Shown: positions 1 to 64,000 of the stretch, piece after piece | How positions within the stretch are numbered: position 1 is the first letter of the stretch | Layout of the letters: each line of letters begins with the position of its first letter | Source of the DNA: Acanthamoeba sp. SK_2022b | Lineage: Eukaryota; Discosea; Longamoebia; Acanthamoebidae | Reading direction: 5' to 3' | Assembly (NCBI GenBank): GCA_027943245.1 | Contig: JANDJZ010000173.1 | Location: 1-64,000 of the forward strand | Length of the DNA stretch: 64,000 bases | The notes under the pieces: generated by a model | What the model was told of the DNA's origin: nothing | Database searches by the model: none | The model's input: the letters and a program-made list of their open reading frames with translations, nothing else | Position numbers and translations under genes: made by a program

Positions 1-2
1 AG

Positions 3-791
3 CGGGCCGAGCTCCGGCGATCGGCCACTGGGGAGAGTCTCCTGTCTTCGTTCCTTCGGCGGCTCTACTTTGTGTCGGAGCGCATCTTCATCGAGATGCA
101 CGCCAAGGTTGTCGACGCCGTAGCGCCACTGCTCGTCCCGGCCATCCTCAGCCACCCCAACCCGGGCTCCTCGGTCGCGCCGCCCAAGTCCGGTGGCCCA
201 CGAGTGCAGCGTATGAACCCCCCTCCTCCTCCTCCTTGCGCGACGTTGTACCTGACGTACTCTCTCCATGTTTCTCATTCACTCAGACCTGCCCTCGCCT
301 GCCGAAATGAGCGGCGGCGGAAGCGATCGACTGCCGCCCACGGAGCAGGACATAACTCGCCACCTGGACATCGTGTTCACGCAGCTCAGCAGTACGTCTC
401 CTACTCTAAGGGCCTGTGCCCTCTTCTTCTTTGTCTTGGCTCTCCAGAGTCTGGGCGGGCTCACCTTCTTCATCGCCTCTTTCCGAAAAGGCCACAGCGT
501 GTTCCCGGCGATCATGCAGCAGTTCGCTTCGATGGTGTTCTACTCCCTCAATGTGGTGTTGCTCAACGTGGTCCTCAAACGACCAGAACTCTGCACCTGT
601 TCCAACGGCTTCAAGGTACCGCGACAGCCACCACCTCGCAGTATGCGTTCGTCAACGAGCGCGCTTATCCCGCTTCCTTTGCTCGCGCGCAGATGAAGTG
701 GGGACTCGCGCGTCTGACGTCCTGGCTCTATAAGAGCGACAGCGATCCCTTCGTCTTCCTTCGTCCCGAGGAGATAGAGTACGTCTGCTGG

Positions 792-839
<48 letters not shown>

Positions 840-1223
840 TTTTTCTTTTTGCGGAGGGGATGGCAGTTCCAATCCAACCGCGGCTGTTCCACACCACGCA
901 GGGATCAGCTACAGCACATCACCGAGGCCGCTACGCTGTTGGTGATGGACAAGGCCGTGTTTGCAAAGCCTCAGTCAGTACGACGGCAGTTCGTCGACCT
1001 CTCCGGCACCCAGCTGCGCGCGCTCCTGTTCAATTTCCGTCCAGACGCGTACGTCTTTTCTTTTCCGCCCCGTACTAGTATCGGCAATCTCACACACGAA
1101 TCGCCACACAGAATGGCGCCCGAGAAGGTGGCCGAGGAGTGGAAGAAGACGGCAGCCATGATGGCCTCGCACGAGGGTGGTCCTCTGCTCCTCCCCGATC
1201 CTCTCCTAGGTCCTCGTGTGTGA
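3..1223 (+). CDS. DIL (dilute) domain protein, C-terminal part (5'-truncated)
   Basis: This is the 3' end of a multi-exon gene whose start lies left of the window. Exons read as about 3-210, 287-391/395, 448/450-615, 693-778, 902-1048 and 1112-1223; the junction near 392-449 is uncertain. The joined protein resembles the DIL domain at the tail of class V myosins: FASMVFYSLNVVLLNVVLKR followed by a Cys/Ser turn, then KWGLARLTSWLYKSD and DQLQHITEAATLLVMDK. In myosin V this helical domain binds cargo adaptors on vesicles. Whether a myosin motor, ankyrin repeats or nothing lies upstream cannot be seen, so this could be a motorless DIL protein. The intron at 779-901 carries a long TG repeat. The reading frame ends in a short tail just after the last helix. 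Family assignment comes from pattern recognition, not a search. Confidence 0.72.
793..838 (+). repeat. (TG)n microsatellite, about 23 units
   Basis: Uninterrupted TG dinucleotide run inside an intron of the DIL-domain gene. It generates spurious Cys-Val and Thr-His open frames on both strands, which should not be read as proteins. Confidence 0.97.
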
Positions 1224-1672
1224 GCTCCCTTATCATTTTGGGTTTTTTGTTTTGGTTATTAAACATGCGAGTAATCTTAATCACAACTCTAGTTTCGAAA
1301 CATGACGGCTTACCACCATCGGCAGCTGAAGCTTTTGCGAAACCTCTCTCGGCTCAAACCGTGCCGTAAGGCATGGGATTGGACCAGTTAGTACAGCGAA
1401 GACCTTCTTCTATTGGTTTCCAACAATAGCCAGGTTGACCCAGACGGTGTGCCCCGGTGCAACTCTTGACTCCCTCATCTGTGATTCCCATGCGATGACC
1501 AGTTGCTATTTTGAGGCAGAACTGCTTTAGATGGCTGGGATTGGTGGGTTAAAAAGGGGCATTGCAGTAACGGACGCGATTGGCCCACTTGAGCTCATAG
1601 CGGTCACTGTGGGCCTTCTGCCCCTGGTGCCACTGCTACCAATGGGGCCTTCCAATTGGCCACGGGGCTACC
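1224..1672. other. Intergenic region with promoter elements at its right end
   Basis: No gene is visible here. The left part is the 3' flank of the DIL gene. The right part (about 1570-1672) is the upstream region of the secreted RidA-like gene and contains repeated ATTGG/CCAAT-type words (for example around 1580 and 1650) before the TATA box. Confidence 0.6.
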
Positions 1673-1679
1673 TATATAA
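1673..1679 (+). promoter_or_regulatory. TATA box of the secreted RidA-like gene
   Basis: TATATAA sits 54 bases upstream of the ATG at 1733, the expected spacing for a TATA promoter with a short leader. A CCAATTGG word lies about 20 bases upstream. This is the clearest core promoter in the window and suggests a strongly or inducibly expressed gene. Confidence 0.8.
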
Positions 1680-1732
1680 GCCTCGCAAGACAAGCAGAAA
1701 GATAACACAACTAAAACCAACACCATTCCAAC

Positions 1733-2341
1733 ATGAAACTCGCCAGCTTCGTTGTCGTCATCGTTTGCTTCATGTTGGCCGCTCAGGCAATGGCGACCAA
1801 CCGGATCCAGTGCGTCAAGTGGTACAACTCGCCCAACCAGCCGCCCGCAACCGGCACGTGGTCCTACCAGGCCAAAGTGTCGCCTCTGTGCCGTGAGGTC
1901 ATCTACGGAGGCGCCCGCGGCTGGTACCTCAACGGATCGCAAACCGACCTCACCCAGCCCAACGGCGAGTACATCCGCATCAAGCAGACCTTCCTCAACA
2001 TCAAGGCCGTGGTCGAGGAGACTGGAGCCACCCTCCAGGACATCACCTTCCTGCATGTGGCTTGCAACGACCTTGTCCGCTGCCGCCCTATCGTAAACCA
2101 GGTGCAGATCGAACTGTGGGGTCCCATCGACCACAACAACCCTAACCACCCCCCTCGCGGCATTTTCGGTGACATCACTTTCAACGGCCTCGACTGCCTG
2201 CGCCCTGACGGCAGCTACTACCGGGGAGCCGTGGGATCCACCGGCCAGGTGGTGTGCCAGCCTGGCGACAAGGCCATCGGAGACATCATCGAGATCAGCC
2301 CTCGCTATGCTGTCCCCATCCAGAACTCATTCCCCTTCTAA
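1733..2341 (+). CDS. Secreted RidA/YjgF-like protein
   Basis: Single-exon gene, 202 residues. Residues 1 to about 21 are a classic signal peptide (MKLASFVVVIVCFMLAAQAM). The mature part follows the RidA (YjgF/YER057c/UK114) layout: a helix resembling the RidA Q-x-x-x-x-N-x-K-A-x-x-x-x-x-G pattern (KQTFLNIKAVVEETGATLQD), a beta strand (ITFLHVACNDLV), a second helix (NQVQIELWG), HPPRGIFGDI, then a final GDIIEISPRYAVP strand where RidA normally has the E-I-x-A ending. Known RidA proteins are cytosolic trimers that deaminate reactive enamine/imine intermediates. A secreted version with several Cys residues and a spacer (about 165-185) is unusual, so the activity may be lost or altered. The canonical RidA arginine before the HPP-like stretch is not obvious. 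A second, ordinary RidA gene lies at 28491-28954. Start choice rests on the TATA box and the signal peptide. Confidence 0.78.
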   Translation: MKLASFVVVIVCFMLAAQAMATNRIQCVKWYNSPNQPPATGTWSYQAKVSPLCREVIYGGARGWYLNGSQTDLTQPNGEYIRIKQTFLNIKAVVEETGATLQDITFLHVACNDLVRCRPIVNQVQIELWGPIDHNNPNHPPRGIFGDITFNGLDCLRPDGSYYRGAVGSTGQVVCQPGDKAIGDIIEISPRYAVPIQNSFPF

Positions 2342-2977
2342 GGAAAGAAGAAGTTGTGTACAACAATCACGAAAGTGCTTGGCGTGATGAAACAAGTAAA
2401 AAAGGTCATTAACGCCCGTTGCCACAATCCTTCAATATCTCCTCCATTTTTCAGGGTGGACGGTCGCATAACAAACCACGCAATTTACAGTGCAAAGATA
2501 TGTTTTTTTATACAACGCGACTGTGTCGTCGCTAGGGGGGTCGGCCGTAACGGCATGTAGTCCCAGCAGAGAGTAGGTTAGGGGTCGGGTGTCTCCTCTA
2601 AAAGTTGAAATATATATATATTGCAATTTCAAAATTCTCAAAATTCAAAACTGCCAACTGCCAACTGCGTAATTGGCGACGAACTCCGCTCTGAAAACTC
2701 CATACAGGTCTTGATCTATTTTTGATCCATCCGCGCTGCGTGCCGGCGTGCCAGTTAGGGAGGTGTACTAAAGCGTTGTCCACCAACGCACGGTGCACTG
2801 CTCCCGTGCAGCATTCTAGGCGCGTCTTCACTCTCCCGTGCAGGCTGCAACGTGTGGCCACAGAATAGCTGAGCTTCAAAAGTAAGTCGACCACCACCAT
2901 TGGAGAATGCGCCCACATAGGCGCAACCTCCCGACAACCTTGCCACTCTCCTCAACCTACCAAGAGCCAAGCAAGCC
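2342..2977. other. Intergenic region, no gene seen
   Basis: This 636-base spacer lies between two plus-strand genes. It holds the RidA-like 3' flank, a short TA run near 2611-2620 and repeated AATTCAAAA-like words at 2627-2650. No conserved reading frame or RNA gene is recognisable. Confidence 0.55.
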
Positions 2978-5900
2978 ATGTCCGGCTCCCGTACCAGCCG
3001 CCGCAGTCTAGCTCTTCTGATCGCAGCTCTCGCGGTTGTGTCGTTCTTCTCATCATGCGAAGCCAACGTGCGCGGCTCTGGACCTCTGAACTCGGGCCTT
3101 CTCTTTGCAAAGCTGGGCGAAGTCTACACATACGCGAGGGACTCGGTGCGGGTTGACTTCGAGGCGAGCAGCGTTCCACAGGCCTTGACCGACTACAAGG
3201 ATGGGCTCATCGACTTCTTCATCTCCGACGTACCGCTGAACGGAGACGACCTGGACCCCTTCGACGGCATACAGATTCCGATGATGGGAACCCCCCTCGT
3301 CATGGCCTACAACCTCGAGCCCTACCTGGCGGCCAACGAGACTGTGGTAATGGACGGCAACACATTGGCGATGATCTGGCTAGGGACCATAGTAACGTGG
3401 GACGACCCTGCCATCAAGGCCTTCAACCCGACCTTTGCTCACAAGCTGCCTAACCTCAATATCACCCTGAGCTACTGGGGGCCGTCCAAGAACGCTCTGG
3501 GCTTCACCGCCGTCTTTAAGGAGGCCCTCAAGGTCTTCAACGACACGATGCGCCAGGAACTGCTGAACAATGGCAACGAGCTCGAAGAGTTGCCTCCCAT
3601 GCGCGAAGGTCGCGGAGTGACCGGACCGCCGTATGAAGTGGGCCAGTGGCGCATCGACTACGTCAAGAACAACCCCGGCTGCATGGGCTACATGGAGCGC
3701 AACGCCGCGGACGAGATCAGCCTGGCCTACATCCATATGATTAACAAGGCTGGCAACGTGGTCGAGGGCAGTCCCGCGTCAGTACAAGCGGCCATGGACG
3801 ACCACCGCGACCAAATTCACTCGGGTCAGCTAGTCTTCGAGATCCTCGACGCCCCGGGCCCGGACTCGTGGCCCATGAGCTTTGTCAGCTATATCACGCT
3901 TTCGCGCACCCGCACCGGCAGGAGCGAGCTCGACTGCTCGCGCGTGCAGGAGCTGCTCCTCTTCCTCAGCTGGGTCGAGACTAACGATGGCGTCGACAAA
4001 CTGTTCGAGTCGGTGGCTTTTGCCCCGCTCACCAATCCCTACAAGAGGAGGCTCATCGACGAGATGTACAAGATCAACTGCGACGGCAAGCCGGCCCTAT
4101 CCACGCCCGTGCTCATAGGTATGGGCGAGCCGTTTTTCGTGTTCACCTCGTGGGCCGAAGCCTTCACCTCGACCAGCTTCAGCATGAAGTACGTCCACTC
4201 GACGGCCAGCGCAACCAAACAGGAGCTGCTGTTCAGGGACATCGACTACGGCGTGGCCAGCTCCCAACTCTCGTCCACTCAGCAGGCTCAGGTTCCTGAC
4301 GCCCAGGGCATGACCGCCATCGCCTACGCCATCGTGCCGGCCTACAACATCCCCGAGCTAGCCTCGATCAACCTCGTGCTCGACCTCGAGGTAGTGGCGG
4401 GCATTTACCTCAACACCATCGTACGCTGGGACGACTCGCGAATTCAGCAGCTCAATCCGGGAGTCGCCCTGCCCAATTCCACGATCGTTCCCGTGCTCGA
4501 GTGCGGCGGCTCGTCCGACATACGGGCTGTCTTCACCCAAGCGTTGGCTTCCGTACCGGCCTTTGCCGCGGCTGTGCAAGCTGGTCCGGACGCCGTGCTG
4601 CCTGTCGCGGCAGACAACCGCACCCTGTGTTCGGGGGCCACTCCGAGCACGCTCAGCAACACGCCCTACTCGTTCGCTATGTGGCCTTCACCTCAGCTGT
4701 TCATCGATGCCCGCGACGTCAAGCAGGCGATGATGATCAACTCGGCTCAGGAGGCGGTTCACGCTACCCAAGCATCGGTATTGGCCGCTGTGGCTTCGGA
4801 CGCCGGCCATGCTAGCGATCCCTACGGAGCTCTCGTCCTCAGCCCTGGTGCGGAGAGCTGGCCTATTGCAGCCTACCAGCGCGTCTTTGTCTACACGCGC
4901 GACATGAGCGACTGTTCCAAGGCGAAAGCACTGGCCGACTGGATCTACTGGAGCCAGACTGCCCCGGAGGCCACCTCTCTGGCCAGCACCTATGCCGTCG
5001 TCGTGGCCAGCGCCTCATCGGAGCAGCTGAAGAGGCGTATGTTGCTGTTTGTAAATGACATCATCTGCGACGGGCAGCACGTGAGCCAAGTCCACGGCTG
5101 CGTCACGCCCGACGGCTTGCTCTGCTCGGACCACGGAACCTGCTCTGCGACCCGTACTTGCGTCTGCGAGGCCGGGTGGACCGGCGATCTCTGCGAGACT
5201 GCGACCTCAAGCGGCTCCTCGGACGACGCCGTGGTGGCCATCGCGCTCGGAGTTGCGTTGCCGGTGGGCGCGTTCGTACTGTGTCTCGTCCTGGCCACGA
5301 TCGTGATGGCCCTCCTGCTGGTCCGCAAGAAGGAGCACGGCAGCCTGAACGAATTCACGATAGACTTCGAGGAGCTCGAGGTGGGCGAACAGTTGGGCCA
5401 GGGCGGCTTCGGCGCGGTGCACAAGGCCACATGGAAGGGAACAGAAGTGGCGGTCAAGGTCATGAATCCCGACGCTATCACCAAGGAGGCCACCAGGAGC
5501 TTCACGGACGAGGTCGAGATCATGTCCCGCCTCCGACATCCCAACGTTGTTTTGTTCATGGCCGCCTCCGTAAAGCCGCCGCGGCTCTGCATCGTCATGG
5601 AGCACATGGCGCTGGGCTCGCTCTACGATGTACGTGAGCAGTGACCTTTGTTTTTCGTCCTTACCCAACCTGGAACTTACCCCACGTGGCCATTACGATA
5701 TGTGGCTGTTGCAGCTGCTACATAACGAGCTCATTCCCGAGCTGCCGCTGTTACTCAAGGTCAAGATAGCTCACCAGGCGGCCAAGGGCATGCACTTCCT
5801 ACACTCGTCCGAGATCGTCCATCGTGACCTCAAGTCGCTCAACCTGCTGCTCGACTCCAAGTGGAACGTCAAGGTGGCCGACTTTGGGCTCACCAAGTTC

Positions 5901-7883
5901 AAGGACTCGTACAAGGCCGTCCGCAAGGAGCGCGTGCCGATGGGCACTGTGCCTTGGATGGCCCCCGAAGTCCTGAGCGACCAGGTCGACGTGGACCACG
6001 TCCTAGCCGACGTGTACTCTTTCGGCATTGTGTTATGGGAGCTGCTGACGCGCGACGTCCTCTACGACGGTCTGCAGCCGGCTCAGATTGCGGTGGCTGT
6101 CATACGAAACGACCTGCGGCCACCTGTGCCCAAAGGTCTGCGGGATGGCGAGCTCGAATACGTGGGCCTCATGCAGCGCTGTTGGGATCGCGATCCGACG
6201 TCGCGTCCCACCTTCGACGCCATCATAACGAGCCTGGAGAGCATCAAGAAGGAGGTGGGTGGCGGCACGGGCACCAGCGCCTTCTCGTCAAGCAGCGGCA
6301 CGAGCAGCAGTGGCCTGGGTCGGGGCCATGCGGTCGGGTCTAGCGACTATGCGTCAACCTCCTCGGGCGGGCATACCCAGTTCGACGACTACCGCCGGGG
6401 GATTCCCAGACGCGATGTCTCCTTTGTAGTGTGCGATCTGGCCGGCATGGACGTGGTGTGGGTGCAGAACCCTTCGGAGGCCGATTACACGATCGAGACC
6501 TACGGACTCCTCGTGCGCCAGCTCTGCTTCTCCCATAAGGGCTACCTGTTCTCCCGAGCCCACCTGCATAGCGGAGGCACCTATATGCTGGCCTTTGCCC
6601 GACCGGCGCAGGCCGCTTCGTTTGCGCTGGCGCTGCTGTCCACGAGCGCGACCACTGCCGAGCTGCGAAGGATCGTCGAGCTGTCCCGAGTGTCGCTACA
6701 CTACCGCCATGGTACGAGCCTGAGCCTTCCCGACGACCACACTGCCACCACGTACGAGCCCACGAGCTACAGCGAAGCCTGCCGGCTCAACGTGCTCTGC
6801 CCACCCGGAGCCGCGCTCTGTTCGGCCGCCTTCGCCAGCACCTGTGCCACGGCCAGCCTGGCCGAAGGAGTGTGGCTGGCGAGAGAGAAGGAGGACGGGC
6901 CTTCACTCTTAGTGCCAAGCCAGATGGCTCAGGAGGACAAGGAGGACCTCGTGCTCCAGCTAGAGCAAGACGAGAAGCCGCGTCCAGGCAAAGGTCTTTG
7001 TTCCTCCAATGCGTGCTCGTGGATCATCGACGGCGCCAGGCTGCGCGTAGGAGAGCGCATAGGCGAAGGCAGCTTCGGCCAGGTGTCCGAGGGCGAGTAC
7101 CTCGGGATGCGGGTGGCCGTTAAGCGGCTGTTTGCCTCCCGTCTGGACGACCAGGGCATGCGCCGCATGCGTAGAGAGGCTGCCGTGCTGTCCTCCATCT
7201 CTCACCCCAACATAGTTCAGCTCATCGGCCTTTCCATCGCTGACGGCAACCTTATGCTGGTCATGGAGCTCGTCTCGCGCGGTAGCCTGCGAGATCTCCT
7301 GTCAAGTCCGGCGAAGCTCGGCTGGGAGGAACGTCTGTCCATGCTCCGCGGCGCTGCCGTGGGCCTCGAGTTCCTGCACTCCAAGGGCATTCTGCATCGC
7401 GACATCAAGAGCTCCAACCTGCTGGTTGATGATCAGCGCAACATTAAGGTCGGCGACTTTGGCTTCGCGACGATCAAGCACGAGAACGCCACCATGACCC
7501 GATGTGGGACTCCCGCCTGGACAGCTCCCGAAGTGCTCCTCCCTGCGCAGAGGCCGGTCGACACCGGCGGCTCCGACCAGCAACAAGATAGAGCCGACGA
7601 CGAAGAGGGCGATCGGCAGGACTACAAGGCTGACGTGTACTCGTTCGGCATCGTGATGTGGGAGGTGCTCACGCGTAAGCTGCCGTACGAGGGCGACGGC
7701 TGTGGCATGGCCGACATGGTGCGGGACGTGCTAGACGGCAAGCGCCCGCCGGTGCCAGCTGACTGTCCGCCGGCCTATCGCCGGCTCATGAAGCTGTGCT
7801 GGCACCGCAAGCCTGCCAAGCGGCCGACAATGGATCACGTTCTGATACTGCTCAACCAGATGTGCGCCGACCTGCCTGTCTAA
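2978..7883 (+). CDS. Receptor protein: two PstS-like ectodomains, EGF, TM, TKL kinase, cyclase-like domain, TKL kinase
   Basis: Two exons (2978-5629, 5715-7883) encode 1606 residues. A signal peptide (about 1-29) is followed by two tandem periplasmic-phosphate-binding (PstS)-like domains (about 30-370 and 388-700, each with an L-N-T-I-V-x-W-D-D-type motif), an EGF-like module (about 707-742), and a membrane helix (about 749-777). Kinase 1 (about 797-1062) has GQGGFGAVHKA, AVKV, HRDLKSLNLLL and DFGLTKF. A class III cyclase-like domain (about 1116-1276) and kinase 2 (about 1326-1606; GEGSFGQV, HRDIKSSNLLV, DFGFATI) follow. Both kinases keep Lys, HRD and DFG residues, so both look catalytically competent; they are of the tyrosine-kinase-like group. 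The cyclase domain keeps the first Asp region (VVCDLAG) but the second metal site reads HSGGTYMLAF where an Asp is expected, so it is probably inactive. Such receptors are a large expanded family in Acanthamoeba; the ligand is unknown. Confidence 0.9.
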
Positions 7884-8150
7884 TCTTTCCGTGATAATGT
7901 ACTGTTTCTATTGTGGTCACAAAACACAAGGTGGGGCTGGCTACTTATGGAAGGTGTCCCAGTCTCGCGGGATGAAGTTTGAGGAGCCTGAAAAGAAAAG
8001 CGATGGTATCGAGACTTAAAATTTTTGCAATTTCTGAGCGCTAGATCTTCGCTTCATCGCAAAACTTTTCGAGGAAACGGAGAGCATAAGAAGTTTTTTT
8101 GGACGTAATAAACAGCGCAGACAACTCATCCGCAAGTTCGAGAAGCAAGC

Positions 8151-9451
8151 ATGGGCAAGAGGAGGAGGGTCCTTACGGTCAACCAAAAGAGCTTCGCCAC
8201 CTATGTCTACAAGGTGCTCAAGCAGGTGCACCCCGACACGGGCATCTCGCAAAAGGCCATGGCCGTCATGAACTCCTTCGTGCACGACATGGCCAATCGC
8301 GTGCAAACCGTGCGTTGCCTCAATCTTTTTTCAATCGATTCTTTGTGCAATCTCTTCCCCAGTCTTTGTGTCTCTCTTACAGGAAGCAGCCTCCCTGGCG
8401 GAAATCGGCACCAAGAAATCACTCACCAGCAGAGAGATTCAAACGGCTGTGCGCCTCACACTTCCTGGTGAACTTGCTAAGGTAAGGGGGGAGGTAGCCT
8501 CCTTGTATCAAATGGTTGAGAACCTGACACGCCCTCTTTCCGTTCTTCTCATCCAGCACGCCGTGTCGGAGGGCACCAAGGCCGTCACCAAGTTCCTCCA
8601 GGTGGCCGGGGGCGAAGGCAAGCGCAGCTTGTCCTACCGTGCGGGGTAGCTTCAGCCAATGCCAGCGAACCGGGAAGCCGCGCACTGACACCCAACCCCC
8701 CTCCCCTTTTTTTCTCCCTCTACCCGGTGTGCAACAGGTTGCAGTTCCCGGTGGGCTTCTTTCACCGCTACCTCAAAGAGAAGACCAAGCTGAGAGTGGG
8801 CAAGGGTATATTCGCCCCGCGTAATTTAGTTGGCCAACTCCGCCCTTTCACAGCTTTATCTCCTTACTGCCCATCCTTCCTCCCCTTGGCGTGCTGGTAC
8901 ATGTATGGACACAGGTGCCCCAGTCTACCTCGGCGCTGTGCTCGGTATGTGCTCAGCGACTGTTGTGCGCAACGAGACTCGTGTCCATATGAATCCTTGT
9001 TTCTCACTTCTCTCTGCGTGGTTATGTATGTGTGTTGCTTCCCTCGGCGCAGAGTACCTGACGGCTGAGATTCTGGGTAAGGGGCCTACGAGGGCGCTCG
9101 CACCACATAATGCCCTGCGTTTTCTCTTTCTCCCACAATGACGCTTCTTCATACGTTCTTTTATGTGCAGAGCTGGCGGGCAACGCGGCGCGCGACAACA
9201 AGAAGGCGCGCATCATTCCGAGGCATATCGTGCTGGCCATCCGCAACGATGAGGAGCTCAACAAACTCCTGTTGCACGTCGTCATCCCGAGTATGACACT
9301 CCCCTTGCTCTCACCCGGTATTTTCTCACTTGTTCAATCTCTTATGTGTGCAGGCGGTGGGGTGATTCCGAACATCCACTCGGTCCTAATTCCCAAGGCC
9401 ACCAAGGCTTTTTTTACTGGGGACAGCGAGGAAGCCCAGCAGGTGTACTGA
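8151..9451 (+). CDS. Fused histone doublet H2B-H2A
   Basis: Eight exons (8151-8309, 8383-8481, 8557-8645, 8738-8805, 8915-8944, 9053-9076, 9171-9290, 9354-9451) keep frame throughout and give 228 residues. Residues about 10-100 are an H2B histone fold with [17 protein letters not shown] and the block running from SREIQTAV to [10 protein letters not shown] short linker, [13 protein letters not shown], leads straight into H2A ([79 protein letters not shown]). The H2A acidic-patch Glu/Asp residues and the H2B ones are present. N-tails are nearly absent. The junction intron (8646-8737) is needed: it removes an in-frame TAG at 8647, and splicing restores the RAG-LQFPVG sequence exactly as at the start of the H2A fold. 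The H2A half has no start codon of its own. Doublets of this order are known in Marseilleviridae; introns show this copy is a cellular gene. No histone 3' stem-loop is seen. Confidence 0.9.
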
Positions 9452-10007
9452 GTGTTGGTCGCCTGGCTTCAAGGCCTGCCGCTCATCACAGGCTCCGATA
9501 AAGCTTGCGCTGCTGGGAGGGAGATATCGCAGAATTAGCACTAACTCGGTCTCACCCAGACATGTCGCTTCTTGCTAAGAGTAAACTAGGCCTGGATTAC
9601 TGGTATGACGTAGGGTTTGATTCCACTACCACACCATCGCGGCCAAGCAGAGAGATGGTGAGACCTGATGATCTCCAGGAGCGGGGACGTTTCAGGTACC
9701 TGATTCAATCAGCGTTGGAGGTACCTGTACTACTGCCCGGCTGCCGTGGCATTAATGGTACAAGTAAAGTTTAACAGGGCGCGGAAAGGCGACTAGAAGT
9801 ACAGCGAAGGCACAAGTCGGGAAATCTTGTCCTCATCCTGTCGCTAGTCCTGTGTAGTTGCACAGTCCAGTGAATCCTGGGATACTGATCGTATGCCCAC
9901 AGAAAATTCATGTATCTCACATGGAGATGCAAATTCAGTACTCTTTGGTGCAGTCATTGACAACAGGACTTAGCTGACTTTAGTCATGCAGCTGGAGTGC
10001 GTTTTGT
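9452..10007. other. Convergent intergenic region, no gene seen
   Basis: This 556-base stretch separates the 3' ends of the histone doublet and the SQR gene. I see no conserved reading frame, no histone-type stem-loop and no RNA gene. Confidence 0.6.
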
Positions 10008-11805
10008 CTATGGTTGCTCCTGCTTCTGTTGCTTGTTGCTGAGGCTCTGCAGGACCCGCGTGGCGGCATGATGTCCAGGTCCCTTCCAGTTGCCCTTAAT
10101 GATGCCGTGCCAGTACATGGGCGGCAGCACGTCCTTCTTGAGGTAGTACATGCTCGCCCGCTCCTTGGACTGATCCACAGGGAACTGAAGAGGGAGATAG
10201 CAAGCGTTAGAGGAGCACTTGTGTTGTCTAGCGTCATCTTGGATGTGGTACTGTTTCACAAGGCTGCAACGAGTAGTCGAACTCGGCCAGCACCAGCTTG
10301 CCTGCCGACAGCAAAGAGGAAGGAGTAAGTGGTCAGTACACGATAAACTTGTGATTCGCGGAAGGAGAAAGGAGGAAGGGCAAGGCCAACCGTATCCGGT
10401 GACGAGGGGGCAGGACGTGTAACCAGAGTAGCTCTCGGGGAGCGTGGCGTTGGGGTCACGAATGACAGCCAGCAGGTTGGCCGTGGCCACGGCCGCCTGC
10501 GAGCTCACGGCCGCTGCGGTCTTGGACGTGGGCAGGTTCGAGGCGTCACCAAGACCAAACACGTTGGCGTACTTCTTGTGGCTGCAGTGGAAGTTTGTGG
10601 TCAGAGACCAATGCAATGGTGATTTGCAGGAGAGAGAACCAACCGGAGGGTGTGCTTGTCGACATCGACCCAACCGCCAGCGTCGGCAAGGGGGCTCTCC
10701 TTCACGAAGTTGGGCGGGCCCATTGGGGGCGTCACATGCATGAAGTCGTACGGCACCGTCTGACCGAGCGGCCGATCGATTATAGGAGTCAGCTTCAACT
10801 CGGAGCTAACGCGGGAGCGATGCATCCACACATAGGTGCAGGGGCCACGCACCATTAGCTCCTGTGTGTTGAGATCCTTGAAGACGGCCTCGTGGTTGTC
10901 GCCCCTTACCTCGACGAGGTCATGCTTGAAGTGGGTGTGAATGCCCCGCTCCTGACAGATCTGGAGTTCGCGTGATTCCATACCAACAAGCGTCAGTTGA
11001 AGAGGGGGAGGGTGACTGGGAATGACACATGTGACGTGGATAGTACCTTGGTGAGCACTTTGCCGTAGTAGGGGGAGGCAAAGATGGCGGGTCCGCCGGT
11101 GTAGAAAGAGATATCAACATCGACACCTCGCTTCCTCCAGTGATCCTCGGCAAGGTACATGACCTGTGCGTATGGGGGAGGAAGATGCAGGGGTGGATGC
11201 AAAATGAGAACCACATGCGGGAACAAGTGGAAATAGATTGAAGAGCGGAGGACGCACCTTCTGTGGGGCACCACCGCACTTGATAGGAGTTGCGGGATGA
11301 GTGAAGACCGCCTTGCCTCCGTTGAAGTGCTTGATAAGGTCCTGGAGAGATGGGTGACCAACAGTGTTGAAGTAGCAACGGTGAGCAGACGCTCCAGAGA
11401 TCATCTTAACACGTTACCAGCCAAGCATCGCACCCAGGTCTTGTCGGCGTACTCATAGCTGTAGTTGGAGGACACGCCTTTCTTGCCCAGGGCGTCGCGT
11501 AGACCCTTGACCTATTTGTTTAAGTTGCACGCGTTGTTTGTGCGCAACGGCTCGTCAGCTCACAGAGCAAGGGGAACAGCAAAAAGAAAAGCTAGTGTAT
11601 CGGCGTACGTTGTCCCAGTTGATCTGGATGCCGGGACAGACCACCAGATACTTGTAGTGCACCGTCTGACCATCGCTGGTTACCACGGCGTTCTCCTCAG
11701 GCATGAACTTCGTCACCGCAGACTTGATCCACTTGGCTCCCTTGGGGATAAGGTCCGCCTCGTCCCTGCCCATTTCACGAGAATAGTGGAGGCGTTATTC
11801 TTGTA

Positions 11806-11847
<42 letters not shown>

Positions 11848-12198
11848 TCTGACAGACTAGAGAAAATAATGTCCGTACCGCTCGGTGTCGCGTTTGTTAA
11901 AGATGCCACCACCTACCATAGTCCAGCCGGGCTGGTAGTAGTGCTTGGTGGAGGGCTCAACTATGGCTACGTCGAGGTCCTTCATGGCGCGGCGCAGCTG
12001 ATGGCTCACCGACAGACCAGCAGTGCCGCCGCCAATCACCACGACGTCGTGCTTGACCGACGACAGCGACGCCTGCGAATGAGCTGCCCGGCGCAGTACC
12101 AACGCCACGCGGAGCCTGCCATTTCGAGGTGCCGCCTTGGCGACCACCGGCAGCGAACTAGAATCGTGCAAGACGTTTAGAGTCATTCGCTGCCGCAT
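10008..12198 (-). CDS. Mitochondrial sulfide:quinone oxidoreductase
   Basis: Nine exons on the minus strand (12198-11879, 11765-11609, 11511-11434, 11341-11258, 11163-11047, 10960-10644, 10581-10391, 10301-10252, 10184-10008), phase-consistent, 496 residues. An Arg-rich, acid-poor N-terminus of about 40 residues looks like a mitochondrial presequence. The FAD-binding glycine motif [13 protein letters not shown] follows. Both redox cysteines expected in eukaryotic-type SQR are visible: in [13 protein letters not shown] and in [20 protein letters not shown]. The C-terminus ([18 protein letters not shown], then MYWHGIIKG) matches the animal/fungal SQOR type. Known role: oxidises sulfide to a persulfide and passes electrons to ubiquinone on the inner membrane. 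The first intron contains an ATT trinucleotide repeat. Confidence 0.93.
11806..11847 (+). repeat. (ATT)n microsatellite in SQR intron 1
   Basis: About fourteen ATT units lie between the first and second exons of the minus-strand SQR gene. Confidence 0.95.
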
Positions 12199-15100
12199 TC
12201 AGCGAGGTGAGGTGCAGGTACCGTTGTGTGGGCCTAATCTTGTGCATGTGTTTTGGGGCAAGTGGCGTTTTTCGGTAAACTCACCTCTCTCTAGAACGAA
12301 ACGCCGACGCCACACGGAAAATGCGCACCTACGGCCGACCACTCACAGTGCAAAGATAATTAGCAAAATCACGGACATTCCGCAACGTTGGGAGGTTGGG
12401 ACAGGTTTTGGCCCTTGTTTTAATGCAAACAGAAAGTCCAGAAAAAAGTAACAATTAGGAACTTGTCTGGTGATGAGCCAGTTGCACTGGATCTTGAGTT
12501 TGTTCAGCAGTTGAGAGCTTGATATGTTGCTGCCATTGAGCATGAAGGTCTGCAGCAGCAGGCAAATGTGCTGGCAAGGGCCATCATGCAAAATCTAGAC
12601 AGGCAGAACATTGGCCAAGCCTTGAGTTTCAGTTTCAAGGGAGCTTAACAAAGGTAAAGTATGAGTATGTGCTGCAACAAAGCAGAGTAAGAGGAACAGA
12701 GGTGAATGTAATTTAAAGGCTGCAAACAATTGCAAGATGAAGTTCGCTCTATCCTAAAACAAGGCAAATAAGTTGACAAGAAATATCTTTCTCTTGTGTG
12801 GGTGAAGGGAAGGGTACACATGAACCTTAAATTGTTGATGTGTCCACAGCACAAGGGAACTTGAACCTTGCAAAAGGAGAATTGGAATAAAATAAAAGAC
12901 TCAGAAGAAGGTAGTGCAAAACTGAGGAAAATGAGACAGTGACTCTTTTTCTGTAGAGAGCACCTGTCTGGGAAGGTGTCCTAAAGGTCTACAGCTGCAT
13001 GACTGCTGATGTCACTGTTGAAAACTGTAGACATTAGGGGCAGTGTCTCATTATACTGAACACTCAATTGCAAAGAGTGTTCCTGGCATCATGTGTACAT
13101 GTATGCAGTGAGAATAACTATGTCTGAGACCTGGTGAGCAGCTGTGTACCCTGGTAAGAGTAGATGATGATGGAAGTTGTACTATTGAGCAAAGTTGAGG
13201 TTGTGGAGGAGTGGTCTGTTGACTGGTGAAATTGCAATATCAATGCATCTCCAAAAAAGAGAAGGTGATTGACTGCATCTTTGATGATCAAAAATGGGTT
13301 TGGCTGGCTGGAGAGCAGACATGCTGAGGTGATTTCAATTGAGCTCAAAGAAGGCATCCTAGTTCCACCACTTTTCAGGGGAAGCCAGAGTTGTGTAGGC
13401 ATTGAAAAACTGGTAGCCTGCTCCCTCACATAGATTAGAAAATGAGAATAAAAGTGGTGGAGGGGCATGACTAGAGGAAAAAGAGGTGTCCATGAGGGGC
13501 TCCACTTCTTGATGGCGCTGTTTTTCTGTTGATGGAGAAGGTTCTCTTGCAGAAGGTGACAGTGCTCTTCCTCTGTTGGTGGTGAAAAAGATCTGCTCAA
13601 ATTGCAATTTGAGCAGATGACAGCACCAGATACACTCACAATTACTTGTGAGAGGTGTCATGCACAACACACTACTTTCCAACATGGAGATCCTTGGCGC
13701 TTCCCTCTTCCAGGGGTTCCTCAACTTTGCTGGCACCTGAAGTCGGAGTTAAAACAGAAACAAGTCAGCACAAACTGAAATTTAACCTGACTTTACATTT
13801 ACACAATGCAGCAGGCACTGCCTAGGCATTTTTGACTCTTCCATAATAAGAGCTTGTAACAGAGTGAACCCAAAGATGCATGTAGATGACCCAATAGAAA
13901 CCATACGTATTCTGCACATTCATGTGTCACTTTTTCACCATCTACCTTTTTCATCACAAACCAATAAGAGAAGTGTTGACCTGATGCGCATGAGTCCACC
14001 TCCCCAACCCACAGATGTACTTAAAAGGGCACCAATTCATCTCATGTAATTTAAAGATGGCAACCAGGTATTAGAAGAAATCGCTTGGTATATACAAGCC
14101 GTTGCATGTAAAAACAGGTATGTTGACACATAATCACTCACCATGTGCATTGGTACCAACCCTTAAAATATGTTTATGAAAACAGTTCTTCGAAGTTTTG
14201 TGTTTTTTACTCACCAAGACATAAATTTGCACCAAAGTACTGAAATGAAATTTTTGAATGTTTAGAAGAGATGTTCCAACAATGTAAACACAACTCATTA
14301 TGACTAATACATTTTGTCAAGTACAAATTTCGACACCGTTTCACCTCAGTGTACAGAATTTGAAGTTTTTTTTTTTTTTTTTTTTTGAGGCCTTGTACAT
14401 ATTTCAGTGTGTTTTTATTCCATATGTGTTTTCAAAGTGTACATTGCCAAAAGAGTGATCGTTACTTTTTTCTGAACGCTCTGTTCTTGGGAGTAAGAGT
14501 CTGCTTGAATTGGCAAGGGTGTGTTGTCACCCAGTGCCCATGTATGGGATTACAACATTAAGGCAATGCTGGTGAACAAGGTGCAAATCAAAGAGCATGT
14601 GCATGCTTCTGATGGTATTGCCAAAATGGCAACAAGATCATCCACAACACATGCCAATGGGGACGAAGGTGCATGAGCGTGTACACAACTTGCAATGGTA
14701 TTGCAAGCATATATGTCAAGAAGGAGCTACACCATCAGCATGGTCCATGCATACATGCAAGGATCTGTTGAGAAGGTGTGATGTACCTGACCATGCCATA
14801 ACTGGTTTGCCATGGTGCCTCTGAAAACCCACCACCAAATCTCAACGGAATTTTTGCAGCCTGGAAGTTCACAGATACATTCAACAGGACACTAATGAAA
14901 ATCCATTTTATTGCGCTCCCCTTCCAAAAATAGAGCAAACTTAAAATTACCATTGATACTTGGCAAAGCAGGTTAATTCGCCAGATAGCACTGCATTATT
15001 GGTCATTTGGTAATAGAGGAGGTTTGATGGGCATCAAGTGTGTATCAAAATAAAGAACAAAAATGTATAATCAATCTATTTTTGCGAAATGCAGCAGAGG

Positions 15101-15751
15101 AAGCAAGATCCACAAGCACCACTCATCATCCTCTTCCTCTAATTCTCTCTCCTACACCACTAGTGATGTTGTTATTGCAGAACAAGGTCAGTTGTACATG
15201 TCCATCACCTGAACACAGTGATGAGCATTTGGTGATGACGCATTCTTGCCAATTCTAGCTTTACATGTGATCACTATCTAGGCTCATAAACAGCCTTTGG
15301 CATGACTACATCCTGCTCACATATATGTTGCTTGTATAGCCAGGCTTACCTTATTTATACCTGGCTCTGCCTGTATATTTGTAAGTCCATCAACCTCTTC
15401 AGTGATGATGCTACCTGACATGCAAAATCACTGCTTTTCTACACTCAATCTCCAACATCTGTGCAGCAGCCCCCAACTGGCCACCAGCCATGTACCAAAT
15501 CACTACACTGCACAGAAGCCGGATGATGGAATGACTTCCTTACTCTTGCCAAGCAAAGGCACTACCAACCTGGTGTTGGTACATAAGTTTAACATAATGG
15601 TCACAGCTCAATCTCCTGACAGCTGGTGTACAAGCCAATTGTTGAATCATTGGCTTCTTCCTGCTCCCCCACCTGCAAAAGTCTGATGATTAAAATTCAG
15701 CACCTGCCAAGGAAATGGTTGGGAAAAAAGAGACAATTTCACCCACTGGAG
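12199..15751. other. Gene-free, CpG-depleted, AT-richer island between divergent genes
   Basis: Apart from about 200 bases of ordinary 5' flank at the left, this 3.3-kb segment (about 12420-15745) differs sharply from everything else in the window. By eye it has only about two dozen CpG dinucleotides, whereas single 60-base lines in the flanks often have five or more, and TG/CA words are in excess. No reading frame has recognisable family motifs, including those at 13118-13639 and 15402-15686. It contains a 21-base T run (14366-14386) and no detectable terminal repeats. The pattern is what 5-methylcytosine deamination produces in old silenced DNA. The edges fall between the SQR promoter and the ATG of the TPR gene. 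Its origin (transposon relic, viral insertion or other) is not readable. Confidence 0.75.
14366..14386 (+). repeat. T21 homopolymer (A21 on the minus strand)
   Basis: Twenty-one consecutive T residues inside the CpG-poor island. It could be the poly(A) remnant of a minus-strand retroposed sequence or simple slippage; no flanking target duplication was recognised. Confidence 0.9.
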
Positions 15752-18700
15752 ATGGACCATGGAGGTGCAGGCCGTGGTGGCACACACGAATCTTTGTTTG
15801 ATTCTATGGCCTCCGCTCTTGAGCAGGCTCTGCGCGAGATCGAGGAAGAAGAGATGGTGGGGCGGGCGTCAACTCGGCCATTCCCATTTGCACCATCTGA
15901 TCCCTCTGGCAATCTGTTTGTCCCTTCCTCCTCTCCCGCGAACCAGCCGGCGCCTTCCACGCCTTCCTCAAATGAAGCCCAGGAATCGTCTCTACAAGAA
16001 GATATAATCGCTGAGGCCCTGAAAGAAGTGCTCGAGCTCGGGCCAGACACCGTGAGTCATACCTCACATGCTGAGGTGCGTGCTGCACCTGTGCTACTCC
16101 GAATCCAACGACGTCCTCACCCACTATCACGTTATAGAGCACGGGTCCAGGTTTTGACCGAGCCTTCTTTATGTCAGTGCTCGAGGGTCTTGAAGGGGTA
16201 GACGTCACCTCTTCGCCCGTTGTGGTATTCCCCCAGCACCCAGCACTCTATTCTGAGTATGCCTGCCAATTTGTCTTCACCTGCATCCCTGCTGTGCCAG
16301 AACGCCCTCAACCAGCTGCAGGCCGAGCACTCGCCGGGCAGCTCACAATCGTTCCTCAAGCAGTCGCTTAGCATTGTGGGTACCCTGCCGGCCATTGGAG
16401 GACTGAGCGATGACGACGATAATCCCGACGAGGATTATGATGACATGCCAGCCCTGCTCAGCGACAACTCAAGCGAAGACGACCTCTACGGTGAGCAGCA
16501 GCCCAGCACGACAAGAGCGGAGCAACCAGAACACAACTACATGCCGCCGCTACTTGATTACTCGAGCGATGGTAACGAGGTGCCTCCCGGCCTCCTGGCC
16601 GACGACAACAGCTACGATAGCGAGCTCAATGAGGACGAGGAGGAAGAGGAAGATGATGAGTTGTGTATGTTCCACCAGGAGCTGCTGGCCAACAACCCCT
16701 TCAGCGCATTCTTTCTCTCGGGCGCCAACGCCAGCACTTCCTCTCCGTTTGCTCCGTCTCGACGAGGACCGCAGGCTACCCTACCCGCCCTCCACTCTGA
16801 CTCTGACCGAGACTACGAAACGGGGTCCAGCGAGAGCGAGGACGACGCGGAGCGAACTACCGGCAGAGCGTCGGCTGGCGCCGCCTCGCCTCCGAGTTCC
16901 ACATCACCGAGGCCGCACCCCGGCGGCCCTGCAGCCGCGACTTACTCTTCGGCACAGAGCACAGACATGAATTTGAGCAGAGAGGCTGCAACTACGCCGA
17001 TGGCAGCTAACCCAAAGCAGCAGCAAGTGGATGGCGCTGTGGCCGATGACGAGCACGAGCACGACCACGACCACGACGAACCAGCAGGGGATGTGCTGGA
17101 CTTCAACAACCTGGCGCAGTACCCGCTCGAAGAACTGGAGCAATTCTGTGAGCGCAAGGGCATATTGCTCAGAAAGCGAGGGCGACACAAGGGCAAGCAG
17201 CGGCTGGTGGAGGAGGGCACACCCGAAGGTGATCGATGGAAGGAGAAGCTGATCGCCAGCATCCAACGGTGCCGCCAGGAAGAGGAGGAGGAGGAGGAGG
17301 AGGACGACGACGACGAGCTGAACGACTACGAGGCCGAGCATGTGCCTCCCGAGGATATGTCAGCCGAGGACTGCAAGGCGCGCGCCAACACCTTATTGAC
17401 CGGTGCCTCTCTTCTCTCAACTGCACTTGGGGTGTGGTTGTTGGTAAGATGAACACTCACCCAAGCGCTCGGCGTTGCTTGTGAGGCAAGAGGGGCTGTA
17501 CGAAGCCGCGGTGCGATACTACACCAAGGCCATCAAGATCGCGGTCAAGGAAAGCCGAGAGAAGGGCTCGGAGAGCGAAGAAGAGCGGGGCCACAAGGCC
17601 GTCTACTTTGCCAATCGGGCGCTGGCCCACCTCAGGTGCGAGGCGCCCTCGGCCGCATTTTTCTCATATAAGCCAACGTATTGCGGGGGGGGGGGCAGGT
17701 GGGGCAACTACGCCAGCGCCGTGAGTGATTCGACGCGCGCAACTGAGCTCGACCCATTCTACCCCAAGGTATCGCCCACCTGATCCTGTTCTTAACTCTT
17801 TGGATGGTCGTCGACTCATCTCGTCAACTAACTCCGCTCGCGACAGGGCTACTATCGGCGGGGCGCGGCCCTTATGGAACTCAACCAGCACCGGAAAGCG
17901 CTGGCCGACTTCAGGAAGGTGCTATCCCTGCAGCCAGGCGACAAAGACGCGCTGCGACAGTCGCGCAAGTGCGAACAGATCATTCGCTCACAGGCATTCC
18001 AAGCACCCGCTCCCTCGTCGAGTACGGCGCCTGCCACCCGCGCCACCCAGAGCCCTTGGTCGTTATGGCTTACGAAACGCTGCTGGACGCTCAGGTGCAA
18101 GCAAGCCGGCGGCAGCACTGAAGGAGTCGCCGGGAGAGACCAAGACGGGATGGTCGGCTCCCTACTGGTCGGCCATGCACATGCCCAAGTTGCACGAGAT
18201 GGCTGCCCGTACGCTGGCCATCGAGATCGGAAACCAGATGGAGCTATACGTCGAGAGCCTCATGACGGGTGCTTGTCTCATGCGCGCAATATCCGCACAT
18301 GCGCAGCTACACATTTATAACGGAAGCATTACCACATCTTGTTTGATGCAGTGCCGGCCGACTACATGAAGCAGATCATGGCCCACATGTCGTGGTCAGC
18401 CTTCCAGAGGCTCCGAAGGATTCCTCACTTTGCGAACCTCATGTCGAACACCGCCAAGTACGGTTTCCTCAAGCAGGAGGAGGACTACTACCGCACCCTA
18501 TTCGTGCAGCAGAGGGACCACCCAATCCTCAGGTAACGGCTCCCTGTCGGCCTCGTCGCTACCAATCGCCAACCTTGTTTGCTGCTGCTGCTTTGAATCT
18601 AAACGGCATGCGGGTCGGTAGTGATCCCTCCTTGATGCTGGTCTCGCCCCACGAAGACATCTCACTCTTTGACTTTGAGGACCTCGAAGATGAAGAGGTA

Positions 18701-20794
18701 AGCGTTTGTTATTGTCGTTATAACCGGTTTTACCTCTACTGGGCTAGGCTTACCGACGCTTGCGCCTCCGCATGCAGCGCTCCGTTACGATGGTGATGCC
18801 AGTGCACAAGCGTACCAGCGGCGCGGCCGTTGTATCTTTCCCCGAGTTCGAGCGCAACTTCAACATCTTCACTGAGGGCCAGCTGCGCAAGCTCAACTGG
18901 AACAACGTTTTTGTCGCGGGCGGGCACGTTCCACTCTCCTTCACCCCACCCCTGCCGTCTGCTGCGATTCTTGTCTGACTTGAATCGTCAACTGGCGAAC
19001 TTGTTGTCCCTCGCACTGCATGCAGGTCCGTGTTGGCTTCCGTCATGCCCACGCCCCTGACAGACTTGCGCGGTTACTTCCACAAGTACGCCTACAAGGG
19101 CTCTGACATTGATTTGTTCATCTACGGCCTCAACCAGGAGCAGGCCAATGCCAAGGTACGGGCAGTTAGACCATGAGTACAGTACAGTACAAAAGATGCA
19201 AACGTCGAGTCTGTGGCGCTGTCGCGTTGCGCTTGCCTGCAGCTGCAAGAGATCTTCGACGCGGTGAACGCTTCCAATACGAAGACTGTCGCAGTGATAC
19301 GCAGCCTCCACGCCATCACCATCGTTTCTCACTACCCAAGACGGTAACCTTTCGGAGGACCTCCTCAGGACAGCTTGAAAAGCGAGGAAGGGGGCATGTC
19401 GCTCATACTCTTGGGTGTATTTATTTTGGCATTCCGTACAGGCACATCCAGATCGTGCTGCGACTCTACAAGAGTCCCGCTGAGATCCTAATGGGCTTCG
19501 ATGGTATGCACCGCTGCTTTTCGTCATTTCCTTTCCGTTTACCGACCCCTGATCGGCGGCGGTCTATTGGTCGACCCACTCCCACAGTGGACTGCTGTTG
19601 TATCGGGTTCGATGGAGTGAACGTGCTGATGCATCCGCGATGCGCTCGAGCGATCAAGATGCAGTACAACCGCGTCGACATAGCGCGTCGCTCTCGATCC
19701 TACGAGTATCGCCTTTACAAGTACAGCAAGAGAGGTACCCACCCAACGCACGCGCCCACACGTGTGCGCACGACGCCTCGCGTTGGGTTGACAGGGCTAT
19801 TACTGCGCCTTGCTTCTGGCCGCAGGGTTCGCCGTCGCAGTGCCGGGCTTTGATCGAGCCAAGGTGCATCCGTCGTTCTATAAGCCCTTTGTTTACAGCA
19901 CGTCGAGCGCGATGTCGAGTCGACGTCAAGGGCTCGCTCGCCTGTTACTATTGGAATACGTGCACAACAAGTACGTCACTGCTTTCGCCTCTACCCCCAG
20001 AGAGCGATCATAGGCACTGGCGAGTGAGCTGACCGTCGTGCGCGCGTGCAGTGTCCACTATGAGCGAAACTTCGGAAGCCAACGAAGAGCAGCACGTTTT
20101 GACAGTGAGCGCAAGATCGTCTACGAGCAGGAACACAAGCGCCCGAGTGACTACGCGGGCATACACATCCCCTACGGCCCTAACTGGAACGCGCACACCA
20201 TCCTTGCTCATTGCGCTCAGCTCAATCAGCGCGCCAACGGTACGTGCCCTCTGCTAATCTGCCACCACCTTCACGCTGTCCCCGCTCACCCCCGCTTGCA
20301 GACCTGTGGTATCGGCTCGAGGTGTGCCACCCGCCGCGAGCGGATATCGTGACGTGTGCGTATGGGCAGACCCTCTCAGAGGTCCTTGCGGTTGGTGTCT
20401 GCACTGGCGAGACCAACGGTACCCTGGTACGGGCACTTTCCCATCTTTCCCAGCTCTGCGGCGCTCCAGTAAACACTCCCCTTTCCTCGGTGATTTCTCG
20501 CCAGGTGGACGCTGACTGGGACGACGAACCGATCACCCTCGTCACCTATCGGCACGTCGGCAAGGACGAGATGTGGGTTGTAGACAACCCTGGGTCGCAG
20601 GACATCCTCTGCGGTACACAGCCACCGACGCAAAGCAGTGTGCAGCGTTTGTAGCGTGGCTGACACCACCCTCTCCCTCACGTGCCCCCTCAGGGAGCTT
20701 CAAGCCACTGATAACCTCCTTCAAGAAATGGGTGCAAGACGCCTACGCCAACTACGAAGGGGAGACCGCGCGGGACTTCTACAGCACCGGGTAG
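15752..20794 (+). CDS. TPR and nucleotidyltransferase-like multidomain protein
   Basis: Eighteen exons: 15752-16051, 16244-17402, 17491-17635, 17699-17768, 17847-18021, 18095-18268, 18352-18532, 18622-18698, 18748-18923, 19026-19155, 19243-19343, 19442-19503, 19588-19734, 19826-19970, 20052-20239, 20302-20426, 20505-20613, 20694-20794. The frame runs through every junction. The N-terminal third is acidic and Ser-rich (low complexity). Then comes a TPR array (LYEAAVRYYTKAIKI, NYASAVSDSTRATELDPFYP, HRKALADFRKVLSLQP) and a helical segment resembling an F-box (DYMKQIMAHMSWSAFQRLRR). The C-terminal half has NVFVAGGSVLAS and GSDIDLFIYGL, the G-S...D-x-D pattern of nucleotidyltransferase folds, followed by HIQIVLRLYKSPAEILMGFD. 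I know this C-terminal block as a family spread in amoebae and some fungi, with no function I can name. The intron at 18924 appears to start with GC. Confidence 0.75.
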
Positions 20795-20819
20795 GCGGCG
20801 TCCAAGTGGAGGAAAAGCA

Positions 20820-20830
20820 ACAATAAATAA
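20820..20830 (+). terminator. Poly(A) signal region of the TPR gene
   Basis: Overlapping AATAAA motifs lie about 27 bases after the stop codon, in the 70-base gap between two convergent genes. Confidence 0.6.
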
Positions 20831-20864
20831 AGAAAACCGGGCAGACACCACTGGGCCGACTGTC

Positions 20865-22848
20865 TCAGGCGTCGGCGCCCAACACGACGGGAACCGGCTC
20901 GCCGCCACGCAGCTGGCGCAGGAGCCAGGTCCACGCGCGGCGCTGGAAGCGTATGTAGAGGTCGTCGCAGTTCACCAGCAGGAAGCCGCCGATGACCGAG
21001 CCCGAACCCAGCAGGTAGAGCCACCCGAAGCTCTTCCCCTTGAGCACAATGTCGGCGAGCATAGCCAACGGAATCGTCAGACTGGATGGAGAGGGAGGGG
21101 CCGGGGTAAGGGTGGGCCGCTGCCGTGGCTGGTGCCCTCAAGGGCGTGTGCGATGGGTGAGCACCTTAGGCCGATGGTGGCCACCAGCGGGCTTGTGAGG
21201 AGCACCGACCACAGCCACATGTAGTCCGACAGCACGGTGCCGATGAGCCCGTTCACCGTCAGGTAGAGCCACACGGTGCCCTGCGCAGGGTGGGCATCAA
21301 CTGAGGAGGTCAGGGCGTCGCGGTAGGACCATGATCGCTCGCACACAGGAGGCACGCACCGAGGGAAGAGCAAAGGACTCGATGCCGGTGTAGTGAAGTA
21401 GGAAGCCGAACGGCCACAACCCCATCACGTTGAACAGCCCCACCAGCCCTGCTCCACCACCCCAAAAGGGTTGCGAGTGAGCGGACGCGGTGACGGGCGA
21501 GGTAAGGCGAGGAGAGCGAGGAGCGCCATACCAAAGAATCGCCGCGTGTTGAGCTTGGTCTCGTCCTTAATGAGGAGCTTCAGGAGCACCACGTAGAGCG
21601 CATAGAACGCCGCACCTGCAAGGGGTGCCCAACGGCACAATGGGGAGTCTATCTTGTCAGTGCTCAGGTACAGTCATACGAGGAGGCGCACCGATGAGAC
21701 ACAGGATATCGCCGGCGAGCGAGTCGCCGTCGCTGCTGTCCGAATCCGTCAGCGCTACCATTGCCACTCCGCCCAGGCTGTGCGTCCGATCGAAGGGTGG
21801 TGCAGAGGGGAGCTCGGATGAGACGAGGAGCGCATCATGGCCGATGTTGGAGTAAGAGTGTACCTGAGCACGACGGCGATGAGCTTCCCAAAAGAAAATG
21901 AGTCCACGCCGAGGATGCTGCCCAGGAAAAGTGTGCCCAGACCTGCAGCATCACGTTGAGAACGCCACAGTTTAACCACACGTTGGTAGAGAGGGTGACA
22001 AAGAGAGAGAGAGAGAGAGAGGCATGTACTAGATGTGGAGGAAAGGATGGTGTTGGAGGAGACGCTAGTGAGGGAGAGACTCTTGTTGTAGGAGTAGTTG
22101 GCGGCGAACCACACGGGACAGAAGATGAGCGACGTTCTGGCGATCTGCCAAAAGGTGTACACCGCCTCTCCAGCGTCGGCCTCCTTCGATCCCGAGGGCG
22201 ATCCTGGGCCCGTCTCGCCCGCCTCATATCCTCCCTCCGGTTCTTCCTCGCCGACGTTCCCTTTCTTTGGCAGAGCCGCATTGCTGGGCCCTGGATCGGC
22301 GCCGTCGTTCACTATGAGCTCCTTCCGCTCGTCCTTTTCCGTCCGCCTCCCGCACGCCCTTCTGTGCACAGCTGTCACCGATGTGGACCCAAGGGTCACG
22401 TATCACTGGGCGGCGTACCGCCAGGGCAGGTCGGCGAAAAAGTCGAGCAGGTAAAGGGTGAAGAGGGACGTGGAGAAGTAGGTCAAGAAGAACGGATGGT
22501 CAAAGTCTGCATTCGTAAATATGTACTGCCGTGGGAAGAGAAAATGTAATTAATCTATTTATGCTTGCTATTTATTTATAATAAATAAATAAATAAATTC
22601 AAGGTGAGGGCGGCAAGTGCCTGCATGAGAACGCCCGAGAAGACCCATATGAAGACCACCCCCAGGAGGATTATAAGGCCCAGCGTCCATCGTCCAGCGG
22701 CGTTGGATCGCCGGAGGAAGGAGGAGAGGACGGATGAAGGTTTCTCGACACTGTGTTCTTCACCATTCACTGCCATTCGCGAGGGGGCGCGTATAAGAGA
22801 ACTCTCGTTCTCCTCTTCCTCGTCCCCTCCCATTCGCTCCATCTCCAT
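20865..22848 (-). CDS. SLC35F5-like drug/metabolite transporter
   Basis: Multi-exon minus-strand gene; exon segments lie at about 22848-22600, 22525-22430, 22400-22100, 21950-21850, 21740-21550, 21470-21280 and 21200-20865 (approximate). The protein starts MEMERMGGDEEEE, a cytosolic acidic N-terminus, then GLIILLGVVFIWVFSGVLMQ (helix 1). An acidic loop lies between the early helices. The late part, GAAFYALYVVLLKLLIKDE, TVNGLIGTVLSDYMWLWSVL, LLTSPLVATIGLSLTIPLAM and LGSGSVIGGFLLVN, gives the ten-helix EamA-type fold of SLC35F proteins. Substrates of this family are mostly unassigned (nucleotide sugars or thiamine have been proposed for relatives). The start at 22848 is chosen because the upstream AKR gene ends at 22913; the longer frame to 22989 would overlap it. 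AATA repeats at 22577-22600 lie in intron 1. Confidence 0.82.
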
Positions 22849-22912
22849 CAGCGTTGACAACTTTTTTTCCTCTTGGAGTTCGGAAAAAGAAAAAGAAAAT
22901 AAATTCTGGCGA

Positions 22913-24649
22913 TCAACGAATGCGCCAGTCGTGGTCGTCGGCCGGTCGGTTGGCCAGGACGGCGTCGATCTGCTGAATGACGGTGTCATCGAGCCTCTGT
23001 GCGACGGCCAAGGCGTCTACGTTTTCGTGCACTTGCTCCACTCGCGAGGCGCCCGTGATCACCTTGAGACCGGAGCACCGCGTCAATCTCACGCCAGAGG
23101 AGACCATCTCACACTTACAGAGGAGGCGGGACACGAACGGAGGAGACGTGCGGGTTCTTGAGGCACCAGGCCAAGCCCAGTTGGGCCAGCGAGCAGTCGA
23201 GACTCTGGGCGATGGGCTTCAGTGTGCGGACGGCCTGCAGCGCCCGCTGCCCCTCGTGCGTGTCCAGGTAGGCCTGGATCCGGCGCTTTCCGTGAGCAGA
23301 CTGCGCCGCGCGGCTGTCCTCCGGCACGTGGTCCAGGTACTTGCCCGTCAGGATGCTGCAACATCCCAGAGAGGAGGGCTCGCTGATATCAACAATCAAC
23401 ATCGGCGTCCGAACTCGTGGCGAATTATGGCGCACCCAAACTTGAGCGGCGACCAAATAGTGGTGCCGAGCCCGATGCGGTCATACAGAGGCTTGTACTC
23501 TCGTTCGACCTTATCCCTTGTCAGCATTGCTGCATGCGCAGAGGCGGGTGAGATCGCGCTAGCGCGTTGAGGGCTGAGGCCAGGGCGAGACTGTACAGTA
23601 TTCGGGCTGCTCCATCGTGGGCGGCACGAGTCCCTCTCTCTTGGCAATGTGCCACGCGTCGAGTATGTCCAGTGCCGGCCATTCAGACGTGCCCCAGTAC
23701 AGCGCTTGGCCCTGCGTGACGCGTAGCGATGAGGCATCACCACCATCGCCTGCCGCGAAGAACAAGACCAGCACTGGTTTACCTTTTCCACAAGGTGAGA
23801 CATGGCCCGCACTGTCTCTTCGATCGGAGTGTGCTTGTCAGGGCGGTGGCAGAAGACAAGATCGACGTAGCCCAGGCCCAGCCTCTTCAACGAGTTGTTC
23901 ATCCCTTCGATGATGTGCTTACGGGACAGACCTGTGCCAACCAAGCGTGCGCGAGAAGCTCGGACGGTTAGCTCGGGCAAGGAGAGAACATGTGAGGAGG
24001 AGGGACGGGAGTACCTCGGTCGTTAGGTGAGATGCGGCCCACACCGGGCTCGCCCCAGAACAGCTTAGTCGATATGATAAGGCTCTCTCTACGCCACCCT
24101 CCCTTCCGCAAGAGCTCTCCCATCACCTCCTCCGATCTCCCTTGTAGCCCCCCCCCCTCTCCCGGGTGAGCGTGACCGGCGAACCGCGGCAAAGGCGATC
24201 GGAGCGCGCTGTACCGTGGGCATACGACTCGGCGTTATCGAAGAAGTCTGCCCAGAGCAGTCAGCGCTCGCTCTCACTCTTATGCTGTCATAGAGAGAGC
24301 AGGAGGCGTACTGATGCCGGCGTCATAGGCGGCGTTCATAATCTTGAACGCTGATTCGTCGAAGATCTGCAAGCACAGATTTGAGTAGTGATTCCTTGGG
24401 TAGGATGGAAGAGGGAAGGACCTGGCTGCCGAAGGTGATCCAGGACCCCAGACTGAGAGCAGAGATCTTGAGGCCAGAGGTTCCCAAACTGCGATACTCC
24501 ATTTCTACCGGGGTAGTGGAGAAATGAGCAGCCGCTGGAAGCTGAATCGACTGACCTGGCGCGAGCAGAGCCGTCCCTCGTTGGCACACCAGTGCCGAAC
24601 GCGTGGCCAGCGTCCCTCTATGCAACGAAACGTGCTTGCTCACCCGCAT
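22913..24649 (-). CDS. Aldo/keto reductase, Kv-channel beta-subunit type (AKR6-like)
   Basis: Multi-exon minus-strand gene. After an N-terminal extension that looks like a mitochondrial presequence (Arg-rich, ending HFSTTPVEM), the sequence reads EYRSLGTSGLKISALSLGSW, the standard first strand of the AKR barrel. The catalytic set is visible: Asp and Tyr in FFDNAESYAHG, Lys in IISTKLFWGEPG, and His in FCHRPDKHTP. SRKHIIEGMNNSLKRLGLGY, EETVRAMSHLVEKG and YWGTSEW are close to voltage-gated potassium channel beta subunits, which are NADPH-dependent aldehyde reductases. The C-terminal coenzyme loop VITGASRVEQVHENVDAL is typical. If the internal Met at about 24502 is used, the product is cytosolic. 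A second AKR of a different family lies at 36663-38196. Confidence 0.88.
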
Positions 24650-24863
24650 GTCCTCTAGAAGTGAAATCCAAAACCAGCTGCCCTTGAGCTGTGCGTCAAC
24701 GACCGTTGGCCGACGGTGTCGGAGACATAGGGCGCTTTACGTCCAAACGGATGACGATGGGATCAGGTGAACGCGTCGTTTATGTACAAGAGCTCACAAA
24801 TTAAGGGCGAGAGAAGGGAGATAGCAATATTATAAAAGCACACGGCCGAGCGAGCTGCGATCG

Positions 24864-25762
24864 CTAAAGCGTGGCAGTGCAGTACTGGCTGACGGGCTGC
24901 TTGCGGTTGATTACGCCGTCGCAGTAGGGCTGGCCGGTCCAGTTGCCCGTCGGGTAGGCCCAACACGCGAGCGTGTATTGGAAGGCCTCAATGAGCAGGC
25001 TCCTGAAGCTCGAGCAGGCCCACGTCTCGCATGTCACGCCCAGCACCTTTACAAGAGGACCTCTAAGTCAAGAGCTCAAGCTTGCGAAAGAGGAGGAGGA
25101 GGAGAATGCGCGTACGTTGGACACCAGGTTGCAATCACACCAGCAGTAGTTGCCCTCGGGATAGCACGAGGGAAGTGAGGGCGGCAGCCTGTTCCTGATG
25201 CAGCAAGAGTCATGCGCGGCGCAGGCCCAGTCCATGTCATCGACGGGCGGGCATTCTGTTGATGGTACGACATCAGTGTCCGTACTAACATGAAGCGGAG
25301 AGAGAGGCGAAACAGCGTACGCATGAGGCACTCCTTGGTGGGGAGGCAGGCGGTCCAGGTTTCGTTCGCCCCGGCATTACACTCATTGCGAATATTAGTC
25401 ACGCACGCTGGACACGCCGTGCCGTTGCAGCAGTCCTGTGCAGGGAAAGAGCATTAGAGAAGCTCCCAAACGCCGCAGGGTTCTGAAAGGATACCTGATA
25501 GCCACCATGTCCACCACCGCACCAGTTGCCGTACCAGCCGAGATTATATCTTTTTTACAGCGAGGTTTACTTCGCGTGCCTCTCATAAAATAGAATATTG
25601 GCGGAGGGGGCAGTACTTGGCGGAGATGGCTTCAGCCTGGAGACGTTGTTCAATAGCAACAGTGGCAGAGACAGGTGCAGGAGAACGCTGAGGCTGTCCT
25701 CGAATCCCCAAAACAAGGAAGACGGCCAGCGCCAAAATAAAGATTCCAAAGACGGCTCGCAT
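24864..25762 (-). CDS. Secreted phospholipase A2-like protein
   Basis: Five exons (25762-25617, 25549-25495, 25435-25321, 25255-25116, 25046-24864), phase-consistent, 212 residues. Residues 1 to about 23 form a signal peptide (MRAVFGIFILALAVFLVLG). The mature protein is Cys-rich: GNWCGGGHGGYQDCCNG resembles the calcium loop of secretory PLA2, and DDMDWACAAHDSCC carries the HD pair that in PLA2 is catalytic (usual pattern C-C-x-x-H-D-x-C; here A-C-A-A-H-D-S-C-C). NYCWCDCNL and a long Cys-containing C-terminal part follow. Known family role: calcium-dependent hydrolysis of the sn-2 ester of phospholipids outside the cell or in vesicles. A plausible role in a phagotroph is prey lipid digestion; that is inference. 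Activity is likely but not certain because spacing differs from the animal groups. Confidence 0.75.
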
Positions 25763-26500
25763 CTTGCGTCGTATGTACAGGCAATGGAGGTTGCAATGTG
25801 GAGGGGGAGGAAGAAAAATAAAAAGCGATGCAACGGGCAGGCTGTTGACCTTATGCTTGTTGTGCCTCTCGGACAAGCAAGGGCAGCAGAACGTTCTGCC
25901 ATCCGAGGAATGCAAAGCTCGCGGGTCGTCATTCGTTGGAATACACCAGGCACTTTCTGTGTGTGCCCCCAGGCAGCGTCCTGTTCGATACAAAAGAAAT
26001 CTGGAAGAAGGGTATCTAAACCATTCTATGACTGGCGTATGGTGAATATTGTGCACATAAAAACATCATTCTGTAGCAATAGAGGACAAGGTTTAGGATT
26101 GTTATCTCTATTAGCTTGCCTTTTCTGAACTTTCTGCAACTCAAGGATAAAGTACAGTTGCATGGTTGGTGCTGTGTTGCACCTGATGCACAACCCTACA
26201 CCAAATGCAGATGGCAAAGCCCTTGTGAAACTATAAACTGGAACGAAACTCCAACGCCCTGTTTAAAAGCCCATGGAAATACGCCAAAGAAAGCGAGAAA
26301 AATCTCGTTAGAAGAACACGAACGAGGCGGAGAATCGGTAACGATTCCTGCTAATCGCAACCCAAGATGGCGGAAGCTCCCCGACTCGACTTAATTGTGG
26401 TACCACTTCTTCGCATCATAAGTATTTCATCGAAGATTATTAAACGAGTCTGTCGTCGTTCTCGTAGCCCCGTCATGTGAGTTGGTTCCCTCTGCTGGAG
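25763..26500. other. Divergent intergenic region
   Basis: This 738-base region lies between the PLA2-like gene (leftward) and the SMYD gene (rightward) and must hold both promoters. No clear TATA box is seen. The ATG at 26368 opens a 37-codon frame that stops before the SMYD start. No other gene is recognisable. Confidence 0.55.
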
Positions 26501-28395
26501 ATGCGACGTGAGGAGGGGCGTGGCCGCTTTCTCGTAGCTGCTCAGCCTATACCCATGGGCGAGACCGTCTGCACGTCGCAACCCTACTGCCGGTTCGTCT
26601 TCTCTCTTCCTGTCTCCTTCATCGAGTTGTTTGACCGCACGCTGACAGGGCTGTCACGTCGTCGGTCAAGCGAATGGTGTGTAGCCACTGCTACAAGGTG
26701 AGCACCAACCGACTGCTCTTCCTGTGCAACGGCTGCAGCGAGGTGTCCTTGTGCTCCGCTGAGTGCCGGTACATGCTATCTCTCCCCACCCGATCACGAT
26801 GCAGCATTTGGTTAACAATGCGCCGCAGGGACAAAGAGATGGAGCAGCACGTCCCCTACGAGTGCAATGCGTTCAAGCGGATGACCCGCACGAGAGTACT
26901 CTCCTGCGATCGTGACTCGATGAGTGTGCACGTGGTGCCTTGCCTTCGCTTACCTTGTAGTGGCATGTGTGTAGGGCCGAGACGCGTTGGATCTGGACGA
27001 CGTGCGCGTGATCGTCAACATGCTCAACAAGCGGTACCTGGAGAAGGCGAGGGGGCACACCCACAACCAAACGACCAGCGACGCGGTCAAGGAGGAGACC
27101 GGCGAGACGTCTGGCGCCGAAAGCAAGGCGACCGAGGAAGTCACCGCACCAGCGGAGAAGACCGGTGAGAAGCAGGGCAGTCTCGTCACCGTTCGTACTG
27201 ACGGCGCAGACGTCGCCCAAGTGGCGCCTGGGGGCGATGCTCCGGTTCGGGAGAACAGCGACACCACTGCAGGGCACGAGCGAACAGCGACCGGGGAGAC
27301 CGTCCCAGCGACCAGTGATGACCACTCGGAGCCATTTGTCGAAGGCCGGTACGTGCATCCTCCAGGCTTTTTAGTTTTATTATTATTGTTTTATTTATTA
27401 AGACGCATTTAATGTACAGAGATGAGCTGCGGTTTGACGAGGACGTGGCCATTCTAGTAGGTGAGCCCGAAATGCTCCCCAACACGATTGAGAAGAAGGT
27501 GTACGAGGACATGACGGTCTTCCTCCTTCGCATCGTTGACGAACCCCTCAAGGAGGGGCTCACCCACGATTTTGTCAAACGACTTTTCTGCAAGAGTCGG
27601 TGCGTTCTCTCTCTCTCTCTCTCTCTCCTGCCCATCATCACCTCTTCGGTCATGGCTGACCCCTCAACGGTGGGTCACCATGCCCTGTTCCTCCGTCAAG
27701 GTTCAATCGCTTCGGAAAGTGGAGCAAGAAGGGCACCGCGATGGGCTTCGGTGTGTTCCCATGGGTGAGCTACTTCAACCATTCCTGCATACCAAACCTT
27801 CGGCGCTACCAGGGGGTAACCAATCCTACGCATCACAACTTGCGTGCCACATTGAACGCCACCCGGCTGACGCCCTGCTCGTTCGTTGCTCTCTCTCCCG
27901 GTGGTCTAGGACGACTACGGCCTGCTGGAGGTGCGGGCGATCCGGCCAATCGAAGCTGGAGAGGAGCTGTGCATCAGCTACACCGACCTCCACATGACTA
28001 CCGCCGACAGAAGAAGCGTCCTTCGGGTGCGCCCAAAACTAGGCCTCTCACATGTTGCGCTCCCCTCTCATGTGTTGCCCTCCCGCCTCCAATGTGCGTG
28101 CTGCGTGTAGGACTACTTCGGGTTCACTTGCATGTGCCAGCGCTGCACCGACACGACTGACGCCAGCGACCAGGTACGGGCGGGCCTCGACCTCGTGTCC
28201 CTACATCGTGCCACTAACGACAGCTGCCCCTTGTCCGCGGTGTTCGGCGTACTATTACTGCAGTTCATTGCGGAGAGGTCGTGCCCGAGCCGATTTTGTC
28301 AGGAGCTGCTGTTGCCATTGAAGGAGCAGAACTGTCAGGTGCTGCACTGCCGGCACTGCGGCATCATCAAAGCCAAGCACCGCCCCAAGGAGTAA
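26501..28395 (+). CDS. SMYD-type SET and MYND domain protein
   Basis: Nine exons (26501-26592, 26649-26768, 26829-26895, 26975-27348, 27420-27599, 27701-27815, 27911-28026, 28111 to about 28173, about 28263-28395). The SET N-part EGRGRFLVAAQPIPMGE is followed by a MYND zinc finger (CSHCYKVSTNRLLFLCNGC, then C-S-A-E-C, H and C), the SET core GFGVFPWVSYFNHSCIPNL (NHSCxPN), GEELCISYTDL and the post-SET cysteines in DYFGFTCMCQRC. This is the split SET-MYND-SET order of SMYD lysine methyltransferases, which act on histones or other proteins with S-adenosylmethionine. A roughly 100-residue polar insert (27050-27348) rich in Glu, Thr and Ala sits between MYND and SET and is unlike the rest. The ATG at 26501 is preferred; upstream ATGs at 26368 and 26475 run into stops. 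Confidence 0.85.
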
Positions 28396-28490
28396 CACTC
28401 GCTGCCAGACTCTCGTCCTCTCCCCTCCCGGCTTTGGTTGACCGCCGTTTGTTAATCGTTTGTGGTCTCTTGTCCTCTTTTATTCCTTAT

Positions 28491-28954
28491 TTACGACAAC
28501 TCTGCTACGACCTCGATCTCGACCTTCATCTCCTTCTCTCCGAGTTGTGCGACCCCGACGCATGTCCATATGGGCTGGTGCGTGGGCATCCACTTCTTCA
28601 TCTGCTCGGCCATGACCGCTATGGCCTCGTCATCTAGGGGGATGTGGTAGGAGTTGATGCGGTACACCTGCTCCCAGCCCTTCCCGCCCGCGTCCTTCAA
28701 CGCCAGCTCCACGTTCTTGAACGCCTGCTCGATCTGCTCCCTCACCGTGTCGGGGTACAGCCCGGTCTCCGGGTCCCACCCACCTGGCCCCACGACTGAG
28801 TGAGCCAGCAAACACACGCAATACTGGTTGGGGGGGGCAAACCTTGGCCAGAGCATTCGATGCGATTGCCCACGCGAACAGACTGGGAGTAGGAATACTG
28901 GGCCCAGTTGCGCATGCCCACGCCGGGGTAGGAGGAGTACTTGAGGTGCGACAT
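28491..28954 (-). CDS. RidA family reactive-intermediate deaminase (cytosolic)
   Basis: Two exons (28954-28843, 28795-28491), 138 residues, the normal RidA length. Starts MSHLKYSSYPGVG, then YSQSVRVGNRIECSGQ and GGWDPETG, the usual substrate-loop region. Helices REQIEQAFKNVELALKDAGG and MAEQMKKWMPTHQPIWTC and the final VEIEVVAEL follow the family order. The usual P-x-R-T/S active-site motif is replaced by HQPIWTC, so the arginine is missing, as in fungal and amoebal relatives of the UK114-like branch; catalytic activity is therefore uncertain. No targeting signal is seen, unlike the secreted relative at 1733-2341. Confidence 0.85.
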
Positions 28955-29106
28955 TATCGTTGTGTTGTGTTGTGGTGTTTGTCCTTTCTCTTTGTGTGAG
29001 ATTACAAAAAAGCCCACAACGCCGAACCCGTGTAGATTTCGCCAGAACGGCTGAGTCGGCCACTCGCAAGTGAGAGCACGTGCTGGCTCCTGGTGGGCCG
29101 CCATGG

Positions 29107-31437
29107 TCACGCTATAATGTGGGTGGTGAGTATAAGGGCCAGCCTGATGAGGGCATGGGCGGCGGCGGCGAGCTCGGGGCGGGGCGGGTGGATGTCCTCG
29201 GCTCCCGCGAATCCAGACTCGAAGCCCAGCACCATCGTGTCGCGCAGCGCCCACTTGAGGACTGTGAAGTCGCCATCCAGGCTAGCAACGCCCGTCATGC
29301 CGCTGGAAAGGTTCTCATCTCCGGCCAGCGCCATCTTGAGCGCCCGGTCCTCCAGCGTCATCCATTCATTGTATTGGGCCTCGTCCCTGAGACAGGTTCG
29401 ACAGGAGCGCGCACATAGAGGGCGACAGAGCGTGATGAGTGTTCATTGACGACGGCGGGATGATACCGACGGACAAATGTGCTCGAACCGGTTGAACGTT
29501 CGGCGAGTGAAGGCCATGTCAAAGTCCATCGGGGCCAGGAAGTGGTGAGTCGACTCGCTCTGGGTCAGCGGAGATGACACAACAGAAACGTTGAGTCAGC
29601 CAAAGTCAAAAAGAAGACACACTGGAGCAAGCGCTGGGTGAAGCAGAAGGTATTCAACCTCGGGCAAGAGGACAAAGTTGTTGGGGTGGGCATTGCAGTG
29701 CGTGCCCAAGGGGTCTACATAGGTGCCCCAGCTGATGTCGTGGGTTCGCAGCAGCCGCTGAATTGTCCCAGCCTCTCGCCCGAACCTGCAACATCACAAT
29801 AAGGGGTTGGTTGACCGCTGGAAGCTACGCGGAGAGGGTATTGCTGAGGCTGTTTGGAGGGAGCGCACCGCCAGTAGAGATAGGCAAGCAACGAACCGAC
29901 CGCGCAATCCTTCTTTTTGGCCAATTCACGCTCCAGCCGCACCGCCGATTCGTGCCACAGACCTCGGAACTCTTCCGGAACCGCCAGGCCCAGCTCGGTT
30001 AGCTGATCAGCCTGCCCCATGGGTGAGTGAGCTCTGGAACAGCCCTGGTTGGTCATGCAAAAAAACAAGCGCTGCAGGCGTTTACCTCGATGCCGAGAGG
30101 TGCCCGTTCGTCGAGCACGTGATTGTAGAGGTCCACGTAGTTGCCTAGCTCGCCTTCTGTCATGGCGAGGAGCCACGTCTCCACTACAGACGTGACTGAT
30201 CCCTCCGCTTGCTTCCTGTGCGTGCGTGCGCGCGTGGCGCGGGCGACGAACAGGTTGAGTGTTTCATTTGCTGCTGACAATGTTCAAGAGACTTCTCCGG
30301 GGGAGTGGGGCTCGCCATCGCTGAGGGGCACCTTCGATCTTCGAAGAGGCCCAGCAGGGCGGGGAGGCCGAGTCGGTTTTGTAGCAAAAGGGGCAGAGCG
30401 GTCTCCAGACCCACGATCACGTGGTCACCTCAATTGGATGTCGTGAGTTCACACGGCAACATGACAATAGAGTTGAGTGCTACAAGGTACCTAGTCGTCT
30501 CTCGCCCTTGGTCTCGTAGAGAGCGCAGCATCGCTTGACGCTCGGATAGGGGGCATGAGGGATATCATATTCGAACCAACCTAGAAGGGGAGTCTCGGTC
30601 AGCCTGGGAGACACGGCTTGCATGGGCCTGGCAGCTACCCACCGAGAGGAGTGTTGGACACCGGTAGGTCATTCTGTCGGAGAATCCCATTGATGAGGTC
30701 GAACATGTAGAGCTCCCTGCTTGCCGTATGCGCAAAGGTGCATCCCTGGTTGAATGAGGTGACTATATAGTTAGGGCGTCCGTCACCACTAGGTCGGATG
30801 GGCATTGTGGCCGTGCCCGTATCTCGTAGCATTCGTCGGGTCTATCCTCTACTCTACGGATCGGAAACCCAGCGTACAGGTCACCACAGCCTAACGCGAT
30901 AGAGCGGTCAAAACGAGGTGAGAGGGAGGCTGTCAGCGGGGCAAGGCCTCACCTTTAAGGCGGTACCACTTGCCATCGGCCTTGACGAGGGCCGAACGGC
31001 GGCCGCTCTGGACGCCGACAGCCGCCAACGGACCTCCTTCGCTCTTGAGGAGCGGCTGCCTAAATAATTCAGGCAGAGGAGACGAAGAAGCTGCACAAGG
31101 GTTAGCGCGACACGTTTGGGCGGGAAGCGAAGGGGAGGGGACTACCTCCTGCGCTTGAAGGCACCACGTCGACCGCAGGGATGGCAGGTAGGATGAGGTT
31201 GGCGTGGGAGGGGCCGAGGTAGGCGGCCGGCCGCAGTCTCTCAATCGAAATCTGCTTGAGGGCTTCGTCTTCCGGGTCGCCCTCCGCGAACGATTTGTTG
31301 GTATTGTAAGAAAACGAAGCTCCCCCGACCGCCGCGAAACTGACAGCCACCGAGCCAAAGTAGAGTTTCTCCTCAGCACTAAGCTGCGCCACGGCTTGGT
31401 TAAGCTTCGATCTTTGCGACGGCTGCGAATCTTCCAT
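29107..31437 (-). CDS. Protein of unknown family with kinase-fold hints
   Basis: Multi-exon gene starting MEDSQPSQRSKLNQ at 31437. Later exon segments include 30817 leftward to the 30745 acceptor and further segments to the stop at 29107. Recognisable conserved blocks are KADGKWYRLKGCGD, EIRGCTFAHTASRELYMFDL, VSNTPLGWFEYDI, CALYETKGERRLGDH, GTHCNAHPNNFVLL and APMDFDMAFTRR. The last two resemble the catalytic H-x-x-x-x-N and D-F-D/G segments of aminoglycoside- and choline-kinase-like folds. I cannot name the family. The product is probably soluble except for a hydrophobic C-terminus (ALIRLALILTTHIIA). An intron at 30746-30816 starts with GC rather than GT; that splice joins EIR to GCTF in frame. 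Exon limits in the middle (30150-30450) are approximate. Confidence 0.65.
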
Positions 31438-31595
31438 CTTTGCGTAGGGCAAACAAACTTGCGTTTTCGAACTCGAAAAGAAAAACTCGCAAGAGATTGG
31501 GTTGTGAATGTGAGGTGCAGGGCACCCACCATAAGTGTATTTATTTTGCACAAGCTCTCCAGTGGACACGCCGCACTGTGTCTCCACGTCAAATT

Positions 31596-33067
<1,472 letters not shown>

Positions 33068-34982
33068 ATGGAGGGTCCGTTTATCTTTCACACACTCACA
33101 ATCTCTGAAGATTATCTGAAATTCGTGGGATGCAAACGGCATCGACAGACCTATTACCTGGCACACATGAAATTTGATGAGAGAGCAGGCAAGCGATTTT
33201 CAAATCAAGCAAGAAAGACCGCTAAAGAGGTACGTTGTCCCATGCTTCAATTTTTGGCGGGGTAATCCATTAATTGATTTTTTTTTAATCTATTAATCAG
33301 TAGTCACTGTGTTGCTGAACGGCAGACATCAGGAGAGTACCAGACGACGCTGCAGCAAGTGGTGCTAGCCGGCGATTTGGAAGCGGTGTACGTCCAAGTG
33401 CAGAAGGAGCTCTCGCTTCGACCCGGCGAACCGCTGGAGGAGAACAACAAGTCCATTTTGCACTACGCTGTAATGACGCGCAACACAGACGTCGTGCAAA
33501 TGCTCGTCCGCGAGTCCAGAGAAAAGGGCGTCGCCCTTGACGTCAACAAGAATGACATCATCACTGGTACATGGGTGACCCCCGTAGCGTGCTTGTCGCA
33601 CTCTCACCTCTGTTAATTACTAATTTTGTCCGCTGAGGCATACAGGATTCACGCCGCTGCACTACAGCGTGTTCATCGAGAGACGACAGATGCTGACGAT
33701 GCTGATTGCGGAATACAACGCCGACATAGACAAGACCGACGCATTCTCTGCTACTCCGCTAGGTCTCTTGTGCGCTCATGACGATCGCTTCAGCCCCTCC
33801 CCCGTTGCAAAGCCTGGGTGACGTGCAGATGCTAACTCTTTTTCCTCCCCCTATTGCTGGGATGTGGTGTGACCTGCAGACTATGCGCGGATGCTTGGGA
33901 TGGTGCCACGCATGCCATCCCACCTCATCCCGCGTTCGATCACAGTCTACGACAAGGCCCAAGGGAGCGTAGGACAGTGGCCCATCGCGCAGGTGGAGGA
34001 ACGGCTGAATATCACCTACTGTGCGCTCCCCGTGTGCGGGCACAAGTACATCGAGGAACTGATGTTCAGTGGTTTCGGGATTGGCGAGACCGACATCGAG
34101 TTCAGGTGCACTTTTGCCCCTGACCACTTGACGCCGGATGGCTTATCCCGCAAAGGGGCGTCTAACCATCCAGCGTTGTGTACTCTAGGAAGAAGTACAT
34201 GAAGGAGATTGAAGAAAGCACGGGCGATGAACACCTCATCCTGGCGGAAATCGACCCAAGCGTTGGGTACGGTGTCTTTGCCGGGAAGGACTACCAGCCC
34301 GGCAGCTACATCTGCCGCTACGGTGGCCGCTTGAGCGCTGAAGGTGCGCATGGATCCACGCGTCTCCTTTGACTCTCGCACTTGAACTCATCACTCGTTC
34401 TCTCTCGAACGACCTCGTGCAGGGAAGATCACGAACCGGGCGTATGCGGTGGTGTCGGGCGTGGAGGGAATGGTCTTGGACGGGACCCGCTACCGGAACC
34501 TCGGAGGTGTGTACTCGTCCTGCCTGCCACACACGACCTTGCCCTGTGCGCTCGCTGCTCACGCAAGCTCTGGGCGCGAACGACTCACAACAGGCATGAT
34601 CAACCACTCCGCGCGGTATGCCAATGCTGAGTTGCAGTGCTTCTTCGATCGTGGTGCCGAGCAGGCCATCATCACAGCCACCCAGTTCATCCCCAAGGTA
34701 GCCCTGCTCAAACAAAACAAACATGCTTGGTAGCGTCTGCACTCACTCTCGCCGATACGTTCCACTCTACAGGGGAAGCAGATCCTCCTGGACTACTCGG
34801 AGAGCTATTGGCAGGCGGAGGATCACGACGCGCCGGTGGAGCCTCCCCAAGGCAAGAAACCGGTCTACCTCATGGCCGGCGCCGGAGATGCCCAACTGCA
34901 GGTCGTGGAAATGGGAGGCGACGAGCCTGGGTCCTTCCCTGCCTTCCTCCCCGCCGCCATCGTCGCCCAGCTTCCTTTTTGA
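33068..34982 (+). CDS. Ankyrin-repeat SET-domain protein
   Basis: Eight exons (33068-33229, 33326-33566, 33646-33762, 33880-34105, 34189-34343, 34423-34506, 34594-34697, 34773-34982), 432 residues with consistent phase. Ankyrin repeats are visible in the N-terminal half (LQQVVLAGDLEAVYVQVQKE, NNKSILHYAVMTRNTDVVQM, FTPLHYSVFIERRQMLTMLI). The C-terminal half is a SET domain: GYGVFAGKDYQPGSYICRYG, NLGGMINHSARYANAEL (N-H-S), and GKQILLDYSESYW (L-x-x-D-Y). SET proteins transfer methyl groups from S-adenosylmethionine to lysine. The cysteine-rich post-SET segment is missing, as in several plant and viral SET proteins. Substrate is unknown; the ankyrin repeats would supply partner recognition. Confidence 0.83.
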
Positions 34983-35117
34983 GGCACCCACGAGAGGTGG
35001 GAAGCCACCCAAGAGCAGTTTCTCACGTCGCGTGGTAGAGATGAGTGGGTTGGATACCTTCATCTTTATATACCGCCATCTGTGGCATTCGTAGTCTGTA
35101 CATTGCACGACTTCCCT

Positions 35118-35973
35118 TCACTTGTGCTGAGCGTTTGAGGCTTCGTTGTGCAAGCGCCCTCCTTCGTTTTGCCCGAGAAGGCTATCGCCGTCGGTCTCCA
35201 GTTCCTCCTCAAACGGGGGAGGGTCAACGTCGCAGTCGCATATCTCGATTCCGTTCCCATCTGGATCGAAGAAGAACAGCTGCCGCTGGCCTGTCTGGGG
35301 GACTACGTTCTCTGCAAACTTGATCCCGTACTCCTTCAGCAGTTCCATAGTCAACGCCAGATCCTCGGTCCTGAACGCCATGTGGTGGCCTACTGCAGGT
35401 ACTCGCGGTGTGCGCCGACATAAGAACGGTGAAAGAAGAAGAGGAAAAGAGAGCGCTGAGGTGGTCGAGGGTACCGCGCTTGATGGAGGCCGGGTTCTTG
35501 GCCACCTCTTGCCAGTTGCCCATCTTCTTTATGGCTGCGCAGGGGCCTTCGGGAAGGTCCACGCTGGGGTCCTTCTCGATAATGTGGAGTGAGGTCGAAG
35601 GCGGCATGAAGAGCCACGCTCCGGCGAAAGGGAACGGCGGTCGCTTGATGCGCCGGAAGCCCATCACCTTCGTGTAGAACTTGATCATTTCGTCCACGTT
35701 CTCGGTCTCCTTCGACAGGTGGTTGAACGAATGGATGGGCAGGCCAGTAGACCGCCTTAGTGGCCTGTTTGCCTCGCCCTTCTTCTCTGTGGCGCTCTTG
35801 GAGGTTTGGTGAGGCGCCCTTTCGACGTCGTCTAATACGCTCTTTCCCTCGTTGTACTCGACGGCTGCGCCATTGGCCTGCTTGAGTTGCTGGAGAGCTT
35901 TTTCGTTCTTGACCTCGTGGGCGAGGGGCGCTGAGACGGTGGCCATGAGGGTGGACACCAGTGTGGACGCCAT
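35118..35973 (-). CDS. Glyoxalase I / VOC-fold protein
   Basis: Two exons (35973-35475, 35392-35118), 257 residues. After a polar N-terminal region of about 80 residues the VOC pattern appears: IHSFNHLSKETENVDEMIKF (first metal His), YTKVMGFRRIKRPPFPFAGA, SLHIIEKDP (Glu region), HHMAFRTEDLALTMELLKEY (second module) and QLFFFDPDGNGIEICDCD, the standard FxDPDGNxxE ending with the metal-binding Glu. Plant relatives are annotated as lactoylglutathione lyase-like. Known glyoxalase I isomerises the methylglyoxal-glutathione adduct; many VOC proteins do other chemistry, so the substrate is open. The C-terminal tail is acidic and poorly conserved. Confidence 0.85.
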
Positions 35974-36662
35974 GCGTGGGGTTGTCTCTTTCTTTCTCTC
36001 TCTCTCTCTCCTCTGGGTGGTGGGTTATGTGGTGTGTTCAGTCTGTAGTGCGCGTTCAGGTGAATGGAACCTGCCCACTGCCTTCTTGTGAGGTGTGAGC
36101 TCGCAGTTCTGCAGTGGTTGAGGCAGGTGAGGATAGGTAACAACAGAAACAAGGAGCAGGAACTCACGAGCCACCGAGGGCAGACATGAAGTGAGATGTG
36201 GGGTCCACACCTGTTGTTCTTAGGACGACAAACAGTAAAGGCTCGCGGCGCCCACGGAAGGTGGAACTAGAGAGATTGCCTAGTGACAGGTGCTACCGGC
36301 CACCCGCCTAAAACCGCAAGCACGCGCTGGGGTTCGCGACGACTTTCAGGTGGCGCTGGCGAGATGGAGCAAAGAACGAAGCAAGGGACGCGCTCAAGGT
36401 CACTGCAGCGTCCCTTGAGAGAAACGGTGTCCTCGAGTGAGGTGGTGTGACTCAAGCCTTGCGGTGGTGTTGGAGACGCGTCCTCCATGAGCAATTTCCT
36501 TTTCTTTTCAGTGTTGTGCTAGCTTCAAGATGCAGAAGCATAAATCAGCAACGGTATGTCGCCTCTGGCAATTGTATTGCGATCGTTTCTTCTTCCGTAG
36601 AACAAGTTGTTTATGGCCACTTTTTTTTGCCATTCTATATCATTTTCAATCAATTTGAATAA
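35974..36662. other. Divergent intergenic region, no gene seen
   Basis: The 689 bases between the VOC gene (leftward) and the AKR7-like gene (rightward) contain a TCTCTC run at 35994-36010 and no recognisable coding or RNA feature. Confidence 0.55.
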
Positions 36663-38196
<1,534 letters not shown>

Positions 38197-38542
38197 CCTC
38201 TCGACCTCCTTCTTGGTCGTTCCCGAAAAAAGCAGGGAAGGAAAATAAAACCGTTATACCGGTACAACCGCGGTTGAGGGGCAGCGCGAGGGAAGCGCCT
38301 TCTTGCCGCGGATTTAGCGGTTCCTGCCTTCTTGTTTTGACTCCAGCGGTTGTAGTTGGTCTGCTCGACGACCTTGCTATGTTAATTCGGTGACAAGGTG
38401 ATTACAACTACTATCGACGTGCAGCCCATCGTTCACGCCTCCTACTGCTGCAGGCTCAATTCCAATTTCCAATTGGATTTCACTTCGCCCCTGCCCAGCA
38501 TCACCATTGGATTTGTAAATTTCAAATCCCCACAAGGCGAAG
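38197..38542. other. Intergenic region with CCAAT-like words
   Basis: The 346 bases contain the AKR poly(A) region (AAAATAAAA near 38240) and, near the next gene, several CCAAT/ATTGG words (38457-38510) and a short inverted repeat, GGATTTG...CAAATCC, at 38511-38531 just before the ATG. No gene is seen. Confidence 0.5.
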
Positions 38543-39868
38543 ATGGATACTGCTCTGAGAGATGAAGGTCAAGGACGAAAACCACAACGCCGACCAAAAG
38601 GTCCAGTAAATAAGATTCGATTAATTACGTTTTCCGACTACCACGATCCGTCCTACTCCTTCTACCACTTCATCCTCTTCCTCTACGTCCTCACAGTTCT
38701 GCTGCTCTACACCACCTACGGGTGCAGCGAAAGCTTCCCCTATGGGCGCACCTTCGTCATCGTTTCCATCGCTATAACTGCCCTGCCAGTGCTTTTCGCC
38801 TTCACAAAGGTGGCCACGTCTCGCCGGGACCAACTCATGAAGTGCGGAGTGGCGATTCTCTTCCTCCTCTTGGCCACTGTCGGGTCGTACGGCATCTTCG
38901 TCTACTCGGACCACTGCGACGCCGAGCTCATCCGCTTCAACGCCACCGTGGCCGAGCTGAGCGACCCACGCGCCAAGACCAAGCACTACAATCTCTTCAC
39001 CCTACGCGATGGCGACGTCGTCGTAGAGCACATGCTCGTCGGCGGAGTCGTCGTCAAGGGCCGGTACGTGCCCCAATAAATTAATATTTTAATATCCGTC
39101 ACTCTCTTAAGTAATGTTTGTGGTCGATTATTGACTTCCTTTGGTGCAGGGAAGTGGACTGTGTAGCAGCGCCGCTTGCCAGCTCCGCGGCGGTACGCTC
39201 CATTGCTCTGCTTTGCGCTGAGTCTTGCCGCATCCAAGAAACACACAGCGCTTCCGTTCGAGAGCATGCGGTCTAATGTGATGTCTCACCACTGGCATCT
39301 GCAGACATTCAACCCACAAGCACCGGTCGATATCTGGGTTGCAGACTTTGCGCCCCGATTGGAGCTGGCGAACTGGACGTTCCCCATCCGCCACCTGATT
39401 CGAGCCGATGACAACCTCCAGCGTGCGACCACAAGTACACCTCGGCTCTCGTCTCCCCTCCCTCGCGGTATCGCTCTTCTGCCTGCTTACGCGATGTGCA
39501 CGTCTCCTCAACAGCGATAATTGAGACAGAGGCCGCTAAGCACAACCTCACGTCGACCAAGGAGCCTCAGATCTTCCTGTGGGAAACATTTGATACGGTA
39601 CGGATCGGTTCCTCGGCAGTGGCGGGCCCCTATTGGGGTGAGTTTTGTGATGAGATCAACGCTGGCTGACGATCAGGGTAACTTTTGGTCGAACTGTGCA
39701 CAGACGCCCAAATTCGATCGGAAGAGCTTCGTCATTGCGGCGTCGGTTGTCTATGGCTTGCTGGGGCTCGCCACTCTCATCCCTCCTATCTACTTCTTCT
39801 TTCAGCACACCCGTACAGCCACGCTAGAGATCACCGAGGAGACGTACCTCCTATCGCATTACACGTGA
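38543..39868 (+). CDS. Four-helix membrane protein, unknown function
   Basis: Exon 1 (38543-39063) encodes a basic N-terminus and three membrane helices: FYHFILFLYVLTVLLLYTTY, TFVIVSIAITALPVLFAF and CGVAILFLLLATVGSYGIFV. A long lumenal or extracellular loop follows, spread over several exons (a tiny exon at about 39170-39192, then from about 39249, from about 39520 and from about 39679). It contains MSHHWHLQTFNPQAPVDIWV. A last helix, FVIAASVVYGLLGLATLIPP, and a cytosolic tail ending LSHYT close the protein. I do not recognise the family. The micro-exon is required to keep frame and is the weakest part of the model. Confidence 0.6.
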
Positions 39869-40180
39869 TGCCACGCGTATTCACCCTCACCGCCCTTCCC
39901 CCAAATTGTATTTATTATTCTCTCACGCGATAAAGCGTCGCTGCACCCAGCAAAACATGGTTGCGCCTTTGTGTCCCATGTGCATCCCCTTAAGCCAACA
40001 ATCAAGACACCACCTCTAGTGCGTGCAACAGTCACCATAGAAGTGAGGCACTACTCCAGATGGACACTAAGCTGTAATGCTGCTCAGTCTCATTGGCAGG
40101 AAGCTCTCATGGCGGTGAGACCACTTGGCAAAAATTAACATGTTTTTCTGCCTTGCATTTCTTTTTAATTTTTGAAGAGA
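39869..40180. other. Intergenic region, no gene seen
   Basis: The 312 bases between two plus-strand genes hold nothing I can support as a gene or signal. Confidence 0.5.
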
Positions 40181-41385
40181 ATGACACGCACCAGCACCCA
40201 CCTCAAAGGGGCTGTGGTGGCCACACGGCTGAGTGAAGGCAGAGTGCACTTCCGGGCTAAGGTCAGGCATGCCCCTAAGCCAAAAACAAAAATGATCGAA
40301 TTTCTTACCCTCACGCTAGGTGTGGGCAGTTCTACTTGGGTGGACAGGCTCGGTACATCCACACTTGGCCAAGTATGCGCAGCTCTACCAGGAGCGCGGT
40401 ATCTCCACCATACAGTATTCGCCACCTCTCCTCAGGTACGGCTCAGCTCAGCACGTTTCGCTGCTCTACACAGACTGCGGCTCAGCTACTGGAGCAGCTC
40501 GCTGAGCAGAGCGCAGCTGAGGACACATGCAAGAGACCTACTCTGCCTTTTGCAAGACGAGATCATGCTGAGTGGCAGCGAGCATCGGGTTCAGGTGGTC
40601 TTTCATGCCTTCTCCAACGGCGGCTTCCTTCCCTTTGTTCAGCTCATTCAGCTGCTAGAGACTGAGGAGGTATAAGCGCTCCCCTTGAAAAGCCGGTATT
40701 ATTCTAAGCCTTTAGCCTTGAAACAGTTCAAGCAAGTCACGCCACTTGTCAAAGGAGTCATTGTGGACAGTGCTCCAGCACACATCAACGTGCTTTCTGC
40801 AGCAAGAGCGTTCTCTTCTCCCTGGCTCAAGAGCAACGCATTTATACGGTACACTGCTTCTGCGTATCACCTCATCTGCAAAATGGCTATATTGCAACGT
40901 GCGCTGCCCAGGTGGGTGATGCTCAGCCTGTTTGCGATGATCATCTCAATTGCCAAGCTGTTCCTGTTCCTCTTCACGGGTAAGTCTATGAACCATTACG
41001 CACAGTTTCATCTTCTCCAGGGTAGCCATGTACGTTCCATTGCTTGCGAATCACTGAAGTGGGATAAGTGACAGCATCACGCCATTTCAGGTACAGAAGG
41101 GCATACCGTCGGTTTACTTCTACAGCAAGGTATCTGATGGCCTCTCACATGCTCTAATAGCCATACTGACGTGCGATATAGGATGATCGTATCACTGACT
41201 ACAAGTATTTGGAGCGCCACGTCGCCTCCCTCAAGCAATCGGGAGCGGATGTGCGAGCGCACGTATTCGGCCCCAAGTCTAGCCACGTCGCGCATCTACA
41301 TTACCACCGCGACGCCTACCTCCAGCAGCTGGACAAGTTCCTGAAACGCGTGCTTCTGCTTGAGACAACCGCATCCAAGACCTGA
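40181..41385 (+). CDS. TMEM53 / DUF829 alpha/beta-hydrolase-like protein
   Basis: Six exons (40181-40261, 40320-40435, 40474-40669, 40727-41029, 41091-41129, 41182-41385), 312 residues. The DUF829 signature is clear: VWAVLLGWTGSVHPHLAKYA, then VVFHAFSNGGFLPFVQLI (the HxFSxxG nucleophile-elbow-like motif), VKGVIVDSAPAHIN, SVYFYSKDDRITDYKYLERH and SSHVAHLHYHRDAYLQQLDK. The fold is alpha/beta hydrolase-like with Ser, Asp and His in plausible triad positions. In animals TMEM53 is an inner nuclear membrane protein; the hydrophobic stretch MLSLFAMIISIAKLFLFLF would anchor this one. Enzymatic activity of the family is unproven. Confidence 0.87.
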
Positions 41386-41559
41386 CGAGCGCCACGATGC
41401 GCCGTACCACACCTCTACTGCACAGCCACGGCCAGTCAGCCGTTGTGCTCGCCCCAATCGTGCACAGTTCGTGCAACAATTTTTGGCGGCAGGGACACCC
41501 GTTGCGTTTGTTTTCTCCAGCCCGCGTTGCGTTGAGCGCTGTGGGCCTTGTTGTGGAGC

Positions 41560-43564
41560 ATGTCAAAAATCGTGCGGGTGGCTAAGCGTCGTAATCGCGC
41601 ATCTTCTGCGGGGGTTTCGTTCACCAAGGAGGAGGGTCTCCAGAGCCCCAAATCCGGAGTGATTGGCAGTGATGAAAAAGAAAATGATAGAACCAGCTCC
41701 AACAGGCCCGTCACACGCCATTCTCTTAGGTGCAACCTGACCATTGTTTGCGATTTCTGGTCCAACTTACCTCTTTTATTGAAGGCTTGGGGCAAAGGCG
41801 CAGCAGCGATCCGAGCAGGGCCAGGAATCAGACAGCGAGGACTCCCGCGCTTCGTCTTCTTCCTCTTCCGAGGAAGAAGGTGTGTTTGAGGTGGAAGCAA
41901 TTCTTGACCGGAGGGAGCGGAGAGGAAGGGTGGAGTACAAGATCAAATGGCGTAAGATTGGCGAAATCACGTGGGAGCCGAAAGCCAACCTTGCTGGCTG
42001 CCCGCGGCTGCTGCGCGCCTTCGAGGAGGAGCGCAAGAAGAAGGCCACCTCTAGTAAGAGCAACCGCGGCCATAAGCGAAGGGACGACGGTGAGAAGCGG
42101 CGCACCGGACGGAAGAAGGAAAGCTCTGACGAAGACGAGATTCAGGGCAAGGGCGCCGACGGAGAACATCAGGAAGCCGAGGAGGGAGTGGAAGAAGCAG
42201 GACTTAGGCACATATGCGGAGTGAAGACCGAGCAGGGCCACCGATCGGAGAATCAGGACGCCTACCTCATCGCCACGGTAGACACTCCAGAGCCACTCAA
42301 TATATTTGGTGTCCTGGACGGCCATGGAGACAAGGGCCGGTTCGCATCAGAGGTGCCTTGCCTCGAGTACCACTCACTAGCTAAGTTGAGCTTCTTACGC
42401 TTTTGTATGTGGGGTATGTTTGCAGCGAGGAGTGGAGATCCTGCGAGAGCAGGTGGTGAGCTCTTATGAGGGCCTCAAGTCCAGCAAGCCATCACGAGAA
42501 GAGAAGCACAAAGACGGGACCATGTGGTTGATCCAAAAGGCACTGGAGCAGAGCTTGAGCAAGGTGGATGATGTGCTCAAAGCTGATGGCGAAGAGTGTG
42601 GTGAGGTGAGCGCTCACCCTACCCCCTTCCCTCACCCCCCCCTGCTCTCAGCGCTGATGCCTGCTCACTCTGCTCCCACGTTCCTACAGGAATACGGAAC
42701 GACCGCCGTGGTGTGTGTACAAAAGGGCGAGCATCTGCTCATCGCCAATGTTGGTGACAGCAAGGCCGTCTTGTTCAGGGAGGCTGCGCCGCAGGGAGCC
42801 TCTCGAGATAAGTACGTGCTCCCTCCCACTCCTACGGTCTCCACTACGAGCACGTATAAACGTTTGAGAGGGTCCATGTTTGCAGGATCAAGGAGGTGCT
42901 CTGCACGACCGAGCACAAGGCCTCTAACCGAAAGGAGGCCCAGCGAGTTAGCTCGGAGGGAGGGCGCATCGGAAAGGATATGATGGTCCACCCCAGTGAA
43001 AAGGAGCCCAAACAGTCCGGTACGGCCGCTGCACGTGCGGCGTACCACGTGTGGCAATTGACCGTTTCCCTCTTCCTCGCTAGGTTTGGCAATGACCCGT
43101 GCGCTGGGCCATGCCACGTTGGGCAAGTATGGCGTCATCGCTGAGCCGGACTTCTACTCTGCGTCACTGCGGTACGCCCAGGGATCCTCTCCCTTCCTCC
43201 GAAGGAGCAGCGCAGAGCTCATCGATTGACGTCGGACTGACAGGGACAAGGACATGCTCGTAATCGCCTGTGATGGCCTTTGGGATGTGTTAAACACGAG
43301 GGAGGTGACGAGACTCGTTGCCTCCTGCGTCAAGGAGGGAAAGGATCCGGAGGTGCGTCACACGCCGGCGAAGGAATGAATGTCGCATTCCTGGCCAGAC
43401 CAACACGCCCTGACGTGTTTTTGTGACGTGTTGTGCGCGCCACACAGAGGATTGCCGCGGCTCTTGTAGAGCGAGCGGAGCGGAAGTGGATCCAGGGTCT
43501 GGGCAAAGGCTATGTAGCCGATAACATCACGGTCATAGTTGTCCTCTTTGCGACGGGAAAATGA
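41560..43564 (+). CDS. Chromodomain-PP2C protein phosphatase fusion
   Basis: Eight exons (41560-41729, 41785-42352, 42426-42605, 42690-42811, 42886-43019, 43084-43171, 43244-43352, 43448-43564), 495 residues. After a polar Ser/Glu-rich N-terminus, residues about 88-145 form a chromodomain: VFEVEAILDRRERRGRVEYK, IKWRKIGEITWEPKANL, LLRAFEEE. The aromatic-cage positions (the Phe in the VFEVE strand, Trp in IKWR and Trp in ITWEP) are kept. A basic/acidic linker (about 145-205) leads into a PP2C (PPM) phosphatase: HRSENQDAYLIATVD, FGVLDGHGDKG, YGTTAVVC, IANVGDSKAVLF, GLAMTRALGH, VIACDGLWDVLN, DNITVIVV. All metal-binding Asp motifs are present. Both domains lie in exon 2 without an intron between them, so the fusion is not a gene-model artefact. 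Predicted role: a Mg/Mn-dependent Ser/Thr phosphatase delivered to methylated-histone chromatin (inference). Confidence 0.92.
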
Positions 43565-43651
43565 AAAAGAAAATTCGAATGCGTAATAATATTCTTATTA
43601 AGTCTCTCTAGACGCCACGGACGAGGGCAGGCGTTCCGGAACGCTGGCAAG

Positions 43652-46600
43652 ATGGCACAGAGCAGGGTGGTGCAGGTGATGCGGGTGTATGCTCGCGTGG
43701 TATCGCTGGTGGTGGTGTTCTTGGCGATGACGGGCCTGCTCTATTTCCTCCTCCCCGCCCCGGTCGATCACTCAACCGCGACTGCCTCGTTGGGCTCCCT
43801 TCGCGATCGTTCGCTCGAACGTGGCTTGTCTCGTTCCGCCGCACCTCCCTCATTGACAAACCAGGCGATTTCAACAGCAGCTCATTCATCTTCATCTACG
43901 TCTGGACCTTCTTCCCCGAACTCATCGCCCACGCCATCTGGCTCTTGTCCTCTTGAGCAAGTGCTGCAGCCTCGTGCCTCGCCCCTCCCGAGCCGAGGAC
44001 CGCCGCGACTCGAGCACTACAGGGCGTCCATAATCGTTCCCGTCCTCTCGCTCAACGCCAATATTACCGCCAACCTGGCTCGGCTACTCGCCTTCCTCAA
44101 CACCACCTACCACCTCTCTTCTCCTGCTTCTCCCATAGCCACAACTTCTCCTTCGCCCGCTGCGCCGACCGCTCGGCCAACAGGCCTACGCGAGCCCCGT
44201 TCTCCTTCTGCCGGCGGCCCTTCAACGACTGCAGCGGCGAGTGCATCGGCCGCCGTGAGTTCGGTGGAGGTGCTGCTCGTGGTGGACCCAACGCGGCTGC
44301 CGATCATGAGCGCAGCCGAGCAGAGTGCAGCCAAAACGACGCCCTACCCGTCGCTCGGAATGAAACAGCAGTGGGACGTCTACCACCTGAAGCGTATGAT
44401 CAGGGACTTCCAGTACGAGCTGCGCGTGCGCGACGCAACCTTCCTGCGGCTGATCACTCTCAGCTCCAACGCCACAAACACCGCCGCCTCTGGGTCCTCC
44501 TGCGACCAGGTACCAACCGGACCTCCTTGAAACCAAACACCGCGTGGCTGGCCGCTGACCCCTTCTCTGCATGCAGTCTGGGGGCGATGTGTTCGGCGCA
44601 GCGTGCAACCTAGGAGCTGCCCGCGCTCGGTGCGTGCATTCATTGCTTCTGCGTGTGCACTCCTTCGCGGGAAACTCACTCTATTGCCGCGTGTGTTGTG
44701 TGCACTCAGAGGCCAGTGGCTGTTCTTCCTTTCCGCCGAGGCCCACTTTGAGGAGGGCTGGTTCGAGGAACAGCTGCAGGCTCTCAGCGCTCTCCAGTCG
44801 ACTTCGGTCAACGGCCCGCGCCGACTCGGTAAGTCGCCCGGGGGCAGCGCCGCCACGGGCTTGATTGGCTGCAAGATCCTCGACGGACCTGCCGCCGAGA
44901 GGGCGCACAGCACGGGGCTCGACGTCGCTCTGTCTCGGCGAGAGCTGAAGCATCAACCGCAAGCCTCGCCTGATCCGACGACGGCTTCGGCCTTGGGCAC
45001 GAGAGCCGCTCCCGCGAAGCGAGGCCGAGGCAAGCAGCTAGAGGCGAAGACCGTGAACGAGTGGAGGGAGATCTTGGCCAAGAAGGGGTCCGACGAGCTC
45101 CGCAAGATCATGCAGAACATGTCCAAGCCACCATTTGGCCGGGACGCTGAAGTGGAGGAGGAGGTCGAACCGACGCCGGACACGACGCCCTCGCGCGCAC
45201 CACATACCCAGCAGAGCGTGCCCGGCAGGGTGGATGTGGTCTTCCCTTACCGCCGACTTGAGGGAGTGGCGAGGGCCGACGAGCGGCTCAACGAGCCAGC
45301 GGAGATCGTTGCGCCCTCTTCGTTGTGCTTCATTGTCAGCAAGCGCACGTTCCTCGTCGAAGCCAAGGGATTCAATATGCAGGCCAGCTCCCCGGCCATC
45401 GGTGGTCCCAGCAATGTCGATGCCGACGGAACGCCTATTCAGCTGCGCACGCCGTTCCTGCAAATCCTGGACCTCGCCCTGCGGCTGCAGAGGGACAGCG
45501 GTCGACGCAGCCTCTACCTGCCCACACAGAAGGCCGTCGTGCTCAACAAGCCCGAAGGTGTCGACTGGAAGGTTTTATTGTTTAATTAATTGTTACCACT
45601 TGCTGATCGGTGGTTTTGTGGACGTCCAGGGCCGTGGAATGCGGAGGATGACACCACGCGAGAGGATCACGGCCTTTGCTCGTCCACATTGATCCCCGTG
45701 GCCCTCAGTCCCTCGCCGGCGTCTAGCCTCCCCTGGTGGGTGTCGGCGCAAGCTGTCGATGAAAGCAAGGCCATGCCGCTGCTCCCTCAGGCTCTTTCGA
45801 TGGCCGAGTTCGACTTTGTGCAGCGGTGGGGCGACGAACTGATGCGCAGGGTTCACGCGACGAAGCAATCCAACGTCGAGCTGATCTGGGACTCCTACGG
45901 AGGTAACGCAGCTCGTCGTCTGTTTGTTTCGAACGCGTAGGCCAACGGCTGTTTCCACATCCAACAGGCTGCACCGGGTGGGGACTCGAGGCCGTCCGCT
46001 TCGTCACAGCTCTGGAGCCTCTATTGGGAAAGGTGGCAGTGATTGCAGGTTGTGTGCCACCTCCGTTTCCATCTCTCGCTTGGCTTGCAATGTTGACCTG
46101 CCTGCGTTCGCCAGACAAGAGCTCCTTTTGCAGGGGCTTGCCACGCAACGTCGTGCAGAGCCTGCGGAGGGCGCGCTCGCGGCTCGATGATTCGAGCGTG
46201 CCACCGACCAGGTGGGCCAATGACAGCGTTCAGGTATGGATGAGCCACAAGCCGCCCGTCTCCTACCCCACATTCCCCTACAAGGGCTCAGTCGACATTA
46301 CCCGACGACCAGACTACGTGATTGGGAGGTGCGTGGCGGTCAACTCAGCCTATCTGTACAGCCTCGCTGATCCGCGCGATGATGCCTTCCAACATAATCG
46401 GCAGGTCCATGACCGAAACCACGGCCATCCCTGCCGGCTGGGCCGATAACGCCAGACGGTAGGCTCCTCTCTTGGCCTCTTGGCAAAGGGCCCTTCTCCC
46501 CCCTCAAAGGCCGCCAAAGGGACTGACTCGACCACGTGTTCGGGCACTGTTCCGTTCAAACAGGGTAGACGAGATATGGGTGCCTTCGTCGTTCCTCGTC

Positions 46601-47848
46601 GAGGTCTTCGTGTCGGGCGGGGTGCCCCGCGAGAAGCTCGCCGTGGTGCCCATTCCCATCGACACCCGCTTCTACTCGCCCCTTCCGTTCGCGAGCGCGG
46701 GCGCCAGGCTTCGGCCCCTGCCCCTGCCCAACAGGGGAGGCTTCAACTTCCTCTCCGTCTTCAAGTGGGAGCAGCGCAAGGGGTGGGACATCCTTCTGGA
46801 TGCCTACTTTGCCGAGTTCAAACCCGAGGTACGCCTTGTGCTCGCCGTCACCTGCTGGCCTTTACCTCACTTGCCCCTGGTGTGCGCGACCAGGACAACA
46901 CAACGCTCTACCTTCAGACCTACGCTCCCGGCCCCGCGGGGAGGGACAAAAGCAACTTCGCGTTCCAGGTCATGGATCGCGCTGCGTCCAAGGCAACGTC
47001 GCTGAACGGCGGAAAGCCATCCTACCCGCGGGTCGAGATTCTCTGTGAGGTGAGCACGAGTGACACTTGAGCGGTGCACCGCCCCCACCCTACGCGTGAG
47101 CTCACCCGCGTGATCTCGCGCTCGTGTGCAGGAGCTGCCGGAGCAGGACATGCCTCGCTTGTACGCGGCCGTGGATGCCTTTGTGCTGCCGACCCGAGGG
47201 GAAGGCTTCGGTATGCCCATCATGGAGGCCATGGCTATGGTACGCGCCAGCGGACGAGGCTTGGCCGTGTGGACGAGATGTTGGTTATGAGGCGCTCGCT
47301 CCCCTTGTTCACAACCAACTGCTGCAGGGTCTGCCCACGATCGCCACCAACTGGTCGGGGCAGGTGGACTTCATGAACGAGCGCAACGCGTACCCGCTCA
47401 ATGTGGAGGCCATGGTCACCGCAGGTAGGAAGATTGCCGATCTCCCCTCTGTAGCGCATTCCGTTGTGCGTCGCTCACCGTGTATTCGCCTGTGGCGGCT
47501 GCCAGAGGAGCCGCTCTCCTCCTCTTCCTCGTGGGCCTCCGCCCAGACCAGCAAGTTCGCGGGCAAGTGGGCGCAGCCTTCGGTGCAGCATCTACGACAG
47601 CTCATGCGGCACGTCTTCGCCAACCGGGAAGTGGCCAAGAGGTTGGGCGTCCCTCTTTGCCCACGCACAGCTGAGAACCGGTGGTTTGACCAAACAACCG
47701 GTGGTTTGGCAAAACAACGCTCAGGAAGGGCGAGGCCGCGCGTGCGGACATCGTGGCCCGGTTCAGCCAGGATAGGGTGGCCGGGCTGGTCGCGGATCGG
47801 CTCAAGGGCATCGAGCGTGTCGTGCGTGACCGCCGAAAAGCCTCTTGA
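43652..47848 (+). CDS. Type II membrane GT2-GT4 glycosyltransferase
   Basis: Large multi-exon gene. The N-terminus has a signal-anchor helix (VVSLVVVFLAMTGLLYFLLP) and a Ser/Pro-rich stem. A GT-A-like (GT2) module follows: YRASIIVPVLSLNANITANL, VEVLLVVDPTRLP, NLGAARARGQWLFFLSAEAH. A long variable linker comes next. The C-terminal half is a GT-B family 4 enzyme: MTETTAIPAGWADNARRVDE, IWVPSSFLVEVFVSGGV, FNFLSVFKWEQRKGWDILLD, and RGEGFGMPIMEAMAMGLPTI with the E-x7-E motif. The GT2 module has SAEAH where a metal-binding D-x-D is normal, so it may be inactive. Likely site: Golgi or ER lumen, for cell-surface or cyst-wall glycans (inference). Terminal exons around 47400-47735 are approximate. Confidence 0.78.
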
Positions 47849-48101
47849 GGTGGAATTCCGGCAAAGAGTCTCCCAAAAGACCGACAGCCGGCTGGATGCC
47901 TGGATCAAAAAAGGAAATGTTTCTATAAAAAAGAAGGCATCCGCATTTTACGTATTATGGGCCGATAGGGTAAAGACGTTTGGAGCGTATTATGGGCCAA
48001 TAGGGCAGGTGCTGTAGCGTTATAACCCACCGAACGAGCGTTCCTTCTTCTTTACGCCGAGCCGCTTGCCGCGAAACATTGCCAAGTCATACCACAACGT
48101 T

Positions 48102-50306
48102 GATGGACCTCCCTCTAGTGGCAGCTGCTGCTGCGGCTGTGCTGGCTATTCTCTTCCTCCTAAAGCGCCAACATGCGACGAAGGCTGGAGCACCACCGCA
48201 AGTACTTTTGCTCCTTCATTTACCTTCCGTTATTGCACTTCTCCTGATGTATGCCGTGTGCGAGTAGGTGCGAGGCATTCCGCTTCTGGGTAGCCCGGAC
48301 TTCTTTCGAAGGCGGTGGGACTTCATGCGCGAGAACGTTGCACGCCACGGCCGCTTTTTCTCCTTCCGCCTGCTCCAGCACCAGGTCTTCTTCGTCGCCG
48401 GCCCCGATGCGCGCAAGGCCTTCTACTCCTATCCCGATCACATCGCCAACTTCGCGCAAGGTACACCCGCCCCAGAGAGCCAATAGACGGCTGCGTGTAA
48501 ACACGCAGTGACCCTCTCGTTACCACGTGCAGATATCATAACATGCTTGTTTCAATACGTATTGCAACAGGCTACAGGATCCTGTTTGACGCCACTCCAC
48601 GGCTGGAGAATGTGAAGGAATACGAGAGCAATGAATTTTCCAACCTCCTACTCAAGGTACAACGACGTGAGTGGCACTATGGTTCTCTTCGTTCCCCTCA
48701 TTGACGCCATCCTCCCTGTTTCCCAGTCGTTGTCGCGCACACGCACCCGCAATACAATGCCACATCTCATTGGGGACATCTATGACAGTATCAAGTCGTG
48801 GGGCACCCAAGGGGAGCTCGACCCCTTCGTCGCCCTCTACTCGGTAGCTGCCGCTCTCACCACCGTTCTCGCCTGCTTGCTTACCCGCGCGTGTGTCGGG
48901 CGACAGATTGTGTTTCAGCTGAGCTGCCGCATGCTGGGCGCCAGAGAGATCGCCGAAGACCCTGAGGTGGTGCGTAAGCTGACGGGATTCTACTGGGAAC
49001 TGGAGAGGGGCTCCGGCGCCGTGCCCGTCCTCCTCCCTTGGCTTCCCACTCCCTCCAAGAAGAAGGTGCCTATCCCCAGCATGATGCGAGCGTGCGGGGA
49101 TGCTGACACTCGTCGTCGTGGGCTGTGTGGGTCGACGCATGCAATATGTAGCGCCAGGAGGCCACGATGGGTATTTACACGATGATCGCCACCATCATGA
49201 AGAAGCGAAGGGACGAGAACCGCAGGGAGGACGACACCCTGCAGGTTCTCATGGACAGCGGCAAGTCCGATCCTGAGGTTGCCTCCATCTACCCTCATAC
49301 ATGGGGCAAACTGACGGAGGTGGCGTGCTGCAGGTGGTTCAGATTCTGCTGGGCTTCTTCTTCGCGGCCATCGTCAACACGGGCATCGGGTCGGCGTGGC
49401 TGCTTACTCACTTGGCCCACAACCCCACGTGGCGCGCAAAGATACTGCGGGCACGTACTCTCTCTTTCTCGCCTAAATTGGGGAACCGGTCTCTAAACGC
49501 TTCCGCCCACAGGAGCTCAAGGAGACGGTCGCCAAGTACAAGGATAGCGTGCCCGAAGAGGACTTCGTGTCGGGCGAGACCAAGGGTAACGCCACTCTTG
49601 CTTCCCTTGACTGGGCCAGTACTCACCGGCGAGCCGGGGACGCAGTGGACCCGAGCAAGCCTCTCCAGTACTTGCCCCTGTCGGCGTGGGAGGCCATGCC
49701 CGTGCTCGATCTGGCCATCAAGGAGGTTCTGCGCCTCACCATCTCCGGCGTCACCCTGCGCCGCGTCCTGCAGCCCGGCGTGGTTATCGACGGCTACGAG
49801 ATTCCCGTCGGCTCCTTCCTCTGCCACCAGACTGGTATTTACAGCTCCCGCACGCACGCGACAACCTCTCACGCTCACGGCCGCTTGTGAATGTGTGCAG
49901 GCGTCACGCACCTGGACGAAAAGATCTACCGGGAGCCCCTCAAGTTCGATCCAGACCGCTTCCTCCCGCCGCGATCGGAGGAGGACTCGGAGGTCTTTTC
50001 CTTCCTTGGCTGGGGTGTTGGTACATCACAGCCCCATCACCCACGCACACACCGACACACGACCGCACACCACCTCGATATCTCACGCGCCGGGTTGCTT
50101 GGTGGACAGGCAAGCACCCGTGCTTGGGGATGAAGTTCGCGAAGCTGGAGATAAAGAGCATCATGGCGGTCCTGCTGAGCACCTACGAGTTCAAGCTGAC
50201 CTCCAAGGACGGCGTTCTCCCCCAGCCCGACCGCAACAACCTCCACACCACCCGGCCCAAGGAGCCCGTCCTCGTCTCCTACAAGGCGGTCCACCACGTC
50301 CTCTGA
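48102..50306 (+). CDS. Cytochrome P450
   Basis: Multi-exon gene. Starts MDLPLVAAAAAAVLAILFLL, an ER membrane anchor, followed by VRGIPLLGSPDFFRRRW (proline-rich hinge). The ExxR helix is KEVLRL, the PERF-region is FDPDRFLPPR, and the heme-binding motif is FLGWGVGKHPCLGMKFAK with the axial Cys. The I-helix reads GFFFAAIVNTGIGSAWLL: an Asn-Thr pair replaces the usual acid-alcohol pair used for oxygen activation, as in CYP7/CYP8-type P450s. Overall pattern is near the CYP51/CYP7/CYP8 branch. Substrate unknown; a sterol or lipid is plausible from the branch. Exon borders at about 48200-48260, 48460-48570, 49070-49150, 49280-49330, 49455-49512, 49830-49901 and 50018-50110 are approximate. Confidence 0.85.
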
Positions 50307-50469
50307 TACCGCCGCTCCTTCCTGACTGGTTTGTATGCCTTTTTTCTTGGGAAGGATCGCCCACCTTGCATCGCCTGATTCGCCTGAGAAACGCTGGGGC
50401 TGCCTTGTCATTGGCCACAACACACTCCCGCGGGAGGCGAGACACCGGGTTGGGGGATAGAGGGAGGGT

Positions 50470-51360
50470 TCAGATGGGAGGCTGTGGGGCCGCGGACTCC
50501 TCCACTTCCATGGCCAACGCAGCCTCTCCTGTTTCGGGTGGGGAAGAGGCGGCTTCGCTGCTGCCATTGCTCGATGAGGAAGTGGAAGAGGAAGAGGAGG
50601 AGGAATACGAAGCGACGGCAGCCGCTTGGCCGGACCGCTTCTGTTGAAAGTCCTTGTACGAGGTGAGGTGGTTGCAGATCGTCGCCTGCTCGGTGTACTT
50701 GGGCCTGATGATGGCGACGTAGCCGTCCTTGCGAGCCTGTGCAGGTCGTCAGATCCAAAGCATGCAAGCATGAAGCGCTGGCGGAGAACGGGTGCACAAC
50801 CTTGCGCGTGAGGAGCGTGAGGTCGTCGAGCAGGCGCTTGTTGATCTCGATGAGGTGGCCGCGCACGCACGAAGGAAGCGTGTACTTGGTGCCGTCCGAG
50901 CACGTCACTTCGCACAGGGCCGTGTTCTCCTGCATCCAGTGTCCTCCCTTTTGTAACACATCGCCCAATCGGCGTGCCCGTGAGCCCAAGAAGAAAAGAG
51001 GAGGAGGGACAAAAAGCGAACCTTCTTGCCCTTGCCCTTGATCTTCATGTTGAGATAGTCCTGCTTGCCGTTGCCAGAGGAGAAGTTGATGTTGGTTACC
51101 GTCTTGCCTTCTCGCACGAGAGGGTGGGTGTCGGCCACTCCGACGATGCAGTTGTGATTCGAGTGCTGATACACGTACATGTCGTGTCCTTCGATTCCAT
51201 CTGCATCTGCCGGCAAGTGGTGAGAAGTTACTCTTAAATCAACTGACACCGTGGTGTGGTACGTACTCATGCAAAAGTACTGCAAATAGTATCGGGAGAT
51301 GACGTCGGGAATGCCGGAGAAGGCGATCTCGTCCCTCTCATCCTCCTCCAGAAGCTCCAT
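50470..51360 (-). CDS. ABITRAM/Simiate (FAM206) family protein
   Basis: Four exons (51360-51267, 51206-51022, 50929-50801, 50736-50470), 224 residues. The sequence tracks animal ABITRAM: YVYQHSNHNCIVGVADTHPL, VREGKTVTNINFS, LCEVTCSDGTKYTLPSCVRG, HLIEINKRLL, DGYVAIIRPKYTEQATI. A Ser/Glu-rich C-terminal tail of about 60 residues is extra. The family is a small lipoyl/H-protein-like beta fold; the animal protein has been reported in nuclear speckles and as an actin-binding modulator. Function in protists is unknown. It is tail-to-tail with the P450 gene. Confidence 0.85.
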
Positions 51361-51515
51361 TTTCTAATACCCAATTCCTTGTCTTTTCACTTGCTTCTTG
51401 AATTTTTCCTCTGGAGCTGGTGGTTCGAATTAAAAATGAAATAACAACTTCAGCTAAGCACCAAGCACAGGCCCGTAGGACGCGTAGTCAAGATTGGTTG
51501 GTTCAGTACTAAAGG

Positions 51516-52749
51516 ATGGAAGACTCAGCAACGCCAGTGACACCAAGCGGCACCACGCCCCCCGACTCGCCACGCACGTTTGGAGAGCGGTTTGGGAAGT
51601 ACAAGCAGGACTTTGAAGCCACACACCCGCAGGCAGCCGGCCAGGACGAGGCCACGTCGTCCGCCTTTCATGTCGCCCACCGCCCCGACGGCGGGGTGAG
51701 CGAGCTCAACATATTCGACTTCGACGGCACTCTCTTCCGTTCGCCCGAACCCAACTTCACCAAGTGGTCGAGCGAGGCTGTCGGCAAGCTCAAGGGTCAC
51801 CCGAGGGACCGCGGCCTCGGCTGGTTCCAAGAAGTAAGCCTCGTTGTGTTTAGATTATTGTTATTATTTTTCTTATTATTCTGTGCTGGCCTGGTGTGTT
51901 GGCTAAAATGGTGGCGGCAGGTGATCACGCTGTCAGAACCGTACGTGCCCATGGCGCCCGGCGAGGAGTGGTGGAATCAACAGCTCGTGAAGCGCGTGCG
52001 CGACTCTATGGCCTCGGACTCTGCTGTCACTGGTACTTTTCCCTTCCTTTCATCTCTCTTCTGTCCTCGTGGGCTCCACTCAACAACGCTGCCCGGCTGA
52101 CTCCCTGTGTGTCGGCGCCAGTGCTGCTGACCGGCCGTACCGAGTCGTATCGGGAGAGCATCCAGACGCTGATCAGCCATCTCAACCTGGCGTTTGACGT
52201 CGTTGGTGCGGCTCGGCCACACCTGTAGAAAAACGTGCGCTCGCGAGCTGACTGAGTGCCGCGCGTGATGGGAGAAAACAGGGCTGAAGGACCCGCCGGA
52301 GATGAAGACGATGGAGTTCAAGAAGGAGTTCATCAACGGCCTCATCGCCAAGCACAAGCCGCGCAAGATAAACATGTGGGAGGACCGACCCAACCACCTC
52401 GAGGAGTTCAGCCGATTCCTGCTCGAGAAGAAGCAGAAGCAGGGCATCGATTTTGAGGTGATCTCCCCTTTCCTCTCTCTCTCTCTCTCTCCTCGCTTCG
52501 CTTTCCCCGTCACCTCCCTCCCAACTTTGTTCGTTCGTTTGCTGTGCGCAGGTCCACTTCGTGGAGATGCCGCCGCACTTCCTGCCGGAGGAAAAGGAGC
52601 GGGAGGTGATCGAGTTCCTGATGAACAAGCACGGGCGGGAGTACGTCATCAAAGATATTGTCGAGTACACGGGCGTGCTGCTAGACAAGGAGTCTCATCG
52701 CAAGCTCATCAACGCCTTCCCGCCCAAGGTGAGGTGACCCCACACCACA

Positions 52750-52805
<56 letters not shown>

Positions 52806-53801
52806 CACACACATACGGGGTAACGCGCGCCAGTGGTGTTCTGATGCTCGGGCGTGTGTGCGTGCGGATGCAGGCCCGCTGGGCGAAGAAGGCGCACCAC
52901 ATGACGATGTGCCTGGGCGAGATGCGCGAGGACCTGTTCCCCTCTGTTGACAAGAGCCTTTACGCGCTCGGCCGGGAGGTCGAGCTAGAAGTGGTCGCCT
53001 ACGGAGAGGTGCGCGCGCTCCCCTCCCCCTTCCGACGCGCTGGATCATGTTGGGGCTGGACTAAGCCCTTCTCGACCTACGACAATAGGACGACAAGGCC
53101 GCGGCGGTCAAAGTGAGCTCTGACGTGCCGACGCTCAACACCACACCCCACGTCACCGTGGCCATCTCGCCCATCGGTACGCGTACATTTTGCCAATCAG
53201 ACATCGTGCAATCGCTCGCACAGCAGGAGCAATGGGCTGACCTCGAACGACACACAGGCAGGGCCAAGGACAGCAACGACATCAAGGCGTGGCGGCCCGT
53301 GCGCGTCACCGGGCAGGAGTATCCCGACGAACCGCAGGAGAAGAAGGTGGAGGAAACAGCCGCGGGAGAGGGCGAGCCTCAGGAAGCCACGCCGCCCCCG
53401 GAGCCTATCTGGGTCCACAGCAAGATCGTGCTCAAGGGCAAGATCTTCCAGAACGTGCGGTGCGTGCCCTTCTCATTGGCTCTCACTGGTTTTTGGGTTT
53501 GCTGTCCACTCACGCCGGTGTGTCGCGTAGGTTGCATATCGGAGCGAAGCCGAAGCCGCAGGCCCCCAAGCTCGCTCTCAACTTCGGCAAGATCATCTGC
53601 AAGCATCACCCGGACATCAAGGTGTGCTGCTTTGCCTATCTATGTGTGTACGTGCGTGGCTGACTGGGAATGCGCCACCTCATTGTGCAGGGCCCACAAA
53701 TCGGCAAGATGGTGTTGCAAGTAAAGCAGTGGACAATCGAGACCGGCACAGCAGATGAAATACTTGTTGAGGAGTTCATTAAAAACCTCACCATCCAGTG
53801 A
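51516..53801 (+). CDS. HAD (Swiss-army-knife type) plus 2H phosphoesterase, RNA-repair-like protein
   Basis: Ten exons (51516-51833, 51921-52032, 52122-52205, 52282-52457, 52552-52728, 52874-53008, 53089-53176, 53258-53459, 53531-53621, 53691-53801), 497 residues. The N-terminal half has LNIFDFDGTLFRSPEPNF (HAD motif I, D-x-D), GEEWWNQQL, TVLLTGRTESYRESI (motif II), and NMWEDRPNHLEEF (motif IV), the layout of the HAD_SAK_1 family seen in fungal and protist RNA-repair-like proteins. The C-terminal half has two H-x-T motifs, HHMTMCLGEM and PHVTVAISPIG, typical of 2H (LigT-like) cyclic phosphodiesterases. HAD enzymes remove terminal phosphates and 2H enzymes open 2',3'-cyclic phosphates, so the pair could process RNA ends. 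That role is inference from the domains; no ligase domain is present. Confidence 0.8.
52751..52803 (+). repeat. (CA)n microsatellite
   Basis: About 26 CA units in intron 5 of the HAD-2H gene. Confidence 0.97.
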
Positions 53802-54989
53802 TATGGTGTAGTCTTCTTGCTTACGAACGAGACGTCTATTGAACTATCCACTCCGCACTGTTGCACCGTGGCTTTGATCTAATCAACGTTAGCTACCGGG
53901 TCTCCTGAGGGCTGCGGGCGGACAAGGTTGAAAGTGGCCCAGAACACCGGGTTTCCAATGAGAGAGACGGTGAATAGCTAGCTTTTAAAAGCTAGCTCTT
54001 CGCCGTCCCCCGCGTTGGAAAAGAGTTTCTTCAGGCCAAGCGGCAGCGTTTGTGACCTGGACGAAGGGCGGAAGGTGAGAATTGTGCAGGGGTAGAGCAA
54101 CAGAAAAAAAAGATCGAAATTTTTAATCAGTTCTGGTGCCAGATTTGTCCTCAACGACTATTCAGACGGTAATTCCAAAGTATCATCATCTAAATGAGAG
54201 CATAAAGGGAAGAGGCAGAAACTCACCTTTGGAGAGTCACGGCTCCGTAAAGGCCTGTTCAGGCGACACTGAGGTCGAGGGTAGATCTGGAAGAGGAGAG
54301 AAGATTAGCGAACGGAAATCACCAGACATGAATCGGGGTTTAAAATGTGATTTTCAGTGTTGCTTTTAGCATTTGTAATCAAGGTTATATGTTCAGAAAC
54401 TCTAGTCCATTGAACATCATTTGGAACAAGACGCCAAGGGACAAAACAAAGCGCAGGAGCGGATCTCACCTTCAAAGAATCCGGGACGGATCCGGCCGTG
54501 TTGGAAAATCAGAAGAGCATTGTCAACGGACTGAGGGCGGCACCTAGGAAGAGATAAGAGTGAGATGTAGCACTCACAAGTCAAAACGCCGGTTTACGGG
54601 TGGAAAAAACGGCGATGTGCTGATGAGAGCTTTGAGCAAGACCGCTGTTGCATCAGGCGTAAGCCAAACCCTGAGGACGCACGTTGCGCCTAGGGAGAGT
54701 AACTAATGCGTTGGGCTTTCGCCTGTGCACGTGCGGTCGTGTGCTTCTTCGTGTGTGTGTGTTATATGTGCGTGTCATGCGTGAGGGTAAGTACCCAGTG
54801 ATGCCGTTGTGTGTAAGAGGCTAGGCTGGTGGATAAGAAAGTAAGGGAACAAGCGAAAGGCCAAACAAATACCCAACGCTCCGCTTGCTGGTTGGTTGGG
54901 CGAGGTGTCGACAAGCGGTGTTGGTTTCGATTTATTTCTCGCCGGAGGTGTCCCGCTGGGATAGAGCGAATGGGGGGGGGGAAGGGTGG
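53802..54989. other. Convergent intergenic region containing a 70-base foldback
   Basis: This 1.2-kb stretch between the HAD-2H stop and the RND-protein stop has no recognisable reading frame. The foldback at 53952-54021 is described separately. Runs of A (54103-54112) and G (54972-54980) and scattered stop codons in all frames are otherwise all I see. Confidence 0.55.
53952..54021. repeat. Perfectly centred 70-base inverted repeat (foldback)
   Basis: The core 53976-53997 is a perfect 22-base palindrome centred on TTTTAAAA. Pairing continues symmetrically outwards with no gaps: AGCTAGC, GAA/TTC, GACGG/CCGTC, then TTTCCAA/TTGGAAA at the ends, with a handful of mismatches, several of them G-U compatible. 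It could be a short foldback element, a hairpin RNA precursor or a 3'-end structure. Confidence 0.8.
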
Positions 54990-55346
54990 TCACCACACGC
55001 TGAGGAAGGACATGAGGATGGGGACGAGGAGCATGGTGTTGCCCCACGACAACGTCAGAGCGATGGTGAACAGGTGGGCAAACGTCAAAAAGATCGCCGA
55101 ATGGACGAAGAAGGCCACCAGGCAGCCTACCATACCGAAACCAACTGTGTGAGCGATCTCTCGCTTCTCCTTGACGAGGGGCGGGGTGGCTAGGGGCTTA
55201 CCGAGGACGACGCAGAAGAAGCCGCAGGTGAGGGTGTATCCGGTGGTAGAGAGCGCATGGATGAGACGCTGTTTCCGGTCTGCGATATCCTCGCCTCCGT
55301 GCACGAAGTGTTGCAGGATATGCACCGAGTAGGTGACTGTAGCGCG

Positions 55347-55419
<73 letters not shown>

Positions 55420-58400
55420 TCGTCAATCGCAGCACGTATCGGGGACGCCTGGATGGTGACACGCGGGAAGGGGATGACGCGGCGGCGTACCGGCGAGGGC
55501 GGTCGTGATGACGATGGTGGCGAGGGAGAGCTGCGAGATGGGGATGGTCGGCGAAGAGAAGTGCATCACAATGCCCATCAACTGTGGCCACACACCACAC
55601 ACAGCACAAGCGAGGGGGGGGGAGAGAGACGGAAATCGACCACAACGTGAGCACAGAGCGCGAGCCTGCCAAAGGGTGAACGGTTTTGGAGAGGGAACAT
55701 GGGACGGACCTCAAGGTGAACGCATACAAAATTAACGAGCACGATGAAGCACGAGACGGCGTCCATCAGCACGAAGGTGACGATAAATACGGAAGCTGCC
55801 ACGTGGTACGATAGGCCACCACGTTAGCACCCCTCCCTCCCACCTTGCAAGGAAAACGCAACGGGTGGGGAAGGGGCAAGAGGGCACATACAGAAGGCGA
55901 GGATGAGGTAGATGTGGGAGCTCGACTGGATGGCGGGGAAGGTCATAAAGAAGGACCAGTTGGGGTCGAACGGGAACGCGAAGAGGGGCTGCGCCTCGTC
56001 GGCGATGGCGTAGAGGTCCTCGATGGCGTCGATCTGGTCCGAGAGCTCGATGAGGTTGAAGGAGAGCGGGAGGAAACGAGCGGCGGTGACCGACTGCGTC
56101 GAGTGGGAGATGAGGACGTCGCTGTGGAAGAACTCCCCGCTCGACGAGTTGAGGAAGGCCGTGAGGTAGGCGTAGAACTTGTCCGGCGGCGGGTAGAGCC
56201 CGTTGATGAGGGTCGCGTTGTAGGCCGGCACGCTCTGCAGGTAGCGCACCATCTCTCCGTACCACGAGTGGAATGACCGCCCGTCGACCCACGTAGAATT
56301 CAGCACGTCTCGCTCCAGCTCCAGCAGCCTCGACCCTGTTCACCACCACCACCACCCACCCACCACCAACGCCAGACACCGCCACCACAGTGAGCTTCTC
56401 TGGTCTCGTCTGCCGATGCGAAATGAAAGAGATGGGGGGGGGGTTGAGGCGGAGCGTGCCGATTAGCGGTAGGGAGTAGTTGCTTCGGGTGGTGATGACC
56501 TGGATGGGGTTGCTTCCGTTGGGGAACAGCTTCTCGTCCAGCTTGAAGTACTCGTACTCGGGCGAGTTGGAGCTGTAGAGTTCGCTCGGCAGGAAGTCCT
56601 GCTCCCACTTGTCCATGCCGTAGATGCCGAGGCCCGCGAAGCCCAGCAGGCCGAGCAGCTGGACGCGCATTCGCGGACGGGCACAGCAATGAGCACGCGG
56701 ACCACGACCAAACCGCAGCGCCGATTGGGGGAAGGGAGCGCACCAGGATGACCCGCACGGGCGTCCAAAGCAGGAAGGGCGCCAAGAAGCGGGAGATGAG
56801 CGGCACGAGGATGGTGCCCCTCTTCCTGTTCGCCGCGCCCGGCCTTTCGCGTCTGTCGAGTATGCGTGCATGTGTTGTGTGTTAACGCAGGCGAGGCACC
56901 AACAAATTGGAGCGAGGAGTCCCGTACATCATGATCACCTGCCCGGTGGGCGTCTCTCCCGCAACGGCGGCGGTGGAAACCCGCTGGATCGAGTTCGATC
57001 CGTGCTCCGAAAGTTTGCCCAATGGCTGTGGTTCAGAGTCGTCCGAGCCGGAGTCGTGCGGCGGGCTGCGCTGTTCTGTCTCGTCCTCTCTGCAAAGCAG
57101 CAACAACAACACATGCTCATGCATCAGCCACATCCCAACACACCGCTCCTCCATAACAACGCATCCATGCACGGGCAGGCACGGTCGAAAGTGTAACGCT
57201 CGTACGAGGTGACGGATTGCACTGAACGAGTGGAAGTGGAATGCTCCACGTCATCCACATCGGGGTAGCACGAGATGCAGGGCAATATGTCCGAACGATA
57301 TTTCTACAGGGGGTGGCGTGAACAGGTCGTCATCTGGGAAGACAGCGCCCTTCTGGCGTGTGCGCTATTGCGTGCGTACCATGATTCGGCGAGAGTCGAG
57401 GATGAGGCAGCAGGCGAAGAACGAGATGAGGAGCAGGTACTCCGTCCCCACAGCCAACGCAGCTTGCTGAGGGGTTCCATCATCACGCGCGTTAGCACAC
57501 AACGACAACTCATGGCCACAGCCAGCAACGGAGAGGCGGGATGATCGCGAACTGGGGCGGTGCGCACCTGGCCAAATGATCGCAGGCCGGGGATGGGGGA
57601 GATGGAGATGGCCAGGAAGGCGATGACCTCGATCAGGCACTCGATGGTAATGGTGGGGCAGGCCTTGGCCATGGCCCCGTTGATCCAATACTCGTCATCG
57701 ACCACCACCACGTCCTGGTTCGACAGATCGCCGCTATATATAGCACATCGCCACCACACGTCAATCCTCGCATGCGCACGCACCAAAGCGACAGCTGGCA
57801 GGGGTCGGCGGGGGAGAATCGTACAGGTTTCTGACCAGCTCGGGGTTGGCTTCGCTGGCCTTGACCTTGCGGTAGGGGTTCAGCCCCGGAGACGTGGTCA
57901 GGTCCTCGATCAGAGTGCGCTCATAAGCGTGCACCTGCCAAGAGAGTTGACGTGCGCGAACAGGTGAGTGAATGCGAGCCATTGCTGAAACGCCGGCAGT
58001 GGCGCACCAGGAGGAGGATGTGGTTGATGCCCAGCGCCATCACCAGGAAGTAGAGAGTCTGCGAGAGTGGCGTGATGGTGATGCGAAGAAACCCATTGAG
58101 ACCTGCGTCGTGCGCGCACACACGCGGCCGGTAAGACGCTAGGTGCCGGAACGCGCCGAACAAGGTCGGGTGGCGGCAAAGAAAGGAAGGAAAGGCCTAC
58201 CGGTGGCTGCAATGCCGGCCAAGACGACGTGGACGATGCCGGCCACCGTGAGGAGCACCTTCGAGATGACGCAGTCGAACGAGTAGAGTGTGCCTGCGAT
58301 ACGGAGAGATCAAGTACAGTTTTAACGATCCAACGGGCCAAGAAACACTGGGCGGGTGTCAACAGAGGGGGGGGGGCATACCGATGAGGAACACGAACAT

Positions 58401-59986
58401 GCAGCCGAGTGAGAGGAAGAACAGCCAATCATCGCCCACCATTTGGGCGATCAGCTTATCTGTCAGCGACGCCTGTCAAGCAATGTGAGGCCAGTGTGTC
58501 GTAGAGAAGGGAGAAGCACGGGCGAGAACCTGAAGGACGAGGTAGACGCTGAGGAGCGGCGAAGTCTGGGAGAACTTGGTGGCGTTGGACACGAGGGCGT
58601 CCTCCCACGCGGCGACGATGGCCGGCCAGTCGGGGTTGGCGTCGGTGGCGGCCTGCGAGGCGTGCACGTAGATGAGGGACTTGAACGCGGACGCTCTCTC
58701 GAGCGAGCCGTTTTGGCCGAGCGTCATCCCGCCCACGACCAAGTTGCGCAGTAGCGGCTGACGGAAGGAGGTCTGCTGCGGCGGCCCGCCTACGATGGCG
58801 TGTGGGTCGGGGTCGTCCCGGATGGCGGTGAGGTTGAAGCCCCAGTAGTCGAGAACCGAGTAGTAGCGGCACACGTTCGGCTTGGCAGGATTGGGATGCA
58901 CGCACAGGTCGGCGATGGTGTATGTGCGGTTCTTCCACTCCACCGACACGTTGAACATCATCGCGTGCAGCTGGTACATCTCCTCCAGATACGTGCGCGA
59001 TTCATTGGCCGCTATGACCTGCTTCTCCGGCGATAAGAGGTCCGCCCCTGCCAAACGACCGACGGCGCATGCACGACACGCGTACTGTGCATGAGCGAGG
59101 AACAGGTTCACGCGTCAACGGCAACAACAGTCGGGGGAGGTGGGTTACCGCTCCGTTTGGCGGTGATGATGAAGAGCTCCTCGTGCTCGCCAAACACCTG
59201 CTTCTGGTAGTCCTCGTTCGTGACGTAGGCGCTGCCATCGTCCAGCCACAACCTATCCCGCCGTCCAGCGGCCAACCGGCGTGAGTTACGGTCACGCCAC
59301 AGGCGCAAAAGCACCCAATCAGAGATTATTTATTATTTATTTGCTTTTTAATGTAGCGATATAAAAATGTATTAAATGGAGTGAGTTATTAATGAGGGTT
59401 GGGTAGGGTACCGGGGCTGGTCGTCCTGCTTGTCCTCAAGAAAGAGGCCGAAGCCGAGGCCACCGTAGATGATGGCCGAGAGGAGCATGATGACGACAGG
59501 GTACTTGTGGAGGAGCCGCGACCACCTAATGAAAGCCCACTGCAGCAACGCGCTCAGCCCCCGGTTCCACAACAGCACCCGCGTCAGGGCGTCCCCGTTG
59601 CCATCCTGCCCTGAAGAACCTCTCCTCCACTTCCTGCCCTTCTCCCCTCTGAAGCGGTGGCTCTCCTCATCTTGGTCTTGGTCTTCGGTCTCCGACCGCT
59701 GTTGCTCATCTTTCCTGGTTTTGCCTGTTCCCCTTCGCGTGGTTGGTGGAGAGGGGTTGCGTCCTGCCTTCTTGTTGCCGGGTGGGGGGCGTCCTCGCTG
59801 TTGGCTCTTCTTGCCTCTGTCATGCTCCTCCTCTCGGACGAGGGGCGCCTCCTCGTCTCCATCACTCCCCGACACATCCTCACTTTCTGTCTCCGTCTCC
59901 GTCTCCGTCTCCGTCTCCGTCTGCTCCTCACTTTCTTCGCCAGTGTAGTCCTCCGACTCATCCTCACTCCTCCTAGCGGCCTCCAT
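54990..59986 (-). CDS. Patched/NPC1-like RND membrane protein
   Basis: Many-exon minus-strand gene. A long charged N-terminus contains a Thr-Glu repeat (TETETETETE, coded by hexamer repeats at 59900-59935). Helix 1 is KYPVVIMLLSAIIYGGLGFG. A large lumenal loop follows (LFIITAKRSGN, NVSVEWKNRTYTIADLCVHP, VLDYWGFNLTAIRDDPDPHA). The sterol-sensing-type helix block includes DWLFFLSLGCMFVFLIGTLY and LSQTLYFLVMALGINHILLL (in Patched/NPC1 the last motif is G-x-D-D-x-F/I). Next are IECLIEVIAFLAISISPIPG and a second loop. The C-terminal helices are MDAVSCFIVLVNFVCVHLEV, VTYSVHILQHF and GFGMVGCLVAFFVHSAIFLT. The two-half RND plan fits sterol/lipid transporters. The GxDD proton-relay Asp residues are replaced by GINH here. 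Exon limits are approximate. A CA microsatellite lies in one of the last introns. Confidence 0.8.
55349..55417 (+). repeat. (CA)n microsatellite, about 34 units
   Basis: The longest dinucleotide run in the window, in an intron of the RND-protein gene. Confidence 0.97.
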
Positions 59987-60162
59987 ACCGCTGGCCCTCC
60001 TTCTTTGCCTTGGCGCACACTCTAGAAGCTCGCCCGAAACCTCCCCACTTCATTTAGGGCGAACATCCTCCAAAAGAAACTAAGATAGAAAGGAGAAAGG
60101 AAAAGAAAAGTCCACCGGCGCGACTAACAATAATAATTGGATTTTTATCCCGTACAAAAGAG

Positions 60163-60744
60163 ATGATGGAGGCGGAGGTCGCAGCTCAGGTGAAGGAGGC
60201 GACGGGGTGGGCCGAACAGTTGGACGCATTGACCCAGACGCGTATGGATTCGGTGGTGCTGGGCTGCCTGCTGGGCCTGCTGAGTGCGGCACTTCTGCAC
60301 TGGGTGGTGTGGCCCTACGTGCTGGGGTGGCGCGTGGGCGAGGATAGCGCCGGGAAGAAGCGAACGTGGCCGGCGTGGCAGTTCTTCACGGCGACGGCCA
60401 TCCTCGGGGCGTGGTTTGCCGCGGCCTTGGGCACCCTGGGCGTGGGTCTGTTCCTCTGGGGACTGGCCATGTGGGCCTTCAACCGAACCGCCCGATTAGG
60501 CAACTCGGGCTGGGACCGCCCATGACCCCTTACATCCACACAGCCTCGGTAGCGCTTGCCTCGCTCGGCTGCACTACAAAGTGTCTCGAGATGCTGACCC
60601 CGTCGCTTCTCTTCAACAGAGAGCGGAATAGTGGACGTGGTTGAGCTCTATTCTACGCTGCTTGCCGTCAGTCACGACTACGACAGGGCGTATTCACGCA
60701 AGTCACGCAAGATGTACATGGAAGACGAGCAACCTACTGTGTGA
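60163..60744 (+). CDS. Small two-helix membrane protein
   Basis: Best model: two exons (60163-60499, 60620-60744), 153 residues. A polar N-terminus is followed by helices VLGCLLGLLSAALLHWVVWP and AWFAAALGTLGVGLFLWGLA. The tail is polar (DVVELYSTLLAVSHDYDRAY, then a basic SRKSRKM and an acidic end). The second exon reads as clear coding sequence and joins in frame only if the intron starts with GC (TTAG-GCAACT, close to the GC-donor consensus). If that intron is not used, the protein stops at 60525 with 120 residues. Family not recognised. Confidence 0.55.
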
Positions 60745-60841
60745 CTGGACAACGCTAATGATGGCGGAGTTTATTGTTTGATGGTCGAGGAAGGAGAGAG
60801 GCCTATGTACATCGGGAGCGAGTAGAGAGCTGAGGTGCAGA

Positions 60842-64000
<3,159 letters not shown>

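What the first reader, a model, noticed from the sequence alone, without database searches (positions are those of the whole stretch)
8151..9451. Intron-rich cellular gene encoding a fused H2B-H2A histone doublet
One reading frame runs through eight exons from a complete H2B fold into a complete H2A fold with a linker of about a dozen residues. The junction splice removes an in-frame TAG and recreates the RAG-LQFPVG sequence of canonical H2A exactly. Core residues, including both parts of the nucleosome acidic patch, are kept, while both N-tails are almost absent and Phe replaces an H2A L1-region Arg. Histone doublets in this order are established for Marseilleviridae, which infect Acanthamoeba. 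A spliceosomal-intron version in the host could be an ancestral donor, a domesticated viral gene or an independent fusion. A tail-poor covalent H2A-H2B dimer would make unusual nucleosomes.
Basis: partly seen in the sequence, partly recalled or inferred. Interest (0 to 1): 0.95.

Follow-up and report, generated by a model that had tools for sequence, protein, structure and literature searches.

The report
Natural fused H2B-H2A histone in amoebae
An amoeba chromosome carries genes in which two core histones that are normally separate proteins, H2B and H2A, are joined in one chain, an arrangement that published reviews say has not been confirmed or observed in eukaryotes.

Summary
Window 8151-9451 encodes an eight-exon gene with seven GT-AG introns for a 228-aa H2B-linker-H2A protein. 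It is not a merged gene model: the H2A half has no ATG of its own, and the genome holds two further H2B-H2A loci. C499 runs from H2B into H2A inside one exon and its five modelled introns match five of the window gene's seven; C429 shares the joint intron. Uninterrupted relatives occur in Balamuthia, Pelomyxa and a Vannella transcriptome and in environmental sequences. In a combined tree 32 doublets form one clade (98/94) apart from the few singlets sampled, with Balamuthia beside the window gene (100/90). Viral doublets are at most 40% identical to the Balamuthia protein, so recent viral origin is unlikely. The predicted structure matches engineered single-chain H2B-H2A. Most likely it is a covalent H2A-H2B dimer variant built into nucleosomes with host H3-H4; that is inferred. 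Published work calls eukaryotic histone fusions unconfirmed or unobserved. RNA, protein and function here are untested.

The parts
8151..8309 (+). exon 1: short N-terminus and first part of the H2B fold; ATG at 8151 is the first after in-frame stops upstream
8310..8382 (+). intron 1, phase 0, GT-AG; same aligned codon and phase as an intron of C499
8383..8481 (+). exon 2 (99 bases): rest of H2B a2, L2, a3; same length as exon 2 of C499
8482..8556 (+). intron 2, phase 0, GT-AG; shared with C499
8557..8645 (+). exon 3: H2B aC helix (to 8595, ...AVTKF) and the linker [16 protein letters not shown]
8646..8737 (+). joint intron, phase 2, GT-AG, holds the in-frame TAG (8647-8649); same position and phase in C429, absent in C499
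8738..8805 (+). exon 4: start of the H2A fold, [22 protein letters not shown]
8806..8914 (+). intron 4, phase 1, GT-AG; shared with C499
8915..8944 (+). exon 5, microexon of 30 bases, (G)APVYLGAVL; same length in C499
8945..9052 (+). intron 5, phase 1, GT-AG; position shared with C499 (there GC-AG)
9053..9076 (+). exon 6, microexon of 24 bases, EYLTAEIL; same length in C499
9077..9170 (+). intron 6, phase 1, GT-AG; shared with C499
9171..9290 (+). exon 7: H2A a2 end, L2, a3 and acidic-patch DEE
9291..9353 (+). intron 7, phase 1, GT-AG; no counterpart in the C499 or C429 models
9354..9451 (+). exon 8: H2A docking domain and C-terminus ...AQQVY, stop TGA
2921..7880 (+). upstream neighbour (two overlapping open frames): PBP-like, EGF-like and kinase matches; argues for an ordinary cellular locus

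Best explanation
A nuclear gene of an amoeba (probably Acanthamoeba; no call names the species) encodes a natural H2B-H2A histone doublet, one of an overlooked family of eukaryotic doublets. Shown by sequence: fused reading frame, shared introns, relatives, kept core. Inferred: the chain folds on itself into one H2A-H2B-type dimer, is carried by ordinary H2A-H2B chaperones and enters nucleosomes with host H3-H4, so H2A and H2B enter and leave as a unit. With short or absent tails, a shortened H2A loop L1 and a lost H2B Tyr83 (a contact to H4, recalled), such nucleosomes should be tail-poor and more easily exchanged, while the kept acidic patch and H2B Lys120 still allow remodellers and ubiquitylation. 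Intron-bearing genes beside canonical H2A and H2B genes in single open frames suggest a replacement-type variant made outside S phase.
For: Gene model. Three doublet loci in the genome. C499 reads from H2B into H2A without intron or stop at the joint; its five modelled introns match in aligned codon and phase; C429 shares the joint intron. Canonical H2B (2 loci), H2A ending SQEY (3) and H2A.Z (1) are single open frames. Fused relatives: P0005 79% over 88%, Balamuthia P0020 67% over 92%; Pelomyxa P0197, Vannella P0237 (MMETSP0168 transcript) and EukProt transcripts P0209, P0210, P0217, P0233 of unnamed species. Concatenated tree: 32 doublets in one clade 98/94; Balamuthia+(window gene, P0005) 100/90. 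H2B Tyr83 lost in 31 of 32 of that clade, kept in 6 of 6 singlet H2Bs sampled. Model of the Balamuthia doublet: pLDDT 88.2, pTM 0.83; best PDB matches are engineered single-chain H2B-H2A, 7wlp TM 0.95 to the target, rmsd 1.0, 65% identity.
Against: No RNA or protein evidence from this organism. Trees rest on about 200 columns and six singlet pairs; the H2B half alone does not reject grouping with the own singlet (AU p = 0.083), and window gene+P0005+Balamuthia with the own singlets is not rejected (p = 0.17). C499 is awkward: its H2B half is nearer the own singlet (62%) than the window gene (49%), falls with the singlets in the H2B tree and keeps Tyr83, as do 9 of the other 18 non-reversed doublets outside the clade; it has net charge -1 and 5 of 6 H2A acidic-patch positions changed. 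The C499 and C429 models were guided by homology, each needs one GC-AG intron and their 3' ends are unsure, so one or both may be decaying. Nothing here shows chaperone use or chromatin incorporation.
Confidence: 0.8

Rival explanations
1. Two neighbouring histone genes wrongly spliced together by the reader, as in vertebrate predicted fusions.
For: Talbert et al. report such mis-annotations in animals (passages). In the hit lists seven vertebrate or nematode hits carry an intact H2A start in the joint: P0001, P0124, P0148, P0165, P0168, P0172, P0176.
Against: The H2A half here has no ATG and no canonical H2A tail; the joint of C499 is inside one exon; the microbial relatives carry short joints without an H2A start (where 50 of 185 hits have H2B before H2A within 150 residues). 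Introns are shared with paralogues.
Confidence: 0.04
2. Gene taken from a giant virus with doublets (Marseilleviridae-like) and later filled with introns.
For: Same order H2B-H2A and short tails as viral doublets; giant viruses infect Acanthamoeba.
Against: Best viral doublet is 40% identical, Marseillevirus 35% and Melbournevirus 36%, to the Balamuthia doublet, whereas the halves of the window gene are 63-71% identical to canonical eukaryotic H2B and H2A. Two IMG/VR scans found no relative, but a third scan for a conserved H2A motif gave only a chance hit, so those scans had no working positive control. Viral rows were not in my trees, and some environmental doublets could be viral: Irwin and Richards saw histone repeats in ocean metatranscriptomes (passage).
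Confidence: 0.06
3. Several independent fusions of host H2B with H2A or H2A.Z in different lineages, kept because pairing is enforced.
For: H2A.Z-like doublets (C429, P0207, Pelomyxa, P0163, P0233 and others) group with H2A.Z singlets on the H2A half (17 rows, 96); some environmental doublets and C499 have singlet-like H2B halves; reversed H2A-H2B doublets P0211 and P0251 exist.
Against: The 32-member H2A-type clade and the lost Tyr83 point to one origin for that set; the H2A-type window gene and the H2A.Z-like C429 share the joint intron; holding their H2B halves plus P0005 and P0207 together even gave a better tree than the free search.
Confidence: 0.35
4. A chromatin-like but non-nucleosomal protein, such as the tandem histone fold of Son of Sevenless, or a decaying gene.
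For: SOS (1q9c) is a known eukaryotic double histone fold and appears among fold matches at 22-24% identity; C499 has lost most of the acidic patch and the basic charge.
Against: The window protein keeps 8 of 8 acidic-patch positions, the docking domain, H2B Lys120 and pI 10.0; 79% identity to an environmental relative argues against decay.
Confidence: 0.1

Closest known systems
H2B-H2A doublets of Nucleocytoviricota (Marseillevirus, Melbournevirus, Clandestinovirus, LCPAC304)
   Same: Same order, one chain, reduced tails; Melbournevirus 7n8n is the closest natural doublet among the 50 PDB matches listed
   Different: Viral genes, at most 40% identical to the Balamuthia doublet; marseilleviruses lack spliceosomal introns (passage)
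Engineered single-chain H2B-H2A chimeras (7wlp, 8yjm, 6w4l, 6k00, 4m6b and others)
   Same: Same order; tight structural match to the Balamuthia model, 55-65% identity
   Different: Man-made constructs from separate genes
Canonical eukaryotic H2A.X and H2B singlets
   Same: Both histone folds and docking domain; doublet C-termini end in SQ-x-hydrophobic in 10 of 32 and in an aromatic residue in 31 of 32 clade members
   Different: Separate genes; in this genome single open frames with long tails; the 6 singlet H2Bs sampled keep Tyr83
H2A.Z
   Same: C429 and P0207 have H2A.Z-like a2-to-docking sequence
   Different: Fused behind H2B
Son of Sevenless tandem histone fold (1q9c)
   Same: Two histone folds in one eukaryotic chain
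   Different: Only 22-24% identity to the Balamuthia doublet; a signalling protein (recalled)

Membership tests
Nucleocytoviricota histone doublets | H2B fold followed by H2A fold in one chain | tested here: met
Nucleocytoviricota histone doublets | Sequence closer to viral doublets than to eukaryotic histones | tested here: not met
   Halves 63-71% identical to canonical eukaryotic H2B and H2A; viral best 40%, measured on the Balamuthia relative
Nucleocytoviricota histone doublets | Carried by a viral genome | tested here: not met
   Seven spliceosomal introns, kinase gene next door, genome with canonical histone singlets
Eukaryotic core histones H2A and H2B | Histone folds and H2A docking domain above Pfam cut-offs | tested here: met
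Eukaryotic core histones H2A and H2B | Separate polypeptides | tested here: not met
   gene model; RNA not available
Eukaryotic core histones H2A and H2B | Nucleosome acidic patch | tested here: met
   8 of 8 positions checked
Eukaryotic core histones H2A and H2B | Incorporation into nucleosomes | not testable with these tools
   needs reconstitution or chromatin fractionation
H2A.X variant | C-terminal SQ-[E/D]-aromatic | tested here: not met
   window gene ends AQQVY; an SQ-x-hydrophobic end is seen in 10 of 32 clade members
Eukaryotic H2B-H2A doublet clade defined here | Groups with the Balamuthia doublet to the exclusion of singlets | tested here: met
   100/90 and 98/94 in the best tree; forcing the own singlets into window gene+P0005+Balamuthia is not rejected, p = 0.17

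The most novel reading that the evidence does not exclude
An overlooked, ancient class of eukaryotic core-histone variants: covalent H2B-H2A and H2B-H2A.Z dimers, spread through amoebozoans and further eukaryotic microbes, whose fused state goes back at least to early amoebozoan evolution and may be continuous with the fused histones from which viral doublets come. They would build tail-poor nucleosomes in which H2A and H2B are exchanged only as a unit.
Probability: 0.35. Interest if true: 0.97.

Novelty: new variant of a known kind. Interest (0 to 1): 0.9.

Why it matters
Histone doublets are used to argue how the nucleosome arose. [quoted passage not shown] Talbert et al. (PMC9145170, passages) say none has been confirmed but do not exclude some; a 2024 review (PMC10919886, passages) says current eukaryotes as a rule lack fused histones. 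A living eukaryote with such genes removes that premise, shows that a short-tailed fused H2B-H2A gene can coexist with ordinary histone genes, and gives an amoeba system in which the cost and use of fusion can be tested directly. It is also a natural counterpart of the single-chain H2B-H2A that structural biologists build.

Tried and rejected
Gene merging or mis-splicing: rejected, see rivals. Recent fusion private to this species: AU p = 0.015 against the window gene grouping with its own singlets on both halves, p = 0.083 on the H2B half alone. Recent viral origin: disfavoured by identity. Viral-contig scans matched 68 and 65 stretches, none a relative; a third scan with an H2A motif gave one chance hit (frames unrelated), so the three scans say little. 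H4-H3 doublets: PF15511 gave three H4-type matches over cut-off, open frames 145-177 aa; I did not model them, so absence is not shown. Other PF00125 loci (for example C831) and weak hits C439 and C709 (E 0.28 and 0.59) were not modelled. Environmental P0125 and P0126 look like assembly chimeras (a canonical-looking H2B joined to the linker and H2A half of the P0025/P0034 type and of P0011) and were left out; short environmental contigs can hide more of these, P0199 perhaps among them.

Rows dropped: of the doublets fetched, P0125, P0126, P0132, P0134, P0145, P0147, P0152, P0154, P0182, P0196, P0198 and P0201 were not put in the trees; P0007 (incomplete H2B half) is in the H2A tree only; C499 was left out of the concatenated tree because of its long branch (10 changes per column in the H2A tree). 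The concatenated tree holds 52 doublets (2 of them reversed) and 6 singlet pairs. Hit lists show only the best 120 of 7980, 7984 and 7981 scored candidates, and the candidates were themselves capped.

Not in print: in the papers held, the searches listed none that I recognised, from titles and abstract starts, as reporting a eukaryotic H2B-H2A doublet; some listings were cut (40 of 60, 20 of 807). Subscription papers and preprints are not held, Grau-Bove 2022 could not be read, and of the seven papers opened I saw passages only.

Full report
Observation. Reading the region and splicing it gives a 687-base frame in eight exons: 228 aa, 25.1 kDa, pI 10.0. Every intron is GT-AG. The order is a short N-terminus, the H2B fold, a 16-residue linker ([16 protein letters not shown]), the H2A fold and a docking domain, ending AQQVY. 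The joint intron at 8646-8737 takes out an in-frame TAG and restores RAG-LQFPVG. GC3 of the spliced frame is 0.80, against 0.42-0.61 GC in the introns. Pfam recognises two histone folds and the H2A C-terminus in the spliced protein.

The same genome. G000 has 44.9 Mb in 1129 contigs and the window is contig C299. A search with the spliced protein recovered the canonical singlets and two more loci in which H2B-like and H2A-like exons follow each other: C429 (7688-8711) and C499 (from 28936). Gene models, guided by homology, show that C499 has no intron at the joint: one 190-base exon runs from the H2B aC helix through an acidic linker into LAFPVG. Its five modelled introns fall at the same aligned codons and phases as five of the seven of the window gene, and its exons 2, 4 and 5 have exactly the 99, 30 and 24 bases of the matching window exons. 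C429 has seven modelled introns; one, the joint intron in the Gly codon of RAG, is shared with the window gene. C429's H2A half is H2A.Z-like from the end of the a2 helix on. In C429 and C499 one intron each needs a GC donor, and their 3' ends are uncertain. C499 has lost five of six H2A acidic-patch residues and has a net charge of -1, and its H2B half is nearer the own singlet (62%) than the window gene (49%); it may be decaying, partly converted by a singlet, or doing something else. The canonical H2B (two loci), H2A ending SQEY (three) and H2A.Z (one) are single open frames.

Relatives. The protein search gave environmental doublets at 79% (P0005, P0007) and 64-70% identity, and a Balamuthia mandrillaris protein named 'Histone H2B type 1-A' (P0020, 218 aa) that is in fact a doublet. 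A profile search and a search with the C429 type added many more, among them Pelomyxa schiedti P0197 (on a 19.4-kb contig, with an H2A.Z-like half), a Vannella transcript P0237 (MMETSP0168; taxid 95228 is Vannella, Amoebozoa), four EukProt transcripts of unnamed species and one further MMETSP transcript, P0163. Identities fall off among named amoebae: half by half Balamuthia is 65 and 70% identical to the window gene, Vannella 61 and 61%, Pelomyxa 61 and 57%. P0207 is 58% identical to the C429 core over its whole length, so both types have environmental counterparts. Classifying 185 hits showed 50 with H2B before H2A within 150 residues; the vertebrate and nematode ones mostly carry an H2A start or H2A tail in the joint, the microbial ones mostly a short joint without it.

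Trees. With H2B and H2A halves joined (58 rows, 202 columns), 32 H2A-type doublets form one clade (bootstrap 98, SH-aLRT 94) that excludes the six singlet pairs sampled; inside it Balamuthia is sister to the window gene plus P0005 (100/90). H2A.Z-type doublets group with H2A.Z singlets in the H2A tree (17 rows, 96) and lie near them, weakly supported, in the joined tree. Holding the window gene with its own singlets is rejected (AU p = 0.015), but holding window gene, P0005 and Balamuthia with the own singlets is not (p = 0.17), and the H2B half alone does not reject the first either (p = 0.083). So the fusion is older than the split from Balamuthia by shared architecture and best tree, while a single origin for all doublets is favoured, not proved. 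The singlet sample is small (own genome twice, zebrafish, a nematode, and human and yeast H2B paired with H2A.Z) and viral doublets are absent from it.

Structure and residues. AlphaFold2 on the Balamuthia doublet, with 33 database relatives as alignment, gave pLDDT 88.2 and pTM 0.83. The best PDB matches are engineered single-chain H2B-H2A, for example 7wlp (rmsd 1.0, 65% identity); the best natural doublet listed is Melbournevirus 7n8n at 36%. In the viral library the best doublet is 40% identical. The window protein keeps all eight acidic-patch residues checked and H2B Lys116 and Lys120, but changes H2A Arg29 to Phe and is one residue shorter around loop L1. H2B Tyr83, which packs against H4 in the nucleosome (recalled), is lost in 31 of 32 clade members and kept in 6 of 6 singlets; outside the clade, among 19 non-reversed doublets, 10 keep it (C499 among them), 7 lack it and 2 have a gap there. 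In the clade 31 of 32 end in an aromatic residue and 10 of 32 in SQ-x-hydrophobic, which suggests an H2A.X-like parent.

Mechanism. Shown: the fused frame, shared introns, relatives, kept fold. Inferred: the short linker lets the chain fold into one H2A-H2B-like dimer, as in the engineered chains; standard chaperones should accept it, since single-chain H2B-H2A of other species is solved with NAP1, Chz1 and SPT16 (names and titles); the dimer enters nucleosomes with host H3-H4, and with the Tyr83 contact and most of the tails gone the particles should be more labile and poorer in tail marks. Intron-rich genes beside canonical genes in single open frames fit a replacement-type variant. The cell-biological occasion, such as cyst chromatin or damage repair, is unknown.

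Literature. Talbert et al. [quoted passage not shown] In a Balamuthia transcriptome paper (PMC8569187) the terms H2A and H2B do not occur in the main text. No paper that I saw listed reports eukaryotic H2B-H2A doublets. Preprints and most subscription papers were out of reach.

Limits. No RNA, peptide or functional data exist here. Environmental rows are of unknown host and some may be viral or chimeric.

Noticed in passing
G000:C429:7554-8759 (L033, L040): H2B doublet whose H2A half is H2A.Z-like (RITPRH, RGDEELD, VVPHIHKS); an environmental relative P0207 is 58% identical over its length. A natural H2B-H2A.Z doublet.
   Followed up: partly
G000:C499:28936-29778 and beyond (L019, L041): Divergent doublet with a continuous H2B-to-H2A exon, acidic linker, mostly lost H2A acidic patch and net negative charge; decaying or specialised.
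   Followed up: partly
Proteins P0006, P0073, P0131, P0132, P0134, P0152, P0158: Environmental doublets with long N-terminal extensions of about 100 residues that look like SAP-type repeats (by eye, no domain search run).
   Followed up: no
Proteins P0227, P0217, P0135, P0143, P0154: P0227 carries a ubiquitin domain (PF00240) before the doublet and P0217 an HMG box (PF00505) after it, by the precomputed domains; P0135, P0143, P0154 and P0227 have FG-rich stretches (by eye).
   Followed up: no
Proteins P0211, P0251: Reversed doublets, H2A before H2B, in environmental or unnamed contigs; they group together in the concatenated tree (98/93).
   Followed up: partly
G000:C617:21657-23865: Two canonical H2B frames flanking a reverse-strand match to PF15511 (H4-type); the H2B genes are single open frames.
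   Followed up: no
window 2921-7880: Receptor-like gene next door with PBP-like and EGF-like domains and kinase matches in both of its two overlapping frames.
   Followed up: partly
window 12001-16000: Stretch of low GC (0.43-0.46) in a window otherwise at 0.53-0.63; a TTA repeat lies just before it at 11795-11847.
   Followed up: no
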